A stretch of 64,000 nt of DNA from Rhodopirellula bahusiensis (GTDB lineage: Bacteria > Planctomycetota > Planctomycetia > Pirellulales > Pirellulaceae): the NCBI RefSeq assembly GCF_002727185.1, contig NZ_NIZW01000014.1, forward strand, positions 124,001 through 188,000, given 5' to 3'. Numbering within the stretch: position 1 is the first letter of the stretch; every line of letters begins with the position of its first letter. Below the pieces are notes generated by a model that was not told the origin of the DNA, searched no databases, and saw only the letters and a program-made list of their open reading frames with translations. Position numbers and translations under genes: made by a program. This document shows, in pieces, positions 1-64,000 of the stretch.

Positions 1-81
1 CTCATCAACGCCGAATGAAATCACGGCGTTGGTGAGAAGTTCGTTTGCCAGAGGACTCGGTGAGCGTGCTGGGTTGAGCGC

Positions 82-420
82 TCAGCCGAGTTTGGCGCCG
101 TTTGGCATCGCTTTGTCTGGGACCGCGAGAATCACCGATCCATCTTCACGGTACAGACCCGTGAGCAGAAACTCAGACATGATCGGTCCGATCTGCTTGG
201 GCGGAAAATTGACCACGCCGAGTATCTGACGACCGATCAATTCTTCTTTCGTGTAGTGCACCGTGATTTGCGCACTGGTTCGCTTCAGGCCCAATTCTTC
301 GCCGAAGTCGACTGTGATTTTGTACGCGGGCTTGCGGGCTTCTGGAAAATCCTCCACGAGCGTGATCGTACCAACGCGCACGTCAACGTTTTCGAATTCT
401 TGCCAAGTGATGAGAGACAT
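82..420 (-). CDS. csaA: CsaA-like tRNA-binding domain protein
   Basis: A 112-residue protein made up almost wholly of one EMAP-II/CsaA-type tRNA-binding OB fold. The opening (VDVRVGTI) and the segment [20 protein letters not shown] are typical of this small family, whose members bind tRNA or act as export chaperones; the role here is inferred from the family. An in-frame ATG lies 66 codons further upstream, but the residues it adds are low-complexity and unlike the family, so I start at MSLITWQEF, which gives the usual CsaA length. There is no strong Shine-Dalgarno. The gene is transcribed away from the sulfatase on the other strand, with about 240 bp between them. The 81 bases before its stop, at the window edge, hold nothing I recognise. 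Confidence 0.85.
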
Positions 421-656
421 GGATCGTTCGTTAGAATGGTTTTGTCGGGAGTCGCCAATCGGAATGTTGCTCTGGTCCGATGGTGGTTGAGCGTTGGCAA
501 AATAAGTTATCTGAATGACGTGGTATCTCAAGGTTCCTTGACTCCCGCCCGCTAGGATTGTGCCCATTGAGGCGGGTGGTTGGATGGGAAGTCTCCCTTT
601 GAATCGCGAGCCTGTCATTCCGCCGCGTCCAGCTTCGCAACGTTTTCAGGCCAATC

Positions 657-2306
657 ATGCATCGCGTTCTCTTCGCTTCGACATCATTCTATCGGTCGGT
701 CTGCCAAATTCGTTTCAGAGCGGCACCGTGGATGGCTTTCGCGCTTGTGGCGTTGGGGCTGCCTGGATGGTCCATTGCGGACGATCGTCCGAACATCGTG
801 GTGATCATGGTGGATGACATGGGCTTTTCGGATATTGGTCCGTATGGCAGCGAGATTCCAACGCCGCACTTGGATGCGTTGGCTGCAAATGGTGCCAAGT
901 TCTCTCAGTTCTACAACACTGGGCGTTGTTGTCCGACGCGAGCCGCTTTGCTCACTGGGCTGTACTCTCACCAAACCGGAATTGGTTGGATGACAACGGA
1001 CCAAAAGCTCGAGGGCTATCGAGGTCGGCTCAATGATCAATGCGTTACGATTGGCGAAGTTCTTGGGCAAGCCGGCTACTTCACCGCGATGACGGGAAAG
1101 TGGCATGTTGGTTTCAAGCAGGGTGTGACTCCTTGGGGGAGAGGCTTTGATCGGAGTTTGAACTTGCCTGCCGGTGGATTGCACTTTTCCAATCAAACCG
1201 GATCCAAGGGAGGAACCAAGCTCTTTCTCAATGGGCAAGAGGTTGCCAAGGATGATCCGCAATTCGATCCACCGTGGTACGGATCCGACCTGTGGACGGA
1301 ACAAGGAATCGAGTTCATTGACGAAGCGATCGCGGAAGACAAACCGTTTTTCTGGTACCTCGCCCATGTCGCTCCCCATTTCCCTTGCATGGCACCGGAA
1401 GCAACGATCGCGAAGTATCGCGGCAAGTACATGCATGGTTGGGACAAATTGCGAGAGGAACGATACGCTCGTCAGGTTGAATCCGGGTTGGTTGACGAGA
1501 TCTGGAGCTTGGAACCTCGGCCGGAACAAATTCCCGCGTGGGATTCATTATCGCAAGAAGAGAAAGAACGCTACGACGACATGATGGCGATCTATGCGGC
1601 GATGATCGAAGAGATCGACAGGAACATTGGGAAGCTGGTGGCTGCGTTGGAGAGCCGAGGAAAACTTGACAACACATTGATTCTGTTCTTGTCTGACAAC
1701 GGCGGCAACGCGGAGGCTGGCGTTAGCGGCCGATACGAAGGCCACGCCCCAGGAGACCCGCATTCGGACGTCTTCATCGGCCGTTGCTGGGCTCACTTGA
1801 ACAATACTCCCTTTCGCAAGTACAAGCACTACAACCACGAAGGCGGCATCGCGACGCCGTTGATTGCGCATTGGCCAGCCAAAATTCAGCCTGCAACTGA
1901 CCAGAAGACTTGGATCAAAACGCCCACCCATGTCATTGATCTGATGGCGACGTGTGTCGATTTGGCGAAGGCGGAGTATCCGACACGTTTCAATGGAAAC
2001 GAAATTCACCCGCTTGAAGGTCAAAGTCTTCAGCCATTGCTGACTGGCGTGGGCGAATTCGCGGAGCGAGCGTTGTACTGGGAACACGAAGGAAATGCCG
2101 CAGTCCGAGCCGGCAACCGCAAGTTGGTTCGGCAAGGCGCGCGAGGAGAATGGGAGTTGTTCGATCTAGGTGCCGATCGAACCGAGCAAGTCGATCTTGC
2201 CACTGCAAACCCTGACGAAGTTTCGAACCTGCAAAAGCAATGGCGGCAATGGGCGAAGAGTCACCAAGTGCTCCCGAAGCCGACGAAGAAGAAAAAGAAG
2301 AAGTAG
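657..2306 (+). CDS. secreted sulfatase (arylsulfatase A family)
   Basis: A 549-residue type I sulfatase. Asp53/Asp54 in the VDDMG segment are expected metal ligands. The formylglycine signature is C91-C92-P-T-R followed by LLTG; Cys91 is the residue matured to formylglycine in CxPxR enzymes. A hydrophobic stretch near residues 26-41 looks like a signal peptide, and the internal Met26 could be the true start (about position 732), which would shorten an otherwise basic leader. It probably removes sulfate esters from algal polysaccharides in the periplasm or outside; the substrate is not predictable. The protein ends in six consecutive lysines, encoded by AAG/AAA codons just before the stop. The substrate-side region after residue 300 is intact and the length is normal. 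Confidence 0.93.
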   Translation: MHRVLFASTSFYRSVCQIRFRAAPWMAFALVALGLPGWSIADDRPNIVVIMVDDMGFSDIGPYGSEIPTPHLDALAANGAKFSQFYNTGRCCPTRAALLTGLYSHQTGIGWMTTDQKLEGYRGRLNDQCVTIGEVLGQAGYFTAMTGKWHVGFKQGVTPWGRGFDRSLNLPAGGLHFSNQTGSKGGTKLFLNGQEVAKDDPQFDPPWYGSDLWTEQGIEFIDEAIAEDKPFFWYLAHVAPHFPCMAPEATIAKYRGKYMHGWDKLREERYARQVESGLVDEIWSLEPRPEQIPAWDSLSQEEKERYDDMMAIYAAMIEEIDRNIGKLVAALESRGKLDNTLILFLSDNGGNAEAGVSGRYEGHAPGDPHSDVFIGRCWAHLNNTPFRKYKHYNHEGGIATPLIAHWPAKIQPATDQKTWIKTPTHVIDLMATCVDLAKAEYPTRFNGNEIHPLEGQSLQPLLTGVGEFAERALYWEHEGNAAVRAGNRKLVRQGARGEWELFDLGADRTEQVDLATANPDEVSNLQKQWRQWAKSHQVLPKPTKKKKKK

Positions 2307-2403
2307 TTTGGCAAGCACTCCTGCGAATGTTGTTGCCACTCGCGTCAGACGGTTGACCACGTTCTGGTAGCGGTCTTCGTTAGTGACCGGAAGATCTGAT
2401 GAG

Positions 2404-3561
2404 TCACACCGTTCGTTTTCGAATACCGATTCCGGGGAGGTTGTTAAGGGTCAGTTTGCCGTCGATGACTTGGACTCCTTCGTAGAGATCGTTGCTGATC
2501 AGGAGGTTGCCATCGAGGTCGGCCCAGTCGACGAGTGGCGATAGTTGGGCGGCGGCAGAGACGGCGCAGGAGGTTTCGGTCATGCATCCCATCATCACCT
2601 TCATGTCCAACGCTCGGGCCACGGTGATCATCTTTTGTGCTTCTCTCAGTCCGGTGCTCTTCATCAGTTTGATGTTGATCCCGGAGTACACGCCTTGGAA
2701 ATCGGCTACGTCGCCGAGGCGTTGAAACGCTTCGTCGGCGATGATCGGGAGCGGGCTTTTGGAGGTCAACCAAGCCAAATCATCGACGGCCGTTTTCGGA
2801 AGTGGTTGTTCTACAAATTCGACGCGCTGTTCGGCCAGCCAGTGCGTCACGTCCAACGCCTGGTGCTTGTCGGTCCAGCCTTGATTGACGTCGACATAGA
2901 TCGGCACATCGGTCACCGACCGCACTGTCTCGATCATTTCGCGATCGTTGCCTCCGCCCAGTTTGACTTTCAGGACTTTGAAGCGAGCCGCCTCCTCGGT
3001 CTTCATCTTCACCACTTCGGGTGTGTCGATGCCAATCGTGAACGAGGTAACAGGCGTGTTTGCTGGATTGATTCCCCACAGCTTGTGAAGCGGCTGATCG
3101 ACCAGCTTTCCGATCAGATCGTGCAGCGCGATGTCGACGCAGGCTTTCGCCGCACGGTTGCCTTCTTCGATCGAGTCGACGTAGGCGAGGATCTCATCGA
3201 GCAGAAACGGATCGTCAAACTGCTCCAGTTTGACCTTGCTCAGAAACTGCATCACTGACTGTTGCGACTCGCCCAAATACGGCGGCAGGGAGGCTTCTCC
3301 GTAGCCAGTGAGCCCTTCGTACTGAATCTCAGTCAAAACGACTGGCGTGGTATCGCGTGAGTTTCCGGCGACGGTGAAAGTGTGTTTGAGTTGCAGTTCG
3401 TACGGACGGAAGCTCAGCTTCATTTTGCCGTTTCGAATCAGATCGGTCGTTGAGTTGGGGACCGGGGCGGCTTCTTGTGCCGTGCCGATGGTTGTTGGTA
3501 GTGCGGTCGCCAAAGCACCTGCTCCCAAGCCTTGGAGAAGGACTCTTCTTCCTCGATTCAT
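2404..3561 (-). CDS. dipeptide epimerase (L-Ala-D/L-Glu epimerase type), enolase superfamily
   Basis: A 385-residue enolase-superfamily protein of the muconate-lactonizing/dipeptide-epimerase group. Visible active-site elements are the K198-x-K200 pair, metal ligands Asp224 (VDVNQGW), Glu251 (EQPLPK) and Asp276 (IADEAF), and the opposing Lys298 (NIKLMKSTG). These match YkfB/YcjG enzymes that interconvert L-Ala-D-Glu and L-Ala-L-Glu from murein. The N-terminus has a twin-arginine-like signal (RGRRVLLQGLGAGALATALP), so the enzyme may be exported, unlike cytosolic YkfB. Its start overlaps the stop of the upstream NlpC/P60 gene in an ATGA arrangement, which implies translational coupling. The family call is firm; the exact dipeptide is inferred from motifs and from the neighbour. 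Confidence 0.88.
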   Translation of the reverse strand: MNRGRRVLLQGLGAGALATALPTTIGTAQEAAPVPNSTTDLIRNGKMKLSFRPYELQLKHTFTVAGNSRDTTPVVLTEIQYEGLTGYGEASLPPYLGESQQSVMQFLSKVKLEQFDDPFLLDEILAYVDSIEEGNRAAKACVDIALHDLIGKLVDQPLHKLWGINPANTPVTSFTIGIDTPEVVKMKTEEAARFKVLKVKLGGGNDREMIETVRSVTDVPIYVDVNQGWTDKHQALDVTHWLAEQRVEFVEQPLPKTAVDDLAWLTSKSPLPIIADEAFQRLGDVADFQGVYSGINIKLMKSTGLREAQKMITVARALDMKVMMGCMTETSCAVSAAAQLSPLVDWADLDGNLLISNDLYEGVQVIDGKLTLNNLPGIGIRKRTV

Positions 3562-4748
3562 TCCGTGCTCCTGATGATTGCGTTGTAAAAGTCGTTCTCG
3601 GGGATGGGACGGAAGCCATTGGGATCTTCGCCGATGATTCTGACCGCTCTGACGAAGATCGTGGGATAGCTGTCGATGAAGTTGGGTTGGCTGCTGTCCA
3701 TGCTGTTGATGCTCACCCGCTCTCGGTAGCCCGCCGAATGGATGAATTCATCATTCCCGATGTACATTGCGACGTGAGTGACACGCTCTTTCGATTCGGA
3801 CGTTGCTTTTCTGCCGAAGAACAGAAGGTCGCCCGGTTCCAAGTCGTCGGAAACAAACTCCGTTGTCACTTCTCGGCCAATTTGGGACTGCATGTTGGAG
3901 TCTCTGGGCAGTTGGATTCCGTTCATGAAGTACACGTTGCAAATCAGTCCACTGCAGTCGATGTTCTTGGACGACATACCTCCCCACAGGTAAGGGATGC
4001 CGTGAAACTTTCGAGCGGTTGCAACAAGGTTGTTTCGCAGGGCTTTCTGGAAGAAGATCGCGTCGGCCGGGCAGAGTTGGCCGCTATCGACCCAGCCAAT
4101 TCGTCCATCGGGGTATTGAATCTGAGTGTAGCCGGACTGTTCGGAGACTTTGCAGACCATGTTCCCGATCACCAGATCCGACATCGGCATCGACGTCGCG
4201 TCTGGAGCACTGTAGGCCAGCCCCGATTGGGCAGTGAAGATGACTTTTTCTGCGTCGCGGTAAGATTTGAGTTGCTCTTGATCGACACGATGGACTTCGG
4301 CCGAATTGACCCAACCGATGTATCCGTCAGGAACTTGGATAAGACACTTTCCACGCTCGGTTTTGAGAACGCGGATTGGAGTTCCAAGAAGAGCTTGGGT
4401 GACCAGTTCGGTTTTGCTGCTGGGTTCTCTGCGCAGGTGGATGACGGAATTGTTGACCAACGCATTGACCAGCGTTCCTGTTCCGTCTTCCGGGAGGAGG
4501 ACGAGTTGGTTGTCCACCTCCGGGTGCTGCTCGAAGGCTTGCTTCACAGCGGCATATGTTTCTTCGCTGGAGAGACTCCCGTGAATACGCCAGCCGGATT
4601 CACCTTTCTCGACGTGAACATCCCACCACTGAATTCGCTGATCGGGTGCATGCGTCACGCGGAGGGATTCCACGAGCTCATTCAATTCGGAATGCGTGGG
4701 CGCTTGCTGGACGGCAAAGGCAAGCAAGAGCGATGGAATCAGGATCAT
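3558..4748 (-). CDS. NlpC/P60 cysteine peptidase with tandem SH3b domains (YkfC-like)
   Basis: A 396-residue probable gamma-D-glutamyl endopeptidase. After a short hydrophobic N-terminus come two SH3b domains (about residues 95-155 and 165-225), then an NlpC/P60 domain with YLWGG, the nucleophile Cys265 (DCSG), His325 (HVAMYIG) and third polar residue His337 (HSAG). This is the architecture of YkfC, which cuts murein stem peptides between D-Glu and the diamino acid and releases L-Ala-D-Glu. I start at MILIPSLLLAF because it opens a signal-like segment; 44 further in-frame codons upstream look non-coding. The stop overlaps the epimerase start by 4 bp, so the product of one enzyme would feed the next. 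Confidence 0.9.
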   Translation of the reverse strand: MILIPSLLLAFAVQQAPTHSELNELVESLRVTHAPDQRIQWWDVHVEKGESGWRIHGSLSSEETYAAVKQAFEQHPEVDNQLVLLPEDGTGTLVNALVNNSVIHLRREPSSKTELVTQALLGTPIRVLKTERGKCLIQVPDGYIGWVNSAEVHRVDQEQLKSYRDAEKVIFTAQSGLAYSAPDATSMPMSDLVIGNMVCKVSEQSGYTQIQYPDGRIGWVDSGQLCPADAIFFQKALRNNLVATARKFHGIPYLWGGMSSKNIDCSGLICNVYFMNGIQLPRDSNMQSQIGREVTTEFVSDDLEPGDLLFFGRKATSESKERVTHVAMYIGNDEFIHSAGYRERVSINSMDSSQPNFIDSYPTIFVRAVRIIGEDPNGFRPIPENDFYNAIIRSTE

Positions 4749-5043
4749 CGATGTTTTTTCGCGAGCTGAGTGACGCTGTTCTTCACGTCGTATTGGATTG
4801 CAATTCCAACGTGTGGATTCGCAAGACAGAGGTCGACCGACCGATTGTAAGCGAAAGGAGGTGATCCCGACGGGCAGCAAGGGACGCGATTATTCGCTCA
4901 GCCTGGCTCAAGGGTATGGCTGCGGCCCAGTGTCGCGTGGAGCGGTTTTTGTGGTGGTTCGGCGCGGACGAGATGGAACGCAACGATAGATTGGAGAGAG
5001 TCAATCCAATTCGCCGTTTCTCTTTTCTCTCGCTGGCGACACC

Positions 5044-5505
5044 ATGACCAAGATCTCCAAACGATCCCTCGGTTTTCATTCTGGCGATGAAGTCATCGCC
5101 GAGATCAAGCGATTGCAGGAGGGAGGCTATGTTCAGAACAAGAATTGGAATCTGACACAGATCTGCGAGCATCTCGATGTCATCATGACCGGTGGCATGG
5201 AAGGGTTTGGGTTTCGGTTGCCGCGAATTCTTCGCGCGACGGTGATGAAATGGATGATCGCTCGAATGTTGCGACAGCGAAAAATGTCGAGCGCACCAAC
5301 ATTGGATCGATTGAAACCAAAGTCACCGGATGGACCCGACGATCCCGGTGTCATCGATCACTGCATCGAGACGATTCATCGGGCGAAAGCCTTTGACGGG
5401 TCCATGAAAGACTATCCGTTCATCGACGACATGACGCCGGAGATGTGGCGTCAGTTCATGTGGGTGCACGCGGCCCATCACCTTGGGTTTTTGGCACCCA
5501 GGTGA
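5044..5505 (+). CDS. DUF1569 family protein (DinB-like fold)
   Basis: A 153-residue protein matching DUF1569, a small family related to the DinB/YfiT four-helix fold. Characteristic features are the N-terminal helix with NLTQICEHLDV and the C-terminal WVHAAHHLGFL, which supplies metal-binding-type histidines. DinB-like proteins often bind a divalent metal and act as thiol-dependent transferases, but no reaction is established for DUF1569, so I assign none. It is monocistronic, lies 295 bp downstream of the divergent NlpC gene, and converges on the next sulfatase across a strong inverted repeat. Confidence 0.85.
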   Translation: MTKISKRSLGFHSGDEVIAEIKRLQEGGYVQNKNWNLTQICEHLDVIMTGGMEGFGFRLPRILRATVMKWMIARMLRQRKMSSAPTLDRLKPKSPDGPDDPGVIDHCIETIHRAKAFDGSMKDYPFIDDMTPEMWRQFMWVHAAHHLGFLAPR

Positions 5506-5591
5506 ACCTGTGTGGATCGCTCGAGTTACTTCGCTAAGACGCGCGATGTGGCTGAGCAACGAGCGAAGAATGAGTGTCGGATTGAAAATGC

Positions 5592-5644
5592 GGCATAGGC
5601 TTCCAGCTTGAGTTCCTCGCAATCACAGGCTGGAAGCCTATGCC
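5592..5644. terminator. 16-bp inverted repeat between convergent genes (bidirectional terminator candidate)
   Basis: The arms GGCATAGGCTTCCAGC (5592-5607) and GCTGGAAGCCTATGCC (5629-5644) are perfectly complementary over 16 bp with a 21-nt loop. It sits 86 bp after the DUF1569 stop and 22 bp before the sulfatase stop on the other strand, a position suited to ending transcription both ways. There is no clear T-run. Such a long perfect stem could also be a copy of a dispersed intergenic repeat. Confidence 0.65.
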
Positions 5645-5666
5645 ACTTGTTTTTCCGCGAAGTGGC

Positions 5667-7142
5667 TTAGCGTTTGGATGCTGGGACCCGAACTTGCCAG
5701 TTGGGATGGGGCACGTGAGCCTTTTCCATCAGCGTCTCAAGTTCCTTCACGATCTCGGGATGGTCGCTGGCCAAGTTGGTCGTTTCGCCGATGTCGGCTT
5801 TCAAATCATACAACTGAGTTGGGCCAGTCATCCAAGGTTGGCGGATGGCTTTCCAGTCGCCACGTCGAACCGCTTGTCGGCCACCTTGTTCGTAGAATTC
5901 CCAGTACAGGTAATCGTGCGTTTGTTGGGCTTCCGGTTTGCCAACGATCGTTGGTGCGAAGCTGATGGAATCCGTGTCTTCAGGGAAATCTGTCCCAGCG
6001 AGTTCCGCGGTGGTCGCCATCAGGTCGCCGAAGTAGCCGACATGATCGGAGACTGTTCTGGGCGGAGTGGTACCGGGCCAGCGAACAATCAATGGAACGC
6101 GAATTCCGCCTTCAGTCAGGGCTCGTTTCATGCCGCGGAGCGGTCCGGCTGGATCGAACTTTTTAGGATTGTGGCCGCCTTCGTTGTGTGGGCCGTTGTC
6201 GCTGGAGAACATCACGACGGTTTGTTCATCGATCTGCAGTTCTTTGAGCAGATCGAGAATGCGTCCGACGTCCGAATCCATCCGCGTGATCATCGCGGCT
6301 TGGCCTTTGTCTTGATCGCTCCAATCTTTGTCGGCGTAGATTCCGAGGTCGGGAACTTCTTGTCCGTTGCCAGTCATGCCCGATCCCTCGTTGTTCGCAT
6401 GCGGGATCGTGAGCGACAAGTACAGGAAGAACGGATCGTTGGCGGAGTCCTTGGCTTCTTCGCGAATGAATGTGATGGCTTCGTCCGCAATCAAATCGTG
6501 AGAGTAATCGATTCGCTTGGTCGCCCAACCACCGGTGAAGCCGCCGTAGGAACGATCGCGTCGTTTGACTTCGTTCCGCAGTGCGACCTTGGTTTCGTTT
6601 CGCCACAGGAATTCGGGGTAATAGTTGTGGGCGTGCACTTGATTGAGGTAACCGTAGAAGTGGTCGAACCCTTGTTTGCGAGGCAGGCCTTGTCGGCCGC
6701 CCGTGGCTTCGTCTCCCAGTCCCCACTTGCCGCACAAGGCGGTGGAGTACCCTGCGGTCTGGAGCACCTCGGCGACGGTCACGTCTTCGTCGCGGAGCGA
6801 TTGAATCGACATGTCCGGTCCGCCCGCGTTTCCGCGAACGTGAGTGTGTCCCATGTGCATTCCGGTCATCAACACGCTGCGTGAAGGAGCGCACACGGTG
6901 CTGCCGGCGTAGAAATCTGTGAACCGCATGCCTTCGGCGGCCATTTGATCCAGGCGTGGAGTTTGGATCAGTTCTTGTCCATAGCAACCCAGGTCACCGT
7001 AGCCGAGGTCATCGGCCAGAATGAACACGATGTTGGGCCGTTTAGCATCCGCTGCAGAACTGGATGGTGATGTTGCGAATCCAATCAGGAAGAGTGACGT
7101 CAGGAGTGCGAAGCAAGATGGGAAGACAGAAGCCAATCGCAT
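5667..7142 (-). CDS. secreted arylsulfatase
   Basis: A 491-residue type I sulfatase. The N-terminus has a typical signal peptide ([21 protein letters not shown], then SSSAADA). The metal-site Asp pair is at about 44-45 (ADDLGYGD) and the formylglycine motif is C84-A-P-S-R followed by VLMTG. Further family marks are [19 protein letters not shown] and [13 protein letters not shown], which carries metal- and sulfate-binding residues. It should hydrolyse sulfate esters outside the cytoplasm; the substrate is unknown. I chose the ATG directly before the signal peptide over one 22 codons upstream. The next sulfatase gene lies 156 bp upstream on the same strand, so the two may be co-transcribed. Confidence 0.93.
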
Positions 7143-7298
7143 GAAGGTTTCTCGATCAAGGTTGTGGAGGTGGTGGCAGCGGCGATCGTGAGGATCAGCC
7201 GCTCGCATTTTACTCGCCCAAGTGAACTTGGTGAGAGTGATCTGCGTCAGCGATCTGCGGAATGCGTCTTTGCTTTGGAATGATCCTGCGGTCCCGAA

Positions 7299-8810
7299 TC
7301 AGCGATTCCGCCGAACGGGATCGGGGTAACTGGCCAAGGTTTTTGACAGACGTTCGACGACATCTGGACGGTCTTCGGCCAGGTTCTTGGTTTCCAGCGG
7401 ATCGGTTTGGTAGTCGTAGAGTTCGTAGATGGGAGCTTCATCGCCATCGATCTGCTTCCACTGCACCAAGCGATAGCGTTCTGTTCGAATCGCTCGGCCC
7501 AGCTTGCGTTTGGGGTAAGCGTGATAGGCATGGTCGCGAACTCGTGCCGATGCATCTTTGAGAACTGGAACCAAGCTGACTCCATCGATTGGTTGCGGTC
7601 CCGTTGGTGATGGCAGCCCGGCCAGTTCCGTCAGCGTTGGAAAAATGTCGACGCTCTCGGCCAATTGCTTCGTGGAGGTGCCCGGCTGAGTGACGCCCGG
7701 CGCGGTGATCAAAATTGGAATCCGATTGGCTTGTTCGTAGTTGGTGTGCTTCGTCCAAATCCCAAGGTCACCGAGGTGAAAACCATGATCGCCCCAGAGC
7801 ACAACGATCGTGTTGTCGGATAGTTCCAGCCGATCGAGTTCGTTTATCACCTTGCCAATTTGAGCGTCGACGAAACTGGTGCTGGCGTAGTAACCATGAA
7901 TCAAATCGCGTTTGAGATCGCCGCCAAATTCGGCGTTTGGTTTGGTGGGCACGGGTTTGTAGTTCGAGATTTCACCGCCTCGTTTGCCGGCGACTTTTGG
8001 TGCGTCCACTGGCAAGGTTTCGTGCTCGGGCATCGGAAGAGAATTGCGGTCGTAGAGATCCCAATATTTCTGAGGTGCACTGAACGGTAAGTGAGGACGC
8101 GCGAACCCGGCGGCGATGAAGAATGGTGTGCCATCGGTTTGCCGGCGTTGCTTTGCTGATTGAAGTCGCTTCATGGTTTCGGCGGCGACGCGGCCATCGG
8201 CGTAGTCTTCGTCGGCAGCTTCGGGCGATTCAAACGCGGCACCACGTGGGAGCGATTTGATTTGCCCGAGCATTTGGTTGGTGAAGAAGGCTTCTTCGCG
8301 AGTCAGTTGGCCACCGTCGGTGCTGTCGGGGTCCAAGTACTCGATCACCTTCTCTTTGAAGTGCGGAACGGAGAACGATTCTGGGTCGCCGTGGTTGCCG
8401 TGACCGATGTGAAAGATTTTTCCCAACGATTCCGTTCGGTAGCCACCGTGCTCAGCGAAGTGCTGCGGCATGGTGACCGCATCAGGGATGATCTGACGGA
8501 GCTGGCTGCCGAGTCCGTACAGACCAGTCGAAGTTGAGTGAGATCCCAACATGAGTGTGAATCGCGAGGGAGCACACACGGCTTGGTTGCAGTACGCCAT
8601 GTCGAACCGCATGCCTCGATTGGCGAGGGAATCGATGTTGGGTGTCTTCGCGTGCGAGTCCCCATAGCATCCCAAAGCGGGTTTCAAATCGTCGACCAAG
8701 ATCAACAGCACATTGGGCCGTTCTTTTGCTTGAACAGCTCGATTCGACGCAAGGAAGAAACAGAAAATGAACGCCAGCGAAGTGGCGATTGCCGGGAGTC
8801 TTGAGAGCAT
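7299..8810 (-). CDS. secreted sulfatase, iduronate-2-sulfatase-like
   Basis: A 503-residue type I sulfatase of the iduronate-2-sulfatase-like branch. Signal peptide at residues 1-28 (SLAFIFCFFLASNRAVQA), metal-site Asp40/Asp41 (LVDDLKPALGCYG), formylglycine motif C79-A-P-S-R, then ESLGKIFHIGHGN and FARPHLPFSAP, all characteristic of this branch. Likely substrates are sulfated uronic-acid polysaccharides, an inference from family resemblance only. It is the third sulfatase in 9 kb and belongs to a different subfamily from the first two. It may lead a two-gene unit with the downstream arylsulfatase. A 547-bp gap separates it from the divergent peroxidase gene. Confidence 0.92.
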   Translation of the reverse strand: MLSRLPAIATSLAFIFCFFLASNRAVQAKERPNVLLILVDDLKPALGCYGDSHAKTPNIDSLANRGMRFDMAYCNQAVCAPSRFTLMLGSHSTSTGLYGLGSQLRQIIPDAVTMPQHFAEHGGYRTESLGKIFHIGHGNHGDPESFSVPHFKEKVIEYLDPDSTDGGQLTREEAFFTNQMLGQIKSLPRGAAFESPEAADEDYADGRVAAETMKRLQSAKQRRQTDGTPFFIAAGFARPHLPFSAPQKYWDLYDRNSLPMPEHETLPVDAPKVAGKRGGEISNYKPVPTKPNAEFGGDLKRDLIHGYYASTSFVDAQIGKVINELDRLELSDNTIVVLWGDHGFHLGDLGIWTKHTNYEQANRIPILITAPGVTQPGTSTKQLAESVDIFPTLTELAGLPSPTGPQPIDGVSLVPVLKDASARVRDHAYHAYPKRKLGRAIRTERYRLVQWKQIDGDEAPIYELYDYQTDPLETKNLAEDRPDVVERLSKTLASYPDPVRRNR

Positions 8811-9357
8811 GGAGATGGTGGGATCTTCGTGGGGATGGGGCCGTCGATCCGTTTGGTTTCGTGAATCGAAGGGTGACGGTGGGAAGTGCGGAGAGATGAG
8901 TTGTGTTTCGATTGGTTGTCAGTGAGGTGAGTGCTCGTCGCTGGCCGCATCTCGAAACATCTGTTCATGAGATGCTGAAATGAGGAATTGCTTTGCGTCC
9001 AGGCATTTTGCACGAAAGAGATGTTTGAAGCAAGTTTTTCGGTCGGTAAGGATCCAACCTGTTGCGGTATAGAGAACAACAAAGGAAGTTTAGGTGTTTA
9101 GAAATATTGTCGCGTTGGTTTGCGTGCAAGCTACCAATCCTTTTCAATTCGATCACCAGATGGGTGGTTCGCGTCTTGGTTCGACTACCATTGGTGGGAA
9201 CTGGCCTAATGGTCCAGAAAAGGATCTCAGTTAAACGCTAGATATTTGCTACTAAACCGATGCTCTGATTTTCCTCACGGCAACGTTCATCTTCGGCTTT
9301 CGTTTCGCCGATGGAATGTTTGTCTTGACCGTCACCGTCACCGTTATTGCACATCCT
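8811..9357. other. gene-free divergent region
   Basis: 547 bp between a sulfatase and the divergent haem-peroxidase gene. It should contain both promoters, but I see no convincing -35/-10 pair, operator or RNA gene. All open frames here are short and lack protein-like composition. Confidence 0.5.
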
Positions 9358-11499
9358 ATGTTGTTCCGGTCGAAACGAAGGAAGAAACGTTCCGCACGCG
9401 AGCGACGTCTTCTCCGCTGTGAAAGCCTTGAGCATCGACAGCTGTTGGCGGCGGACTTTGGCGGGTACCGGCACAACGTCTACGACTCAGAAGACGTCAA
9501 CGACGATGGTCGCGTGTCGGCCATGGATGCGTTGTTGATCATCAACGCGATGACGAGTGAGACCACGCATGATGAAATCATGTTCACCGACGTCAACGAT
9601 GATGGGCGGCGGAGTGCACTGGATGCGCTACGTGTTATCAATCGAATTGAACGTGGCGATGTGTTTCCACTTGATCGCGATCTTGATGACGAACCCTCAA
9701 TTCAGATACCGGAGATGCCATCGGAAATTCGGTCGATCGATGGCACTGGCAACAACATCCAGAACGATGCTTGGGGAAGCGTTGGTCAGACCTTGATCCG
9801 TTCAGCACCAGCGGCGTACGGCGACGGAATTTCGATGCCTGCCGGTGCGGATCGACCGAGTGCCCGTGAAGTCAGCAATGTGTTGTCCGAGATGAATACG
9901 AGCGAGTCTCTCAGCGATCGTGGGCTCTCTGCGTTTGTCTATGTCTGGGGACAATTCATCGATCACGATTTGGGTTTGAGCGAAAGTGAAGAGCACGGGA
10001 AGGCCATCGACATCGTTGTGCCGACGGGTGACCCATGGTTCGATCCGGCGGGGACCGGTGAAGCCGTGATTCCCATGACGCGAACGCCAATCGTGGAGGG
10101 AACGGGAACTTCGGTCGACAATCCTGCTGAGCAGTTCAACCAGATCACGGCCTACATCGATGGATCGATGGTTTACGGCAGCGACATTGGCACCGCGGAA
10201 GCACTGCGAACGTTCGAGGGTGGTCGGATGGCGATGTCCGACGAGGGACTGATTCCGATGGACGCGAGTGGCATGGTGATCGCCGGTGATGTTCGAGCGA
10301 GCGAAAACGTTGGCTTGACTGCGATTCAGACGTTGTTTGTCCGAGAACACAATCGCTTGGCGGGCGACATTGCCGCTTCCGATCCCGAAGCAACCGACGA
10401 AGAAATCTACCAGCGATCGCGGTTGGTTGTGACGAGCTTGATTCAGTCGATCACCTACAACGAGTTCTTGCCTGCGATCTTGGGTGAGCAAGCGATTGAT
10501 TCATACAGCGGCTATGACGCGTCGGTGAATCCTGGGATCGCCAATGAGTTTTCAACCGCCGCGTTCCGGTTCGGTCACAGCACGCTTCGCGACGAAGTCG
10601 GGTTCATGTCCAACGACGGGCGTGAGAGCCAAGATGAGATGGAGCTGAAAGATGCATTCTTTCACGCTTCGATGTTGGAAGAGACGGGGATTGATTCACT
10701 GTTGAAGTACGACGCGTCGGTGCAGTGTCAGGAAGTGGATTTAGGTGTGGTCGATTCGCTGCGGAACTTTTTGTTCGGGCCTCCGGGAGCGGGCGGGTTG
10801 GATCTGGTCGCGATGAACATCCAACGCGGTCGCGATCATGGCGTGAGTGACTACAACGCAGCTCGGGAAGCGTACGGTCTGCCTCGAGTGGAAACCTTTG
10901 ACCAAATCACCGGTGAGGTGGATTTGCAGCAGAAATTGGCGTCGCTGTACGGGAGCGTTGACAACATTGATTTGTGGGTTGGCTTGATGGCGGAAGATCA
11001 CCAGCGTGAAGCATCCGTCGGCGAGCTGGCAGGTTTGATCATCGCCGATCAATTCCAACGGACTCGCGATGGTGATCGGTTCTTCTACAAAAATGTGCTG
11101 ACCGATTCCGAAATTGAATCGATTGAGCGATCCACCTTGGCGGACTTGATTGAACGCAACACCAGCGTGGAGGGGCTGCAAGAGAACGTTTTCTTGATGC
11201 AAGCCGAGATTCGCGGCCGAGTCATTTTGGCTAGCTCTCTTCCGCCCTCCACCATTCCCGGTGAATTGCGTGAAGACGAGATGCGAGGTGTGGCTGGCGT
11301 TGTGATCGAGTTGATCGACGGGAGCGGGAAGTTGGTTGATTCCACGACTTCGGATGGGCATGGGAATTACCGTTTCCGATCGATGAGCGAGACCGGCGAC
11401 TACCAAGTTCGACTGTCGGAATCCGATGAAACGATTGATGTCCTGGTCGCTCACGGTGGCGAAAGAATTCGCGGGCTGGATTTTCTCGTCTTCGGTTAG
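9358..11499 (+). CDS. secreted animal-type haem peroxidase with dockerin-like repeats
   Basis: 713 residues. Order: a basic N-terminus with the planctomycete sorting motif LEHRQLLA (about 24-31); two dockerin-like calcium repeats (about 44-65 and 77-96, DVNDDGR..S..DAL..IN); an animal haem peroxidase domain (about 150-620); and a C-terminal SdrD/Cna-B-like beta domain (GVAGVVIELIDGSG). Catalytic marks are distal His203 (WGQFIDHDLG), the FVREHNRLAGD helix, proximal His407 (FRFGHS) and QRGRDHGVSDYN. Such bacterial peroxidases oxidise halides or phenolics with H2O2. I start at MLFRSKRRKK because the related proteins in this window also begin with a short basic leader; an ATG 14 codons upstream is the alternative. 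No cohesin partner is visible. Confidence 0.9.
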   Translation: MLFRSKRRKKRSARERRLLRCESLEHRQLLAADFGGYRHNVYDSEDVNDDGRVSAMDALLIINAMTSETTHDEIMFTDVNDDGRRSALDALRVINRIERGDVFPLDRDLDDEPSIQIPEMPSEIRSIDGTGNNIQNDAWGSVGQTLIRSAPAAYGDGISMPAGADRPSAREVSNVLSEMNTSESLSDRGLSAFVYVWGQFIDHDLGLSESEEHGKAIDIVVPTGDPWFDPAGTGEAVIPMTRTPIVEGTGTSVDNPAEQFNQITAYIDGSMVYGSDIGTAEALRTFEGGRMAMSDEGLIPMDASGMVIAGDVRASENVGLTAIQTLFVREHNRLAGDIAASDPEATDEEIYQRSRLVVTSLIQSITYNEFLPAILGEQAIDSYSGYDASVNPGIANEFSTAAFRFGHSTLRDEVGFMSNDGRESQDEMELKDAFFHASMLEETGIDSLLKYDASVQCQEVDLGVVDSLRNFLFGPPGAGGLDLVAMNIQRGRDHGVSDYNAAREAYGLPRVETFDQITGEVDLQQKLASLYGSVDNIDLWVGLMAEDHQREASVGELAGLIIADQFQRTRDGDRFFYKNVLTDSEIESIERSTLADLIERNTSVEGLQENVFLMQAEIRGRVILASSLPPSTIPGELREDEMRGVAGVVIELIDGSGKLVDSTTSDGHGNYRFRSMSETGDYQVRLSESDETIDVLVAHGGERIRGLDFLVFG

Positions 11500-11503
11500 T
11501 GCG

Positions 11504-11533
11504 TCCAAAGTCGTTGGCAACGACGGACTTGGA
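11504..11533 (+). terminator. hairpin after the peroxidase gene
   Basis: Starting 5 nt after the stop, GTCGTT/AACGAC (6 bp, 3-nt loop) is nested inside TCCAA/TTGGA. There is no T-run, so it may be a terminator or an mRNA-stabilising stem. Confidence 0.4.
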
Positions 11534-11586
11534 AGTCCATCGTACGACGCGTCGCAGAGGCTGGTTTGCGGCCGGAACACTGCAAA

Positions 11587-11626
11587 ACACGGGTGCTCGC
11601 ATGAATACACGGGTGCTCGCATGAAA
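11587..11626. repeat. 20-bp direct tandem duplication
   Basis: ACACGGGTGCTCGCATGAAT is followed at once by the same 20 bp with only its last base changed. It lies between the peroxidase and metalloprotease genes. Two copies with no spacer suggest replication slippage; the copies hold no obvious operator dyad. Confidence 0.7.
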
Positions 11627-11787
11627 ATGGCGAGCGTGCGTGACGTGACGGGCTGAGAGGTGCCCTTTCTTTGTGGCCCATCAGATGAACACGTGGTCGG
11701 AGCCCGGTTCGTGATGGGATGGGCTGGCGATTGATGCAGTCGCGGATGCCTCCTCTCCCCCTTTTCAATTTGCAGTGTTTGCCCGAT

Positions 11788-13512
11788 ATGATCCAGCGGA
11801 AGAAACGAACGCGTCGTCTTGCGATCCAGTCCCTCGAAACACGCCGAGTGCTCGCCGCCAGTTTGGGCTGGGATGGGCCCGGATTGGGCAGTGCCGCTCT
11901 GACCTACACAATCACTGGGTCACCAAGTTCGCTGACGCAGGAAGAGACCGACGAGGCGATCGAAACGGCGCTGGATGCATGGGCTAGCGTGGCGGACATT
12001 GAGTTCACGGAAGTCGACCAAGTTGGACTGAATGATTCCATCGACATCTCTTTCGAAAATTTGGATGGACAAGGCGGCACGCTTGCGCAGGCCTATTTCC
12101 CCGATGATGTGAATCCAGACCGCGTGGCGGGTGACATTCAGTTCGATCTATCCGAGGCGTGGGAAGTTGGCAACGAACTCGGCAATGCCGCCTTCGATTT
12201 AATCTGGGTGGCCGTGCACGAAATTGGCCATTCATTGGGGCTGGATCACACCGACGCGGAGGGCAGTGTTTTGGATCCGTTTGTTTCAGCCGGTCAGTTT
12301 TTTACTGAACTGGATGATGACGACGCGATCGCGATTACCCAATTGTACGCGGCGGCAGATGTCTCGGTTGACGAGCCAAATGACGAGACCGAAACAACGG
12401 ATGAAACCGAAGTGCCAGCTGACTCGGGGGATGCAGAAGATGATCCTGTCGCGGAGGAACCAACATCGGAGGATACTGATGATGTTGACGCTGATGAAAC
12501 AGACACCAACGAATTTCGGAACCATCGCTTCTTTTGGAATCGTTGGTTCCGAAACAGTTTCCGGCAACGATTCAGTGGGCGTCTGGAGGCGGAACTGATC
12601 TCGTACAACTACGTCAACCCAACCGATGTCAACGAAGATAACAGCACCACGGCTTTGGACGCGCTGATGGTGATCAACCAGCTCAATCAAGCTTCCGAGA
12701 GTGAATCGGAGAATGCTGATCTGGATGGCTTGTGTGATGTGAACGGGGATGGAACGGTGACCTCGCTGGATGCACTGATGGTCATCAATGCGATGAACGA
12801 TTCAAACATTGACGACGGTGGATTGATCGATGATCCGACATCGACGGATGAAGAAACGATCGACGATGAACCTGACTCGGGCGAATCTGACTCCGATGAA
12901 GAGTCCGAAGGTGGCGAGACGGATGGCGAAGAATCAGACACCGATGATGAGGTGATTGACGACGAGGAAGACGGGGACGACGAAACAACCATCGAGGAAG
13001 ACTGCGACCACGGTCCTCACGGATTTCATCGTCGGAATCATGGACTGTTTCGGGCTGGGTTGTTCGAAGGGGACGCGACCACCTTGATCGAACGCTTGGA
13101 CTCGGACGGCGATCTGTCTCTTTCGGAAGAAGAGATTCCCGAGCGGTTGTGGGAAAAGCTTTCGGGCCTCGGGGCGGACGGCGACGCGGACGGGTTGTTG
13201 ACCGCGGATGAACTGGAAGCCGCGTTCCTGGCATTTCGCGAAGAACGGTTCCTTTCGAACGACGCGGATGAGGATGGGCTGATCACGGAGACCGAAGTTC
13301 GTGACCGACTTTGGGCCAAACTGTCGGAGGCCGATTCGGACGCGGATGGCGGGGTTTCGTTCGAGGAATGGGAGGCATTCCGAGCGGAATCAGAGACGAC
13401 TGAGACGGAAACTGAATTGCCGGCTCTATCGCGATTCGATCGCCTCGATGCAGCGTTCAGCGCCGTTGGGCGAGCGGCTTCTCGAGGGCGATTCTCAGGT
13501 TTTCGTCGCTGA
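11788..13512 (+). CDS. secreted matrixin-like metalloprotease with dockerin-like and EF-hand repeats
   Basis: 574 residues. A basic leader carries the sorting motif LETRRVLAA (about 16-24). A matrixin-type protease domain follows, with HEIGHSLGLDH at 144-154 supplying three zinc histidines. After it come an Asp/Glu/Thr-rich linker, two dockerin-like repeats (about 280-337, TDVNEDNS..ALDALMVIN and CDVNGDG..SLDALMVIN), a second acidic linker, and about four EF-hand-like loops (about 438-530, for example DSDGDLSLSEEE). The C-terminus is basic. It should be a calcium-stabilised extracellular protease. No propeptide cysteine switch is evident and the usual matrixin Met-turn is not obvious (VLDPF follows the zinc motif). 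The start was chosen at MIQRKKR by analogy with the peroxidase; an earlier ATG adds 23 residues. Confidence 0.87.
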   Translation: MIQRKKRTRRLAIQSLETRRVLAASLGWDGPGLGSAALTYTITGSPSSLTQEETDEAIETALDAWASVADIEFTEVDQVGLNDSIDISFENLDGQGGTLAQAYFPDDVNPDRVAGDIQFDLSEAWEVGNELGNAAFDLIWVAVHEIGHSLGLDHTDAEGSVLDPFVSAGQFFTELDDDDAIAITQLYAAADVSVDEPNDETETTDETEVPADSGDAEDDPVAEEPTSEDTDDVDADETDTNEFRNHRFFWNRWFRNSFRQRFSGRLEAELISYNYVNPTDVNEDNSTTALDALMVINQLNQASESESENADLDGLCDVNGDGTVTSLDALMVINAMNDSNIDDGGLIDDPTSTDEETIDDEPDSGESDSDEESEGGETDGEESDTDDEVIDDEEDGDDETTIEEDCDHGPHGFHRRNHGLFRAGLFEGDATTLIERLDSDGDLSLSEEEIPERLWEKLSGLGADGDADGLLTADELEAAFLAFREERFLSNDADEDGLITETEVRDRLWAKLSEADSDADGGVSFEEWEAFRAESETTETETELPALSRFDRLDAAFSAVGRAASRGRFSGFRR

Positions 13513-13535
13513 ATCGTCCTTTTTTCACAAAATTG

Positions 13536-13556
13536 GAAAACGAGGTGACGGTTTTC
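13536..13556 (+). terminator. weak hairpin after the metalloprotease gene
   Basis: GAAAAC (13536-13541) pairs with GTTTTC (13551-13556) across a 9-nt loop, 24 nt after the stop. Stability is low; it is offered only as a possible terminator. Confidence 0.3.
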
Positions 13557-13595
13557 TGTTTGACCCGCAACTAGATCCTTGCGAATGATAGTGCG

Positions 13596-14303
13596 GTGTC
13601 AGACAACTCCTCGAAAGCCAATGCGATGGTCGCCACAGACTCCTCTTGGACCACACGCAAAAACGATTCGAATGACCGAGATTCCTGGGGCAACGACCTT
13701 GGGTTTGTTGAGTTGTTGGACCAAGCGCGAGGTGGCGACCGAGAAGCACTCGGTCGATTGCTCCAGTGGTACACCAATTACCTAACGATTTTGGCAAGCA
13801 CCCAGTTGGATCGCCGACTTCGCAAACGGGTCAATCCATCGGACATTGTTCAGGAGGCAATGTTGGAAGCTCACCAGGACTTTGGTGACTTCCGTGGGAC
13901 CAGCCAAGGTGAGTTGTTGTGCTGGTTGCGAACGATTTTGATTCACACGTTGCATCGCAGTTTCAAGCGACACGTCAAGGTTCAGAAACGAGACATCCGT
14001 CGCGAAGTTTCCTTGGAAGCGGTCAGCAATCGCTTGGAAGAATCTGCCTGCAATTGGGCCAATCTTTTAGCAGGCCATGAGCCGTCGCCGAGTGCTCCAA
14101 TGCGTGCTCAAGAAGGTGCGGTTGAGTTGTCGAATTTACTCAGCAAGCTCAAACCACACTACCGCGAGGTGATCGTTTTACGGGTATTGAAAGGGCTTTC
14201 GTTTGATGAGATCGCCGAGCGAATGGATCGCAAGTGCGGCGCCGTGCGGATGCTTTGGTTGCGAGCGCTCGAGAGCTTCAAAGCGTCCGAGGACCAACGC
14301 TGA
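13596..14303 (+). CDS. ECF-type RNA polymerase sigma factor (planctomycete kinase-linked group)
   Basis: 235 residues beginning at GTG. Region 2 covers about residues 30-115 (NPSDIVQEAMLEAHQDFGDFRG and the WLRTILIHTLHRSFKRH helix). Region 4 covers about 165-230 (LKPHYREVIVLRVLKGLSFDEIAERM, then CGAVRMLWLRALESF, a helix-turn-helix for the -35 element). It directs RNA polymerase to a dedicated promoter set. The kinase gene starts inside its stop codon (TGATG), so the two proteins should be made together. I see no anti-sigma gene; in this ECF type the linked kinase is thought to take that regulatory place. Confidence 0.92.
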   Translation: MSDNSSKANAMVATDSSWTTRKNDSNDRDSWGNDLGFVELLDQARGGDREALGRLLQWYTNYLTILASTQLDRRLRKRVNPSDIVQEAMLEAHQDFGDFRGTSQGELLCWLRTILIHTLHRSFKRHVKVQKRDIRREVSLEAVSNRLEESACNWANLLAGHEPSPSAPMRAQEGAVELSNLLSKLKPHYREVIVLRVLKGLSFDEIAERMDRKCGAVRMLWLRALESFKASEDQR

Positions 14304-16963
14304 TGGTGGCCTTTGAGTTGTCAACGGCGGAATCTCAATCGGAGGACCCATCGCTGCTGCGCGGCCTGAACGAAGAGCAACAATCGCGTTTGACGAAGTT
14401 GCTGGATGAGTATTTGGTCGGCCTGGAAAACGGCGAGTGCTTGGATGCGGATGAGATCGTCAGCCAGAATCCTGATTTGGGTTCCGTCTTTCACGCTTAC
14501 CTGGAAAAACTGAGAGCACTCTATGGCGTGGCCGCCGGGATGCAGCCCACGCTCGATGCGCCTTCGGTTCCACTTCCAGCGGACAAGCAACTTGGCGACT
14601 TCCTTTTGCATCGCGAAATTGGTCGCGGTGGAATGGGAGTTGTCTACGAAGCCAGCCAGCAGTCGCTTGATCGACGCGTCGCGATCAAGTTGCTGCCGCT
14701 GGCTTCCATGTTGGACTCACACCAGATTGCGCGTTTCAAGAACGAAGCTCACGCGGCAGGTTTGTTGCAGCATCCGAACATTGTGCCCATCCACAGCGTC
14801 GGCAGTCATCAAGGTGTCCACTACTACGCGATGCAATTCGTTGACGGGATTGCTTTGGATGCTTGGGTGCAAGAGCGTCGCGAAGAGAAGATGGCTGAAG
14901 AGATCGACAATGGATCGGTAGCGTCGTCCGGTGAAACTCGCACTGAGTCAGCGGAGCAGAAGCGAGACGCTTGGAAACAAGTGATCCAGTGGGGGATCGA
15001 CATCGCCGATGCGTTGCATGTTGCACATGAGAACGGCGTGGTGCATCGCGACGTGAAGCCTTCCAATTTGATGCTCGATCGATCTGGCAAGATTTGGGTG
15101 ACGGACTTTGGTTTGGCCCGTTGCCAGACGGAGATGTCGCTGACCCGATCCGGTGATGTGATTGGGACGATGCGGTACATGAGTCCGGAACAGGCTCGTG
15201 GGCAGTCGGCTTTGATTGATGGACGAGCCGACGAGTATTCTTTGGCTGCGACGTTGTACGAATGCCTGACGCTGCGGTACGCCCATGAAGGAGACGACGC
15301 GGCAACGATTCTGAAGCGAATCGACAATGAGGAAGTGATCCCGCTGCATCTGTTGCGGCCCGATTTGCCTCGTGATTTGGGGACGGTCATCGCGAAAGCC
15401 ATGTCGAAGAATCGCGAAGATCGATATGAAACCGCGAATGAGTTTGCCGATGACATGAAGCGGGTGCTGCGAAGCGAACCCACGATCGCGCGACCACCGT
15501 CCATCGCGGATCGGTTGGTTCGGCTGGCCTCCAAACATCGTCGTGTTGCGTTGGCAGCCGCTTTGATTGTGACGCTGGGTTTGGTCGGTTCCGCCATTGC
15601 CAATGCCAAGTTGGCGACTGCAAAGAAGGCGTCGGACGAAAATGCATTGCGGGCCACTCGGGGCGAGTTGCTGGCGCGAGGGGCCTTGGATCGGATGGGG
15701 ACGCGCATCGCCGAGTTGCTGGTTGATATTCCCGCAGCGGACTCGGTACGCCGTTTGTTGTTGTTGGAAATGTTGGACTACTACGAACGGTTCGCCGCGG
15801 AAGTCAAAGACGATCCAACGCTTCGAGAGGATTTTGCGATGACACTCGCGAAAGCGGGGGCGTTGCAGTCGGAGCTTGGAGACAGTGAGCAAGCAATCGC
15901 GGCGCTCAAGCGGAGCGAATCGATTTATGCGGAATTGGCTGGCAGCGTTGCCGCCAACGACCCGGTTCGATTGCACTGGGCGACGTGCCAGAACAACTTG
16001 GCACAAGCCTTGGTGCGGGCGGGGGAATTGGAAGACGCTGCCCGATACTTTGTGCGAGCGATGACAACCGCACAGTCATTGGCTGATCTGGGTGAGTCAT
16101 TCACTCAGCATCGAGAAGCAGAAGTGTCGCTCGCGACCACGCTGAACAACATGGGTTTGTTGTTGATGCGAACGGAGGCAACCTCCGAGGCGGAGTCGTA
16201 TTTTTTGAAAGCGATTGAGCGACTTCAGCCGCTGTTGATCGAACCGGTTTTGGATGCCAAGCGACTGACGAACTCGAAGACCGATCCGGTTCCACTGAAG
16301 CTTGCTGCGGTTCAGTCGAACTTGGCGGGCTTATTGACGGAATCAGAACCTGAAAGAGCAATTCAGCATGCGGGCCAAGCACTCGAATCGCAATTGAACC
16401 TTTTGCAGTCGAATCCGGGCGATGCGAAGGTTGCTGGTCAGACCATGGTGACGCTGAACACACTCGGCGTGGCGCAGTCCGCGATGGGAAGAAATGCCAA
16501 AGCGATTGAGACGTTTGAACAAGCGATTGAGATCGGCGACCAAGTGGTGGTTCGTTGGCCCAATCATCCCAATTACCGAAGGGATCTCGCGTTGAGCTTC
16601 AATCACCTGGGTTTGACTCGCTCGAAGATGGGGGCTCTTCAAGAGGCCCGCAAAGCATTTGAAAAGGCGTTGGAAACCGGCCAGTCGCTGGCGGTTCAGT
16701 TTCCGGAGGACGCTGAGACTCAGAGCATGCTTGGCGGGGTTTGGAACAACTACGGTTTCCTGCAACAACAGCTGGGGGATACCGAGTCCGCCGCCCACGC
16801 TTATTCCCAAGCAATCGAACTGCAATCTGTCGCAGTTTCGGTTGCACCCGAAGTTGTGCGTTACAATGACTTCCTGCGAAAACACGAGGCGAACCGTCAA
16901 AATGTGATGGCATCCACCGAAATTTCGCGGGGTCACGGCGTCAAGAAGAGTCCTAAGGATTGA
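14303..16963 (+). CDS. Ser/Thr protein kinase with membrane span and TPR sensor region
   Basis: 886 residues. After an N-terminal segment of about 95 residues comes a complete Hanks-type kinase domain: glycine loop GRGGMG (107-112), Lys129 (VAIKLL), HRD at 248-250 (HRDVKPSN), DFG at 268-270, and GTMRYMSPEQ. One membrane span lies near 415-435 (VALAAALIVTLGLVGSAIANA), and about 440 residues of helical tetratricopeptide-like repeats follow. The catalytic half should be cytoplasmic and the TPR half on the far side of the membrane. The start overlaps the sigma-factor stop by one base; an ATG 23 codons earlier lies inside the sigma gene and is unlikely. Probable role: sensing, with phosphorylation of the sigma factor or its partners. 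Confidence 0.93.
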   Translation: MVAFELSTAESQSEDPSLLRGLNEEQQSRLTKLLDEYLVGLENGECLDADEIVSQNPDLGSVFHAYLEKLRALYGVAAGMQPTLDAPSVPLPADKQLGDFLLHREIGRGGMGVVYEASQQSLDRRVAIKLLPLASMLDSHQIARFKNEAHAAGLLQHPNIVPIHSVGSHQGVHYYAMQFVDGIALDAWVQERREEKMAEEIDNGSVASSGETRTESAEQKRDAWKQVIQWGIDIADALHVAHENGVVHRDVKPSNLMLDRSGKIWVTDFGLARCQTEMSLTRSGDVIGTMRYMSPEQARGQSALIDGRADEYSLAATLYECLTLRYAHEGDDAATILKRIDNEEVIPLHLLRPDLPRDLGTVIAKAMSKNREDRYETANEFADDMKRVLRSEPTIARPPSIADRLVRLASKHRRVALAAALIVTLGLVGSAIANAKLATAKKASDENALRATRGELLARGALDRMGTRIAELLVDIPAADSVRRLLLLEMLDYYERFAAEVKDDPTLREDFAMTLAKAGALQSELGDSEQAIAALKRSESIYAELAGSVAANDPVRLHWATCQNNLAQALVRAGELEDAARYFVRAMTTAQSLADLGESFTQHREAEVSLATTLNNMGLLLMRTEATSEAESYFLKAIERLQPLLIEPVLDAKRLTNSKTDPVPLKLAAVQSNLAGLLTESEPERAIQHAGQALESQLNLLQSNPGDAKVAGQTMVTLNTLGVAQSAMGRNAKAIETFEQAIEIGDQVVVRWPNHPNYRRDLALSFNHLGLTRSKMGALQEARKAFEKALETGQSLAVQFPEDAETQSMLGGVWNNYGFLQQQLGDTESAAHAYSQAIELQSVAVSVAPEVVRYNDFLRKHEANRQNVMASTEISRGHGVKKSPKD

Positions 16964-16966
16964 ACC

Positions 16967-18439
16967 ATGAAGCCCACCGACGACTCTCGAATCTTATTGC
17001 TTGAGCAACTGGAATCACGTTCTTTGCTGGCGGCTGGGATCTTCAATCATTCAGATGCGGGGATCGGATCGCAGGAGCTGGATCGAGCGCAAATTGACCG
17101 GGCCATTCCGGCATTGCAGCGAACGGTTTCGTCCATCGAAGCGAATGGCTCACGCGGTGGTTCCGGAATTCAGACTCTCTCCGCACGTTCGCAAGGTTCC
17201 GGCTCAGACCGACCGATGCGAGACTTCACTTCGATCTCGCGTCCGGACCAATCGTTTCAGCAACGGGGCAATTCTGCAGAACGCAATCCTGAAAAACGCG
17301 ATGCCGGGCAGAATGATCTCGGTCGTCAACGCCCGGGAATCGATTCGCGAAGGGGCCTTTTGCAGAATGATGCGAGCCGGAACGGTTCGTTGCAGTCGAG
17401 TGTTCAAACCTCCGTTGATCGTTCTCCCGTCGGTGATAGTGTTCAGTCGGTCGAGTCCAACACTGTTGTATGGGTGGTTCAATTCGTGGTCACCCAACCA
17501 CGAACCGACAACAGTGTGAGTGTCGGCAGCGTGCTCAACGGCTTCAGCGGAGGAGGCGGTCGGGCACCGGTGGGTGAAGGGACGGTGTTGGTCCGGGCAA
17601 ACTCCAGTGCGGCACCATCGGAGCAAGGCGTCGCCGACGGAAGCAACGCATCAAAGGCTTCTGCATCAGACAACGTCACGGCGGACGTTGGACCGGTTCA
17701 GCGAAATCAAACGACCGTCGACGCAACGGATGACGTGTCGGCCATCGCCGCGGCGACGACGGCGAATGAACGAACGAACTCCACGAACGAAAATTCGCGA
17801 ATTGATGTTGTCGATACATCTTCGACGAGTGCTGCCAGCGAAGTGGATGGCGGAATCATCGATTGGTTGCCGCGTGTGTCCAACAACGATGTGACGCTGG
17901 ATTCTTCTGGCGCAGATGATCCATGGGAGTTGGATGAACGGACCCTCGAACACCTTCGCGAAGTGGCGCGGGCTGCTTCGAATGGGGACGCGGACGACGT
18001 TGAGGCAGCAAGTCCTCATGATTCCAGGGAAGCATCGCTTCTCGAAGATCATTCCGTCGATGATGCCATGGCAACGTGGTTTGGTTCGCCGACCGGTTTG
18101 ATCGATGGGATCCAATTCCAGGACGCATTGCCAACCGTCATTCCAACGCTGTCGCCTGGGATGGTTGACATCGCATTGGATGCGACTGTTGGGGTTCACC
18201 GAACGGTTGGGTTGATGGCTTCGGCAGATGCGATGCCCGGTCCAGTTGCGTTGAACGATGTCCGCGATGCCGTCTTGGCAGCGATGGCGTATGAAACCGA
18301 CGCGCTGGCCCAGCCGGCGTTGGACACTCGACCGCTGCGATTGTCGGGCCTGACTTATCCCGGCGCCGCGCTCGTTGCCGGAACATTGGCACTGAACGCA
18401 CGTCGACGTCGGTCGGCAGTTCTGCTGACCAGCCGCTGA
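16967..18439 (+). CDS. surface protein of unknown function with N-terminal sorting motif and C-terminal hydrophobic/basic tail
   Basis: 490 residues, no recognisable enzymatic domain. The N-terminus carries LEQLESRSLLAAG (about 12-24), the planctomycete export/sorting motif. The body is rich in Ser, Asn, Asp, Thr and Ala and looks disordered. The last 30 residues form a tripartite-like tail: a small-residue hydrophobic stretch (YPGAALVAGTLALNA) followed by RRRR and a short end, resembling PEP-CTERM- or sortase-like cell-surface tags. It begins 3 nt after the kinase stop, with an AAGGA sequence about 8 nt upstream, so it is the third gene of the sigma/kinase operon. I infer an envelope component or sensor partner; no function is shown. 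Confidence 0.75.
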   Translation: MKPTDDSRILLLEQLESRSLLAAGIFNHSDAGIGSQELDRAQIDRAIPALQRTVSSIEANGSRGGSGIQTLSARSQGSGSDRPMRDFTSISRPDQSFQQRGNSAERNPEKRDAGQNDLGRQRPGIDSRRGLLQNDASRNGSLQSSVQTSVDRSPVGDSVQSVESNTVVWVVQFVVTQPRTDNSVSVGSVLNGFSGGGGRAPVGEGTVLVRANSSAAPSEQGVADGSNASKASASDNVTADVGPVQRNQTTVDATDDVSAIAAATTANERTNSTNENSRIDVVDTSSTSAASEVDGGIIDWLPRVSNNDVTLDSSGADDPWELDERTLEHLREVARAASNGDADDVEAASPHDSREASLLEDHSVDDAMATWFGSPTGLIDGIQFQDALPTVIPTLSPGMVDIALDATVGVHRTVGLMASADAMPGPVALNDVRDAVLAAMAYETDALAQPALDTRPLRLSGLTYPGAALVAGTLALNARRRRSAVLLTSR

Positions 18440-18604
18440 GGGTGTGATTCGACTTTGGTTTCTCTGGCTGACGCCGTAGGAATGCGAGCGGCGCGGGATC
18501 CATCCGCGCAGCGGAACCTAGGTAGACTATGCGGGTTCAATGCTTCATCGGGCGCGTTCTGGACGCTCCCTTTCACTCCCCACCGGCATTTTGGAGCTGG
18601 AATC

Positions 18605-20041
18605 TTGCGACACACGATCCTTTTCTTTGGTTTGGCATTGTTGGCGTGCAGCTCGCAATTTGCCGTCTCGTCCGCCGTGGGCAATGATGTCAGTCGGGAT
18701 TGGCCTCAGTGGCGCGGTCCTGATGCGTCCGGCAGTGCGCTGGAATCCAACCCGCCGACGACATGGAGTGAGTCGGAAAACATTCTTTGGAAGATTGACG
18801 TCCCCGGCATCGGAAGCAGCACGCCGATCATTTTGGGTGATCGAGTGTATGTCAGCACCGCGGTGAAAACCGAGCGGGTTGCAGAGAACCAGGACGCCAA
18901 AGAGCAAACGCCACAAGAAACTGCTCCTCCGCGTGGTGAACGACGTGCGGAGCGAGGTCGTCCGGAAGGTGGACGAGGCGGACCTGAACGCGGGGGGCGA
19001 GGTCGCGGGCGTGGCGGTCGAGGAGGCGGGGCCAAACCGACAAACTTCTACGACTTTTTGGTGATCGCATATGACCGTGCCAACGGCGAAGAGGTTTGGC
19101 GAACCTCAGTGACCCAAGAGGTGCCTCACGAAGCGGGGCACAATACGAACACTTTCGCATCCTCTTCCCCGGTCACGGATGGAGAGAAGCTGTACATGTC
19201 GTTCGGGTCGCGTGGCGTTTTCTGCTTGGACCTGAACGGAAAGCAACTGTGGAGCGTTGACCTGGGACAGATGCAGACTCGTGCCCAGTTTGGCGAAGGC
19301 AGTTCGCCTGCCGTCCATCAAGGCACGCTGGTTGTTCCATGGGATCACGAGGGCGAGTCTTTCATCGTCGCTTTGGACGCCGCGACTGGTGAAGAGAAAT
19401 GGCGTCAGAGTCGCGACGAGCAAACCACTTGGTCGACGCCACTGATCACCGAGTACGAAGGACGAACCCAAGTCATCACCAACGGTTCCAAACGAGTTCG
19501 CAGTTATGACTTGGCGACGGGTGAGTTGATTTGGGAATGTGGTGGACAGGCTGGCAACCCAATCCCTTCTCCGGTTCGATTCGAAGACAACGTCATCGTG
19601 ATGACCGGCTATCGAGGCTATGCGATCTATTCCATTCCGCTGATTGCGAAAGGTGACGTCACCGACAGCGACGTGATCACTTGGGTCGAGGAAGACGCGG
19701 CGCCCTATGTGCCATCGCCGGTTCTTTACAAAGGTCAACTGTATTTCGTGAAGTCCAACAATGGCGTCTTGGTTTCGCGGCAAGCGAAGTCAGGAGAATT
19801 GGTGATCGATCAAACTCGTTTGCCGGATATCTCTTCGGTCTACGCTTCGCCCGTTGCAGCGGCCGATCATGTCTACTTCACCGGTCGTGATGGAACCACA
19901 TTGGTTCTGCGTCACGGCGATGAACTGGAAGCGATTGCGACCAACAAACTGGACGATGAAATCGATGCTTCCGCCGCCATTGTCGGTGACCAGATCTTCC
20001 TACGCAGCAAGTCGCACTTGTACTGCATTGGCAACAAGTGA
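18605..20041 (+). CDS. secreted PQQ-like beta-propeller protein
   Basis: 478 residues from a TTG start. I chose TTG because GGAG lies 8 nt before it and a clean signal peptide follows (RHTILFFGLALLACSSQFAVSSA); an ATG 50 codons upstream would place this peptide inside the protein. The mature protein is a BamB/PQQ-type propeller, with WPQWRGPDASG and repeated blades such as ANGEEVWRT and LNGKQLWSVDLG. A roughly 30-residue insert of Arg, Gly, Pro and Glu near residues 115-150 interrupts the first blades, probably as a flexible loop. No PQQ-enzyme catalytic pair is evident, so it is more likely structural or substrate-binding than a dehydrogenase. Confidence 0.85.
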   Translation: MRHTILFFGLALLACSSQFAVSSAVGNDVSRDWPQWRGPDASGSALESNPPTTWSESENILWKIDVPGIGSSTPIILGDRVYVSTAVKTERVAENQDAKEQTPQETAPPRGERRAERGRPEGGRGGPERGGRGRGRGGRGGGAKPTNFYDFLVIAYDRANGEEVWRTSVTQEVPHEAGHNTNTFASSSPVTDGEKLYMSFGSRGVFCLDLNGKQLWSVDLGQMQTRAQFGEGSSPAVHQGTLVVPWDHEGESFIVALDAATGEEKWRQSRDEQTTWSTPLITEYEGRTQVITNGSKRVRSYDLATGELIWECGGQAGNPIPSPVRFEDNVIVMTGYRGYAIYSIPLIAKGDVTDSDVITWVEEDAAPYVPSPVLYKGQLYFVKSNNGVLVSRQAKSGELVIDQTRLPDISSVYASPVAAADHVYFTGRDGTTLVLRHGDELEAIATNKLDDEIDASAAIVGDQIFLRSKSHLYCIGNK

Positions 20042-20090
20042 ATTTCTTACGACTGTCTTTCTATTGCCCCACCAAACGGTTGAACTGAAT

Positions 20091-20939
20091 ATGTGTGATC
20101 AGGATCATTTCGAAGAAGATCTGAAGAAGTACTCGCGGCGTGACATTGGCACCTTGGCCGCAGCGGGAATCGGCGCCGCGATGATGCTCCCGCGAGTTGC
20201 CAACGCCGCGGAAGTCAGTGAACAAGACGTGGTCATCGAAACACCCGATGGCAAATGCGACGCGTACTTTGTCACGCCTTCCTCCGGAACGCATGCGGCT
20301 GTCCTGATTTGGCCGGATATCTTTGGTTTGCGTCCCGCGTTTCGGCAGATGGGGAAACGTTTGGCCGAATCGGGATACAGCGTGTTGGTGGTCAATCCGT
20401 TCTATCGTCAACAAAAAGCTCCCACCGCCGCTGATGGTGCCAACACATCCATTTCCGACGTGCGACCGTTGGCTCGTTCGCTGACTCCTGAGACTCACAC
20501 CACCGATGCGAAAGCGTTTGTGGCTTGGTTGGACCAGCAATCTCAGGTCGATACGGACAAGCAAATTGGCACGACGGGTTACTGCATGGGCGGACCGATC
20601 GTCTTCCGGACTGCGGCGGCCGTTCCGAATCGAATCGGAGCAGCAGCGACGTTTCATGGCGGAGGATTGGTATCGGATGGGGATGACAGCCCGCATCGAT
20701 TGATTCCGAAGATGGAAGCAGATCTCCTGATCGCGATCGCAGAGAACGATGATCAGCGAGACCCGGATGCCAAGACGGTTTTGAAGGAGTCCTTCGACGA
20801 AGCCAAATTGGATGCCGAAATCGAGGTGTATCCCGCCGGGCACGGTTGGTGCCCGCCCGACACGCGTGTCCACAATCCGGAGCAAGCAGAGAAGGCTTGG
20901 GGCCGTATGCTCTCGCTGTTCGAAAAAGCTTTGGCTTGA
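20091..20939 (+). CDS. exported dienelactone hydrolase family protein
   Basis: 282 residues, alpha/beta hydrolase of the dienelactone hydrolase family. The N-terminus has a twin-arginine signal (SRRDIGTLAAAGIGAAMMLPRVANAA), so it is probably folded before export. The catalytic triad is readable: Cys165 in GYCMGG, an Asp at 220-221 (AENDD) and His251 (AGHGWC). Family members open dienelactones or related esters; the natural substrate here is unknown. Met was placed at MCDQDHFEED, 49 bp after the propeller gene stop; earlier in-frame codons overlap that gene. The pair may be co-transcribed. Confidence 0.87.
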   Translation: MCDQDHFEEDLKKYSRRDIGTLAAAGIGAAMMLPRVANAAEVSEQDVVIETPDGKCDAYFVTPSSGTHAAVLIWPDIFGLRPAFRQMGKRLAESGYSVLVVNPFYRQQKAPTAADGANTSISDVRPLARSLTPETHTTDAKAFVAWLDQQSQVDTDKQIGTTGYCMGGPIVFRTAAAVPNRIGAAATFHGGGLVSDGDDSPHRLIPKMEADLLIAIAENDDQRDPDAKTVLKESFDEAKLDAEIEVYPAGHGWCPPDTRVHNPEQAEKAWGRMLSLFEKALA

Positions 20940-21100
20940 TTTTGTTGTCCAACACCCGTGGATTCGCGAGCGTCTGGTTTACGCCAGGATGACGTCTGAA
21001 TATCGTTGACGGTCGACGTGTGGTTTTCGGTGCTGGTTTCTTTCGCTTGCGACCAACACTTGAATGCACGTCGGTCCTTCGCCAATCCACGAGAGTGTTC

Positions 21101-21739
21101 ATGAGTGAGTTGCAAACCATTCGACTGTTTCCGACTTTGGAAACGTTTGTTCAGAATCGTCGGGGCGAGGCGGACCAGATTTCCGAGGATCGCAAAGACG
21201 AACTGAAGCAATTGGCGGGGTACGTTCGCGACGAATTGCAGAAGTCGGATCCGGTTCAGTTGACCTTCATTTGCACTCACAACTCACGTCGCAGTCACCT
21301 CGCACAAATTTGGGCCAAGGTGGCGGCTGATTTGTTTGGATTGGATCGCGTTCGGACTTTTTCAGGTGGGACCGAGAAGACGGCGATGAATCGCCGCATC
21401 GTTTCGGCGTTGACCCGAACCGGACTTCAGGTTGACGTGAAGACGGCAGACGAGACCAATCCAACTTACGCGGTCCGCTATGCCGAGCGATCTGAGCCGC
21501 TGGTTTGCTTTTCAAAAATCTACAGCGACTCACCCAATCCGACCGCGAAGTTTGCGGCTGTGATGACCTGCTCCAGTGCAGACGAAGCTTGCCCGTTCGT
21601 GCCGGGGTGTGACCTGCGGTTGCCAATCCGATACGAGGACCCAAAGGTGTCCGATGACACACCACGGGAAGCGGAAGTCTACGACCAGCGCTGCCAACAG
21701 GTCGCCAGAGAAATGCTCTACGCAATGTCGTTGGTCTGA
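21101..21739 (+). CDS. low-molecular-weight protein-tyrosine-phosphatase/ArsC-like protein
   Basis: 212 residues. The phosphate-binding loop is C58-T-H-N-S-R-R64 (C-x5-R), followed by SHLAQIWA, the fold shared by LMW tyrosine phosphatases and thioredoxin-linked arsenate reductases. Two further cysteines in CSSADEACPF could provide the resolving thiols used by ArsC-type reductases, but the extended N-terminus and altered loop place it in an uncharacterised branch. It is cytosolic. The function is phosphatase or oxyanion reductase; I cannot decide from sequence. The start MSELQTIRL follows a 160-bp gap. Confidence 0.78.
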   Translation: MSELQTIRLFPTLETFVQNRRGEADQISEDRKDELKQLAGYVRDELQKSDPVQLTFICTHNSRRSHLAQIWAKVAADLFGLDRVRTFSGGTEKTAMNRRIVSALTRTGLQVDVKTADETNPTYAVRYAERSEPLVCFSKIYSDSPNPTAKFAAVMTCSSADEACPFVPGCDLRLPIRYEDPKVSDDTPREAEVYDQRCQQVAREMLYAMSLV

Positions 21740-22051
21740 GTCTCAACCGCGTTCATTCTTCATGATCGCTGCGGAAGTCCGAATGCTTGCGGTGCTTACC
21801 GCCTCATCCGGGACCCTCTGTCCATTAAACGTGCCTCCTTCGCACCGACTTCGGTCGGCGTTGTGATCGGTGGACGGATAGCGTTGGTATCTGAAATCAT
21901 TGCTGCAACGGGAGTTGCGTGCGTTTAGGGCGCATGCTTTGCGGAGCGATGGTGTAGCCGGTCATCTACAGTTCGACGCTTTGAAGAGCGGCGACCAACT
22001 CAGGTGAACCGCGACTACAGAATGAAATCAACCGCAAACGGCTCCCATACG
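21740..22051. other. gene-free stretch with a UUCG hairpin
   Basis: 312 bp between the LMW-phosphatase-like gene and the flavin oxidoreductase. It holds CCGAC-TTCG-GTCGG at 21845-21858, a 5-bp stem capped by a stable UUCG tetraloop, and a smaller stem TGTAG/CTACA near 21954-21971. Either could end transcription; neither has a T-run. I find no open frame of protein-like composition. Confidence 0.45.
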
Positions 22052-23194
22052 ATGAACAATCCCGAATCCCAATCTTCTCAATCCACTTTGTTTCAGCCGC
22101 TCAAGGTTGGCGGTCTTACGTTGCCCAACCGAGTCGTGATGGCTCCCTTGACGAGGGCACGCGCCGGGGTGGAACGCCTGGCCAATGAGATGATGGCTGA
22201 GTACTACACTCAAAGAGCCTCAGCTGGTTTGATCATCAGCGAAGCGACCGTGGTGTCCGGACAAGGCATCGGGTGGCCTCAATCACCGGGGATCTACAAC
22301 GACGAGATGGCAGAACGATGGAAGATCGTGGTGGATTCGGTTCACGAAGCCGGCGGACGAATCTTCTTGCAGTTGTGGCACACCGGTCGGGCTTCGCACA
22401 GTGACTTTCATGATGGCGATTTGCCGGTCGCTCCCTCGGCGATTGCGATTGAAGGCGATGGAGTGCACACACCCTCCGGAAAGAAACCGTACGAAGTCCC
22501 GCGTGCTCTCGAAACCAATGAACTGCCCGCGATCGTAGAGGACTATCGCAAGGCGGCCGAACGCGCGAAGTCGGCTGGCTTCGATGGTGTGGAAGTTCAT
22601 TCGGCAAACGGCTATCTGTTGGACGAATTCTTGCAGTCCAAATCCAACCATCGAGAAGATCAGTACGGCGGCAGCATTGAGAATCGCTACCGTTTATTAG
22701 GTGAGGTTGTTGATGCAGTCACAAGCGTTTGGTCCAACGATCGTGTTGGCTTGCGACTGGCGCCCAACGGTTCGTTCAACGACATGGGATCACCTGAATA
22801 CGTCGAGCAGTTCACCTATGTCGCACGTCAACTTGATGCATATGGCCTCGCGTACTTGCACGTCATGGATGGAACCGGGTTTGGTTTCCATGAACTCGGA
22901 CCCGCGATGACGCTCGCGGATTTCCGAAAGGTGTTTAGCGGTCCGTTGATGGGCAACGTTGGCTATTCGCGAGAGTCGGCGGAAGAAGCTTTGGTCGATG
23001 GTTCGGCTGACTTGATTGCGTTCGGCAGGCCTTACATCAGCAATCCCGACCTGGTGCAGCGTTTCAAAAACGGATGGCCCTTGGCGGACACCGCGGACAT
23101 GTCCGTTTGGTATTCGCACGATGCCGAAGGCTACACCGACTTCCCAACCTATCAAGCTGAATCCAAACAGCCTGAGTCTTGCACCGCTGAATAG
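22052..23194 (+). CDS. NADH:flavin oxidoreductase, old yellow enzyme family
   Basis: 380 residues, TIM-barrel FMN enzyme of the OYE/NemA group. Marks in order: LFQPLKVGGLTLPNRVVMAPLTRARAG at the N-terminus, FLQLWHTGRASH, the paired substrate residues in GFDGVEVHSANGYLLDEFLQ, NHREDQYGGSIENR, and IAFGRPYISNPDL near the end. OYE enzymes reduce activated C=C bonds, nitrate esters and quinones using NAD(P)H. It lies 116 bp before a zinc alcohol dehydrogenase on the same strand, so the two may form an electrophile/aldehyde detoxification unit. Starts at 22022 (ATG) or 22004 (GTG) are possible; the chosen one fits the family length. Confidence 0.93.
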   Translation: MNNPESQSSQSTLFQPLKVGGLTLPNRVVMAPLTRARAGVERLANEMMAEYYTQRASAGLIISEATVVSGQGIGWPQSPGIYNDEMAERWKIVVDSVHEAGGRIFLQLWHTGRASHSDFHDGDLPVAPSAIAIEGDGVHTPSGKKPYEVPRALETNELPAIVEDYRKAAERAKSAGFDGVEVHSANGYLLDEFLQSKSNHREDQYGGSIENRYRLLGEVVDAVTSVWSNDRVGLRLAPNGSFNDMGSPEYVEQFTYVARQLDAYGLAYLHVMDGTGFGFHELGPAMTLADFRKVFSGPLMGNVGYSRESAEEALVDGSADLIAFGRPYISNPDLVQRFKNGWPLADTADMSVWYSHDAEGYTDFPTYQAESKQPESCTAE

Positions 23195-23310
23195 AGGTTG
23201 CACAAGGCTTCGTCGAGCAGCGCCGCTTCTTCAATTAAGCGGGCGAGAGTTCCTCGTTCGAGCAACGCTGCCTCGTTCAGCAATTCAATCCAAATCTAAA
23301 TGAGCTTCTC

Positions 23311-24321
23311 ATGAAAACCGTCCATGCCTACGCCGTCAAAGAATCCAAAGGAACTTTTGAAGAGTTCGAGTATGAACTCGATGACATCGGTTCCGACGAG
23401 GTCGACATCGATGTCGAATCATGCGGCATTTGTCATAGTGACATCAGCATGGTCGACAACGACTGGGAGATGAGCGAGTATCCGCTGGTCCCCGGACATG
23501 AGGTGATCGGCAAGGTTTCCTCCATCGGCGATCACGTGTCTCACTTGTCCGTTGGCGATCGTGTCGGGTTGGGATGGCACGCCGGCTATTGCATGGCGTG
23601 TGATCAATGCATGAGCGGCGATCACAACCTCTGCAACGATGCTCAAGCAACGATCGGTGGACGCCACGGCGGATTCGCTGACACCGTGCGAGCCCAATCG
23701 GCCAGTGTGGTGAAGATTCCTGATCCGTTGAACGCGAAAGAAGCGGGACCTCTGCTATGCGGTGGCGTCACGGTTTTCAATCCGTTCATGCAACTTGGTC
23801 TCTCTCCCACGTCATCGGTCGGTGTGATCGGAATCGGTGGACTCGGTCACCTCGCTCTCAAATTCGCGAACGCTTGGGGATGCGAAGTCACCGCGTTCAC
23901 TTCCGAATCAAAGCAGGAAGAAGCGTTGGAGATGGGCGCTCACCACACGATCAATTCTCGTGATGTGGACGCTATCAAGAACACCGATCTGCGTTTCGAT
24001 TTGGTGATTTCCACCATCAACGTTCCGCTGGACTGGAACGCCGTGTTGGGGACGCTTAAAACGCATGGGCGTTTGCACATGGTCGGTGCGTTGACCGAGC
24101 CGATGGAGATTGGTTTGTTGCCACATATGCTGTTCAACCAGCTGTCACTCGGGGCGTCACCAGTGGGGCCGCCGGCTGTCATTCGAACAATGCTTGACTT
24201 CGCAGCTCGCCACCAGATTGCTCCCGTGACCGAGCACTATCCGATGAGCAAAGTCAACGACGCATTCGATCGCCTTCGCAGTGGCGACGCACGTTACCGA
24301 ATCATCTTGGATCGCGATTGA
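23311..24321 (+). CDS. zinc-dependent NAD(P) alcohol dehydrogenase, cinnamyl-alcohol/YahK type
   Basis: 336 residues, medium-chain dehydrogenase. Catalytic zinc ligands are Cys41 (GICHSD), the PGHE histidine at 63 with Glu64, and a later Cys in LLCGG. The structural zinc is held by Cys94, 97, 100 and 108 ([15 protein letters not shown]). The Rossmann motif [13 protein letters not shown] binds the nucleotide. The YahK/CAD branch usually reduces aldehydes with NADPH. Length and motifs are complete. It follows the old yellow enzyme on the same strand and converges on the RND efflux operon. Confidence 0.93.
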
Positions 24322-24348
24322 GTGAGGTGGCGTTCGTTGCCGTCACTC
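24320..24348. terminator. hairpin between convergent dehydrogenase and RND genes
   Basis: GAGTGA (24320-24325) pairs with TCACTC (24343-24348), with an inner GGC/GCC stem. It overlaps the dehydrogenase stop and lies 4 bp from the RND stop, so it could serve both strands. There is no strong T-run. Confidence 0.45.
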
Positions 24349-24351
24349 TGT

Positions 24352-27300
24352 TTACGCGATGAACGTCTTTTGGATGTCCTCGAGGATCAGATAGAGGCAC
24401 GGCACCAGTACCAAAATGATCGCGGTCGCGAACAGGATTCCAAATCCGAGTGAGATCGCCATCGGGATGATGTACTGAGCTTGCAGCGAGTCCTCAAAAA
24501 TCAGCGGCATCAATCCGCCGAACGTTGTCAGCGTTGTCAGCAAGATCGGTCGAAAGCGTCGCAGGCCGGCTTGTGAAATGGCGTCAAACGCAGATTGTTT
24601 TTCTCGATGACGGTTGGCGTAGTCGATCATGATCAACGAGTCATTGATCACGACACCCGACAGGGCGATTACTCCCATCAAGCTGACCAACGACAAATCG
24701 TAGCCGAGCATGATGTGACCGATGATGGCACCGACCACGCCGAACGGGATCGCCACCAGAACGATCAGCGGTTGCACATAGTCCCGGAACGCGATCGCGA
24801 GCAGTGAATAAATCACGGCAAGAGCCAGGCCAAAGGATCCCCAAAGGGACTGGGTTGCCTGCCGCATCTCAGCGTCGCTGCCCTCAAAGCTCCAGGTGAT
24901 TCCTGGGAAGTCTTCGCGAAGTTTGGGGAGTTCCGAGTTTTTCAGTGCCTCAATGACCTGTGTCGCGGCACGTTTGGGTTCAACATCCATTGAGACATTG
25001 ATCGCACGCCGACCGTCACGACGATTGATGGATCGAAAGGCGAGTGTCTCTTCCACATCGGCGACATCCAACAGTGGCACCTCGGCACCGCTGGGTGTTC
25101 GAATGATCAAGTCCTCAAGGTTGTGAATGTCCTCCCGTTGTTCCTCCGGGAGTTTGACACGGACCTCGGTTTCGTTCGTTCCGCGAATCAAACGCAATGC
25201 CAACGAGCCGAAGAAAGCACCTCGCAGTTGTTCGCCAAGTTCCTCATCAGTCAGACCAAGCGATCGGCCCTCGGGACGAAGACGGAAGTCGTATTGCGTC
25301 TTGCCTTTGTTGTAATTGTCGTTGACATCGCGAGCATTGGAATACAGCTGAACACGCTCAACGAATGAGGTGGCTGCTTGTTCCAACACCGTGATGTCGC
25401 TGTGGCTGAGATCAATGCTGATGTCGCGACGATGGCCACCCGGGCCTCGTTCGGCTTCGAACGTGACTTGATTGACACCCGGCAAATCACCGATGTGTTC
25501 TCGCCACAAATCGATGACTTCGTTGGCGGTCATATCTCGCTGGTCCGGCGGTTTCATCACGATCTCCACGTCGATGAAACTTTGCCCGCGAACGTTTGTC
25601 TTGATGCCCTCGGCGACCTCGTACAGGTTGTGTTCTTCGAACATCTTGATGCTGGCCTGCGTCACCGTGTCAGCAATTTTCGCCGCTTGATCCTGGGTCG
25701 TGCCGACGGGCATTCGAACCCCGGCTTCAATCTCATCGGCCGACACTTCGGGCATCAGAATCAGCCCCATGTGAGCACTCGTCGCGTAGCCGCCGATCAC
25801 AACGAACAAGGCGAACGCCAAGGAAGCCGTGATATATCGATGACGAAGACTGACGATCAGGACGGGGCGATAGAAGAACTCAACCACTCGGTTGAAACTT
25901 TGGCTGAATCGTTGTTGACCACGATGCAGTCGAGCCCCAATGCTCTTGGGATTGCGACCCGCCTCACGAGCGTGGGCCAAGTGAGCCGGAAGAATGAACA
26001 GGGACTCAACCAGCGACAGCGCGAGCACGATGATCACGACGACCGGCAATGGACCCCAGAATTTGCCCGTTTCGCCTGGAATAAATAGCAGCGGAACAAA
26101 CGCGACGATGTTCGTCAGGATGCTGAATGTGACCGGGCCGGAAACCTCTTTCGTACCCTCCACAGCGGCGTTTTCGTGATCTTGGAGACTTTGTCGTTTT
26201 TCGTAAACGTTTTCGCCAACAACCACCGCGTCATCGACCACGATTCCAAGCACGACGAGAAAGCCAAACAACGAAATCATGTTGATGCTGACGCCGGCGG
26301 CGGGCAACAGCAGCACGCCGCCGATGAAAGAAACCGCCATTCCCATCATCACCCAAAACGCCAGTCGGAATTCGAGGAACAACGACAGGATCACCAGGAC
26401 AATGACAACCGCCATCGCAGCGTTCTCAGCGACCAGCATGAGTCGTCGGCGAAACTCTTCCGCGTTGTTGCTGTCGATTCGCCACTTCACCCCCGGCGGC
26501 AGAGCGGTTTCGAACTCTTCCATCGTTTCGTGGACCGCTTCGGCCACATCCATCGGTGACTGAGAACCGACGCGATAGATGTCCAGTTCGACCGACGGCG
26601 TCTGGCTGAATTGCGAGTGAAATCCAACGTCTTCGAACCCGTCTCGAAGTGTGGCGATGTCGCCGAGAGTCACCATGGGACCATCACGCCCCGCCACGAT
26701 CTCGATGCCGGCGAACTCTTCAGCCCACTGCTTGCGAGCTTTGACGCGAAGCAAAATTTCGCCGGCCGTTGTTTGGACTGACCCCGCCGCCACATCTTGG
26801 CTGGACGTGCGAATGATTTGGGCCACGTCGGGAAGAGTCAGACCGTATTCACGCAGTCGTTGACGTGGGATTTCAACATGCGTCACGTATGCCGGAACAC
26901 GGCGTAGTTCGACTTGTGTGATTTGCTCTTTGGATTGCAGTTGGTCACGAAGTTGTTCGGCAAGCTTTCGGAGGGCCCAAATATCAATTGGGCCATAGAT
27001 CGCAACCTGCATGACTTCTTGCTGGCGAGATTGCAGTCGAACCTCGGGTTGTTCGATTTGGTCCGGGAACGTGCGGATCCGGTTGACCGCTTGGTCGACA
27101 TCCTGCAGGACTTTCATGCGGTTTTCGCCGCCGACCAATTCGATCAGGACTTCGCCGCGTCCCTCTCGAGCCTCACTGGTGAGTTCACGGATCCCTTCGA
27201 CGCCACGAACGGCTTCCTCGATCGGACGCAGGATGCCTTGTTCAACTTCTTCCGGCGCGGCACCCGGGTATCCAATCGTGACTTCGATGATGTCGAGTTG

Positions 27301-27450
27301 GAACTGCGGGAAGACTTCTTTTTGAATTGCAAACGCTGACCAGATGCCACCACCAAGCAGCAGCAACATCAGCAGGTTGGCCGCAATCGCATTGCGAGCC
27401 ATCCATGCGATGGGGCCACCCTCGGGAACCATCTTCGACAACGATGTCAC
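24352..27450 (-). CDS. RND efflux pump inner-membrane transporter
   Basis: 1032 residues, full-length RND transporter. The N-terminal helix is followed by a large periplasmic loop, a bundle of membrane helices with the proton-relay motif [19 protein letters not shown], a second periplasmic loop and a second helix bundle ([32 protein letters not shown]). The aspartate pair in TM4 points to a hydrophobe/drug-type (HAE1-like) rather than a metal-type pump. Its start overlaps the adaptor stop by 4 bp (ATGA). It is the last gene of an outer-membrane-factor/adaptor/pump operon, so all three parts of the pump are encoded together. Substrates are unknown. Confidence 0.94.
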
Positions 27451-28703
27451 TCGGTTGTCTCCTCGGTTTCGTCAGCGTCAACTTCCGACGTGGCCTCGTC
27501 GGCCGTGATCTTCCGCAGTCCAACGCCATTGGCCACGGTCGCCAGCGTCGTGGTCACGATGTCTTCGCCTTCTTCGAGTCCTTCGCGAATGTAGGCGTAC
27601 TCGGCGTCGCGAAAAACGACTTGCGTTTCGCGAATTTCCAATTGTTCGTCAGCCATCACCCACACGGTTTCTTGATCGCGAACGTATTCACGGGGAAGGC
27701 GAATCACGTCTTGGATCTCGATGCCTTCGATTTGCGTTTCGATGAGCGTGTCCAGAATCAACGGGGGTGCATCCGATTCGCGGCCAAGTGGATCCGCAAC
27801 GGTGATCAGAACGCGTGCCAACCGTGTTTGTTGATCAAGTGTTCCAATCAAGCGAGCGACCCGGCCTTCTCGTTCAGCGTCTGGTCCCCAAGCGTCCGGG
27901 TTTCGCAGAATGACTTTGGATCCTTCGGTTGATGAGCCATCGTCTTGCGTCTCGGGGAACTGAACCCATCGCAGTGTACGAACGGGAACAGCGGCCATGA
28001 TCCAGTACTCATCCACGCCGATCAGACGCGCGAGCTCTTCGCCCGGTCCCACCTGTGATCCGATGTTGACCGATTGCGTCAGGATTTGGGCGTCAAAGGG
28101 CGAGGTCACTTCGGTTCGGTTGAGGTCCAGTTCGGCTCGTTCGAGCGATGCCTTCGCGGCCGCCATTTCGGCTTTGATCGAAGCGATCTGAGGTTCTCTC
28201 AGCACCAGGCCTCGGTTGGTGTCGTCGATCGTTCCCTCCAGCATTTCCAGCTCTTTCACTGCCAATCGCTGGCGTGCCTGTTCGATTTCCCACAACGCTT
28301 CTTTCTGCAGCAATTCACTGTTACTGATCGAGATCGCGTTTTCGAAGTCGGCCGGGTCGATTCGCAGCAGCATATCGCCTTTGCGAACCATGCCACCGGG
28401 AATGAATTCAGGCGAGAGCTCAACCACTTGGCCGCTGATACGGGGGCCGAGCGTGATGTCTTGGGCTGGTTCGACGGTTCCGAGCACCACCAATTGAGGC
28501 GAAAAGCTGCCACGTTCCGCGGTGATGGTGTTCACCAAAGCCGACGATTTTCGCGTGGCGTTGACCTGCTGGGCGGTGGGTTCGGTTTGGTTGATCACAA
28601 CCACCGCGGCGGCGGATGCTCCCAAAATTGCCAAGCAAGTGATGATCGTACCGAGGATGCGAAGCCAGCGCCATTTGGGCCGCTGTTTCGACGCATCATT
28701 CAT
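27447..28703 (-). CDS. RND efflux periplasmic adaptor (HlyD/membrane fusion family)
   Basis: 418 residues. One N-terminal anchor helix ([24 protein letters not shown]), a split lipoyl/barrel-sandwich domain ([26 protein letters not shown] and [30 protein letters not shown]), an intervening helical hairpin (about 150-220), a beta-barrel and a membrane-proximal domain. An acidic tail ([16 protein letters not shown]) is unusual. It joins the inner-membrane pump to the outer-membrane channel. The start [10 protein letters not shown] overlaps the channel gene by 8 bp; an ATG 23 codons upstream is less likely. The stop overlaps the pump start. Confidence 0.93.
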
Positions 28704-30129
28704 CGACAACTGTCTCCGGGATGATTTCCACGGTGGATTCCAATAGTTCAAAGTCTTGTGGACGGGTGTCAAAATCGCCAGCCAACGCCAAGTACAGCGA
28801 GATGCGAATGAGCACCAAGTCTAATTGAGCGGAAAGCAGTTCGCGCTGCAATCTTTGCTGAGCGGTGATTGCACTGAGCACGTCCAAGTAGGTCGCATCG
28901 CTGATCAGATATTGCTCTCGCAACTGCTCGGACGATTGGCGTGCCAGCTCGACTTGGTTTTCCAAGTGCTCGATCCGTTCGAGCTGGTAGCGTTCTTGGG
29001 CCAACGCGTCTTCGACTTCGCTGAAAGCATTCAGCATGGTTTGCCCATAAACATTGAACAATTCGCGTTTGACGGCGGCGTTTCGATCGACTTCGGCTCG
29101 ACGTTGCCCACCGTCAAACAGAGGGGCGATCATCTGTGCACCGATCGAAACAAACCAATCTCGGAATAACGTTTCGGGCGATTCCGACACGTTCAACAGC
29201 GACCCGGTGAGGTTGATGCGCGGGTACTGAGCGCTGATGGCGGAGGCCAAGTCTCGGTCCGCAGCTCGGAAAGCCAGATAATCGCGGCGAACGTCGGGAC
29301 GGCGTTTGAGCAATTCCGACGGGAGGCCGGTGGATGGCAGTGCCGGCAGGGGTGGTAGTTCCGATCCGGGATCGTACTCCGCAATCTGGGGCATTTCGCC
29401 GAGCAACACTGCGAGCTGGTGTTCCAACACTTCGATGCGGGCCTTTTCGACCACCATTTGTTCCAGGGTGGCTTCGACCAATTGTCGTTGACGAAGCACG
29501 TCGGGGCTGCGGATCAACCCCGAGGCAAAGCGAGCCTCTTGCAACGCCAAACCCATTTCATTGTTATCGAGCTGTTCGTTGAGCAATTCGATCTGGGCGT
29601 GACCTTCGATCAGCGAAAACCAAGTTCGAGCAATCTCGGCCGACAGCGTCAATGCGATCGCGTGGTAGTCTTCTCGCGTGGCGGAAGTTCTCAATCGTTC
29701 CGCATCGACGCGAGATTCGATTTCGCCCCACAAGTCGACTTGGTATCCCGCATCCAATCCCCATATGAAACTGGAGCGGTCGTTTCCGGGACCCATGGTG
29801 CTGCCATAATCTGCAACGCCATTCAGGTCGGGCCAAAGATCCGAGGCTTCACGCCGTGTGACAGCCCGGGCCGCATACAAACGTTGCAGGGCAGCGGCGA
29901 GAGTGAAGTTGCCTTGTAGGGCGACCTCGATTTCTGCGTTGAGCGTGGGGTCGTTGAATGTTGTCCACCAGCGATCTGGAGGAATCACTTCACCGGGAGC
30001 AGAGAACGGTGGCGGCGTTTGTGAACGAAACGTCCATGTGTTGTCTGGGTTGGCGCAGCCGACACCGATCAGCAGCAACGCAATGAGCCACCGGGCGGGG
30101 AGAAACCTCGCTAGTCGAACCATGAACAT
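28696..30129 (-). CDS. TolC/NodT-family outer-membrane efflux lipoprotein
   Basis: 477 residues. The N-terminal signal ends in a lipobox-like LLIGVGC, so the mature protein is probably a lipoprotein. Two internally repeated outer-membrane-efflux domains follow, with the family marks [19 protein letters not shown] and [35 protein letters not shown]. It would form the trimeric exit channel of the pump encoded downstream. It is the first gene of the operon; the downstream adaptor starts inside its last codons. A second Met two codons in (30123) is an equally good start. Confidence 0.92.
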
Positions 30130-30199
30130 GAGGTCCGAGCTACGAGATTCGGCGACCCGAAAGCCAGACCAATCCAGGACTTGTTACATATCTTGGTGG

Positions 30200-31234
30200 C
30201 TATTGGCCGTGTTTCACGCTCGTTGACTGTTTTGCGTTTGTCGACAAAGCGATGACCGCCCACGCACTGCCCCAGTCATTCGCGGTTGGCGTCGCTTTGC
30301 CTTTCGCCGATGCTTTCGTGCCGGGCACTTTCCAACGCCCACTGGGTTCTTGAGTTGCGACGAGGTACTTCACCGCACGATCCAAAACATTTGAATCCGC
30401 GCCTGTCATTGCCAGAGCGTGCAGGGCGTATCCGGTGCCCAGCGCGTCGCTGGTGTCCGCCAATTTCCATCCCCATCCACCATCATCATTTTGGTGATCC
30501 AACAAAGCGGATCGCCATCGTTGACTGGATGACGGAGGCAGTGATTGTTTCGACAAGCGGCGATTCATCTCATGAGCTAGTAACAATCGAGTGGCCAAGA
30601 ATTCCGTTGATTCGGGCCGATCGATGGAGTCGACGAACTGAATCGCGGTGGAGGGTTCAAACTCAACGGGCTCTCTCATCAAGGCGAGCGCCGTCCAAGC
30701 CGTCGTTGTCGCCGTGGTCTCTTTCGTCGGTCGGCGCTGAGCAGGAAGTTGTCCGCACGCACGCCACGATCCGTCGGCGGATTGTTCTTCAAGAAGCTTC
30801 TCTGCAAAACGCAATCGCCAATCGGTGCCGCCCGGAGCAGAGGATGCATTCGTTCGAGGGATCGCCAGCAATAGTTGCGTCATCGTGTCGATGTTCGCTG
30901 CCATCGTCGCCGACTGGTCCAGATTCGCCTTTTGCTCCGGTTTGACAAAGTTGACGACATCGGTGGACCAGCGTTCCCAGTCATCGAGCTGGTCGGAAAC
31001 GGCGATCGAATCGGTTCGCCGAGCGGCTTCGTGACTCCAAATCAGCGTCGGGATTTGATGGCATGAAACACACCCACGCTTTTCAATCCACCGTTCACCG
31101 GCCTGCTGAACATATTGCAATCCACGTTGGATCGAACGCGCGGCGTCCTGCGACCACGCAGGTTGGCCAGCCAACGCCACTCCGCCGATCCAAATCAAAG
31201 CACTCGTCGCGGCAACGCGAGATCGGAAAGTCAT
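30200..31234 (-). CDS. secreted CxxCH protein with squalene-cyclase-like alpha/alpha repeats
   Basis: 344 residues with a signal peptide (TSALIWIGGVALAGQPAWSQDA). Just after it is C55-V-S-C58-H59, a c-type haem attachment motif. The rest resembles the alpha-toroid of prenyltransferase/squalene-cyclase proteins, with repeats such as EEQSADGSWRACGQ, NDDGGWGWKLADTSDALGTGYAL and EPSGRWKVPG. The catalytic DxDD motif of squalene-hopene cyclases is absent, so I do not call it a cyclase. One haem site on a toroid suggests an electron-transfer or binding role. GAAGG lies 9 nt before the start. It is divided from the efflux operon by about 70 bp on the same strand. Confidence 0.72.
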   Translation of the reverse strand: MTFRSRVAATSALIWIGGVALAGQPAWSQDAARSIQRGLQYVQQAGERWIEKRGCVSCHQIPTLIWSHEAARRTDSIAVSDQLDDWERWSTDVVNFVKPEQKANLDQSATMAANIDTMTQLLLAIPRTNASSAPGGTDWRLRFAEKLLEEQSADGSWRACGQLPAQRRPTKETTATTTAWTALALMREPVEFEPSTAIQFVDSIDRPESTEFLATRLLLAHEMNRRLSKQSLPPSSSQRWRSALLDHQNDDGGWGWKLADTSDALGTGYALHALAMTGADSNVLDRAVKYLVATQEPSGRWKVPGTKASAKGKATPTANDWGSAWAVIALSTNAKQSTSVKHGQ

Positions 31235-31304
31235 GGAAAGTGCCTTCGGGGAGAAACGATCGCGGATACCGCTATCCTATCCTGATCGCATCAGTCGATC
31301 TCGA

Positions 31305-31655
31305 TCAGGCTTCGAGAATCTCAGTGATCTTTTCCGTTGGACGGCCAATCGCGGCTTTTCCGTTGTGGATCACGATCGGACGTTCGATCAACTTGGGGTT
31401 CTCCACCATCGTGGCGATCCACTGTTGGTCGGTCAGCGTTTGCTCACCCAAGTTCAGTTCTTTGAACAACGCTTCTTTCTTGCGGACCAAGTCTTTCGCG
31501 GGGATGCCCAGTAACTTCACGATCTCGGCGAGTTCTTTCTTCGTCGGCGGCGTGTCCAAGTACTTGATGACTTCTGGTTCGACACCACGTTCCTCCAGCA
31601 GTTGCAAAGCCTGACGTGACTTCGTGCATCTTGGGTTGTGATAGATCTTGGTCAT
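31305..31655 (-). CDS. arsC: arsenate reductase, glutaredoxin-type ArsC family
   Basis: 116 residues, the normal length for the ArsC/Spx/YffB family. The active-site Cys10 sits in NPRCTKSR, which carries the arginine after CT typical of ArsC. Later marks are KYLDTPPTKKEL, the catalytic-site Arg segment (PKLIERPIVI) and NGKAAIGRPTEKI. The enzyme would reduce arsenate to arsenite with glutathione/glutaredoxin-type thiols in the cytosol. No arsenite exporter or ArsR gene is adjacent, so the annotation rests on family alone. It lies 85 bp downstream of an NAD(P)-binding protein gene on the same strand. Confidence 0.87.
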   Translation of the reverse strand: MTKIYHNPRCTKSRQALQLLEERGVEPEVIKYLDTPPTKKELAEIVKLLGIPAKDLVRKKEALFKELNLGEQTLTDQQWIATMVENPKLIERPIVIHNGKAAIGRPTEKITEILEA

Positions 31656-31740
31656 GTTGCGGTCGAGTTGAGAATGGAGTACGAGGGCGGTCGAGTTGGA
31701 GCAAGCTGTGTGAATATCTGAGACGCCCGGGCGGGATCAT

Positions 31741-32472
31741 TCAATCCCGGTTGTAGAGCACCGGTGTTTTGCCTTTCCAGCGGTTCCATGTTTCGTCGTC
31801 GGAGATCAACTCGGCCATTAGGTGAGCGACATTGATACGGCTTGATTTTCCAGAGTTGAAAAGCGGGCTGCGAACCGGCGAAGGTTCAAGGTCGTATTCG
31901 GTGACTTCGTCCGCATCGTGCAGCGAGTCCGGACGAATGATGGACCATTCAATGTCGGGGTCACCTTCTTCGATTTGAGTTTGCAGAAACTCAGTCGCTC
32001 GTTCGTTGTCGACGTGAGGTGGAACCAACGTTCGCAGCAATGCGAACGCGCATCGTTCTGCAATCGAATGTGTTTCGTTCAAACGATGATTTTTGACTCC
32101 CGACGAGCTCATCAGCACGAAGCGAACCGGCTTGGGGGCGGAGGATTTCTGAGCCGCCTTGCACAACCGTTCGGCCGCATTCGTGACCAACCGGCGCGGT
32201 TGGCCGTACATGCCTTTCATTGTCAGGTTGTGACCCAAGCACGATGCGATGGCATGGCAACCGTCGACCTGAGCGATCAGTTGCTGGTCGGTAAGATCGA
32301 GCAGATTTCCCTCGGTGACCGTGCAGGCGGCTTCGTCGAAATCGCCCAGCATTTCACGAAGGCGCGAGATAGATCGAACCACAGTCACCACGTGGTGCCC
32401 GCGTTTGAGCAGTTGCTGAATCAATAAATGACCTGTTTGACCGGTTCCTCCGGCCACGAAAACCTTCGACAT
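31741..32472 (-). CDS. NAD(P)-binding atypical short-chain dehydrogenase (NmrA/SDR_a5-like)
   Basis: 243 residues. An N-terminal Rossmann fold with VFVAGGTGQTGHLLIQQLLKRGHHV (3-27) binds NAD(P). The remaining pattern (VRFVLMSSSGVKN, WSIIRPDSL, the C-terminal INVAHLMAELI) matches atypical SDR proteins that often lack the YxxxK catalytic pair and act as redox sensors or isomerase-like proteins. No reaction can be assigned. I start at MSKVFVAGG; eleven codons of extension upstream are unlikely. The start overlaps the stop of a short secreted-type frame (TGATG), which may mean coupling. Confidence 0.83.
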   Translation of the reverse strand: MSKVFVAGGTGQTGHLLIQQLLKRGHHVVTVVRSISRLREMLGDFDEAACTVTEGNLLDLTDQQLIAQVDGCHAIASCLGHNLTMKGMYGQPRRLVTNAAERLCKAAQKSSAPKPVRFVLMSSSGVKNHRLNETHSIAERCAFALLRTLVPPHVDNERATEFLQTQIEEGDPDIEWSIIRPDSLHDADEVTEYDLEPSPVRSPLFNSGKSSRINVAHLMAELISDDETWNRWKGKTPVLYNRD

Positions 32473-32687
32473 CACAATTTCCAAAAAGACATGTTGGCCA
32501 AGCAAAGTTCCAATGCGAATCGGCGGATGGAAACTATTGCGTTAGCGATTCGCTTGCGAGCCATGGCAACGGACGAGGCAGATGCCTGCATTCGAACGGC
32601 AGGGGGCCCGTCGGCGAGACAAGTCCTGGTGCTTGGAGCGAACACCAACGAAATCGCCAGAACGGCAAGCATCGAGAATGATTTCAT
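32472..32687 (-). CDS. possible small secreted protein
   Basis: 71 residues beginning MKSFSMLAVLAISLVFAPSTRTCLADG, a convincing signal peptide, then about 45 mostly basic and aliphatic residues with no known domain. The stop overlaps the start of the NAD(P)-binding gene as TGATG, an arrangement typical of real coupled genes. Against it: no clear Shine-Dalgarno, no family I recognise, and the C-terminal part (ALELCLANMSFWKL) is not distinctive. It could be chance or the remnant of a longer gene. Confidence 0.35.
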   Translation of the reverse strand: MKSFSMLAVLAISLVFAPSTRTCLADGPPAVRMQASASSVAMARKRIANAIVSIRRFALELCLANMSFWKL

Positions 32688-32830
32688 CGGTGGGCGAATC
32701 GTCTGCGTCAAAAGGAAACGTGCATGGCTGTGGGCATCTTGGATGCTCATGATCGGCCATGCGGTGCAGACTCATCAAGGGGAAAGGACCGGCGCGAAGG
32801 CCAGCCGTCTTCCAAGCACTCTACTGCGGA

Positions 32831-34396
32831 CTATTCGTCCGTCGGCGATTCGGAGTCTTCTGGACTCGCGTCTTCGGAAGCCGCTGGTTTCACATCAATC
32901 CGGTACGCCTTCGCGATCGCTTGTCGGCTGTAGTCGATTGATTCGCCCAGAATTCGTGCGGACTCTTGGCTGGCATGGAATCCCTTGCTGTTTTCGCTGG
33001 CAATGTAGTCCAGACGCCACATCGCTTTGCGTTGCAAGTCACGAATCGGTTTGAGTTGTTCTTCGGTTGCACCGGCTTCTTGGACTTCGATGATCGCGTC
33101 CAGCATTTCGGTCATCGCGTTGGCAGCGCGATCGATCAGGGCTCGCGTTCGGTCTTGGATCACATCGACGCGAGCTTTGATTTCGGCCTCGGGAACCTTG
33201 TGGCAGGTTTGGCAGGCCTTGTTGATGTTCATCATCGGGCTGCGAACCCAGTGACTGCTGACCTTGGTCGCACCGACCTTTTCGAACGGCATGTGGCAAT
33301 CGCTGCAACTGACGCCGGCTCGAGCGTGAATGCCTTGGCTCCAAAGTTCGAACTCAGGGTGTTGAGCTTTGTAGACTTTGGTGCCGGTGGTTTTGTGAAC
33401 GTAGTCGTAGAACTCTCCGCCATCGGGGAACGTGGTAGCGTCCCATTCGGCCTCGAGGTTTTCCATCTTCAGCCCGTTGCTCCAGGGGTAAGTCAACGTC
33501 ATCTTGTTCGCACAGTAGTACTCGACATGGCACTGGCCGCAGACAAACGATCGCATTTCCTGGCGAGTCGCCATTGTGTTCGGGTCGTAGTCGCCTTTCT
33601 TGCCGCTATCACGCCAGGACTGGATGCTGGGCAGGTGTGGAACTTCAGCGTCGCTCTTGGCAAGTTTGTCGATGCCCAAGATGAATCCGGGGCGAGTGAC
33701 TCGAATCGACATCGTCTCGGGGTCGTGGCAATCCACGCATGAAACCGGATGGGCACCACCGACATGGGGATCGCCGCTGGCGGCGTCAAATCCATCGGGA
33801 GTCTTTTCGATTTCCGCATGAATTTCTTCGTACTTCTTGGTGCTGACCGATCGGAAGCCGGCCAAGACCGCCTCCTGTTGAAAGCCATCGGCCAGTGATT
33901 TCGCGTCGGCCGGTTTGCCTTGTTCTTCCAATCCGATTCGTCGGTACGTGGCGGCGATGGACGCGTGGCAATGCAAGCAAGCACCGGATTGTTGAACGTC
34001 GGTCACTCGCTTGGTGACTTCTTGGTCAGCCAACATGTGAGCGTGACCGCGTGCTTCGCGATAATCGATGCTGAAGGCATAGCCAGCAAACAATCGTTTC
34101 AGCCAAGGCGATTCTTCCAGCTTGCTGGGTGGCAGAGCGTGGTTGCCGCCGAAGTCGGTGTAATCGTCGTTGACCGTTTTCAGGTAGTCCTCGTATTGCT
34201 GCGGGAAGTTCAGGCCCCAGGGTTCTGGGTCGGTGCTGATTTCAGTGACGTCGACCACCTTGGTGAACGGAGCCCTGGCCTCTTGCTTGCGTTCAAAGAT
34301 GTTGACCAGCAACGCGACAACGCCGAACGTTGCGAAAGCGGTCAGTGCGGTCAATAGAATCAGCCATCCGAAGCTGCGTGGTTGCTGATCGGACAT
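32831..34396 (-). CDS. nrfA: ammonia-forming cytochrome c nitrite reductase (NrfA), five-haem, CxxCH at haem 1
   Basis: 521 residues. An N-terminal membrane helix (about 10-33) anchors the protein outside the cytoplasm. Five haem motifs: C140LHCH, C220VDCH, C286GQCH, C364SDCH and C395QTCH. NrfA reduces nitrite to ammonium with six electrons. In Escherichia coli the catalytic first haem is bound by CxxCK; here it is CLHCH, a variant known in some bacteria such as Campylobacter. The calcium-site and active-site region around VEYYC (residues 291-295) and the HARAGVSCSDCHMP segment are conserved. The gene lies 82 bp downstream of nrfH and is transcribed with it. An acidic tail ends the protein. 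Confidence 0.95.
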   Translation of the reverse strand: MSDQQPRSFGWLILLTALTAFATFGVVALLVNIFERKQEARAPFTKVVDVTEISTDPEPWGLNFPQQYEDYLKTVNDDYTDFGGNHALPPSKLEESPWLKRLFAGYAFSIDYREARGHAHMLADQEVTKRVTDVQQSGACLHCHASIAATYRRIGLEEQGKPADAKSLADGFQQEAVLAGFRSVSTKKYEEIHAEIEKTPDGFDAASGDPHVGGAHPVSCVDCHDPETMSIRVTRPGFILGIDKLAKSDAEVPHLPSIQSWRDSGKKGDYDPNTMATRQEMRSFVCGQCHVEYYCANKMTLTYPWSNGLKMENLEAEWDATTFPDGGEFYDYVHKTTGTKVYKAQHPEFELWSQGIHARAGVSCSDCHMPFEKVGATKVSSHWVRSPMMNINKACQTCHKVPEAEIKARVDVIQDRTRALIDRAANAMTEMLDAIIEVQEAGATEEQLKPIRDLQRKAMWRLDYIASENSKGFHASQESARILGESIDYSRQAIAKAYRIDVKPAASEDASPEDSESPTDE

Positions 34397-34478
34397 GACA
34401 AACCTTTGCGAACGAAGATTGAAAGAAGAGGTCGAATAGGAAGAACGTCAAAGAACGAGGTCGACACCAAGAACGGTG

Positions 34479-35015
34479 TCAACGCGGATGCATCCAGTCC
34501 ACTTTGCCGTGGCCCGCATGGCCAACGTCGGCATGGCAATGGACGCAGTTCTGCATGTCACCTTGCGAGGTCGCCGGCAACAACGCATGCACAAAATCAC
34601 GATGGCAGTCCACGCAAGTGCTCTGAGTGACTCGGCGGTTGCGTGGTTTGATTTCGATCGGATCGGAATAGCCACCCAAGGTGAATGCCAAGGAGTGGAA
34701 GAATCCATTGTCGCCTTTGACGACCCACTTGCCGATTTTGTCGTGCGGCAGGTGGCAATCGTTGCAAACGGCAACATGGTGGTGAGAACTCTGCTGCCAA
34801 GAATCAAAGTGCGATTGCATCACGTGACAATTGACGCACGTCTCGGGTTTGTTGCTCAGGTAGCTGGCACCTTTGCCGTAACCGAAAGTGAACGTGCCGA
34901 TACCGGCGAGCAGTCCCAGTACCAAACAAAAGGCAAACGTTGCTTTTGAATTCCGGGTTTTCGCGGAGTTCTTGATCGGCATCGGTTCCGATGGATCGCC
35001 GGTGGCAGATCGCAT
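34479..35015 (-). CDS. nrfH: NrfH, tetrahaem quinol dehydrogenase subunit of nitrite reductase
   Basis: 178 residues of the NapC/NirT family. One membrane helix at about 25-48 (ATFAFCLVLGLLAGIGTFTFGYG) is followed by four haem motifs: C60VNCH, C84NDCH, C134VDCH and C157VHCH. It takes electrons from menaquinol and passes them to NrfA. I start at MRSATGDPSE because an AAGGA sequence lies just upstream; the 35 codons before it are unlike NrfH. The promoter should lie between this start and the rhodanese gene (35016-35223), but I see no clear FNR-type palindrome or sigma-54 site there. Confidence 0.94.
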   Translation of the reverse strand: MRSATGDPSEPMPIKNSAKTRNSKATFAFCLVLGLLAGIGTFTFGYGKGASYLSNKPETCVNCHVMQSHFDSWQQSSHHHVAVCNDCHLPHDKIGKWVVKGDNGFFHSLAFTLGGYSDPIEIKPRNRRVTQSTCVDCHRDFVHALLPATSQGDMQNCVHCHADVGHAGHGKVDWMHPR

Positions 35016-35223
35016 GATGATCCATTCCTTTCGCGTGACCCAAGCCAGGTCAGAGATGACTCGCTTGGTGGGGTGGAATGTAACAACTTGCACGTGCGTG
35101 TGCACCTTTTGGATGACCAAATTGTGCTTTGTTGTCAGAACTTCATTGGTCTCTATACGATGTGATCGGACACTTGCGATGCGGGTGTGCTTATCTGCTC
35201 AGTTTCTATGTTGATGTGTGACT

Positions 35224-35673
35224 CTACGGCACGCTCTCGTAACCATCCGGTGCGCGGAGGAGCTTATTATGCGTATGGACTCGTCGCGTGGTCTGCCCCT
35301 GCGGATCGACGAGCTCGCCGCCGGCCTCGCACCATCCCAGTATCCCCGGTCGATAGTTGCGAGCTTGAATTCCGTTGTGGAGGCATCGTTGAGCGAAAAG
35401 CAAGCTTCGACCTCCGACGGTGCAGGACGCAATCACCGTTCGGTTTTTGAGTTCGTCCCGCTGCGACCAAAATTCGTCCATCGAAATGGCACCGGGGATT
35501 TGAGAAACATCTCGCTCGGATTGTGAACGGACATCCACCAGGACGAATGACTCGTCATCCCGTTCTAGCAAGCCTCGCAGTTCCTTGGTCGAGATATCTT
35601 CGACTCGGCTTCGCCTGACGAATGGAGCGATCCAATTGAGCCAGCGAACAAATTGTTTGGACAGCCAAACCAT
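35224..35673 (-). CDS. single-domain rhodanese
   Basis: 149 residues with one rhodanese domain (about 25-130). Marks are VLVDVRSQSERDVSQIPGAISM and the active-site loop C84TVGGRS, with the persulfide-carrying cysteine in place. A short hydrophobic/basic N-terminus (WLSKQFVRWLNWIAPFVRR) could associate with the membrane. Rhodaneses move sulfane sulfur to acceptors such as cyanide, thiols or proteins. It is one of three rhodanese-domain regions within 3.5 kb. It is divergent from the MerR regulator gene. Confidence 0.88.
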   Translation of the reverse strand: MVWLSKQFVRWLNWIAPFVRRSRVEDISTKELRGLLERDDESFVLVDVRSQSERDVSQIPGAISMDEFWSQRDELKNRTVIASCTVGGRSLLFAQRCLHNGIQARNYRPGILGWCEAGGELVDPQGQTTRRVHTHNKLLRAPDGYESVP

Positions 35674-35782
35674 GCGTGTTTCCTAACGAGGCGAAGTGCC
35701 AACCAAACGGTCGTGAGCGAGGGGATACATTGTTGGCGGATCGACGAACTGGATGAACCTGAAAAAAGTCCAGATTTGGCGT

Positions 35783-35813
35783 TTGACTCTCCCGTTGGAG
35801 GAGGCCGTAGGAT
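35783..35813 (+). promoter_or_regulatory. MerR-type promoter/operator candidate with 19-bp spacer
   Basis: TTGACT (35783-35788) and TAGGAT (35808-35813) are separated by 19 bp, the over-long spacer typical of MerR-controlled promoters. The spacer contains the dyad CTCC-CGTT-GGAG (35789-35800) followed by GAGG, resembling BmrR-type operators. It lies directly at the start of the MerR-family gene, which suggests autoregulation. The alternative reading is that GGAGGAGG (35797-35804) is simply a Shine-Dalgarno for the ATG at 35812. Confidence 0.55.
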
Positions 35814-36639
35814 GGCGGACATGTTCAGCATAGGCGAATTTTCCAAGGTGACCGGGCTGACGATCAAGTCACTCCGGTTTTATCACGAGCAAGGTGTTTT
35901 GACGCCAAGTCGTGTCGAAGCTGGGAGCGGGTACCGTTACTACTCGGAATCACAGATCGACACCGCGCGGGTGATTGCACAGCTTCGTGAGTTGGATTTC
36001 TCCGTGGCTGATGTTCGAGAGATATTGAGCAACCACAGTGACGACGCCGACATCGTCGAACGCTTGAAGTCCCAACGGGCTGTGATCAAAGAGCGGATGA
36101 AAAAAGATCGTGGCATTGCCGGGTTGCTCGATCAAATCATTGTCCATGAAACCGAGGCAACCAAAACGATGAGCCAGACCAACTATGCCGTCGAGGAAAA
36201 GAACGTCGACCCTTGTTTGATCGCAAGCATTCGCATGAAAGGAGCCTACAGCGAATGCGGCAAAGGATTCGCGAAAATTGGCCGGCGACTGGGGCGATTC
36301 ATCAATGGCAAACCCATGTTGTTGCACCACGACACCGAATACAAAGAAGGGGACGCTGATTTCGAGGCGTGCATGCCGGTCAAAGGAGGCGAGTCGAACG
36401 ACGAAATCACCGTCAAAGAATTGCCTGGCGGACGAGTCCTGTCGTTGATGCATTTAGGACCCTACGAGGAGATCGGTCGGTCCTACGAAAAGATCATGAA
36501 GCACGCGAAAGCACAGTCATTGAACTATGACGTGCCGACGCGGGAGATTTACCACAAAGGACCCGGCATGATTTTCAAAGGCAACCCGAAGAAGTACCTC
36601 ACCGAAATCGTTTTTCTAATTTCGGATGACGTTTCCTGA
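35812..36639 (+). CDS. MerR-family regulator with GyrI-like effector domain (BmrR-like)
   Basis: 275 residues. The N-terminal winged helix (about 4-72: FSIGEFSKVTGLTIKSLRFYHEQGVLTP, SGYRYYSESQIDTARVI) binds a distorted promoter. A coiled coil (about 75-120) links it to a C-terminal GyrI/BmrR-type effector domain (about 130-275: LIASIRMKGAYSECGKGF, VLSLMHLGPYEEIG, REIYHKGPG) that usually binds lipophilic cations. It lacks the metal-binding cysteines of metal-type MerR proteins. Two starts compete: ATG at 35812, after a strong GGAGG, and ATG at 35821, which would be leaderless if the MerR-type promoter over the start is real. No drug pump is adjacent, so the target is probably its own promoter plus distant genes. 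Confidence 0.88.
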   Translation: MADMFSIGEFSKVTGLTIKSLRFYHEQGVLTPSRVEAGSGYRYYSESQIDTARVIAQLRELDFSVADVREILSNHSDDADIVERLKSQRAVIKERMKKDRGIAGLLDQIIVHETEATKTMSQTNYAVEEKNVDPCLIASIRMKGAYSECGKGFAKIGRRLGRFINGKPMLLHHDTEYKEGDADFEACMPVKGGESNDEITVKELPGGRVLSLMHLGPYEEIGRSYEKIMKHAKAQSLNYDVPTREIYHKGPGMIFKGNPKKYLTEIVFLISDDVS

Positions 36640-36691
36640 AGTTCGCTGGTCCATCATCCAGACTGTTTTAAACACCATCTGAGGTCTCATC

Positions 36692-37084
36692 ATGAGCGAT
36701 GCCATTTCCATGTTCCTTTCCGCTCCGACCTACGCCGTCGCGGGGGCTTCTGCTCGCCAGCACAAGTATGGCAACAAGGTCTTCCGGGCCCTGATCGGAT
36801 CTGGACGAAACGCGTACCCTCTCAATCCGATCACGGAAGAAATCGAGGGGCATCAGGCGTACCCGCGGATTCAGGATTTGCCGACGGTGCCCGAGGCGGT
36901 TTCGATCATCACCCCGCCCGAGGTGACTCGCAAAGTGGTCGCGGACGCGATCGAAGCGGGCGTGAAGCACCTGTGGATGCAACCCGGTGCGGAGCATGAG
37001 GAAGCCAGCCAGGCAGCACGGGAGGCGGGGCTAACCGTGATCGACGACGGCAGTTGCATCTTGGTGCTGCTCGCTCGCGAATGA
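36692..37084 (+). CDS. CoA-binding domain protein (YccU-like)
   Basis: 130 residues, a single CoA-binding Rossmann-like domain as in E. coli YccU. Marks are YAVAGASARQHKYGNKVFRALI at the nucleotide site, AYPLNPITEEIEGHQAYP, VSIITPPEVTRKVV and LWMQPGAEHEEA. The function of the family is not firmly known; it binds CoA or an acyl-CoA. GAGG lies 7 nt before the start. It is 52 bp downstream of the MerR-type regulator and could be co-transcribed with it. Confidence 0.9.
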   Translation: MSDAISMFLSAPTYAVAGASARQHKYGNKVFRALIGSGRNAYPLNPITEEIEGHQAYPRIQDLPTVPEAVSIITPPEVTRKVVADAIEAGVKHLWMQPGAEHEEASQAAREAGLTVIDDGSCILVLLARE

Positions 37085-37133
37085 GATGCAACGGCCGGTT
37101 GACGTCTGGGAGATGGAAACGGAACGTCGCTGG

Positions 37134-38534
37134 CTATTTCTCGACAGAGTAGCCCGCGTTTTTCCAGGCACTCATGCTGCCGGGCACATTGTGAACTCGC
37201 TGGAAACCGTTTCGTTGCAACACGCTCGCAGCGATGCTCGCTCTGTACCCACTGCCGCAATAAACCGCGACGGGCTCGTCTCGGTTCAGGTCCAACTCGC
37301 CGTTGACGCCATCTCTCATGTCAGCAACGTAGTGGTGTTTCGCTCCTGAAATTCGATTGGATTCGAACTCGGAAGACGCACGAACGTCGAGGATCTGAAA
37401 CTCACTCTGGTGTTCGTTCAGATCGTGAACGGTGAGTTGTGGCGTGGTCGACAACGGCAGTCCAGCATTGTCCCAGGCTTTCATACCACCGACGAGATAG
37501 CCTTCGAAGCGATGCAATCCGACGACCGCAAAATGCCACGCGACCCAGTCCAATTGGGTTTCGTCATCCACGACGAGCAGGATTGGCCGATCGTAGTCGA
37601 GCATGTCGCCGGCCCAGACCGATAGTTCAGGTCGGTCACCCAAGTTGATTGCACCCTCGATGTGGCCTCCACCAAACGCGAGCATTTGACGTGTGTCGAC
37701 GAGTTGTGCTTGGCCAGTCTGAATGGCTTCTTGGAATGGCTTCGGAGGCAGGCCCGGAACGACGGGGGCGTGACCAATCAGATCGGGACCCTCGGCATTG
37801 ATCTTCTTCAGAATCGGATAGTGCTGGGGCACCGGCGGGGCACCCTCGGTGACGAACTTTGCGAACTCGTCGAAGTCTTCGTGCTGCAAGAACGCATTGC
37901 TTTTCCGTTCCTGGCCAATGGTCGTCATCGGTCGTTCACCGATGCTGGCTCCACACGCCGAACCGGCACCATGACATGGGTAAACGATGACGTCATCGGC
38001 GAGTTTTAAGTAATAATCACGAAGCGTTGAGAACAGTTGCTTGGTGAGTTCTTCGGTTTCCTCTTCCCACAGCAAATCCGGACGGCCAGCGGATCCGACG
38101 AAGAGCGAGTCACCACTGAGCACACCCCATGGTTCGTTTGGCGAATCGGAATCAGCCAGCTCGTACGACAAATGTTCGGGGGTGTGACCAGGCGTGTGTC
38201 GGGCGGTGATCTTTGTGGATCCGAATTCAAACGAATCTCCGTCCTTGATTTTTTGAACGTCGAATCCGTAGCTGGCATCGCCTTCGCCGCTCGCGAAAAT
38301 CTTTGCGTTGCCGACTCTGGACTGCAGTTCGCGCGAACCGCTCATGAAGTCCGCGTGGATGTGGGTCTCAAAGATGTGCGTGATTGCGACGCCGTGTTGA
38401 CGGCTGAGACGGACGTAAGTCTCGACGTTGGGTTGTGGGTCGATGACCGCCGCGGTTCCGGTGCTGTCATCGCCGATCAAGTAGGACAGTTGCGAGATTC
38501 CTCCCGTTTGAATGCTCTCAAAAATCATGGTCAT
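37134..38534 (-). CDS. metallo-beta-lactamase-fold persulfide dioxygenase-like protein with two rhodanese domains
   Basis: 466 residues. The N-terminal metallo-beta-lactamase domain (about 1-250) has H58-x-H60-x-D62, His117 (HTPGH) and Asp142 (LSGD), the mononuclear-iron arrangement of ETHE1-type persulfide dioxygenases. Two rhodanese domains follow. The first (about 270-365) has lost its cysteine (VVDDETQLDW in the loop). The second (about 375-466) keeps it (VYCGSGYRAS). The expected role is oxidation of glutathione- or protein-persulfide to sulfite, with sulfur handling by the active rhodanese. The start MTMIFESIQ has AGGTG 6 nt upstream. The DUF442 phosphatase gene lies 120 bp upstream on the same strand. 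Confidence 0.9.
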   Translation of the reverse strand: MTMIFESIQTGGISQLSYLIGDDSTGTAAVIDPQPNVETYVRLSRQHGVAITHIFETHIHADFMSGSRELQSRVGNAKIFASGEGDASYGFDVQKIKDGDSFEFGSTKITARHTPGHTPEHLSYELADSDSPNEPWGVLSGDSLFVGSAGRPDLLWEEETEELTKQLFSTLRDYYLKLADDVIVYPCHGAGSACGASIGERPMTTIGQERKSNAFLQHEDFDEFAKFVTEGAPPVPQHYPILKKINAEGPDLIGHAPVVPGLPPKPFQEAIQTGQAQLVDTRQMLAFGGGHIEGAINLGDRPELSVWAGDMLDYDRPILLVVDDETQLDWVAWHFAVVGLHRFEGYLVGGMKAWDNAGLPLSTTPQLTVHDLNEHQSEFQILDVRASSEFESNRISGAKHHYVADMRDGVNGELDLNRDEPVAVYCGSGYRASIAASVLQRNGFQRVHNVPGSMSAWKNAGYSVEK

Positions 38535-38654
38535 CGGACTCACCTGGATGTCTGGAAAAAAGTGTCAGTGGAATCGGTCCAGCGAGGTTCGTCGTGGAAC
38601 CTCGCTGGGTTCCGTTGCCGCAAATGAGCGACCGCGGTTCGAGTTCCCAAGGGA

Positions 38655-39116
38655 TTAATTCGCGGCAGCTTGGGTGCGGTTGTTGACGTATTGCTTCACG
38701 AATTGTTCCAGCTCGGGTTTGTCGCATTCGAAGCCCATCTCTTTGGCTTTCTCGAGTGCTTGTTCGCCCGAGATGCCTTGTTCCACCGCGGTGTGCATCA
38801 TCATCATCGCTCCGGCCCGCTTGCCGCTTTTGCAGTGAGCAAAGGTCGGTTTCGGCAGAGACTCGTATTGCTCTCGAAACTGATCAACCTTGTTTTCATC
38901 CATTCCGTCCATCGAGACCGGGACATGCAAGTACTTCAATCCGGTGGATTGGACGAGTTCGCCTTCCGCATCCGGAGACATTGGCTGCTCGTCTTCTCCT
39001 TCGGTCCGGAAGTTGATGACGGAGCGAAAACCTTCGTCAGGCAATGACTTCAGTTCGTCCTGGCTTGGTTGTGGGCCGACGGTGAGTTGATCGTTGAATT
39101 TCATTCGGTTTGACAT
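38655..39116 (-). CDS. DUF442/beta-lactamase-hydrolase-like phosphatase domain protein
   Basis: 153 residues of the DUF442 family, a dual-specificity-phosphatase-like fold with active-site loop H94-C95-K-S-G-K-R100 (C-x4-R) and an upstream INFRTEGEDEQ segment. In rhizobial Blh this domain is fused to a metallo-beta-lactamase domain and takes part in H2S detoxification. Here the two parts are neighbouring genes, with this one first. The biochemical role of the domain is not settled; sulfurtransferase-like chemistry has been proposed. A sequence matching a sigma-54 promoter lies 58 nt upstream of the start. Confidence 0.87.
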   Translation of the reverse strand: MSNRMKFNDQLTVGPQPSQDELKSLPDEGFRSVINFRTEGEDEQPMSPDAEGELVQSTGLKYLHVPVSMDGMDENKVDQFREQYESLPKPTFAHCKSGKRAGAMMMMHTAVEQGISGEQALEKAKEMGFECDKPELEQFVKQYVNNRTQAAAN

Positions 39117-39173
39117 GGGGGACTCCGCTTCTGGTGATGTGATTCGTTTTAAAAATGGACGTCCCCATCAACG

Positions 39174-39189
39174 AGCAATTGACGTTCCA
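39174..39189 (-). promoter_or_regulatory. sigma-54 promoter candidate for DUF442/MBL-rhodanese genes
   Basis: On the minus strand the sequence reads TGGAACGTCAATTGCT. It fits TGGCAC-N5-TTGCW with one core mismatch, and the GG and GC doublets have the required spacing. It lies 58 nt upstream of the DUF442 start. Confidence 0.65.
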
Positions 39190-39191
39190 GA

Positions 39192-39232
39192 TCTGTGACA
39201 GAGCCGGACAGTGGTGTGACAAGTCGCTCACA
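39192..39232. promoter_or_regulatory. candidate activator sites between divergent sigma-54 promoters
   Basis: Two dyads lie in the 82 bp between the two promoters: TCTGT-g-ACAGA (39192-39202) and TGTGA-N8-TCACA (39215-39232). The second has the GTGA...TCAC form also seen upstream of the UspA-VIT1 and kinase promoters. A single enhancer here could serve both directions. Confidence 0.4.
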
Positions 39233-39271
39233 TCTGAACCATTGATTGGTGAAAAACCGGGTTGTTCGCTT

Positions 39272-39287
39272 TGGCATCAAGATTGCA
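39272..39287 (+). promoter_or_regulatory. sigma-54 promoter candidate for the first UspA gene
   Basis: TGGCATCAAGATTGCA matches TGGCAY-N5-TTGCW at every core position with exact spacing. It lies 86 nt upstream of the UspA ATG. It is the best sigma-54 match I see in the window. Confidence 0.75.
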
Positions 39288-39372
39288 ATTCTGAAGCTGG
39301 ATCACCGCTGCGAGCGATCAAGCGTTGCTATCCGTCAGTTGGGATCGCTTTTGAAAACGAGGAGTTGATGTC

Positions 39373-40278
39373 ATGCGCAATGTTTTGCTAGCAGTTGATG
39401 GTTCGAGACCATCCGAGGAAGCTGCCAAGTTTCTCGCACGCTTACCCCATTTCGATCCCGTCGAGCTGACTTTGGTTTCGGTCGTGCATCGAAGATTTGT
39501 TCACGCAAGCTATTCGACCAACGAACTGGTCGAAAAAGCGTATGAGCAGGATTGCTTGACTACACAGGCCAGTCTTCAGCGTATCGCAGGCATATTTGAT
39601 GGTGCGAACGTTCACGTGAAGACGGAACTGATTGAAGGAGCGGTCGGTGAATCCATTGTGCAAAAAGCCAAGGACATCAAAGCAGATTTGGTGGTGGTGG
39701 GTGCAACCGGGCATTCGCAGATCAGTCGAATGCTACTGGGCAGTACAAGCGATTTTGTTGCCACGCATGCTCCCTGCAGCGTCTTGGTGGTTCGGTCACA
39801 AATGTTGCCTCAGAAATCGGCTCCGCTGAAAGTGTGCTTGGGCTACGAGGGCACTGGTCCCTGCCAAGCTGCCCTGGAGGAACTGATGGAAAGTCCTTGG
39901 CGTGGGCAGACGGAATTGAATGTGGTTCTGGTGGCGAACTGCTTGAACGAAATGTACGCCGATTCGAAATGCGTGCAGTACTACAAGGACGAGCTGTCCC
40001 ATGCGAAAGAGCAGCTGGAAGAAGTGTCCGATCACGTGACCACTCACTTCTTGGAAGATGTTCACTACGGTGAAGGCATCACCCGATTCGTCGAGTCGCA
40101 CGACATCAATCTGGTCGTGCTTGGTGAAACACCTCGTTCGCAGTTCAGCAGGTTCTTGTTGGGAAGTACTTCGCAGTACGTGCTGCGTCATGTGCCATGC
40201 AGCGTCTGGATCACTCGCAATCGCATGATTGAAGGCCTGAAGCGTTCGGAAACAACGTCGGCGGTGCAACGGCAGTGA
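39373..40278 (+). CDS. tandem UspA universal stress protein
   Basis: 301 residues with two Usp domains (about 1-145 and 150-290). The first has the ATP-type signature GATGHSQISRMLLGSTSD followed by PCSVLVVR. The second has the related GETPRSQFSRFLLGSTSQYV, in which the first glycine spacing is altered, so only the first may bind nucleotide. The start has GAGGAG 8 nt upstream. Tandem Usp proteins help cells survive stress and growth arrest; the mechanism is not established. It is the first of three such genes in 4 kb and has a near-perfect sigma-54 promoter. Confidence 0.92.
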   Translation: MRNVLLAVDGSRPSEEAAKFLARLPHFDPVELTLVSVVHRRFVHASYSTNELVEKAYEQDCLTTQASLQRIAGIFDGANVHVKTELIEGAVGESIVQKAKDIKADLVVVGATGHSQISRMLLGSTSDFVATHAPCSVLVVRSQMLPQKSAPLKVCLGYEGTGPCQAALEELMESPWRGQTELNVVLVANCLNEMYADSKCVQYYKDELSHAKEQLEEVSDHVTTHFLEDVHYGEGITRFVESHDINLVVLGETPRSQFSRFLLGSTSQYVLRHVPCSVWITRNRMIEGLKRSETTSAVQRQ

Positions 40279-40311
40279 AAGGAAGCCAGCAGACTGTTGA
40301 AGGAACGTTGG

Positions 40312-41106
40312 TCAAACCCAGTTGCTGATCGCTTTGCCAATGAAGTACGCGATTGCGGCAGCCGAGCCTCCCAGGGCCAACGTTTCTAGGCCTGAGAACA
40401 GCCATGACTGGGCGATGAATCGCGACTTGACTGCTCCCACAAGAAAGAATGCCGCGGCAGTCAGGATCGTGCTTTGCAGATAGGTGCCGTGATCCAACGT
40501 GTCGCCAACGCCGCCCGTGATCGCGGCGAAAACGAACGGGAACAAGGGTAGGAATCCAAGGATCAGAAACGCGACAAACGTCGTTGCGGCAGCCACCAAC
40601 GGCGATTTCGCGGACAGACTCAGTCCAAGTTCGTCGGTCAACATCACGCGTACCCAACGCTCTTTGTCTTGGGTAATGATCGTGACCGCTCGTTCCAGAT
40701 CATCGCCTTCGAATCCCTTGCGATTCATGATCTGGCGAATCTCTTCTCTTTCCCCGGATGGATAGGTGTCGATCTCGTGTTCTTCGCGAGCTCGCATCTT
40801 TTCAAATTGTTGACGTTCGACTCGCGTGCCCGAGAAGTTGCTGGCCGCCATGCTGAAGCCGTCGCCCACCAAGTTCGCCAAACCCAGGACGATCACGATC
40901 GAAGGTGACAAGCTCGCCCCCGCCACACCGGACACAACGGCGAACGTTGTGACCGTCCCATCGATGGCACCGTAAACAAAGTCCGGCAGGTAGTCGGGCC
41001 TCAGTCCCTCATCAAGACGTCGGCCGATCGCTTCTCGGGTGTGTTCGGCTGCCAACGTTTTCGAGTCGGGAGCGTCTTCCTTTTTGGCCCGCGTGTCAAA
41101 GATCAT
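40312..41106 (-). CDS. VIT1/CCC1-family membrane transporter (iron/manganese)
   Basis: 264 residues. The N-terminal soluble helix is followed by LPDFVYGAIDGTVTTFAVVSGVAGASLS, the signature first helix of VIT1/CCC1 proteins, then helix 2 (VLGLANLVGDGFSMAASNF), a charged cytosolic loop rich in Glu/Arg (VERQQFEKMRAREEHEIDT, a likely metal-binding segment), and three C-terminal helices. Plant and yeast homologues move Fe2+ or Mn2+ out of the cytosol. The start overlaps the stop of the upstream UspA gene by 4 bp (ATGA), so transporter and stress protein are made together. The substrate metal is inferred from the family. Confidence 0.87.
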   Translation of the reverse strand: MIFDTRAKKEDAPDSKTLAAEHTREAIGRRLDEGLRPDYLPDFVYGAIDGTVTTFAVVSGVAGASLSPSIVIVLGLANLVGDGFSMAASNFSGTRVERQQFEKMRAREEHEIDTYPSGEREEIRQIMNRKGFEGDDLERAVTIITQDKERWVRVMLTDELGLSLSAKSPLVAAATTFVAFLILGFLPLFPFVFAAITGGVGDTLDHGTYLQSTILTAAAFFLVGAVKSRFIAQSWLFSGLETLALGGSAAAIAYFIGKAISNWV

Positions 41107-42050
41107 GTTCCTGCCATCGATTGTTCTGCGATCTGACGATGCGCCTTGGCTCGATCTTCTTTGTCGCGAATGATCAGCACGCTGCAGTCCGCATGGCGAA
41201 GAACATACCGAGAGGTGCTGCCCAGAAATACGCGAGTGAGCAGTCCGCTGTCACTGTCACCGGTCACAGCCAAGTCACAGCCATGGCGTCGCGAATATTC
41301 GACCAAGGCCTCGCCAACGTGATCGGCTTCGACCAAGTGCGTTTCGGTATTGAGCCCTAAGTCTTGCAGTTTGGTTTCGAAGTCCAGAATCTGAGCTTGA
41401 GCTTGTTCATGCTGCGAATTCCAAATGTCGGAGGCTTGCTCACGCAGGTCTTGGCGATAGAAGGTGAAGCGATCAAGAATGCGAACCAGGTGAATTTCCA
41501 CGTTGGGACGCAACTTCAACTCTTTCAACCACGACAACATGCGTTCGTCCTCTGGGCGGCCTGACAATGCCACCATGATCTTTTGCAAGTCGAGTTGAAC
41601 GCTCGCTTCTTTGGGGGCGCGAACCACCAGGGCGCTAGAATCGGCATGAGTTGCGACATAGTCGGAAACGCTCCCCAAGAGAACTCGTTCGATGGCGGAG
41701 TGGCCGATGGCCCCCAGCACAATCAGGTCGGCGCTGGATTGTTCCGCGACGTCCAGCAAAGCCGATGTAGGCGGACCGATCGGGACATGAGTGTGCACCG
41801 AATGAACGTGATCTTGAGATTCTAAATCGTTCGCCAGATGCGAGATGGCCTCCCGGTTGCGGTCCGTTTCAATCTCCAGAAACGATCCGAAGTCCAGTGG
41901 CATGGACATCGATCCCGTGTCGACCATCATTGGTGGAGCCACGACCGAGACGAGGTCAAAGTCGACGGGCTTTCTCAGCGGCAGATGCGATGCAAACTCC
42001 ACGGCCTGATGTGCATGGGGAGAAGAATCGACGGCCAGTAAAATTCGCAT
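41103..42050 (-). CDS. tandem UspA universal stress protein
   Basis: 315 residues, two Usp domains. The first carries GAIGHSAIERVLLGSVSDYVATHADSSALVVR; the second carries GDSDSGLLTRVFLGSTSRYVLRHADCSVLIIRD. Both keep the C-terminal G-S/T part of the nucleotide loop. I start at MRILLAVDSSPH, the usual Usp opening; the 29 codons before it contain the sigma-54-type promoter and cannot be coding if that promoter is used. It is co-transcribed with the VIT1-type transporter through a 4-bp overlap. Confidence 0.92.
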   Translation of the reverse strand: MRILLAVDSSPHAHQAVEFASHLPLRKPVDFDLVSVVAPPMMVDTGSMSMPLDFGSFLEIETDRNREAISHLANDLESQDHVHSVHTHVPIGPPTSALLDVAEQSSADLIVLGAIGHSAIERVLLGSVSDYVATHADSSALVVRAPKEASVQLDLQKIMVALSGRPEDERMLSWLKELKLRPNVEIHLVRILDRFTFYRQDLREQASDIWNSQHEQAQAQILDFETKLQDLGLNTETHLVEADHVGEALVEYSRRHGCDLAVTGDSDSGLLTRVFLGSTSRYVLRHADCSVLIIRDKEDRAKAHRQIAEQSMAGT

Positions 42051-42132
42051 CGGACAGTTCCCATCAATGGAGGTTTGGGTCAAAGATGTTGTGCGGGCCG
42101 GATGATCCATCCCGCACTGAAATGCACAGGTT

Positions 42133-42148
42133 TGCAACCTTCAGGCCA
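42133..42148 (-). promoter_or_regulatory. sigma-54 promoter candidate for the UspA-VIT1 operon
   Basis: On the minus strand: TGGCCTGAAGGTTGCA, with GG and TTGCA at the correct spacing and one mismatch in the -24 core. It lies 83 nt upstream of the UspA start, almost the same distance as for the first UspA gene. Confidence 0.68.
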
Positions 42149-42210
42149 AGTCAAATTTCATCGGAATTGGATGGGATGTGTGCCAATGCGGCACGGGTGT
42201 CGGACAGGTT

Positions 42211-42229
42211 GTGACGAACTGCACGTCAC
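42211..42229. promoter_or_regulatory. inverted repeat upstream of the UspA-VIT1 promoter
   Basis: GTGACG-N7-CGTCAC, a perfect 6-bp dyad about 63 bp upstream of the -24 element. That is within the usual range for an enhancer-binding activator. A CGGACAG..TGTGAC string overlapping it also occurs, with spacing changed by one base, between the divergent promoters near 39.2 kb. Confidence 0.45.
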
Positions 42230-43179
42230 GAATGCAAGTTTTTATTTGCGGTGGACGATCGAGTGATCGAGCGTGCAATCAGCACGGATTGGGATGCATG
42301 CCGGACGACGAAGCGGCTGACACTCCCCAGCATGACCCGTTCGATCATCGTGTCGTCCTGATCGCCAACGATGATCAAGTCGCAGTCGTGCGAATCGGCA
42401 TAGTCGACAATGGTTTGACCGATGTGAGCCGACTCGACGAGCATCGGCCGCACATGAATGCCGAGAGACTCCAGTTTCGGCCGCGTCGATTCCATCAGCT
42501 TCCAAGCCGCTGAGCGGACCTCTTCCATGTAGGCCGAAATTTTCTTCAACAGATGCAGTTCGTATTCCGGATGAGTTTCCATCACATGCAGCAGGTGGAC
42601 TTCACAACCAGGCTGCAACCGCAGCGTTTCAATCCATTCCGGCAATGAGGCATCCGAAGCAGCATTGCTGATCGCGACGACCACCCGTGTGAAAACACTC
42701 TCGGTCGCGTCCGGTGGGGTCTCGGGTGAACGATGAATCAAGCAAGTGCATGAAGCACGATTGGCGACGTAGTCCGAAGTGCTGCCCAGCATGATCCTCG
42801 CGATCGCAGAGTGGCCAACTGAACCAAGGACGATCCAGTCGGCACCTTGAGTCTCGGCCAGTTGCAGTAACTCTCGCCCAGGATGTCCTTGGGCGACGAC
42901 CGTTTCGCAAGCCGAAAAACGGGAGCCAAGTTCATCGGCCAGTGCTTGCAGGCGTCTTTGTTCCGCTTCCATTCGTGAATCGAAGACTTCCTGCGGAATC
43001 CACGGCAAATCTGTGTCATCGACACGGTAGAGCGGCGGTTCCGAGACGACTGTTGCCAGTGAGACATTGCAAGATGGAGCAATGGATGACATCGCCAATG
43101 CTTCCAACGCATTGCGAGCCGGCGGTGATGGATCCACGCCAACCAGTGTTGTTAAGTTGCGAGATTGTTGTTCGCTCAT
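42226..43179 (-). CDS. tandem UspA universal stress protein
   Basis: 317 residues, two Usp domains. The first ends in GSVGHSAIARIMLGSTSDYVANRASCTCLIHR; the second has VGDQDDTMIERVMLGSVSRFVVRHASQSVLIAR. I start at [16 protein letters not shown]. The start overlaps the stop of the NtrC-type regulator by 4 bp (ATGA), so the stress protein is made from the same message as the activator. The stop lies about 175 bp from the start of the next UspA gene. A long N-terminal extension is possible in frame but lies inside the regulator gene and is rejected. Confidence 0.91.
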   Translation of the reverse strand: MSEQQSRNLTTLVGVDPSPPARNALEALAMSSIAPSCNVSLATVVSEPPLYRVDDTDLPWIPQEVFDSRMEAEQRRLQALADELGSRFSACETVVAQGHPGRELLQLAETQGADWIVLGSVGHSAIARIMLGSTSDYVANRASCTCLIHRSPETPPDATESVFTRVVVAISNAASDASLPEWIETLRLQPGCEVHLLHVMETHPEYELHLLKKISAYMEEVRSAAWKLMESTRPKLESLGIHVRPMLVESAHIGQTIVDYADSHDCDLIIVGDQDDTMIERVMLGSVSRFVVRHASQSVLIARSITRSSTANKNLHS

Positions 43180-44633
43180 AACACTTCTTCCGATGGCAAG
43201 TTCTGCTCGAAACGTTCCAGCAGGCGATAGAGCTTTCGGCGATGGATTCCCAAATGCCGAGCTGTCTTGGCTTTGTTTCCTCCAAGCTGCTCCAGAACCT
43301 TGAGCACGTGTGCTTTGACGAGGTCGTCGACTTTCAAATTGCTGTCGCCCAACGCCGGGTCTTGCTCGGCGTCGATCGACGTTCCATTCTCGCAATGATC
43401 GATTGCGACGGATTCGCCATTGAGATGCGAGGATTCGGAAAATTCAGGGGGCAATCGCATCGATGAAAGCGAGTCGTTCGCGTGAACAAGCTCACGTGGC
43501 AAATCATCCATCGTGATCACCTGCTGATCGGCCAGGATCGTGGCACGCTCGATGACGTTGATCAACTGCCGAACGTTGCCGGGCCAGTGGTAGTGAACCA
43601 TGGTCTCGAGTGTTTCATCATCCAACGACCATCCACGAGGCAAGAAGTGTTGAAGCAGCAGTTCGATATCGCCTTTGCGTTCTCGAAGCGGAGGCAGATT
43701 GAGTGTCAGCACGTTGATCCGGTAGAAGAGATCTTCTCGAAACCGTCCCGCTTTGACTTCTTCGGTCAGATCACGATTGGTTGCAGCGATCAGTCTGACT
43801 TTGACTTTGCGTTCTCGATGGCACCCGATCCTGCGGAGCGAGCCGTCTTCTAGGACTCGCAGCAATTTCGGTTGCAGCTCCGGCGGCAGTTCTCCGACTT
43901 CGTCGATGAACAAGGTTCCACCATCAGCCACTTCGAACAGTCCGGGTTTATCGGCCGTCGCACCCGTGAACGAACCTTTTTGATGCCCGAACAGTTCGCT
44001 TTCGACCAATTGCTGAGGAAGCGCCGCGCAGTTGATCGTCACAAATGGCCGGTCCGATAGATCGCTTTGTTGTTGAACCGAGCGTGCCACCACCTCTTTG
44101 CCAGTTCCGCTCTCACCTTCAATCAGGACCGGCTTGCGAGTGGGAGCGACCTTTGAAATCATTCGAGAAAGGTCTTTCATGGCCACGGAATTGCCGACCA
44201 ATTTGGGGGCAGGACGATTTCGAGTCACGATTGCTTTGAGCTGTTGGTTTTCCTTTTTGAGTTTCCCTCTTTGACTAGCCAATTGCACGCGATGTTCGAG
44301 ATCGACCAAGGAGCAAGGCTTGGTCAGGAAATCGCAAGCTCCCATCTGCATTGCCTGAACGCAGGCTTCGATGGTTCCTTTCCCGGTCAAGAAAACAACC
44401 TCCACATCAAACGCTTCTTCCTGAACTCGTTGCATCAATTCGAGGCCATTCATCCCTGGCATGTCGATGTCGAACACAGCCACATCGAAATCTTCCCGGT
44501 CAAGGAAAGTCATCGCCTCGGCTCCACTCGCGGATGATCTCACCGTGTGCCCCAATCGCTCCATGAACTTCCCACAGCTGCGTCGGTAGTCATCTTCGTC
44601 ATCGACAAGTAGCAATTTAATGGTCTGACTCAT
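43176..44633 (-). CDS. NtrC-family sigma-54 response regulator (REC-AAA+-HTH)
   Basis: 485 residues. Receiver domain (1-120) with phosphorylation site Asp55 (VFDIDMPG) and switch Lys105. AAA+ domain (about 145-385) with Walker A GESGTGKE (173-180), the sigma-54 contact loop GSFTGA (220-225; most activators have GAFTGA) and Walker B LFIDE (241-245). A Fis-type helix-turn-helix ends the protein ([22 protein letters not shown], about 450-475). It activates sigma-54 RNA polymerase when phosphorylated. It heads an operon with the third UspA gene. The soluble kinase encoded divergently is its likely partner, and the sigma-54-like promoters of this cluster are its likely targets. Confidence 0.94.
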
Positions 44634-44689
44634 GATGGCTGCTGGTCGTCTGGAGGTGGATTCGGGATTGAGTTGCCGATGGTGTCTTC

Positions 44690-44705
44690 TGCGATCTTCG
44701 TTCCA
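44690..44705 (-). promoter_or_regulatory. weak sigma-54 promoter candidate for the NtrC-UspA operon
   Basis: On the minus strand: TGGAACGAAGATCGCA. GG and GC spacing is right, with two core mismatches; the -24 part TGGAACG is identical to that of the DUF442 promoter. It lies 57 nt upstream of the regulator start. Confidence 0.4.
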
Positions 44706-44911
44706 TCGTTTGATGGACGGGAAATCTAGGCAAAACTGCTTTTTGGCGTGCGAATTGGATCACCGTGCGTGCATTATCGCACAGTCGGAGGTGGCATCGT
44801 ATCGATGGAGCAAAATGAAGCCGGAATTGTCTTGAGGCGGGGTTTCGCTGAAGTTCCGGTCGATTTCACCAAGCTTGCGATAACTAACTGCGTGCTGACC
44901 CAGATTCTATG

Positions 44912-44928
44912 ACGTGAGATTGTCACGT
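44912..44928. promoter_or_regulatory. ACGTGA-N5-TCACGT inverted repeat
   Basis: A perfect 6-bp dyad just upstream of the plus-strand sigma-54-like site. It shares the GTGA...TCAC half-sites of the repeats upstream of the UspA promoters, but the spacer length differs. Confidence 0.4.
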
Positions 44929-44936
44929 TCTCAACG

Positions 44937-44952
44937 TGGCACATCATTCGCG
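44937..44952 (+). promoter_or_regulatory. weak sigma-54 promoter candidate for the kinase gene
   Basis: TGGCACATCATTCGCG: a perfect -24 TGGCAC, but -12 reads TCGC instead of TTGC. It lies about 165 nt upstream of the kinase ATG, further than for the other genes. Confidence 0.35.
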
Positions 44953-45117
44953 AAACGTCGGGGTTTCCGGATGTCACGGTCGGCAAATCAATTGCGAGTC
45001 AATCAACTCGCTGCATGTTTCAAAAACGTTTGACTGCTTTGATCAAAAGTTTGTTCGTGTTTGCAAGACGCGACACTGACGTTCGCTTTTTCTCCTCTCT
45101 CGTCCTTCAAGACTCTC

Positions 45118-46590
45118 ATGCAATTTTTTAACCACATCCTTGTCATTGAGGACGACCTCGATGCGGCCGAGTCTTTGTCCGACGTGTTATCAATCGAAGG
45201 ATTCGAAGTCACGATCGTGGCGAGCGTTCATGAGGCGTTGGAAGTTCTCGGGAAAAAACGATTCGGGTTGATTCTGACCGACCGGCGTCTTCCAGACGGA
45301 TTGATCGAGGATCGAGTGCAAGATCTGCTTGCCGCGAGCGCGAAAACTCCGGTGATTGTGGTGACGGGTTACAGCGATCTGCAGGCGGCCATCAAAGCCT
45401 TTCGGCAGGGGATTTCGGACTATGTTATCAAGCCAATCATTCCTGAAGATCTGATCCAAACCGTGCGTCGGATCCTTGATCGTCGTGTCCTAAAGCAGGA
45501 GCTGGTTAAGGAGCACGCCTTTGCTGAGCGACTTCAGTCCACCGCCGAAGCCATTATCCTGGTTTTGGATTTCAATGGCCAAGTCGTTCATTTCAACCGG
45601 TTCTTGACGGAGTTGACTGGTTGGACACAAGATGACCTCATAGGAGAGAACTGGTTTGAAAAATGTATCTTCACCGATGATCTTGATCGGCTCAGTCAGA
45701 TCTTCGAGACCACCGCGAGACTGGAATCTTCGCGAGGTGTCACCAACCGGATTCGCTGTAAAAACGGCGAGGCTCGCGAATTCCGTTGGTCCAATTCCAA
45801 GTTGAATGATGACGAAGGTTGCCCGCAGTTTGTTTTGTCGATCGGCATTGATGTGTCGGACCTAGCGGAAGCCACACAACGTGCTGTTCGCGCCGAGCGT
45901 TTGGCAGCAATTGGGGAAACCGTCGCTGCACTAGCACATGAAAGCCGGAATGCGATTCAGCGAATCAAGGCGGCGTCCGAGGTCCTGGCAATGGACATTC
46001 GCAACGACTCGGATTCAGAAGAAGAATTGTCTGCCATTCAGCGAGCCGCCTCTGATCTAGCGACATTGCTGGAAAGTGTTCGGGCCTTTGCGGCGCCAAT
46101 TCATACCAAGCTCGAACGTGTCGACTTGGAGTACATCTGGCAGCGAGCATGGAATGACTTGGAATCCAAATGGCGACTCCGCGATGCAAAGTTGATCGAA
46201 ATGGCGTCCACGTGCGAGCATGAGGTCGAAGTCGATGTCTGCCGGATGGAACAAGTCTTCCGCAATTTGTTCACCAACGCTTTGGAGGCAACGGATGGAT
46301 CCGTTCGAATCGAAATGGATTGCAGTTGTGACGAAAGACAAGTTCATGTTCGCATCAAGGACAACGGTCCCGGTTTGACCGAAGAGCAAGCGAACCACAT
46401 GTTTGAGCCGTTCTACACCACGAAGCCCACCGGGACGGGGCTGGGGATGCCGATCTGCCAACGAATCATTGAAGCTCATGGAGGCACGATCATGGCAGAA
46501 TCATTTGAGACCGGAACGAAAGTTTCGATCTGCGTTCCGCGAGAAAAGACGGCGTCGCTGATGGGGCTTCCTGAAGTTTCGCTGGCCTGA
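45118..46590 (+). CDS. soluble REC-PAS histidine kinase
   Basis: 490 residues with no membrane span. Receiver domain (1-120) with Asp55 (LILTDRRLP) and Lys105 (YVIKP). A PAS domain (about 135-250: STAEAIILVLDFNGQVVHFNRFLTELTGW) has no obvious haem or flavin residue. The HisKA domain has phospho-accepting His274 (ALAHESRN). The ATPase domain has NLFTNALEATDG, DNGPGL and GTGLGMPICQRIIEAHGG. The N-terminal receiver lets another kinase tune it. It is divergent from the NtrC-type activator and is its best partner candidate. I start at MQFFNHILVI, where the receiver fold begins; no Shine-Dalgarno is seen. Confidence 0.92.
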   Translation: MQFFNHILVIEDDLDAAESLSDVLSIEGFEVTIVASVHEALEVLGKKRFGLILTDRRLPDGLIEDRVQDLLAASAKTPVIVVTGYSDLQAAIKAFRQGISDYVIKPIIPEDLIQTVRRILDRRVLKQELVKEHAFAERLQSTAEAIILVLDFNGQVVHFNRFLTELTGWTQDDLIGENWFEKCIFTDDLDRLSQIFETTARLESSRGVTNRIRCKNGEAREFRWSNSKLNDDEGCPQFVLSIGIDVSDLAEATQRAVRAERLAAIGETVAALAHESRNAIQRIKAASEVLAMDIRNDSDSEEELSAIQRAASDLATLLESVRAFAAPIHTKLERVDLEYIWQRAWNDLESKWRLRDAKLIEMASTCEHEVEVDVCRMEQVFRNLFTNALEATDGSVRIEMDCSCDERQVHVRIKDNGPGLTEEQANHMFEPFYTTKPTGTGLGMPICQRIIEAHGGTIMAESFETGTKVSICVPREKTASLMGLPEVSLA

Positions 46591-46660
46591 TTTTTCCGCG
46601 AGTATCGCAGGAACGGCTGCTGCCTCAATCAAGCTTCGATTGACAACGCGAAACGCCGGT

Positions 46661-46999
46661 TCACGCTTTTCGGACGAATTCCGACTTCAGGCCCATCGCA
46701 CCGATGCCGTCGATCTTGCAATCGATGTCGTGGTCGCCATCGACCAAGCGGATGTTCTTGACTTTGGTGCCCACTTTGACCGTCTGCCCGGCACCTTTGA
46801 CTTTCAAGTCCTTGATGACAACCACCGTGTCGCCATTTTCGAGTGCGTTCCCGTTGGCGTCGCGAATGACGTTTGCTTCCGCCGCGGCCTCGGCCTCAGC
46901 TGGCGACCATTCATGCCCGCAGCTGGGACAAACCAAAAGGATGCCATCTTCATAGGTGAATTCGCCGGCACACTCGGGGCAATTTGGCAGGTCACTCAT
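46661..46999 (-). CDS. PhnA/YjdM zinc-ribbon protein
   Basis: 112 residues, full length for the PhnA (YjdM) family. An N-terminal zinc ribbon (C7-P-E-C10, C24-P-S-C27GHEW) precedes the conserved C-terminal domain (VIRDANGNALENGDTVVVIKDLKVKGAGQTVKVGTKVKNIRL). Once linked to alkylphosphonate use, the family has no proven function and is not the phosphonoacetate hydrolase that shares the name. It converges with the kinase gene; a short stem TCAATC/GATTGA at 46625-46643 lies between them. Confidence 0.92.
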   Translation of the reverse strand: MSDLPNCPECAGEFTYEDGILLVCPSCGHEWSPAEAEAAAEANVIRDANGNALENGDTVVVIKDLKVKGAGQTVKVGTKVKNIRLVDGDHDIDCKIDGIGAMGLKSEFVRKA

Positions 47000-47235
47000 T
47001 CGAAAAAGTTAGTTTGATGGGATCGGATAGGATGAAACGCCATTATCGCAGGTTGAGCGGATGCGCGTAGTGGACGTTGCCTTTTGAATGCATTCTATCG
47101 TCTACCCTCTCCATTTCTTATGAGGGAGCACCAATAGCCCGATGGAACTTCCCGGGACCCAGTGGTGTCAGAAGAAGACGACTCTGCATGGAGGATGTCG
47201 TTGAAAAGTCCGCTTTATGATTGGCCTCGCAATTC

Positions 47236-48480
47236 ATGAATGTTTCGTGTCCCGGTTGTCAGCGCACCCTCAAAGTCTCGGATCAGGCAGCAGGAAAGCG
47301 TCTGAGGTGCCCTCATTGCCAAACGCAATTTCGCTTGCCTTCCCCGAAGCCTGTTGTTGCGAGCCAACCTGTAGCGGCAAAAGCGGCCGTTCGTCCGGCG
47401 GCATCCACCCGAAAGCCCACGCGGCCCGCCGGTGCATCCTCGTCGCGGGCGGTGACTCGAACGCTACCTCAGCAACCCGCCACGGTGCGATCCTTCGCGG
47501 GGACGAATGGCGCGGGAGGTTCCGGGGTCGCTCGCCCAATCAATCGACACGGGAAGAAGAGCCAAAACGGCGTGTTGGCCTGGGTGAAGACGCATAAGTT
47601 TCATGTCGTGGTCGCTTCATTCGCCATTCTGAATCTCTGCCTCAGTTTGCTTGCACCGTGGCCGATGTTCATCGTCGGGATCTTTGAGGTCGTATTGGGA
47701 GCAATCGCGATTGGGCTGTTGTTCCTGCCTCGGTTGCATGTTCTGAAACGGGTTTTTGGCGAATTGGGCAGTACCTTCGTCAGTGCGGCCGCCGGTTTGG
47801 GAACGACAGGAGTGCTCTGCATTGCCGGGGTCGTGCTGCTTAAAGTAGGCATGCGACTCAATCGCAGCGGTGCGGCCGCGAATTTGGACTTCAGTGGATT
47901 GCAGGGTGGTGGCACCGCGGTGCTCATGCAGGTGGCATTCATTTTCCTGGTTGGGATCGTCATGATCTCACTGTGGTACTGGATCGGAATCGCGCGAGCC
48001 TTGGCCGTGACCTACGTCGCTCAAGCCGCTTTCATGGCAGTGATTGTTTTTGCCACTGTTCTATCGGCACCTCCCATTCCCAATGCCAGTTGGCACGAGC
48101 AGGACGTCTCCAATGAGTTCCCCAGTCCTGTTGGACCGCGCGGGCATGCTCATCCGCTTCCCTATGGTCACCCGGGGAATTTATCTACACCAGATGTGTT
48201 TCGTTCGGTCAATCCCTTCGGGGTGCCGGCGGAGGAAGCGGTTCGAGTTTTGATCGAATTCTCAGAAGGCCGGGACGCGGAATCCATGCGGTTCAAAATC
48301 GTTTCCGCACTGAAGGGTCGGCAATGGAGGGTACGTGCATTCGATGGCGAGCTCGTCGTTTGGATTCGGACGACTCAGTCTTTCGAAGAGGTGCAAGATG
48401 CAATGGAAAGCATCGAACAGATCGAAATATTGGACTCATCTGAATCTGACCGATCGTTCCGCGTTCGGAAAGCATCTTGA
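47236..48480 (+). CDS. zinc-finger membrane protein of unknown function
   Basis: 414 residues. The N-terminus is an MJ0042-type zinc finger (C5-P-G-C8, C25-P-H-C28), common in planctomycete proteins. A Pro/Ala/Arg-rich linker (about 35-110) follows, then four or five hydrophobic helices (about 120-275: VVVASFAILNLCLSLLAPWPMFIVGIFEVVLGAIAIGLL, VLCIAGVVLLKVG, VAFIFLVGIVMISLWYWIGIA) and a soluble C-terminal domain of about 130 residues. No enzyme motif is visible. ATG at 47236 puts the finger directly at the start; an in-frame TTG five codons upstream is the alternative. No neighbour suggests a function. Confidence 0.72.
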   Translation: MNVSCPGCQRTLKVSDQAAGKRLRCPHCQTQFRLPSPKPVVASQPVAAKAAVRPAASTRKPTRPAGASSSRAVTRTLPQQPATVRSFAGTNGAGGSGVARPINRHGKKSQNGVLAWVKTHKFHVVVASFAILNLCLSLLAPWPMFIVGIFEVVLGAIAIGLLFLPRLHVLKRVFGELGSTFVSAAAGLGTTGVLCIAGVVLLKVGMRLNRSGAAANLDFSGLQGGGTAVLMQVAFIFLVGIVMISLWYWIGIARALAVTYVAQAAFMAVIVFATVLSAPPIPNASWHEQDVSNEFPSPVGPRGHAHPLPYGHPGNLSTPDVFRSVNPFGVPAEEAVRVLIEFSEGRDAESMRFKIVSALKGRQWRVRAFDGELVVWIRTTQSFEEVQDAMESIEQIEILDSSESDRSFRVRKAS

Positions 48481-48708
48481 GGAAATTGTGTGTCCGACTT
48501 CTCAGACATTGAAAGCGTTTGGCAGACGAATTGTATGGAGCGACCGCTGAACGCAAGCTGATCTACATCGCGGTGGAGAGTTGCGTGTGCGCCATGTCGA
48601 TGGCGCACCCCAGGAGCCCGCAATCCAATTCGAACGAGACGCAGTCGCATTTCTAACGTTGATCGTGGGAATTGGTATCATCGCGGAGAACGCGAAGACC
48701 AAAAATGA

Positions 48709-48950
48709 TCACGATCGCACTTTTGCGATCCTCACCTTGTGGATCGCCATCTTGGTGTGACGAGCCAACCGTTCGTCCATCAGGCATTTGAAGTGAGGCG
48801 ACAAGAGTTGGATGACGACAAATGACATTCCCGTATCGGGAGGCATGTGATCGAAGAATTCTTCAATGGGGCCCGACGCCGGCGGAAGCTCCAATGTCGA
48901 TCACAAGCACTGGATTGTTGCTGGGGGTGCCCGTGATGTGTCTCAGTAGA
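48709..48950 (-). pseudogene. decayed CheB methylesterase-domain fragment
   Basis: The minus-strand translation contains a clear piece of a CheB methylesterase domain: VIDIGASAG (near 48895-48925), then after a frame change EEFFDHMPPDTGMSFVVIQLLSPHFKCLMDERLARHTKMAIHKV, then a stop at 48709. The two parts are in different frames, the His expected in the Q-H-L segment is Leu (VIQLLSP), and everything downstream of HKV is lost. CheB/CheR-PAS hybrid kinases often carry this segment, and the next two genes are a response regulator and a histidine kinase on the same strand, so this is probably the remnant of a third signalling gene. The flanks (48481-48708 and 48951-49025) hold nothing recognisable. 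Confidence 0.75.
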
Positions 48951-49025
48951 CGTGTTCAATTAGGAGTGCGACCAACGGAATGCTCCGGCATTCGTGTGTT
49001 GTTGGCGATTTCTGCTGACGTTGAT

Positions 49026-49466
49026 CTATTTCTTCGGTAGCTTGACTACGTTGACCCAGAATTCCTGGACGCTTTGAATCACCTCAAAGAATTGGACAAT
49101 GTCGACTGGTTTGACGATGTAATTGTTGGCGGCCAGCCCGTATGATTCGTGGATGTCACGTTCTTGACTGGACGTAGTTAAAACGACCACCGGAATCGCC
49201 TTGATCAGATCGTCGGATCGGATTTCTTTGAGAACCGTTCGACCGTCCATTCGAGGCATGTTGAGATCGAGAAGGATCAAATCGGGGCGAACTGCATCTT
49301 TGTACTCGCCCTCCTTGCGAAGGAATCGTAGCACCTCTTCACCGTCCCAAACATGATAGATGTTGTTGTGGATCTTACCTTGTTGCAATGCATCAATGGT
49401 TAGTTCTGCATCGGTTTCGCTATCTTCGGCCAGCAGGATGTCGATGGGTTTCTCTTGGTTTGGCAT
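49026..49466 (-). CDS. single-domain response regulator (Rcp1-like)
   Basis: 146 residues, only a receiver domain. Acidic pocket DILLAEDSETD, phospho-acceptor in PDLILLDLNMPRMDG, then VVLTTSSQERDIHESYGLAANNYIVKPV with the switch lysine. The insertion pattern (HVWDGEEVLRFLRKEGEYKDAVRPD) is that of Rcp1-type partners of phytochrome-like kinases. With no output domain it should act by protein contact or phosphotransfer. The start at MPNQEKPID lies inside the last 47 bp of the kinase gene, in another frame, so the two are tightly coupled. Confidence 0.92.
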   Translation of the reverse strand: MPNQEKPIDILLAEDSETDAELTIDALQQGKIHNNIYHVWDGEEVLRFLRKEGEYKDAVRPDLILLDLNMPRMDGRTVLKEIRSDDLIKAIPVVVLTTSSQERDIHESYGLAANNYIVKPVDIVQFFEVIQSVQEFWVNVVKLPKK

Positions 49467-51168
49467 GTTGAGCTTCCTGAGCGGATGATTCGGTTTTGGT
49501 AGCGATAGGGAGGGAGACACGGAAGGTTGCGCCCTCGCCTTGTTCTGAAAGAAGCGAGATGGTTCCGTGGTGACGCTCCACGATTCGTTTGCAAAGGGCC
49601 AGGCCAATGCCAGTGCCCGGGATTTGTTCTCGACGATGCAAACGTTTGAACAACTCAAAGACTTGAGCGTGGTGACTTTTCGAAATTCCGATTCCTTGAT
49701 CTGCGACAGTGATGTTGAGTCGAGATCCATCGGATCGGGAGTCAATGTTGATCTTGGCTGTTTGCCCTGCTTTGCGGAACTTGATGGCGTTGCTGATTAG
49801 GTTCTGAAACAGTTCGACTAAGAAACCTTCGTGACCGTGGACAGTACCGAGCTCTCCGATCTGGATCTCGGGTTCGGTTTCTTGGATCGTTTGCGAAAGA
49901 TTCTGAAGTGCGGTTCGCACGCAGTCGTTGAGATCAATCTCTGCAAATTCCAGTTCGGATTGACCCACTCGCGAAAGCGTCAAAATATCGTCGATGAGCG
50001 TTTTCATTCGACCAACGCCCTCCACGATGTGCCTCAGGTAGCCTTGTCCTTTTTCGTCGAGCGAGTTGGTGTGCCGTTGCTGGAGAAGTTGACTGAATCC
50101 AGTGATCGCTCGCAGGGGTTCTTGAAGGTCGTGCGATGCTGCGAAGGCGAAGCGTTGGAGTTCCTGATTGCTTTCTTGAAGCTCGTGTTCATATTTCTTG
50201 CTGTCTTCAATGTTGAAGATGGTTCCTGCTGTTCGGATCGGGGTTCCGTCGTGATCAAACAGCGTGTGGGCATGCGTTCGAAACCATCTATAGCGATCTT
50301 TGTTGTCGAGCATGCGAAATTCCACGCTAAAAGGTTTGCGCGTTTGCTGCTGGTTCGCCAGCCTTTCTTCGAAAACCGCCATGTCATCGGCGTGAATTCG
50401 ATCACGGCTGGCTTTTATGTTTTCGGGGAACGAATCCGTGTCATTCCCCGCGAACCCCAGCATTTCTCTGAATTTCGGTGCGTACTGGACCTCATCGGTT
50501 TGGCGATTCCAGTTCCAAATTCCGCCGCTTTGACCGAGCAGTTCGATGTAAACAACTTGGTTTTGTAGGTTCTTAATGTGTTGGCGGACGTTCAAGGTCG
50601 CCAGCGTGATCGCAGTGCCCAGACCGAGGACGACGTTGAGGATCATCAGCATCCGAGTGAGTCGTTCTAGGCGGCCAGCTTCAGCTCGATAGGCTCCATT
50701 GAGCGAATCGACAGCTGTTTGCAGTTCGTTCAAAGTGGGCGCATCATCAAAGCGAACTGCATCGTCGATTTCACGCGCGGACGCGTTATTGCTGGCCATT
50801 TCATGAACAATTTGCAGTTGATCGGAATACTCCGCGACCATGCGCCGAGTTTCCGGTAGTGGCCTGCCTTGGATGGGGCCCTGGTCAATCTGCTCCAATT
50901 CGAGAATCAGCCCAAACGCAGTTTCAGCGTTCTGGATCGCGTCTTCGTAGTACTGGGACTCGGTCGGACGAAGGACATAGTTTTTGAAGTTGTGAATGAG
51001 CCCGCCGTATCCAATTTCACGTTCCAGCCGTTCGGTCGTGTCAATCGCTCGTGCTGCATTCTCGTTGACGTGCTGGCGTTGTTGATCGGCCGAAATCATG
51101 AACCAACTGATGACGGTTACGGCAGCAATGCATAAGCCAATGCATAGAACGAGCGTGGAAGTACGCAT
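49420..51168 (-). CDS. membrane sensor histidine kinase with PAS domain
   Basis: 582 residues. The first helix (about 5-25, LVLCIGLCIAAVTVISWFMI) and a second (about 170-195, LTRMLMILNVVLGLGTAITLA) enclose an extracytoplasmic helical sensor of about 145 residues. A PAS domain (about 210-330: SGGIWNWNRQTDEVQYAPKFREMLGF and its PAC tail), a HisKA domain (FAASHDLQEPLRAITGFSQLLQQ) and an ATPase domain (NLISNAIKFR, DQGIGISKSHHAQVFELFKRLH, GTGIGLALCKRIVERHHG) follow. The class resembles cyanobacteriophytochrome-type kinases. It overlaps the response regulator gene by 47 bp, a strong sign of a dedicated pair. The signal is unknown. Confidence 0.92.
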   Translation of the reverse strand: MRTSTLVLCIGLCIAAVTVISWFMISADQQRQHVNENAARAIDTTERLEREIGYGGLIHNFKNYVLRPTESQYYEDAIQNAETAFGLILELEQIDQGPIQGRPLPETRRMVAEYSDQLQIVHEMASNNASAREIDDAVRFDDAPTLNELQTAVDSLNGAYRAEAGRLERLTRMLMILNVVLGLGTAITLATLNVRQHIKNLQNQVVYIELLGQSGGIWNWNRQTDEVQYAPKFREMLGFAGNDTDSFPENIKASRDRIHADDMAVFEERLANQQQTRKPFSVEFRMLDNKDRYRWFRTHAHTLFDHDGTPIRTAGTIFNIEDSKKYEHELQESNQELQRFAFAASHDLQEPLRAITGFSQLLQQRHTNSLDEKGQGYLRHIVEGVGRMKTLIDDILTLSRVGQSELEFAEIDLNDCVRTALQNLSQTIQETEPEIQIGELGTVHGHEGFLVELFQNLISNAIKFRKAGQTAKINIDSRSDGSRLNITVADQGIGISKSHHAQVFELFKRLHRREQIPGTGIGLALCKRIVERHHGTISLLSEQGEGATFRVSLPIATKTESSAQEAQHAKPRETHRHPAGRR

Positions 51169-51589
51169 TGAGATTTCTTTTGCGTGTTGTTTGTGCCGAA
51201 CAGTGGCATTTTGCTGCTAATTGCGGGGAAACGCAAGGGATTGTTGCAGACGCGACAGCGGACATCGTTCGTGTACTTGGTTGCTTTCATGCCGGGGCAT
51301 GATTCACCTGCACGCGATTCCTGATACAGATGCGCAAATTTCGCGCAATGCTAAAGCTGGCAACGTCCAGCGTGCCGACTTGTTTCGGCCGTTCCGATAT
51401 CCACCTGGGCTTGGGGGCAAGGAAATTCCAACGAGAATGTCGCCAAATGGGCTGTTGATGGTTGGCTTTGCGTCAGGAGTCTATGCGGATTACGTATGTT
51501 TGGCGACCCTTGCAGTTGCGGTTGGCTGCAGCTTGGGGCCAGGTGCAGGGAGTTGGTCATCTCGTTTGGGAAAATCGCAGTGGGGCTGG
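51169..51589. other. gene-free stretch
   Basis: 421 bp upstream of the sensor kinase and downstream of the flavoprotein gene. The only structure I see is CATGCC-GG-GGCATG at 51288-51301, a short dyad that could cap a terminator for the flavoprotein gene. No coding frame of protein-like composition is present. Confidence 0.4.
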
Positions 51590-53113
51590 TCAGCGACCGA
51601 CGTTCCATCGCATCAATGCGTTCAACATGGTCTTGTTGAAAGAAGTCAGGCGAGTGCGGTTGTATTGATCGCCAAGCTTGCGGATCGCCTCGGCTTGTGT
51701 CGGATAAGGATGGATCGCGTTGGCGATCGCACCCAGCCCCACGTTGTTGTTCATTGCAATGGTGATTTCCGAGATCATGTCGCCGGCGTTTTTGGCGACG
51801 ATCGTCGCGCCAATGATTTTGTCAGTGCCCTTTTTCGTGTGAATCCTGACGAATCCCTCTTCGTCGCCCTCGAGGATGGCCCGATCAACTTCGTCGAAGT
51901 GTTGGATGTACGTGTCGATATCGATGCCCGCGTCCTTGGCGTCTTGTTCGTACATGCCGACATGAGCAATCTCAGGGCTGGTGTAGGTTGCCCAAGGGAT
52001 GATCAGGTCGCTTGCTTTCTTCTTCCCAAATGGCCCGATCGCGAAAAGCGAATTCTGAATCACAATCCGAGCCAAGAAGTCCGCCACGTGAGTGAATTGA
52101 TACTTGGATGCAACGTCGCCCGCCGCGAAAATGTTGGGGTTGGTGGTTTGAAGGTTGTCGTTGACATCCACACCGTTCTTGTCAAATTTGACTCCAACGG
52201 CATCGAGGTTGAGCTTCTCCACGTTCGGTGCCCGTCCCACGGCGACGAGCAACTGATCGACCGGTTGGTCGTAGTGCTGGCCATGTGAGTCGACCGTCAA
52301 ACGGATTCCACCATCGTTTTTGATTTCGAGATCGTGCCCACAACAAAGCAACTGAACACCATCCGCCAGCATCGCTTTTTGAACGATGTCAGCGGCTTCG
52401 CGATCTTCTTTGGGGAGAATTCCATGCTGGGACTCAATCAGGAAGACTTCCGATCCTAGCTGGGCAAACGATTGAGCCATCTCACAGCCAATCGGTCCGG
52501 CCCCAATGATTCCAATTCGTTTTGGAAGTTCGGTCAGCGAGAAAAAGGATTCGTTGGTTAGGTAGTCGACTTGGTCCAGACCCTTGATCGGTGGAGCGGC
52601 GGCGCGGGCTCCCGTTGCGATCACCGCTCTTTTGAATGGAAGGCGTGTTCCCGCGACATCGATTGTTTGCGAGTCCAGAAAGCTGGCCTGTCCGAAGTAG
52701 ACGTCGACGCCGAGATCTTGGAAGCGTTTGGCAGAGTCATTGTGACTGATCTTCGCACGTAGCTCTCGCATGCGACTCATCACGCCATCGAAATCGACTT
52801 CAACACCATCGGGCACGTTGACCGAAAAGTCCGACGCGTTTTTGACGGTCGCTGCGACGCGCGCGGCGCTGATGACGCCCTTGGATGGAACACATCCGAC
52901 GTTCAGGCAATCGCCTCCCATTAAGTCTCGTTCAATGATCGCGACCCGGGCGCCCAACCCGGCCGCTCCCGCTGCGGTGACCAAGCCAGCTGTTCCGGCT
53001 CCGATGACGACCAAATGATATGGTTGGTCGGGAGTTGGGTTTTTCCAGTTGGTTGGGTGGACGTTGGCTTCCAGTTGTTGGTTGTGTTCATCACGGGGAA
53101 GCAGAGCGTTCAT
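51590..53113 (-). CDS. FAD-dependent pyridine nucleotide-disulfide oxidoreductase (MerA/Lpd-like, not mercuric)
   Basis: 507 residues. FAD-binding GAGTAGLVTAAGAAGLGARVAIIE (38-61), redox-active pair C69-L-N-V-G-C74, an NAD(P) site (IGIIGAGPIGCEMAQSFAQLG), a second FAD motif (NIFAAGDVAS) and a C-terminal dimerisation domain with HPYPTQAEA. It lacks the N-terminal metal-binding domain and the C-terminal cysteine pair of true mercuric reductases, so I do not call it merA. The enzyme should move electrons between NAD(P)H and a disulfide or quinone. The gene lies 62 bp downstream of a TVP38-type membrane protein, a pairing also found in other bacteria. Confidence 0.88.
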   Translation of the reverse strand: MNALLPRDEHNQQLEANVHPTNWKNPTPDQPYHLVVIGAGTAGLVTAAGAAGLGARVAIIERDLMGGDCLNVGCVPSKGVISAARVAATVKNASDFSVNVPDGVEVDFDGVMSRMRELRAKISHNDSAKRFQDLGVDVYFGQASFLDSQTIDVAGTRLPFKRAVIATGARAAAPPIKGLDQVDYLTNESFFSLTELPKRIGIIGAGPIGCEMAQSFAQLGSEVFLIESQHGILPKEDREAADIVQKAMLADGVQLLCCGHDLEIKNDGGIRLTVDSHGQHYDQPVDQLLVAVGRAPNVEKLNLDAVGVKFDKNGVDVNDNLQTTNPNIFAAGDVASKYQFTHVADFLARIVIQNSLFAIGPFGKKKASDLIIPWATYTSPEIAHVGMYEQDAKDAGIDIDTYIQHFDEVDRAILEGDEEGFVRIHTKKGTDKIIGATIVAKNAGDMISEITIAMNNNVGLGAIANAIHPYPTQAEAIRKLGDQYNRTRLTSFNKTMLNALMRWNVGR

Positions 53114-53175
53114 GGGGGAGCCAGATCGGAGAGAAGAGCTTCGGAGTAGGAGCGTGGTCGTTTGATCGAGTCGAT

Positions 53176-54792
53176 CTATCGAGGTTGTCGATTCAGGTTC
53201 GAGTTGAGTGACCAGTCGTATGGCAACCAGGTGATGGTCGGCGTTTGATCGGAATCGATGGAACGCTGCAACGGTTGTGAATAAGAGGCCGCGAAACGCG
53301 GGATGGATTCAGCCGCCTGCGTGAAGTCGTCGCCGTACCAGTCATAGAGTTTGGTCAAGCGGAGTTCGTTGTCGCCATTGAGATACTCAAACCAAGTGGC
53401 ATGGTCATGGACAATCTGGGTTTGATCCTCCAGTTGTTCGTCCAGGCGATCTGCGTCGTAGGCTTCGCGTCTGAGCGGCGGGCATCCGACCGCGGCACAC
53501 ACCAATGCGAAGTGAATGCGTGGTTCTTTGAAGTGTGGTCGGATTTGTTCATGTTCGATCTGGTTGAGGCTCCATGTGTTGCCGCCGATGTTCCATCGAA
53601 CGGCGTCCCAGCGATCGGCGGCGGGAATGTCTTTGATGGACTGGACGGGGTAGTGATCCAAGATCAATTTCAATGTCGATGCGTTGTAGCCATTGAGGAG
53701 CAAGGCAAGCTTTTCGTCGCGGCCGAGCTTGTCCCAAGGTGCGGAAGCAACGACGCTCAAGTACCGGTCAAGCTTTCCGGTGTCGTCTCGCAAGGCTTCG
53801 TAGTTCACCCAGCCGCCTTCTTGAACGTGCGACGCCAGTAGCTCGCTTAGCAACGAATGATCGATTGAGGGTCCGGCGGGATTGACGTCATGAGATTCGG
53901 TTGACTCGACCGCCGGTGGACCGAACCAGCCCGTCACTGTTTGTTTGATTCGTTCGGAGTTCATCGACACGTAGGTGGCGAACAAGACCGATGCCAAGGC
54001 GAGACCCGCCAGAGCGAACGTACGGCGGGTGTTAGGATCTTCAGTTGGTTTGGGCTCGTTCAGTGTCTCTGTATCGTCGCGCTGATCCTGGTCGACTTGT
54101 TCGTTCAGTTTGCGACTGGCCAAGCGAGTGACATAAATGGTGACCGCAATGGTTGCCAACAATCCGACGGCGAGCATCGCCCATTCCGCAGGTGTGCGTT
54201 CGCGGTCAGCACTGACCGCTGCTCCCGTGATGTGCCCCAAGTAGACGTACAGAAACGTGGCAGGCAGCATCGCCAGCCAACTGGTGAAAACGTATGGCCA
54301 GAAACGAATCGGAGTCAGGCCGTACAAGTAGTTTTGTAAGTTGAAAGGCAAAGCCGGTGACAATCGAAGCAGCCCAACGATCTTCCACCCGCCTTCTTCG
54401 ATCGCTCGATCAATGGCGGCGAAGCGACGGTTGTCTTCGGCGAGCTTGGCAACTTTCTCTCGGGCCACATACCGAGAGATCAAAAACGCCAATGCGGCTC
54501 CCACGGTGGAACCAATTGAAACCACGATGGTTCCGACAGCCAATCCAAAAATGGCTCCCGCGGCAAGCGTCAAGATGGTGCCAGGCACAAACAGAATTGT
54601 CGCCACGATGTACAGCAGCACGAGAACGATTGGGCCCCACCAACCCAGGCCTCCGATCCATTCGTTCATTGCCGATGTGACAAGGTTGATCGGAAGCGTG
54701 CGGAAGATCACCAGCACCGCGATCAGGATTGCCGCGACGGATCCCCACCGGATGAACTGGTTGAGTTTCGCGATGGAGGTCTCGGTGGGCAT
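53176..54792 (-). CDS. TVP38/TMEM64-DUF547 fusion membrane protein
   Basis: 538 residues. The N-terminal half (about 1-230) is a TVP38/TMEM64 (VTT/DedA-like) membrane domain with five or six helices and the marks FVPGTILTLAAGAIFG and LLRLSPALPFNLQNYLYGLTPI. A further helix (about 252-272) precedes a DUF547 domain (about 310-500: VNYEALRDD, LALLLNGYNASTLKLIL, IHFALVCAAVGCPPL). VTT proteins act in phospholipid or small-molecule movement; DUF547 is uncharacterised. The fusion suggests the soluble domain works at the outer face of the membrane. Transcribed together with the flavoprotein downstream. Confidence 0.88.
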   Translation of the reverse strand: MPTETSIAKLNQFIRWGSVAAILIAVLVIFRTLPINLVTSAMNEWIGGLGWWGPIVLVLLYIVATILFVPGTILTLAAGAIFGLAVGTIVVSIGSTVGAALAFLISRYVAREKVAKLAEDNRRFAAIDRAIEEGGWKIVGLLRLSPALPFNLQNYLYGLTPIRFWPYVFTSWLAMLPATFLYVYLGHITGAAVSADRERTPAEWAMLAVGLLATIAVTIYVTRLASRKLNEQVDQDQRDDTETLNEPKPTEDPNTRRTFALAGLALASVLFATYVSMNSERIKQTVTGWFGPPAVESTESHDVNPAGPSIDHSLLSELLASHVQEGGWVNYEALRDDTGKLDRYLSVVASAPWDKLGRDEKLALLLNGYNASTLKLILDHYPVQSIKDIPAADRWDAVRWNIGGNTWSLNQIEHEQIRPHFKEPRIHFALVCAAVGCPPLRREAYDADRLDEQLEDQTQIVHDHATWFEYLNGDNELRLTKLYDWYGDDFTQAAESIPRFAASYSQPLQRSIDSDQTPTITWLPYDWSLNSNLNRQPR

Positions 54793-54801
54793 GGTGTTGT
54801 C

Positions 54802-55317
54802 TCAATGGTGGACGTTGCGAAGGGCTCCCGAGCTAGAAGCAGTCAAGACGATGTACCGCACCATGAACGTCCGAGCGATTTTAACATCGTGGAGGGCATC
54901 GAAGTTGCCGTTCCAAATCACATCGCCTCGGTTGATCGCGATCCGATTCACGCCGACAATGCAGTTGAGAAGGACCCAATTTCGCGAGTCGGTTCGGCGG
55001 CCGGTGATAAGCTTCGGCGGAGGCTTGTTGGAATAGTGAACCCGCCGTCGCATCCGCCATTTGATTTCCAACTGAGCTCGGACTTCGGCGTTCAACATTG
55101 CTTTGAGGGCATGCCCGACGATGTGTTTTTCTTGCGGAGTCTCCAAGCCAGTTTTCTGAAACGTTTCTCGGATGGCCGGCTGGTCTATTGCGATGCCTTT
55201 GGTCGGCAAGATCGCTTTGCGTGATCGCTGCACACGAATGCGATCCAGGAACGTCGTGTAGATGCGATTCACAACCAGTGCAGAAAACCTATGATGTGGT
55301 GCGACGTCGCAAATCAA
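54802..55317 (-). CDS. hypothetical protein (TTG start)
   Basis: 171 residues with no family I recognise. The strand choice rests on codon pattern: this frame shows the purine-first, pyrimidine-last bias of coding DNA, while the plus-strand frame over the same region reads like an antisense shadow. The sequence is basic in the middle (KWRMRRRVHYSNKPPPK) and ends VIWNGNFDALHDVKIARTFMVRYIVLTASSSG. The TTG start overlaps the upstream zinc-ribbon gene by 29 bp; a shorter form from an internal Met is possible. The stop is 10 bp before the TVP38 gene start. It may be a decaying gene. Confidence 0.42.
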   Translation of the reverse strand: MICDVAPHHRFSALVVNRIYTTFLDRIRVQRSRKAILPTKGIAIDQPAIRETFQKTGLETPQEKHIVGHALKAMLNAEVRAQLEIKWRMRRRVHYSNKPPPKLITGRRTDSRNWVLLNCIVGVNRIAINRGDVIWNGNFDALHDVKIARTFMVRYIVLTASSSGALRNVHH

Positions 55318-55660
55318 CGTTGTCGTAAAGCTGCATGCCGACCGCGTGTGATGAAGTCAGAGGTTGAGCCACGGTGCCGCCAAACCGAGCTTCGGTCACA
55401 TACACGGGGCGTCCATGGATCAGGCAAAACACGGAGCCGCATACTCGGGACTCGGTGTCCGGTTCGTCCACGTAGCCAAAGCAAAAGCCACCCGAGAAGC
55501 TCACGTTCCCGAAGTTCAGGCGTCGACCATCGCCGTCCTCGGCCAGAGCCACGCATTCTTTGCAGATGTACCAAGGGTAGCGAAGAAAGACGCGTTGTTT
55601 GGAACCACAAACAGGGCAATGGTGGTCGGGCAGTTCTTTCGCGGGCAGCTCTGATTTCAT
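55289..55660 (-). CDS. small zinc-ribbon protein of unknown function
   Basis: 123 residues. An N-terminal zinc ribbon has C15-P-V-C18 and C33-K-E-C36. The C-terminal part (GGFCFGYVDEPDTESRVCGSVFCLIHGRPVYVTEARFGGTV) has three more cysteines and a His that could hold a second metal. No homologous function is known to me. The protein is probably cytosolic. It is divergent from the ferritin-like gene about 290 bp away. Confidence 0.72.
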   Translation of the reverse strand: MKSELPAKELPDHHCPVCGSKQRVFLRYPWYICKECVALAEDGDGRRLNFGNVSFSGGFCFGYVDEPDTESRVCGSVFCLIHGRPVYVTEARFGGTVAQPLTSSHAVGMQLYDNVDLRRRTTS

Positions 55661-55765
55661 GTCACGATTTCTCTAAATTGGCGATTCAAAATGTGGAGGC
55701 GTCGGCGATCCGAATGATTGCAGATCAGCTAGTTGCTTTGGGATCATTTACGCAAGAAAGACTGG

Positions 55766-55793
55766 TTGACATATCGTGACATGGCGATACAAT
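55766..55793 (+). promoter_or_regulatory. strong sigma-70-type promoter with internal operator-like dyad
   Basis: TTGACA (55766-55771), a 16-bp spacer, then TACAAT (55788-55793), close to the vegetative consensus. The dyad TATCG-N8-CGATA (55772-55789) occupies the spacer and enters the -10 box, so a bound protein would block RNA polymerase. Transcription from about 55800 would give a leader of about 150 nt before the ferritin-like gene. Confidence 0.65.
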
Positions 55794-55948
55794 GATTTGT
55801 TGAGCCATCGAGGAAACTGGCCGGCAATGAAAATGACATCACTGACTGATGTTGGTTGATCAGAGGGCCGTTTGGCCATGTTAACTCAGCGAGCATCGCG
55901 TCCAACACGCATCAAAATTAGTTTTCCTGTGACCTTTGGAGAAGAGTG

Positions 55949-56428
55949 ATGAGTAAGACACAAACGATTGAGAACTTGCAAAAAGCATTGGGCATGGAAC
56001 TGACCGCGACGCACCAGTACCAGTTGCACGCCTGTGTGCTGGACGACTGGGGAATGGGGCTGTTGGCTTCCAAGATGCGTGAAGAATTGCATGAGGAATT
56101 GGGGCATTCGGAAGACTTCTTGAACCGAATCTTGTTCTTGAAAGGGAATCCCAACTTGACGATGCAGAAAACGCCTGTTCAGGCAAAGACTCTCAAAGAG
56201 ATGTTCGAATCTGACTTGGCGGATGAGCAAGAAGCCATCGACTTCTACACCACCGCATCGATTCAAGCGAGCGAAGACCGAGACATCGGGACTCGCCAGT
56301 TGTTCGAACGCATTGCCGTGGACGAAGAAGGTCACGCTGGTTGGTTGGAATTGCAACTGGATCTGCTGGAACGAATGGGCGAACCCGCCTACATCGCGAA
56401 GCACATGCCCGCGAATTCAGACGAATAG
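55949..56428 (+). CDS. bacterioferritin-like di-iron protein lacking the haem Met
   Basis: 159 residues with the four-helix ferritin fold. Predicted ferroxidase ligands: Glu17, Glu50, His53, Glu93, Glu126 and His129. In bacterioferritin the residue after the second Glu is the haem-binding Met52; here it is Leu51 (HEELGHSED), so haem is probably not bound in the usual way. It may store or oxidise iron. I start at ATG 55949, 7 nt after GGAG, not at the GTG three bases earlier. It is the first gene after a strong promoter with an internal dyad, a layout consistent with iron- or redox-controlled expression. Confidence 0.85.
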   Translation: MSKTQTIENLQKALGMELTATHQYQLHACVLDDWGMGLLASKMREELHEELGHSEDFLNRILFLKGNPNLTMQKTPVQAKTLKEMFESDLADEQEAIDFYTTASIQASEDRDIGTRQLFERIAVDEEGHAGWLELQLDLLERMGEPAYIAKHMPANSDE

Positions 56429-56490
56429 GCTGCTGTTGGCTTTTGACTGAGATGTTTTTCCAGCACGAACTTTGAAATAGGAACGATTCA

Positions 56491-57663
56491 ATGAACCGAA
56501 TGATTGGCTTGATGACGTTTGGGTGTTTGTCGTTCCTAGTGAGCCTGCCAGGGTTCACGCAAGAGAATTCCAGCGATGCTCAGTCAGAAGTCCAGCGAGG
56601 GTCAGGCTTTGGCCGTGGGCCGCGAGCCGGACGTGGACCGGAAAGTGGTCGGGGCTTTGGTCGAGGCCGTGGGATGAGGAACGGCCAGCGACATGGGGTG
56701 GAAGAAAATGGAGCGGGAGGAAACGGGCCGACGGCCGAACAGGTTGGCCATGATGACCGGCACGATGCTGACCATGAAGTGTTTCAGTTCCTGCTTCAAA
56801 ACCATGATGCGATTCGGCGAACGGTCAAAGAGTTGCCTGCCGGCGTCGAAACGGTGACCGAATCGGATGATCCGAAGATTGCCGAGGCGATTCAGGAGCA
56901 CGTCGAGTGGATGGAATATCGGATCGAAGAGACCAATCCGATTCGCATGCGAGATCCGTTGTTTGCGGAGATCTTTCGTCACACTGACAAGATCAAAATG
57001 GTTCACGAGAACACCGACAAAGGTGTTCGTGTGACAGAAACCTCCGACGACGCCTACGTGGTGAAGTTGATTCAAGCTCACGCGAAAGCTGTTTCTGGTT
57101 TTGTCGAGCGGGGATTCGCCGAAGCCATGAAGAATCATCCGGTTCCCAAGAGGTCCAGCGACGCAGCGGGTGATGAAAAGCAAACGTTTGAAGCAACCAC
57201 ACCGGTGATCGAAGGTGTCGGAAAGGTCGTGAGACTGCCAAACGCGGTTCAACAACCGAAGGTTGGGGCGAAGTTGCTGGTGGATTTAACCAGCGGTGCC
57301 GAACCCGGCAAACTCAATCCCGGGCTGGAGAAAGTTGCGAAGTATCTGAACATCTACGCGGGTGCGGGTGAACTTCCGACGGAAGTTCAAATTGCGGTGG
57401 TCCTCCATGGTGGAGCGACGTTGACGGTACTGAACTCCGATGCCTACGTGGCGAAGTTTGGCACAGAGACCAACCCGAACCTGGAACTGATGCATCAATT
57501 GCACGAGGCCGGAGTGGATTTGTATGTGTGCGGCCAATCGTTGACTGCATCCGGAGCAAAACCGGATGAAGTGGTCGTGTTTGTCGACACGGCGGTTTCA
57601 GCTTTGACTGCCGTCGTCAACTTGCAGTCGGATGGCTTCGCCTACGTTCCCGTCAGCCGATGA
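56491..57663 (+). CDS. secreted protein with Gly/Arg-rich segment and C-terminal DsrE-like domain
   Basis: 390 residues. Signal peptide (RMIGLMTFGCLSFLVSLPGFTQE), then a Gly/Arg-rich segment (about 33-72), a middle helical domain (about 90-215) with two related units (ETVTESDDPKIAEAIQEHVEWM and VRVTETSDDAYVVKLIQAHAKAV), and a C-terminal DsrE/DsrF-like domain (about 250-388: IQIAVVLHGG-like core EVQIAVVLHGGATL, LYVCGQSLTASG). The Cys in VCGQS is at the position of the sulfur-carrying Cys of DsrE proteins. A role in periplasmic sulfur relay is possible but unproven. It follows the ferritin-like gene by 62 bp on the same strand. Confidence 0.75.
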   Translation: MNRMIGLMTFGCLSFLVSLPGFTQENSSDAQSEVQRGSGFGRGPRAGRGPESGRGFGRGRGMRNGQRHGVEENGAGGNGPTAEQVGHDDRHDADHEVFQFLLQNHDAIRRTVKELPAGVETVTESDDPKIAEAIQEHVEWMEYRIEETNPIRMRDPLFAEIFRHTDKIKMVHENTDKGVRVTETSDDAYVVKLIQAHAKAVSGFVERGFAEAMKNHPVPKRSSDAAGDEKQTFEATTPVIEGVGKVVRLPNAVQQPKVGAKLLVDLTSGAEPGKLNPGLEKVAKYLNIYAGAGELPTEVQIAVVLHGGATLTVLNSDAYVAKFGTETNPNLELMHQLHEAGVDLYVCGQSLTASGAKPDEVVVFVDTAVSALTAVVNLQSDGFAYVPVSR

Positions 57664-57701
57664 GGGACGTGGTGTTTGACAAGTCTAGCGTTTAGGACGC
57701 T

Positions 57702-58580
57702 TCAATCCGTTTGCGTGGTGGGAATCGCTTTGATTTCGATGGGCTCGTGAGAAATCTGAACTTCGTCAATCCAAACTTCCGCCGCATGATCGGTGGCGGT
57801 GATTCCAACTTCCAAGGCATTGAGCAAGGAGTCCGATGCGGGCAAAGTTGCAATCTCTTCATCGATCAAAAGTTGATCGTTCTGCCAGATTTGCACTTGT
57901 CCATTTTTGTGATCCAAAACGAGGTGCACTGTTAAGAAGAACCACTCACCGATTGGTACTTCCACATTGGACTGACGCAGTTTGGGTTTCCAACCTGATT
58001 TAAGTTCATAGCCAAGATACTTTTGATCCCAAATCGTGATCCTTGGACCGGGGCTGTTGTACCGTCCACGTTCTTGGAAGTCGGCGATCGTGAATGGAAC
58101 ACCGGATTGAAGTTTGTATCTGCCTCGGAACCAAAGGTCGTCGCCTTCAACGAACCAGAGTTGATTGTTTTCCAACATGGACTTCGATGTCACCATCGAT
58201 TCGGTTGGCGCGACCGCTGTGAATTTTGCGATCCCGTTCGCTGACTCGATCCGGTTGTCCAAAAAATCGCTTTCGCCCGAAAAGATCTTTCGACGCAGAG
58301 TGACGTAGGCTTCCAGCGACGGTGAGGCGGGCGAGAGAGTATCGATTGTTGTCCAGCGGTCTTCGCCAAACCAGTTTCGGAACTGAGGTTCCGAGAAGTC
58401 GTCGAAAAAGGAACGGTACATTTTGCCCGTTTCTTCTTGGTGTCGGACTAAGACAAAGTTCGAGGTTTGTTCCAGGATGTCGATGTCGGAAACCGTCGTC
58501 TTGGATGGCATCTTCGTCCATAAAGCGGATGCCACAACAACGCAGCAAATCGCAAAACCCAGATAGACCAGTCGGCTCAT
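57702..58580 (-). CDS. membrane-anchored LamG/ConA-like protein
   Basis: 292 residues. An N-terminal hydrophobic helix (LVYLGFAICCVVVASALW) anchors or exports it. The rest looks like a concanavalin/laminin-G jelly roll (FRGRYKLQSG, PRITIWDQKYLGYELKSGW, GEWFFLTVHLVLDHKNGQVQIWQNDQLLIDEE), a fold shared by heparin-lyase-like and glycan-binding proteins. I see no clear lyase catalytic set. It could bind or cut sulfated or uronic polysaccharides, in keeping with the sulfatases elsewhere, but this is inference. It is divergent from the metal-efflux operon. Confidence 0.65.
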   Translation of the reverse strand: MSRLVYLGFAICCVVVASALWTKMPSKTTVSDIDILEQTSNFVLVRHQEETGKMYRSFFDDFSEPQFRNWFGEDRWTTIDTLSPASPSLEAYVTLRRKIFSGESDFLDNRIESANGIAKFTAVAPTESMVTSKSMLENNQLWFVEGDDLWFRGRYKLQSGVPFTIADFQERGRYNSPGPRITIWDQKYLGYELKSGWKPKLRQSNVEVPIGEWFFLTVHLVLDHKNGQVQIWQNDQLLIDEEIATLPASDSLLNALEVGITATDHAAEVWIDEVQISHEPIEIKAIPTTQTD

Positions 58581-58755
58581 GAAATTGCTTTCGGTGCAAA
58601 GGAGGCTGCTGCCGCGTCATCTCGTTGTTGGTGCAAGCTCGCAATTGTCGATGGTGGGCGTGCCAATGGCGAGGAGCGAATTGACCAGCTCAAATTTGCC
58701 AATTGCTGGACATCGGACTGTTCGTTCATTTTGGGTTGGACTAAAATTAATCGCT

Positions 58756-59241
58756 ATGTTTGCCAGTTTACCACACCCGAAATTTCAAAACCGCTTGAAC
58801 GCGCGTGTTTGTTTGGCGTGGTTGGGATGCGTGATGTTGCTTCCGTTGCCGGTGCCGATGATGCACCGCCATGATTGCATCGAAGCTCCTCAGGCTTTGG
58901 AAAACCACTTGGGCCAGTTGCATTCCGAGTCGCAACTTCAGTGTCTCGAGCCGGACGAAGCCCATTGGCATTTGGTGCTTCCTTCACATCGTTGCGATGA
59001 CGATGGAACCCACGATGGTTTACCGATTCCGCCCCGGGACTATGTCGGTTCGGCTGGTGAGTCGGGGGTAAGTTTGGTTTCGGTGGTGGAGCAATTGACC
59101 AGCCTTTCGTGGTTGCTGGTCTCCATTGATCATGAATCGACGTTGGCGTCGACGCGGTCAGTTTGCGACCCAAGGATCCCGATTGCATCCGCGTCATGGC
59201 AGCGCGACCGTTGCACGCTTTCTTGCGTGATGCGTTGTTGA
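58756..59241 (+). CDS. His/Cys-rich exported protein upstream of metal efflux genes
   Basis: 161 residues from MFASLPHPKFQ. A hydrophobic segment (ARVCLAWLGCVMLLPLPVPM) is followed by clusters of potential metal ligands: MMHRHDC, EAHWHLVLPSHRCDDDGTHDG, and late cysteines (VCDPR, CTLSCVMRC). No known family. Placed directly before a CusBA-type operon, it may be a periplasmic metal-binding or sensing protein. A start 59 codons upstream is possible but would overlap the divergent gene and adds a non-distinctive segment. Confidence 0.55.
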   Translation: MFASLPHPKFQNRLNARVCLAWLGCVMLLPLPVPMMHRHDCIEAPQALENHLGQLHSESQLQCLEPDEAHWHLVLPSHRCDDDGTHDGLPIPPRDYVGSAGESGVSLVSVVEQLTSLSWLLVSIDHESTLASTRSVCDPRIPIASASWQRDRCTLSCVMRC

Positions 59242-59245
59242 TTTT

Positions 59246-59302
59246 GGTTCTCGTTTGATTGTTTGCTCACGATCCTTGTTGTTCGTGAGCAACCCGAGAA
59301 CC
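59246..59302. promoter_or_regulatory. large nested inverted repeat in the leader of the metal efflux operon
   Basis: Inner arms TTGCTCACGA (59263-59272) and TCGTGAGCAA (59283-59292) are perfect over 10 bp with a 10-nt loop. Outer arms GGTTCTCG (59246-59253) and CGAGAACC (59295-59302) are perfect over 8 bp. The structure ends 19 nt before the adaptor start. It may be a terminator/attenuator, an mRNA-stabilising stem, or nested operators. Confidence 0.7.
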
Positions 59303-59321
59303 TTTCTATATTAACATCAAC

Positions 59322-60797
59322 ATGAAATCAAAATATTGGTTGAGCGCGCTCGTTGCGCTACTTGTCGTGGTCGCTGCTGCCTGGAATTTGAAGAACCGCG
59401 AATTGGGCACAAATCAGGTCGATGCTTCCGCAAGTGACGAAGCTGACCGCGAGGCATCGCCGACGATTGACTTCGACGACGCACAACGAATTTGTCTGAG
59501 CGATCGAAAGATCAACGTTGCAGGAATTCGTTGGGTAGAAGTTCAGCGTGGGACGCTCGTCGTCACACGGACTTTGCCGGCTCGATTCGCTTACGACGAC
59601 ACGCGTCACGTTTCATTGCGGACGCCAACAGACGGTGTGTTGGAATCCATCTTGGTCAAACCTGGAGATTCGGTTGATCGTGGGCAACCCGTCGCGGTGC
59701 TTCGCAGTCCGTCCATCGGAACGGCTCGAAACCAAATTTTGAGCGAAAAGGCGAAGTTGGACCTCGCCCAAGAAACCTATCGCTGGGAAGCCGACAGCCA
59801 TGCTGGAGTCTCGGATCTGGCCAAACGGATTCGTGCCGGGGAAGCGATTGATGCGATCAAGCAATCATTGAAAGACAAAACGATCGGCGAATTTGGCGGG
59901 CAATTGCTGACGATGTACAGCAAATCAAACCTTGCCAACCAGCTTTCGCGTTCGGTTGGCGATCTTGGTGACAGCGGCGCGATCAGTGGTCGAGTCATTC
60001 AGGAACGGCAAAGTGATCGGCAGCAAAGCGAAGCGGCGCTCGAAGCGGCCATCGAACAATCGCTGTTCCAAACTCGGCAATCGATGATTCAAGCCGAAGC
60101 CAAGCGGAACGACGCGGAACGTCGACTGCGGATCGCGAAACAAACGCTTGGTACCTTGCTGGGGACACTGGCGGATTCGATGGGTGGATTGGATGTCTCA
60201 CCCAATGAACTCGATGTTTCTCGGTTGACGATTCAGTCTCCACTGACAGGAACCATCGAAAGCAAGACGTTCTCGGCTTCGGAGCGAGTGGCGGCCCAGG
60301 ACGAGTTGTTCGTGATCGCCGACACATCGAGCTTGTGGGTCGAAGCGGACATTCGCGGACGGGATTGGCAGTCCATTCATGTCAGCGAGGGGGACGTTGT
60401 GAGGGTGAGCACTCCCGCCATGAACATGCCTCCGCAGCCTGCCACGGTATACACCATCGGTCGACAAGTGGATCCGGCGTCGGGGGCGATTCCTTTGGTG
60501 GCAAAGATTGATAACTCCAAGTGGCACTTTCGACCGGGCTTGTTCGCTCGCATGGCGGTGCCAACGGAAACGCTGCACGACGTGATTCTTGTTGCTGGGT
60601 CCGCCGTGGTGGATCTGGATGGCCAGACGAGTGTATTCGTGGTCAGTGGAGACGGATTTGAATCGGTTTCCGTCGAGGTTGGGTCGCAGAGCGGCGGCAT
60701 GGTCGAAATCCGAGAAGGTTTGACGGAGGGGCAGTTGGTCGTTGTCTCCGGTGCATTTGCTCTCAAGAGCGAACTGCTGCTGGAAGGAGAGGAGTGA
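59322..60797 (+). CDS. CusB/CzcB-type RND efflux periplasmic adaptor
   Basis: 491 residues. N-terminal anchor helix (WLSALVALLVVVAAAWNL), then a membrane-fusion fold: lipoyl halves (SLRTPTDGVLESILVKPGDSVDRGQPVAVLRS and RLTIQSPLTGTIESKTFSASERVAAQDELFVIADTSSLWVEADI), a long helical hairpin between them (about 125-275), and C-terminal barrel domains. It links the RND pump to an outer-membrane channel, which is not encoded in this window. It overlaps the pump by no coding bases, but the stop is 2 nt before the pump ATG. Metal export is inferred from the pump subfamily. Confidence 0.91.
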   Translation: MKSKYWLSALVALLVVVAAAWNLKNRELGTNQVDASASDEADREASPTIDFDDAQRICLSDRKINVAGIRWVEVQRGTLVVTRTLPARFAYDDTRHVSLRTPTDGVLESILVKPGDSVDRGQPVAVLRSPSIGTARNQILSEKAKLDLAQETYRWEADSHAGVSDLAKRIRAGEAIDAIKQSLKDKTIGEFGGQLLTMYSKSNLANQLSRSVGDLGDSGAISGRVIQERQSDRQQSEAALEAAIEQSLFQTRQSMIQAEAKRNDAERRLRIAKQTLGTLLGTLADSMGGLDVSPNELDVSRLTIQSPLTGTIESKTFSASERVAAQDELFVIADTSSLWVEADIRGRDWQSIHVSEGDVVRVSTPAMNMPPQPATVYTIGRQVDPASGAIPLVAKIDNSKWHFRPGLFARMAVPTETLHDVILVAGSAVVDLDGQTSVFVVSGDGFESVSVEVGSQSGGMVEIREGLTEGQLVVVSGAFALKSELLLEGEE

Positions 60798-60799
60798 TC

Positions 60800-63700
60800 A
60801 TGCTTCAAAGACTGATTGAGTTTTCGCTCCAGAATCGTTTTTTGGTCATCGTCGGCACTCTGTTGATGGCAGGTTTGGGGATCCGCAGCGCACTGTTGCT
60901 GCCGATTGACGCGGTTCCCGATTTGACCAACACGCAGGTCACGGTCATCACGTCGGCCGGATCGTTGCCGCCGGTCGAGGTCGAACGTCAAGTGACCTAT
61001 CCAATCGAATGGTCGATGGGCGGACTGCCTGACGTCGACGAAGTTCGCAGCGTTTCTAAATTTGGATTGTCGGTCATCACGATCGTCTTCAACGAAGGAA
61101 CCGATGTGTACTTCGCCAACCAACAAGTTGGTTCGAGGTTGTCGGCAGCCGCGGCAAGTTTGCCGGAAGGCTATGGCCCGCCTGAAGTTGGGCCGATGAC
61201 CACCGCGTTGGGAGAGATCCTGCAGTTCGAAGTTCGTAGCGAATTAAAAACGCCGATGGAGCTGCGGACGTTGCTCGATTGGGAAATCGCACCGAAGTTG
61301 AAGGAAGTCAGCGGTGTGACCGAGATCAACGTGATGGGAGGTTTCTACAAAACGTTCGAGGTTCGGCCTGACCCAGATGGCTTGATGGATCAAGGTTTGA
61401 CTCTGGAGGAACTTTATTCGCGAATCGAAGCGGCCAATGCGAACGCCGGTGGTGGCTATGTCATTCACCATGACGAGCAGCGATTCATTCGCGGGCAGGC
61501 ATTGCTCACCAGCGTGGATGATCTGAAGAGCATCGTTTTGCGGCGGGGAGAAAACGGGTCGCCGTTGCTGTTGTCTGACGTCGCCGACGTCATCATCGAA
61601 CCAATGTCGCGCCAGGGGGCGGTCAGTCGAGACGGCAGGGGCGAAGCGGTGACGGGAATGGTGATGATGCGCATCGGCAAGAACTCTCGCGAAGTCGTTG
61701 GACGCATCAAAGAACGGATTGCAGAGGTGCAGGCGACGCTTCCCGATGATGTGACCTTGGACGTGATTTATGACCGGGAAGATTTAATCAATCGGACGCT
61801 TCACACGGTGATGAAGAACTTGCTCGAAGGCGGGGCGTTGGTTGCCATCGTTTTGCTGATCACCTTGGGCAGTCTCCGAGCTGGAATCATCGTTGCGTTG
61901 GCCATTCCGCTGTCGATGTTGTTTGCGTCCAACATGATGTTGGCTATGGGGATCTCCGCGAGTTTGATGAGTTTGGGGGCGATTGACTTTGGATTGATCG
62001 TGGATTCCTCCGTCATTATGGTCGAAAACTGTGTTCGTCGACTATCACAAAGAGAATCCGGTGATGAGGAGGCATCCGGCGAAGCGGAGGCTGGCAGCTT
62101 GCCGAGGCATTCGCAATTGATAGGAAAAGCCAAGACGCGAATGGCGACGATCCGAGATGCCTGCATGGAAGTTCGCGGGCCAACAATGTTTGGTGAACTG
62201 ATCATCGCGGTGGTCTATGTCCCCGTGCTGTTGCTCGAAGGAACCGAAGGAAAAATGTTTCGTCCGATGGCGATGACGGTCCTCTTGGCTCTTTTCGGCT
62301 CCTTCATTTTGTCGATGACGTTGATGCCCGCACTCGCGTCATTGGCACTTCCAAAGAATCCGCATGATCACGATCTGTGGCCGATTCGGATGTTGAAGAA
62401 GGTCTACTTGCCGTTGGTCGGTCGTGCGATCGAGTCGCCCGCAGTCACCGCATTGGTCGCCGCATTTGTTTTCGCGGTCAGTATTCCCGTGGCTCTGAAC
62501 TTGGGGGCCGAGTTCATGCCGCGACTCAACGAAGGCGATCTGTTGGTCGAAGCGGTCCGGTTGCCCAGTGCATCGTTGGAAGGTGCCGAGATCATGGCAC
62601 GGCAAGTCGAAACAGAATTGTTGAAGTTGCCGGAAGTCAAAACGGTGTTCACAAAAACCGGCCGACCTGAAATAGCCAATGATGTCATGGGGGTTCACCA
62701 AAGCGATGTGTGGGTGATGTTGAATCCGCCGGATACATGGCCGACGGCTAAATCGCGGGAAGAGCTGATCACGGAGATGGAAGCGATGCTTTCCGAGAGC
62801 GTTCCTGGCGTCGCCTTTGGATTCACGCAGCCCATTGAGATGCGTGTTGACGAGTTGGTTGCTGGAGTGAAGGCGGATGTGGCGGTGCTTTTGTATGGAG
62901 ACGACCTGGAGACTCTTTCAACGAAAGCCAAGCAGATCGAACGTACGCTTCGCAGTGTCCCAGGATCAGCCGATGTGAAGGCCGACATTCAATCGACACT
63001 CGCGACGTTGACGATCGAACCTGACCGAGAAGCGTTGGCCAGGTATGGCATCGACGCTCAGCAAGTCATGGATGTGGTGGATGCATTGGGCGGCCGTCCG
63101 GTGGGCGAAGTGATTGACGGCCGAGCGAGATTCCCGATCCAGGTGCGTCTTCCGGAAAATTGGCGGAGCGATGTTGAGTTGCTCAAGCAGTTGCCCGTTG
63201 CTTTGGCAGGAGGAAAGCCGGTACCGATGTATGAGGTTGCCGGCATTCAGTTGGAACAAACGCCACCCACGGTGGAGCATGAGGACGGCCGCCGACGCAC
63301 GTTTGTTTCAGCGAACGTGCGGGGACGCGATGTCGCTTCGTTTGTTACCGAAGCACAATCCATGGTGGCTCGCGATGTGACTTTGCCGCCAGGATACGAA
63401 CTGCGGTGGGGAGGCGATTTTGAGAACCTTCAATCCGCCAGTCGTCGTTTGGCCATCATCACACCAATCATCTTGATTGTGATCTTCTTACTGCTCTTGA
63501 CCTCCTTCAATTCCGCTTCGTTGGCCTCGCTGATCTTTTTGTGTGTGCCCATCGCCGCCAGTGGTGGCGTGTTCGCGTTGATGCTTCGTGACATGCCATT
63601 CAGCATTGCCGCGGGAGTGGGGTTCATCGCACTGTTTGGTGTGGCGGTCTTGAACGGATTGGTATGGGTGAGTGATGCCGAGCATCACCGCGTCGCTGGC

Positions 63701-63952
63701 ACGGGGGCTCGGGAAGCGGCGCGAAGGGCAGCCGCCGATCGATTGCGTCCGGTGCTGATGACCGCGATGGTTGCCAGTTTGGGATTCCTGCCGATGGCCC
63801 TGTCCACCAGCGACGGTGCGGAATTGCAACGCCCACTCGCAACGGTCGTCATTGGTGGCCTGATCACCAGCACACTGCTAACTTGCGTTGTAATCCCCGC
63901 GATTTACCCTTGGTTTTCATCGGGACCGCCGCCGGCGTCGATTGATGATTGA
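60800..63952 (+). CDS. CusA/CzcA-type heavy-metal RND efflux transporter
   Basis: 1050 residues. Typical heavy-metal RND features: N-terminal PIDAVPDLTNTQVTVITSAGSLPPVEVERQVTYPIE, and in TM4 the motif AIDFGLIVDSSVIMVENCVRR, which marks the HME branch (DFG...D...VE). Two large periplasmic loops and twelve predicted helices are complete; the C-terminus is within the window. Start choice: ATG at 60800, 5 nt after GGAG, preferred to a GTG two codons earlier. The metal (Cu/Ag or Co/Zn/Cd) cannot be told from sequence alone. The last 48 bases of the window hold no gene. Confidence 0.95.
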   Translation: MLQRLIEFSLQNRFLVIVGTLLMAGLGIRSALLLPIDAVPDLTNTQVTVITSAGSLPPVEVERQVTYPIEWSMGGLPDVDEVRSVSKFGLSVITIVFNEGTDVYFANQQVGSRLSAAAASLPEGYGPPEVGPMTTALGEILQFEVRSELKTPMELRTLLDWEIAPKLKEVSGVTEINVMGGFYKTFEVRPDPDGLMDQGLTLEELYSRIEAANANAGGGYVIHHDEQRFIRGQALLTSVDDLKSIVLRRGENGSPLLLSDVADVIIEPMSRQGAVSRDGRGEAVTGMVMMRIGKNSREVVGRIKERIAEVQATLPDDVTLDVIYDREDLINRTLHTVMKNLLEGGALVAIVLLITLGSLRAGIIVALAIPLSMLFASNMMLAMGISASLMSLGAIDFGLIVDSSVIMVENCVRRLSQRESGDEEASGEAEAGSLPRHSQLIGKAKTRMATIRDACMEVRGPTMFGELIIAVVYVPVLLLEGTEGKMFRPMAMTVLLALFGSFILSMTLMPALASLALPKNPHDHDLWPIRMLKKVYLPLVGRAIESPAVTALVAAFVFAVSIPVALNLGAEFMPRLNEGDLLVEAVRLPSASLEGAEIMARQVETELLKLPEVKTVFTKTGRPEIANDVMGVHQSDVWVMLNPPDTWPTAKSREELITEMEAMLSESVPGVAFGFTQPIEMRVDELVAGVKADVAVLLYGDDLETLSTKAKQIERTLRSVPGSADVKADIQSTLATLTIEPDREALARYGIDAQQVMDVVDALGGRPVGEVIDGRARFPIQVRLPENWRSDVELLKQLPVALAGGKPVPMYEVAGIQLEQTPPTVEHEDGRRRTFVSANVRGRDVASFVTEAQSMVARDVTLPPGYELRWGGDFENLQSASRRLAIITPIILIVIFLLLLTSFNSASLASLIFLCVPIAASGGVFALMLRDMPFSIAAGVGFIALFGVAVLNGLVWVSDAEHHRVAGTGAREAARRAAADRLRPVLMTAMVASLGFLPMALSTSDGAELQRPLATVVIGGLITSTLLTCVVIPAIYPWFSSGPPPASIDD

Positions 63953-64000
63953 TCTTTCGATCGATTTTCCGTTTTCCTGTGTGACAAATCTCGAAACGCT

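Follow-up and report, generated by a model that had tools for sequence, protein, structure and literature searches.

Sequence comparisons support the conclusion that UspA, UspB, BLH and MBL-rhodanese proteins, and an NtrC-type activator, together with a VIT1-type iron transporter in this species, are encoded by a putative sigma-54 regulon. The predicted promoters and their conservation, the domains of the activator and kinases, a haem motif, and the co-location of these genes in relatives can be read from the DNA itself, and we consider it fairly probable that haem-sensed low oxygen acts through the regulon's own activator on Usp, persulfide, and iron-export genes.

Gene content of the cluster

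The cluster lies in a 64-kb window (the whole stretch of DNA that was analysed) and encodes three universal stress proteins with two domains each: UspA (39373..40278, plus strand; Pfam Usp 7.6e-51), UspB (41103..42050, minus strand; 5.1e-51), and UspC (42226..43179, minus strand; 9.9e-49), with the Pfam match in two stretches in each case. The UspB start at ATG 42050 agrees with that of its orthologues, and the UspC gene overlaps the stop of the activator gene. Insertions between UspB and UspC in two relatives (G002 and G009), which were checked for extra targets, looked transposase-like by eye.

The activator (43176..44633, minus strand) has the build of an enhancer-binding protein, with a REC domain, a sigma-54 AAA+ domain (Pfam Sigma54_activat 7e-70) carrying Walker A and a GAFTGA-type loop, and a Fis-type HTH. 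The loop reads GSFTGA here; of 11 activators compared, 7 have GSFTGA and 4 have GAFTGA. A kinase gene (45118..46590, plus strand) encodes an NmpS-like REC-PAS-HisKA-HATPase protein by Pfam. The first-pass annotation had predicted both an NtrC-type activator and a REC-PAS kinase, and the REC-AAA-HTH and REC-PAS-HisKA domains found bear it out. The genome contains one RpoN gene.

The BLH-type phosphatase-like protein (38655..39116, minus strand; Pfam BLH_phosphatase 1.7e-14), whose NCBIfam Blh/TIGR01244 matches fall under their cut-offs, is a probable sulfurtransferase. Behind its gene on the same strand, an MBL-rhodanese-rhodanese protein (37134..38543, minus strand; Pfam) combines an MBL dioxygenase domain with two rhodanese repeats and matches PDB entries 3tp9 (2.8e-78), 3r2u (1.2e-64), and ETHE1 (1.7e-14). 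This is the build of a persulfide dioxygenase-rhodanese, and we take the protein to be CstB-like on that account. NrfHA and persulfide genes adjoin the cluster.

Candidate sigma-54 promoters

Five sequences with sigma-54 spacing had been predicted in the cluster, and GG-N10-GC was confirmed at all five places named beforehand. When both strands of the window were scored with a rough sigma-54 matrix, the three highest matches all fell inside the cluster: the candidate sites for UspA (TTGGCATCAAGATTGCA, 39271..39287, plus strand; 16.8 bits, the top match of the window), UspB-VIT1 (TTGGCCTGAAGGTTGCA, 42133..42149, minus strand; 16.2 bits), and BLH (CTGGAACGTCAATTGCT, 39174..39190, minus strand; 15.7 bits). 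The putative site for the activator-UspC operon (ATGGAACGAAGATCGCA, 44690..44706, minus strand; 13.1 bits) ranked fifth and has TCGC at -12. These four sites show the predicted -24/-12 pattern in a TGGC/TTGC-like context and lie 85 (UspA), 82 (UspB), 57 (BLH), and 56 (activator) nt from the ATG. A fifth, doubtful site lies 165 nt ahead of the kinase gene (44936..44952, plus strand; 9.2 bits) and ranked 27 of 33 matches of at least 8 bits.

Scoring against background, which the first-pass annotation had proposed as a check, favoured the sites locally and showed no clear enrichment genome-wide. Three matches reached at least 15 bits in the window, compared to 0.93 per 64 kb in first-order Markov sequence (60 simulations), and the excess was small or nil at 12 bits (8 compared to 4.8) and 10 bits (13 compared to 13.3). 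The bare sigma-54 pattern was not enriched across the genome (31 compared to 32 for the reversed control), nor were a dyad-plus-promoter pattern (30 compared to 41) or the dyad pattern by itself (125 compared to 241); a second sigma-54 pattern gave 26 compared to 15. Genome-wide pattern searching was therefore set aside as a route to the whole regulon, since controls were not clearly beaten, and the case for the promoters consequently rests on position and conservation. A crude intergenic-site screen of 78 loci from the pattern searches recovered eight sites besides the UspB site, and also lost the UspA site because an ORF runs over it.

Conservation of the candidate promoters

The UspA, UspB, and activator sites aligned in six of six species, with mean scores in the intergenic alignments of 15.8, 14.0, and 11.2, respectively. 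When the columns of those alignments were shuffled, the best mean was about -7, and none of 300 shuffles reached the observed value; the lowest score of the activator site among the six species was 7.3 (in G011). The BLH site was present in five of five species where BLH is found at that place (the window and four others). By contrast, the best mean in nine control intergenic alignments (2 to 5 species each) was -0.7, and no site in these controls was comparable to the cluster sites; three of the nine beat their own shuffles at p<0.05, yet had negative scores. Comparison of the -24/-12 sites with those of relatives had been suggested as a check, and it favours these four sites. Of the two sites previously called weaker, the one at 44690 on the minus strand is conserved in all six species, and the kinase site at 44937 on the plus strand is doubtful, with a good match at the aligned place in three of six.

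These alignments bear directly on whether the sites are look-alikes picked up by reading a whole 64-kb window. The similar genome-wide counts for pattern and reversed control, and the lack of excess among weaker matches in the window, are what chance would produce; however, chance would hardly yield aligned conservation in six species with nothing alike in nine control alignments, or a BLH site in all five species with the gene there, and we regard this explanation as very improbable. The kinase site (44936, plus strand) could nevertheless be such a look-alike.

One further relative (G025), present in one UspA alignment, did not enter the permutation test, since the identity of its UspA is no more than 47% and the region could not be aligned; a separate 15.6-bit site lies 36 nt ahead of its UspA gene. 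No upstream site above 6 bits was found for UspC orthologues in loci L077-L081. Among 21 loci, 10 of 29 Usp ORFs had an upstream site of at least 12 bits, compared to 10 of 226 other ORFs (those not matching Usp, NtrC-type, kinase, or BLH proteins). Eight of those 10 Usp sites are orthologous promoters of L077-L081, and elsewhere the proportion was 2 of 14 Usp ORFs. The alignment test revealed no conserved sigma-54 site for NrfHA near the cluster and gave no support here for its membership of the regulon. In another genome (G142), a Usp-NrfH-NrfA run lies downstream of a 19-bit site.

Candidate enhancer dyads

Of 23 cluster sites, 20 have a GTG-N8-11-CAC dyad just upstream (shuffled mean 2.3), as do 9 of 14 sites chosen from other clusters (shuffled mean 1.3), and we infer that it is the binding site of the activator. 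One candidate dyad, supported by alignment and dyad counts (TGTGAC...TCACA, 39215..39232), is common to the divergent BLH and UspA promoters, and another (GTGCC-N5-GGCAC, 42180..42194) lies upstream of UspB. The activator promoter has a proximal candidate (GTG-N10-CAC, 44748..44763) and a distal one (TGTGCGATAATGCACG on the minus strand, 44768..44783), the latter a near-match to dyads of another family.

VIT1-type transporter

The VIT1 product (40312..41106, minus strand; Pfam VIT1 3e-60) contains a full domain (profile positions 3-214 of 214) and matches PDB VIT1 6iu3 at 6.6e-24. Its start and the UspB stop share an ATGA overlap, and VIT1 can be controlled only through this overlap with UspB, with which it would be co-transcribed. 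No VIT1 match was found in five close relatives. Promoter conservation supports the earlier proposal of a single sigma-54 regulon of Usp, persulfide genes, and the activator, with VIT1 included in this species.

VIT1 could instead be a passenger inserted behind UspB and co-transcribed without a role in the response. Its absence from close relatives fits this explanation, as does the finding that 32 of 38 other VIT1 loci examined in the order have neither the activator nor a clear Usp within 1.5 kb. However, the remaining six, from four genera in families f1 and f7, have a Usp or a member of this activator subfamily as a neighbour. In four of them the activator gene precedes VIT1 on the same strand, with at most one small gene between the two. 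Together with the ATGA overlap, this recurrence makes the passenger explanation the less probable one, although we give it appreciable weight.

FixL-type kinases and the candidate signal

Outside the window, contig C30 of the same genome encodes a FixL-type haem-PAS kinase and a REC-REC protein. A second REC-PAS kinase adjoins the FixL-type kinase there, is 44% identical to the window kinase, and may be the real partner of that FixL-type kinase. Identity between the REC domain of the window kinase and REC1 of the REC-REC protein is as low as 21%, and this comparison did not reveal the shared REC specificity sought, as in NmpS/NmpT. The FixL-type kinase of relative G011 has FixL haem domains as its best PDB matches (E 7e-31), and its phmmer alignment contains the haem-ligating His and FG-loop Arg, which presumably have their haem-pocket roles, as well as a kinase domain. 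The copy in this genome was among the positives of a haem-pocket motif scan. We infer that the FixL-type kinase is a putative haem/O2 sensor.

Of 17 loci centred on the activator, 8 have a kinase with the haem-pocket motif. In G011, the FixL-type kinase lies directly behind the orthologous REC-PAS kinase; a single locus of G002 brings together activator, hybrid kinase, REC-REC protein, and haem kinase; and in three genomes of family f7 (G126, G142, and G223), activator, VIT1, Usp matches, and FixL-type kinase are clustered together, and the sigma-54-like sites there score 13-19 bits. Because the cluster adjoins a FixL-like haem kinase in some relatives, this arrangement suggests a low-oxygen response circuit.

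If the promoters and activator are real, the signal could also be nitrite, sulfide, or energy state, with the C30 module serving another output. Consistent with that alternative, a long distance separates the FixL-type gene and the cluster in G000, G004, and G006, NrfHA and persulfide genes are the neighbours of the window cluster, the PAS kinase examined in L089-L091 has no haem motif, and the motif scan found none in L077-L080, L092, or L093. We nevertheless judge it unlikely, given the FixL-type kinase in nearly half of the activator loci, including G011 with its orthologous cluster, and the haem-motif PAS kinases in three clusters of another family.

In the preferred low-oxygen circuit, a haem-based oxygen signal from the FixL-type PAS kinase and its REC-REC partner would start a relay that passes phosphate through the REC-PAS kinase to the NtrC-type activator. 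Once phosphorylated, the activator would bind the dyads that closely precede the -24/-12 sites and act with RpoN to turn on UspA, UspB(-VIT1), BLH-MBL-rhodanese, and the operon that it forms with UspC. These proteins may ready the cell for low oxygen, with Usp proteins acting in energy stress, BLH and MBL-rhodanese on persulfides, and VIT1 moving out Fe2+, which stays soluble as oxygen falls. Persulfide dioxygenase consumes oxygen, and such an enzyme is hard to reconcile with a function under strictly anoxic conditions.

Comparison with known systems

Planctomycetes have many kinases and activators and few known circuits. The circuit proposed here runs from a sensor through relay, activator, and enhancer to promoters and their targets. 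It would tie sigma-54 to bacterial VIT1 iron transport and offer a possible signal for tandem Usp genes. Studholme and Dixon (2004) reportedly dealt with predicted sigma-54 regulation in Pirellula strain 1 and may already list some promoters discussed here. Sigma-54 control of Usp, which the first-pass annotation thought new, is already in print in the parts of PMC11841059 and PMC12316311 consulted; the new parts are the FixL link and VIT1, and a literature search found no link between sigma-54 and bacterial VIT1 iron transport. The consulted text of PMC12316311 reports COG0589 (Usp) and COG2204 (NtrC-type) as enriched for predicted sigma-54 promoters in Planctomycetia; it connects these predictions with neither a gene cluster nor a haem kinase, an enhancer, or VIT1, and FixL and hypoxia are absent from it.

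The circuit may be a planctomycete counterpart of dormancy regulons, in which a FixL-type sensor and NtrC/sigma-54 relay control Usp, persulfide, and VIT1 iron-export genes, with VIT1 captured more than once in the order; we are evenly divided on this reading. To our knowledge, the Mycobacterium dormancy regulon and Burkholderia lxa locus are not NtrC/sigma-54 regulons. The likeness lies in the induction of Usp genes by low oxygen, which is proposed here and is described for both of those systems, in part in PMC11841059. Rhizobial FixL is likewise a haem-PAS histidine kinase with the haem-pocket His and Arg in the aligned motif; its coupling here, judged from gene neighbourhood, is with NtrC-type activators and REC proteins, unlike in rhizobia.

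The closest likeness is to the Myxococcus xanthus NmpRSTU relay, which the consulted parts of PMC6211767 and PMC11841059 tie to oxygen limitation; the former (2018) reports NmpSTU homologues in planctomycetes, and the latter control of a Usp by NmpR. By domain build, and as described there, both systems combine an NtrC-type activator, a hybrid kinase with N-terminal REC, a REC-REC protein, and a haem kinase. Both also have sigma-54 promoters and dyad enhancers, candidate ones here, and in each the targets, predicted ones here, include a Usp and promoters of the system's own locus. Unlike NmpRSTU as those sources describe it, the cluster has as its predicted targets tandem Usp, persulfide genes, and VIT1 rather than cbb3 oxidase or hemN, and the NmpR enhancer GCGCA-N5-TGCGC is not among the GTG-N8-11-CAC dyads listed here. 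Moreover, the parts are split over two contigs in this genome. The NmpU sensor has a protoglobin domain according to the same parts of these papers, in contrast to the FixL-type haem PAS here; a search of this genome for a protoglobin kinase gave one match (E 8.6e-5), just over the cut-off.

Predicted sigma-54 promoters of the cluster

The first-pass annotation had claimed five GG/GC sequences with sigma-54 spacing, and all five were confirmed in place, ahead of UspA (39271, + strand), UspB(-VIT1) (42149, -), BLH (39190, -), the activator(-UspC) unit (44706, -), and the kinase (44936, +). When both strands of the 64-kb window were scored with a rough sigma-54 matrix, the sites before UspA, UspB, and BLH were the top three matches. 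The window contained 3 matches of at least 15 bits, all inside the cluster, compared to 0.93 expected from simulated sequence; at lower score thresholds, it had little or no excess of matches over simulated sequence. The proposed genome-wide background check went against the bare sigma-54 pattern, which was not enriched (31 matches compared to 32 for the reversed control), and a second pattern gave 26 matches compared to 15 for the control. The argument for these promoters therefore has to rest on position and conservation.

Five genomes of the genus contain an orthologous cluster (G004, G006, G002, G009, and G011). In intergenic alignments, the UspA, UspB, and activator sites fall in the same alignment column in 6/6 species, with mean scores of 15.8, 14.0, and 11.2, respectively. 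The highest mean reached by column shuffles of these alignments was about -7, and 0/300 attained the observed value. In nine alignments of other intergenic regions, used as controls with 2 to 5 species each, the maximum was -0.7; three of them beat their own shuffles at p<0.05, yet with negative scores. The BLH site is present in the window and four relatives, which are all five species where BLH was found at that place. For the kinase site, the position stood and conservation was partial (good in 3/6 species). In our view, the predicted sigma-54 promoters of UspA, UspB, BLH, and the activator are about as well supported as sequence evidence allows.

In a tally of 21 loci, whose counts are non-independent events, an upstream site of at least 12 bits preceded 10/29 Usp ORFs, 4/25 NtrC-type matches, 6/40 kinase matches, and 10/226 ORFs outside the Usp, NtrC-type, kinase, and BLH classes. 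Eight of the 10 site-bearing Usp ORFs represent the orthologous UspA/UspB promoters of L077-L081. Beyond these orthologous clusters, only 2/14 Usp ORFs bear such a site, which slightly lowered our overall confidence; it remains fairly good. UspC orthologues have low upstream scores, in line with a position as second gene in the activator operon.

A candidate enhancer dyad, GTG-N8-11-CAC, lies no more than 110 nt upstream of the -24 element at 20/23 cluster promoters (shuffled mean 2.3), where the spacing range was fixed after the cluster had been inspected and one region common to the BLH and UspA promoters was entered twice. It also occurs at 9/14 sites of other clusters (shuffled mean 1.3), which were hand-picked as strong sites that either precede a Usp, activator, or DHODH-like gene or lie within the same cluster. 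In three genomes of family f7 (G126, G142, and G219), five sites carry TGTGCG-N4-CGCACA, three of them exactly and two with a single mismatch; this sequence is similar to the window activator's own dyad (TGTGCGATAATGCACG). Genome-wide, TGTGC-N6-GCACA with up to one mismatch was half as frequent as the reversed control (125 compared to 241 per strand), and the dyad-plus-promoter pattern gave 30 matches, 3 of them within this cluster, compared to 41 for the control.

Activator, kinases, and a possible oxygen signal

This genome has one RpoN gene. The activator (43176-44633, -) is of the NtrC type, as first annotated, with REC-AAA+-Fis HTH domains, a GSFTGA loop, and an intact Walker A motif; among 11 activators compared, the loop reads GSFTGA in 7 and GAFTGA in 4. 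Among the named records available, the closest to it are from Roseiconus nitratireducens (63%) and Rhodopirellula sp. SM50 (62%). The annotated REC-PAS kinase (45118-46590, +) likewise has the domains REC-PAS-HisKA-HATPase. Elsewhere in the genome, a 15.9-bit sigma-54-like site (L023, G000:C21:77419-77435) lies 68 nt before a protein with a receiver-domain-like start, recognized by eye, which may be another autoregulated activator.

A paralogous locus in the relative G002 encodes an activator, a REC-PAS kinase, a second PAS kinase, and a REC-REC protein, a gene content that matches the make-up of the Myxococcus NmpRSTU relay. In G011, the counterpart of the second PAS kinase matches FixL haem domains best among PDB entries (E 7e-31), and its haem-pocket motif, HDxY...IIGIGR, aligns in register with FixL. 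Haem-motif kinases occur in 8/17 activator-centred loci (L077-L093), five identified by a pattern and the other three on visual inspection of six kinases. In this genome, a haem-motif, FixL-type kinase is located on contig C30 beside a REC-PAS kinase and a REC-REC protein, named by homology (L118, 10066-13455); no NtrC-type activator was seen beside this module. We infer, on good grounds, that oxygen is the probable signal.

A 2004 study by Studholme and Dixon reportedly examined the sigma-54 activators and promoters of Pirellula strain 1. An R. baltica microarray paper cites that work for a thioredoxin promoter, and 'usp' is absent from its text (PMC2754498). In published work, NmpR of Myxococcus activates sigma-54 promoters whose targets include a Usp, in a system tied to oxygen limitation (PMC11841059), NmpSTU homologues occur in planctomycetes (PMC6211767), and predicted sigma-54 promoters are enriched at Usp and NtrC-type genes in a matrix survey of Planctomycetia (PMC12316311). 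Literature searches found nothing related for FixL with NtrC in planctomycetes and no publication for sigma54, VIT1, and iron; the match for planctomycete universal stress protein, two-component, and hypoxia concerns Thaumarchaeota, and those for FixL, sigma54, and universal stress are the Nmp paper and Bradyrhizobium work. The whole combination was unreported in the titles and abstracts available among the matches listed, in a search with most subscription journals outside it.

Probable control of VIT1

The VIT1 start overlaps the UspB stop by ATGA; therefore, the UspB promoter should drive VIT1, and sigma-54 control of VIT1 in this species is likely. None of the five close relatives has VIT1, which gave no match there at E 1e-3 and is absent from their clusters. 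We surveyed 38 other VIT1 loci, each with as much as 1.5 kb of flanking sequence in either direction (twenty further listed places lie outside this count). In six of the 38 loci, from G032, G243, G126, G142, G223, and G219 of the order, VIT1 neighbours a member of the activator subfamily or a clear Usp; the remaining 32 show no such link, one of them having a weak Usp match nearby. In G142, the activator and VIT1 follow a DHODH-like gene in one run, behind a 14.9-bit site. A 14.9-bit site is also present in G126, ahead of a 330-aa gene (the size of the G142 DHODH-like gene) that is followed by the activator, then a DUF7670 gene, and then VIT1. A 13.6-bit site lies ahead of the activator and VIT1 in G219, and in G223 the activator adjoins VIT1, with an 18.6-bit site ahead of a Usp match. 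The clusters of G126, G142, and G223 also encode a FixL-type kinase. In G032, the activator has a 15.7-bit site and is oriented divergently to a Usp-VIT1 pair. The VIT1 gene of G243 is located upstream of the UspB promoter, which does not drive it. A minority of loci in other families also support control of VIT1.

Neighbouring genes

Near the cluster, window positions 32831-35120 encode NrfH, which passes its NCBIfam cut-off, and an NrfA-like multihaem nitrite reductase, which falls below the cut-off. In G142 (L199), Usp matches behind a 19-bit sigma-54-like site are followed by a similar NrfHA pair. The DHODH-like FMN gene, a possible further regulon member, has a sigma-54-like site ~50-60 nt upstream in two families (L199:11298-12290 and L083:7499-8542). 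An ArsC-like thioredoxin-fold reductase was recognized by eye at window positions 31305-31655.
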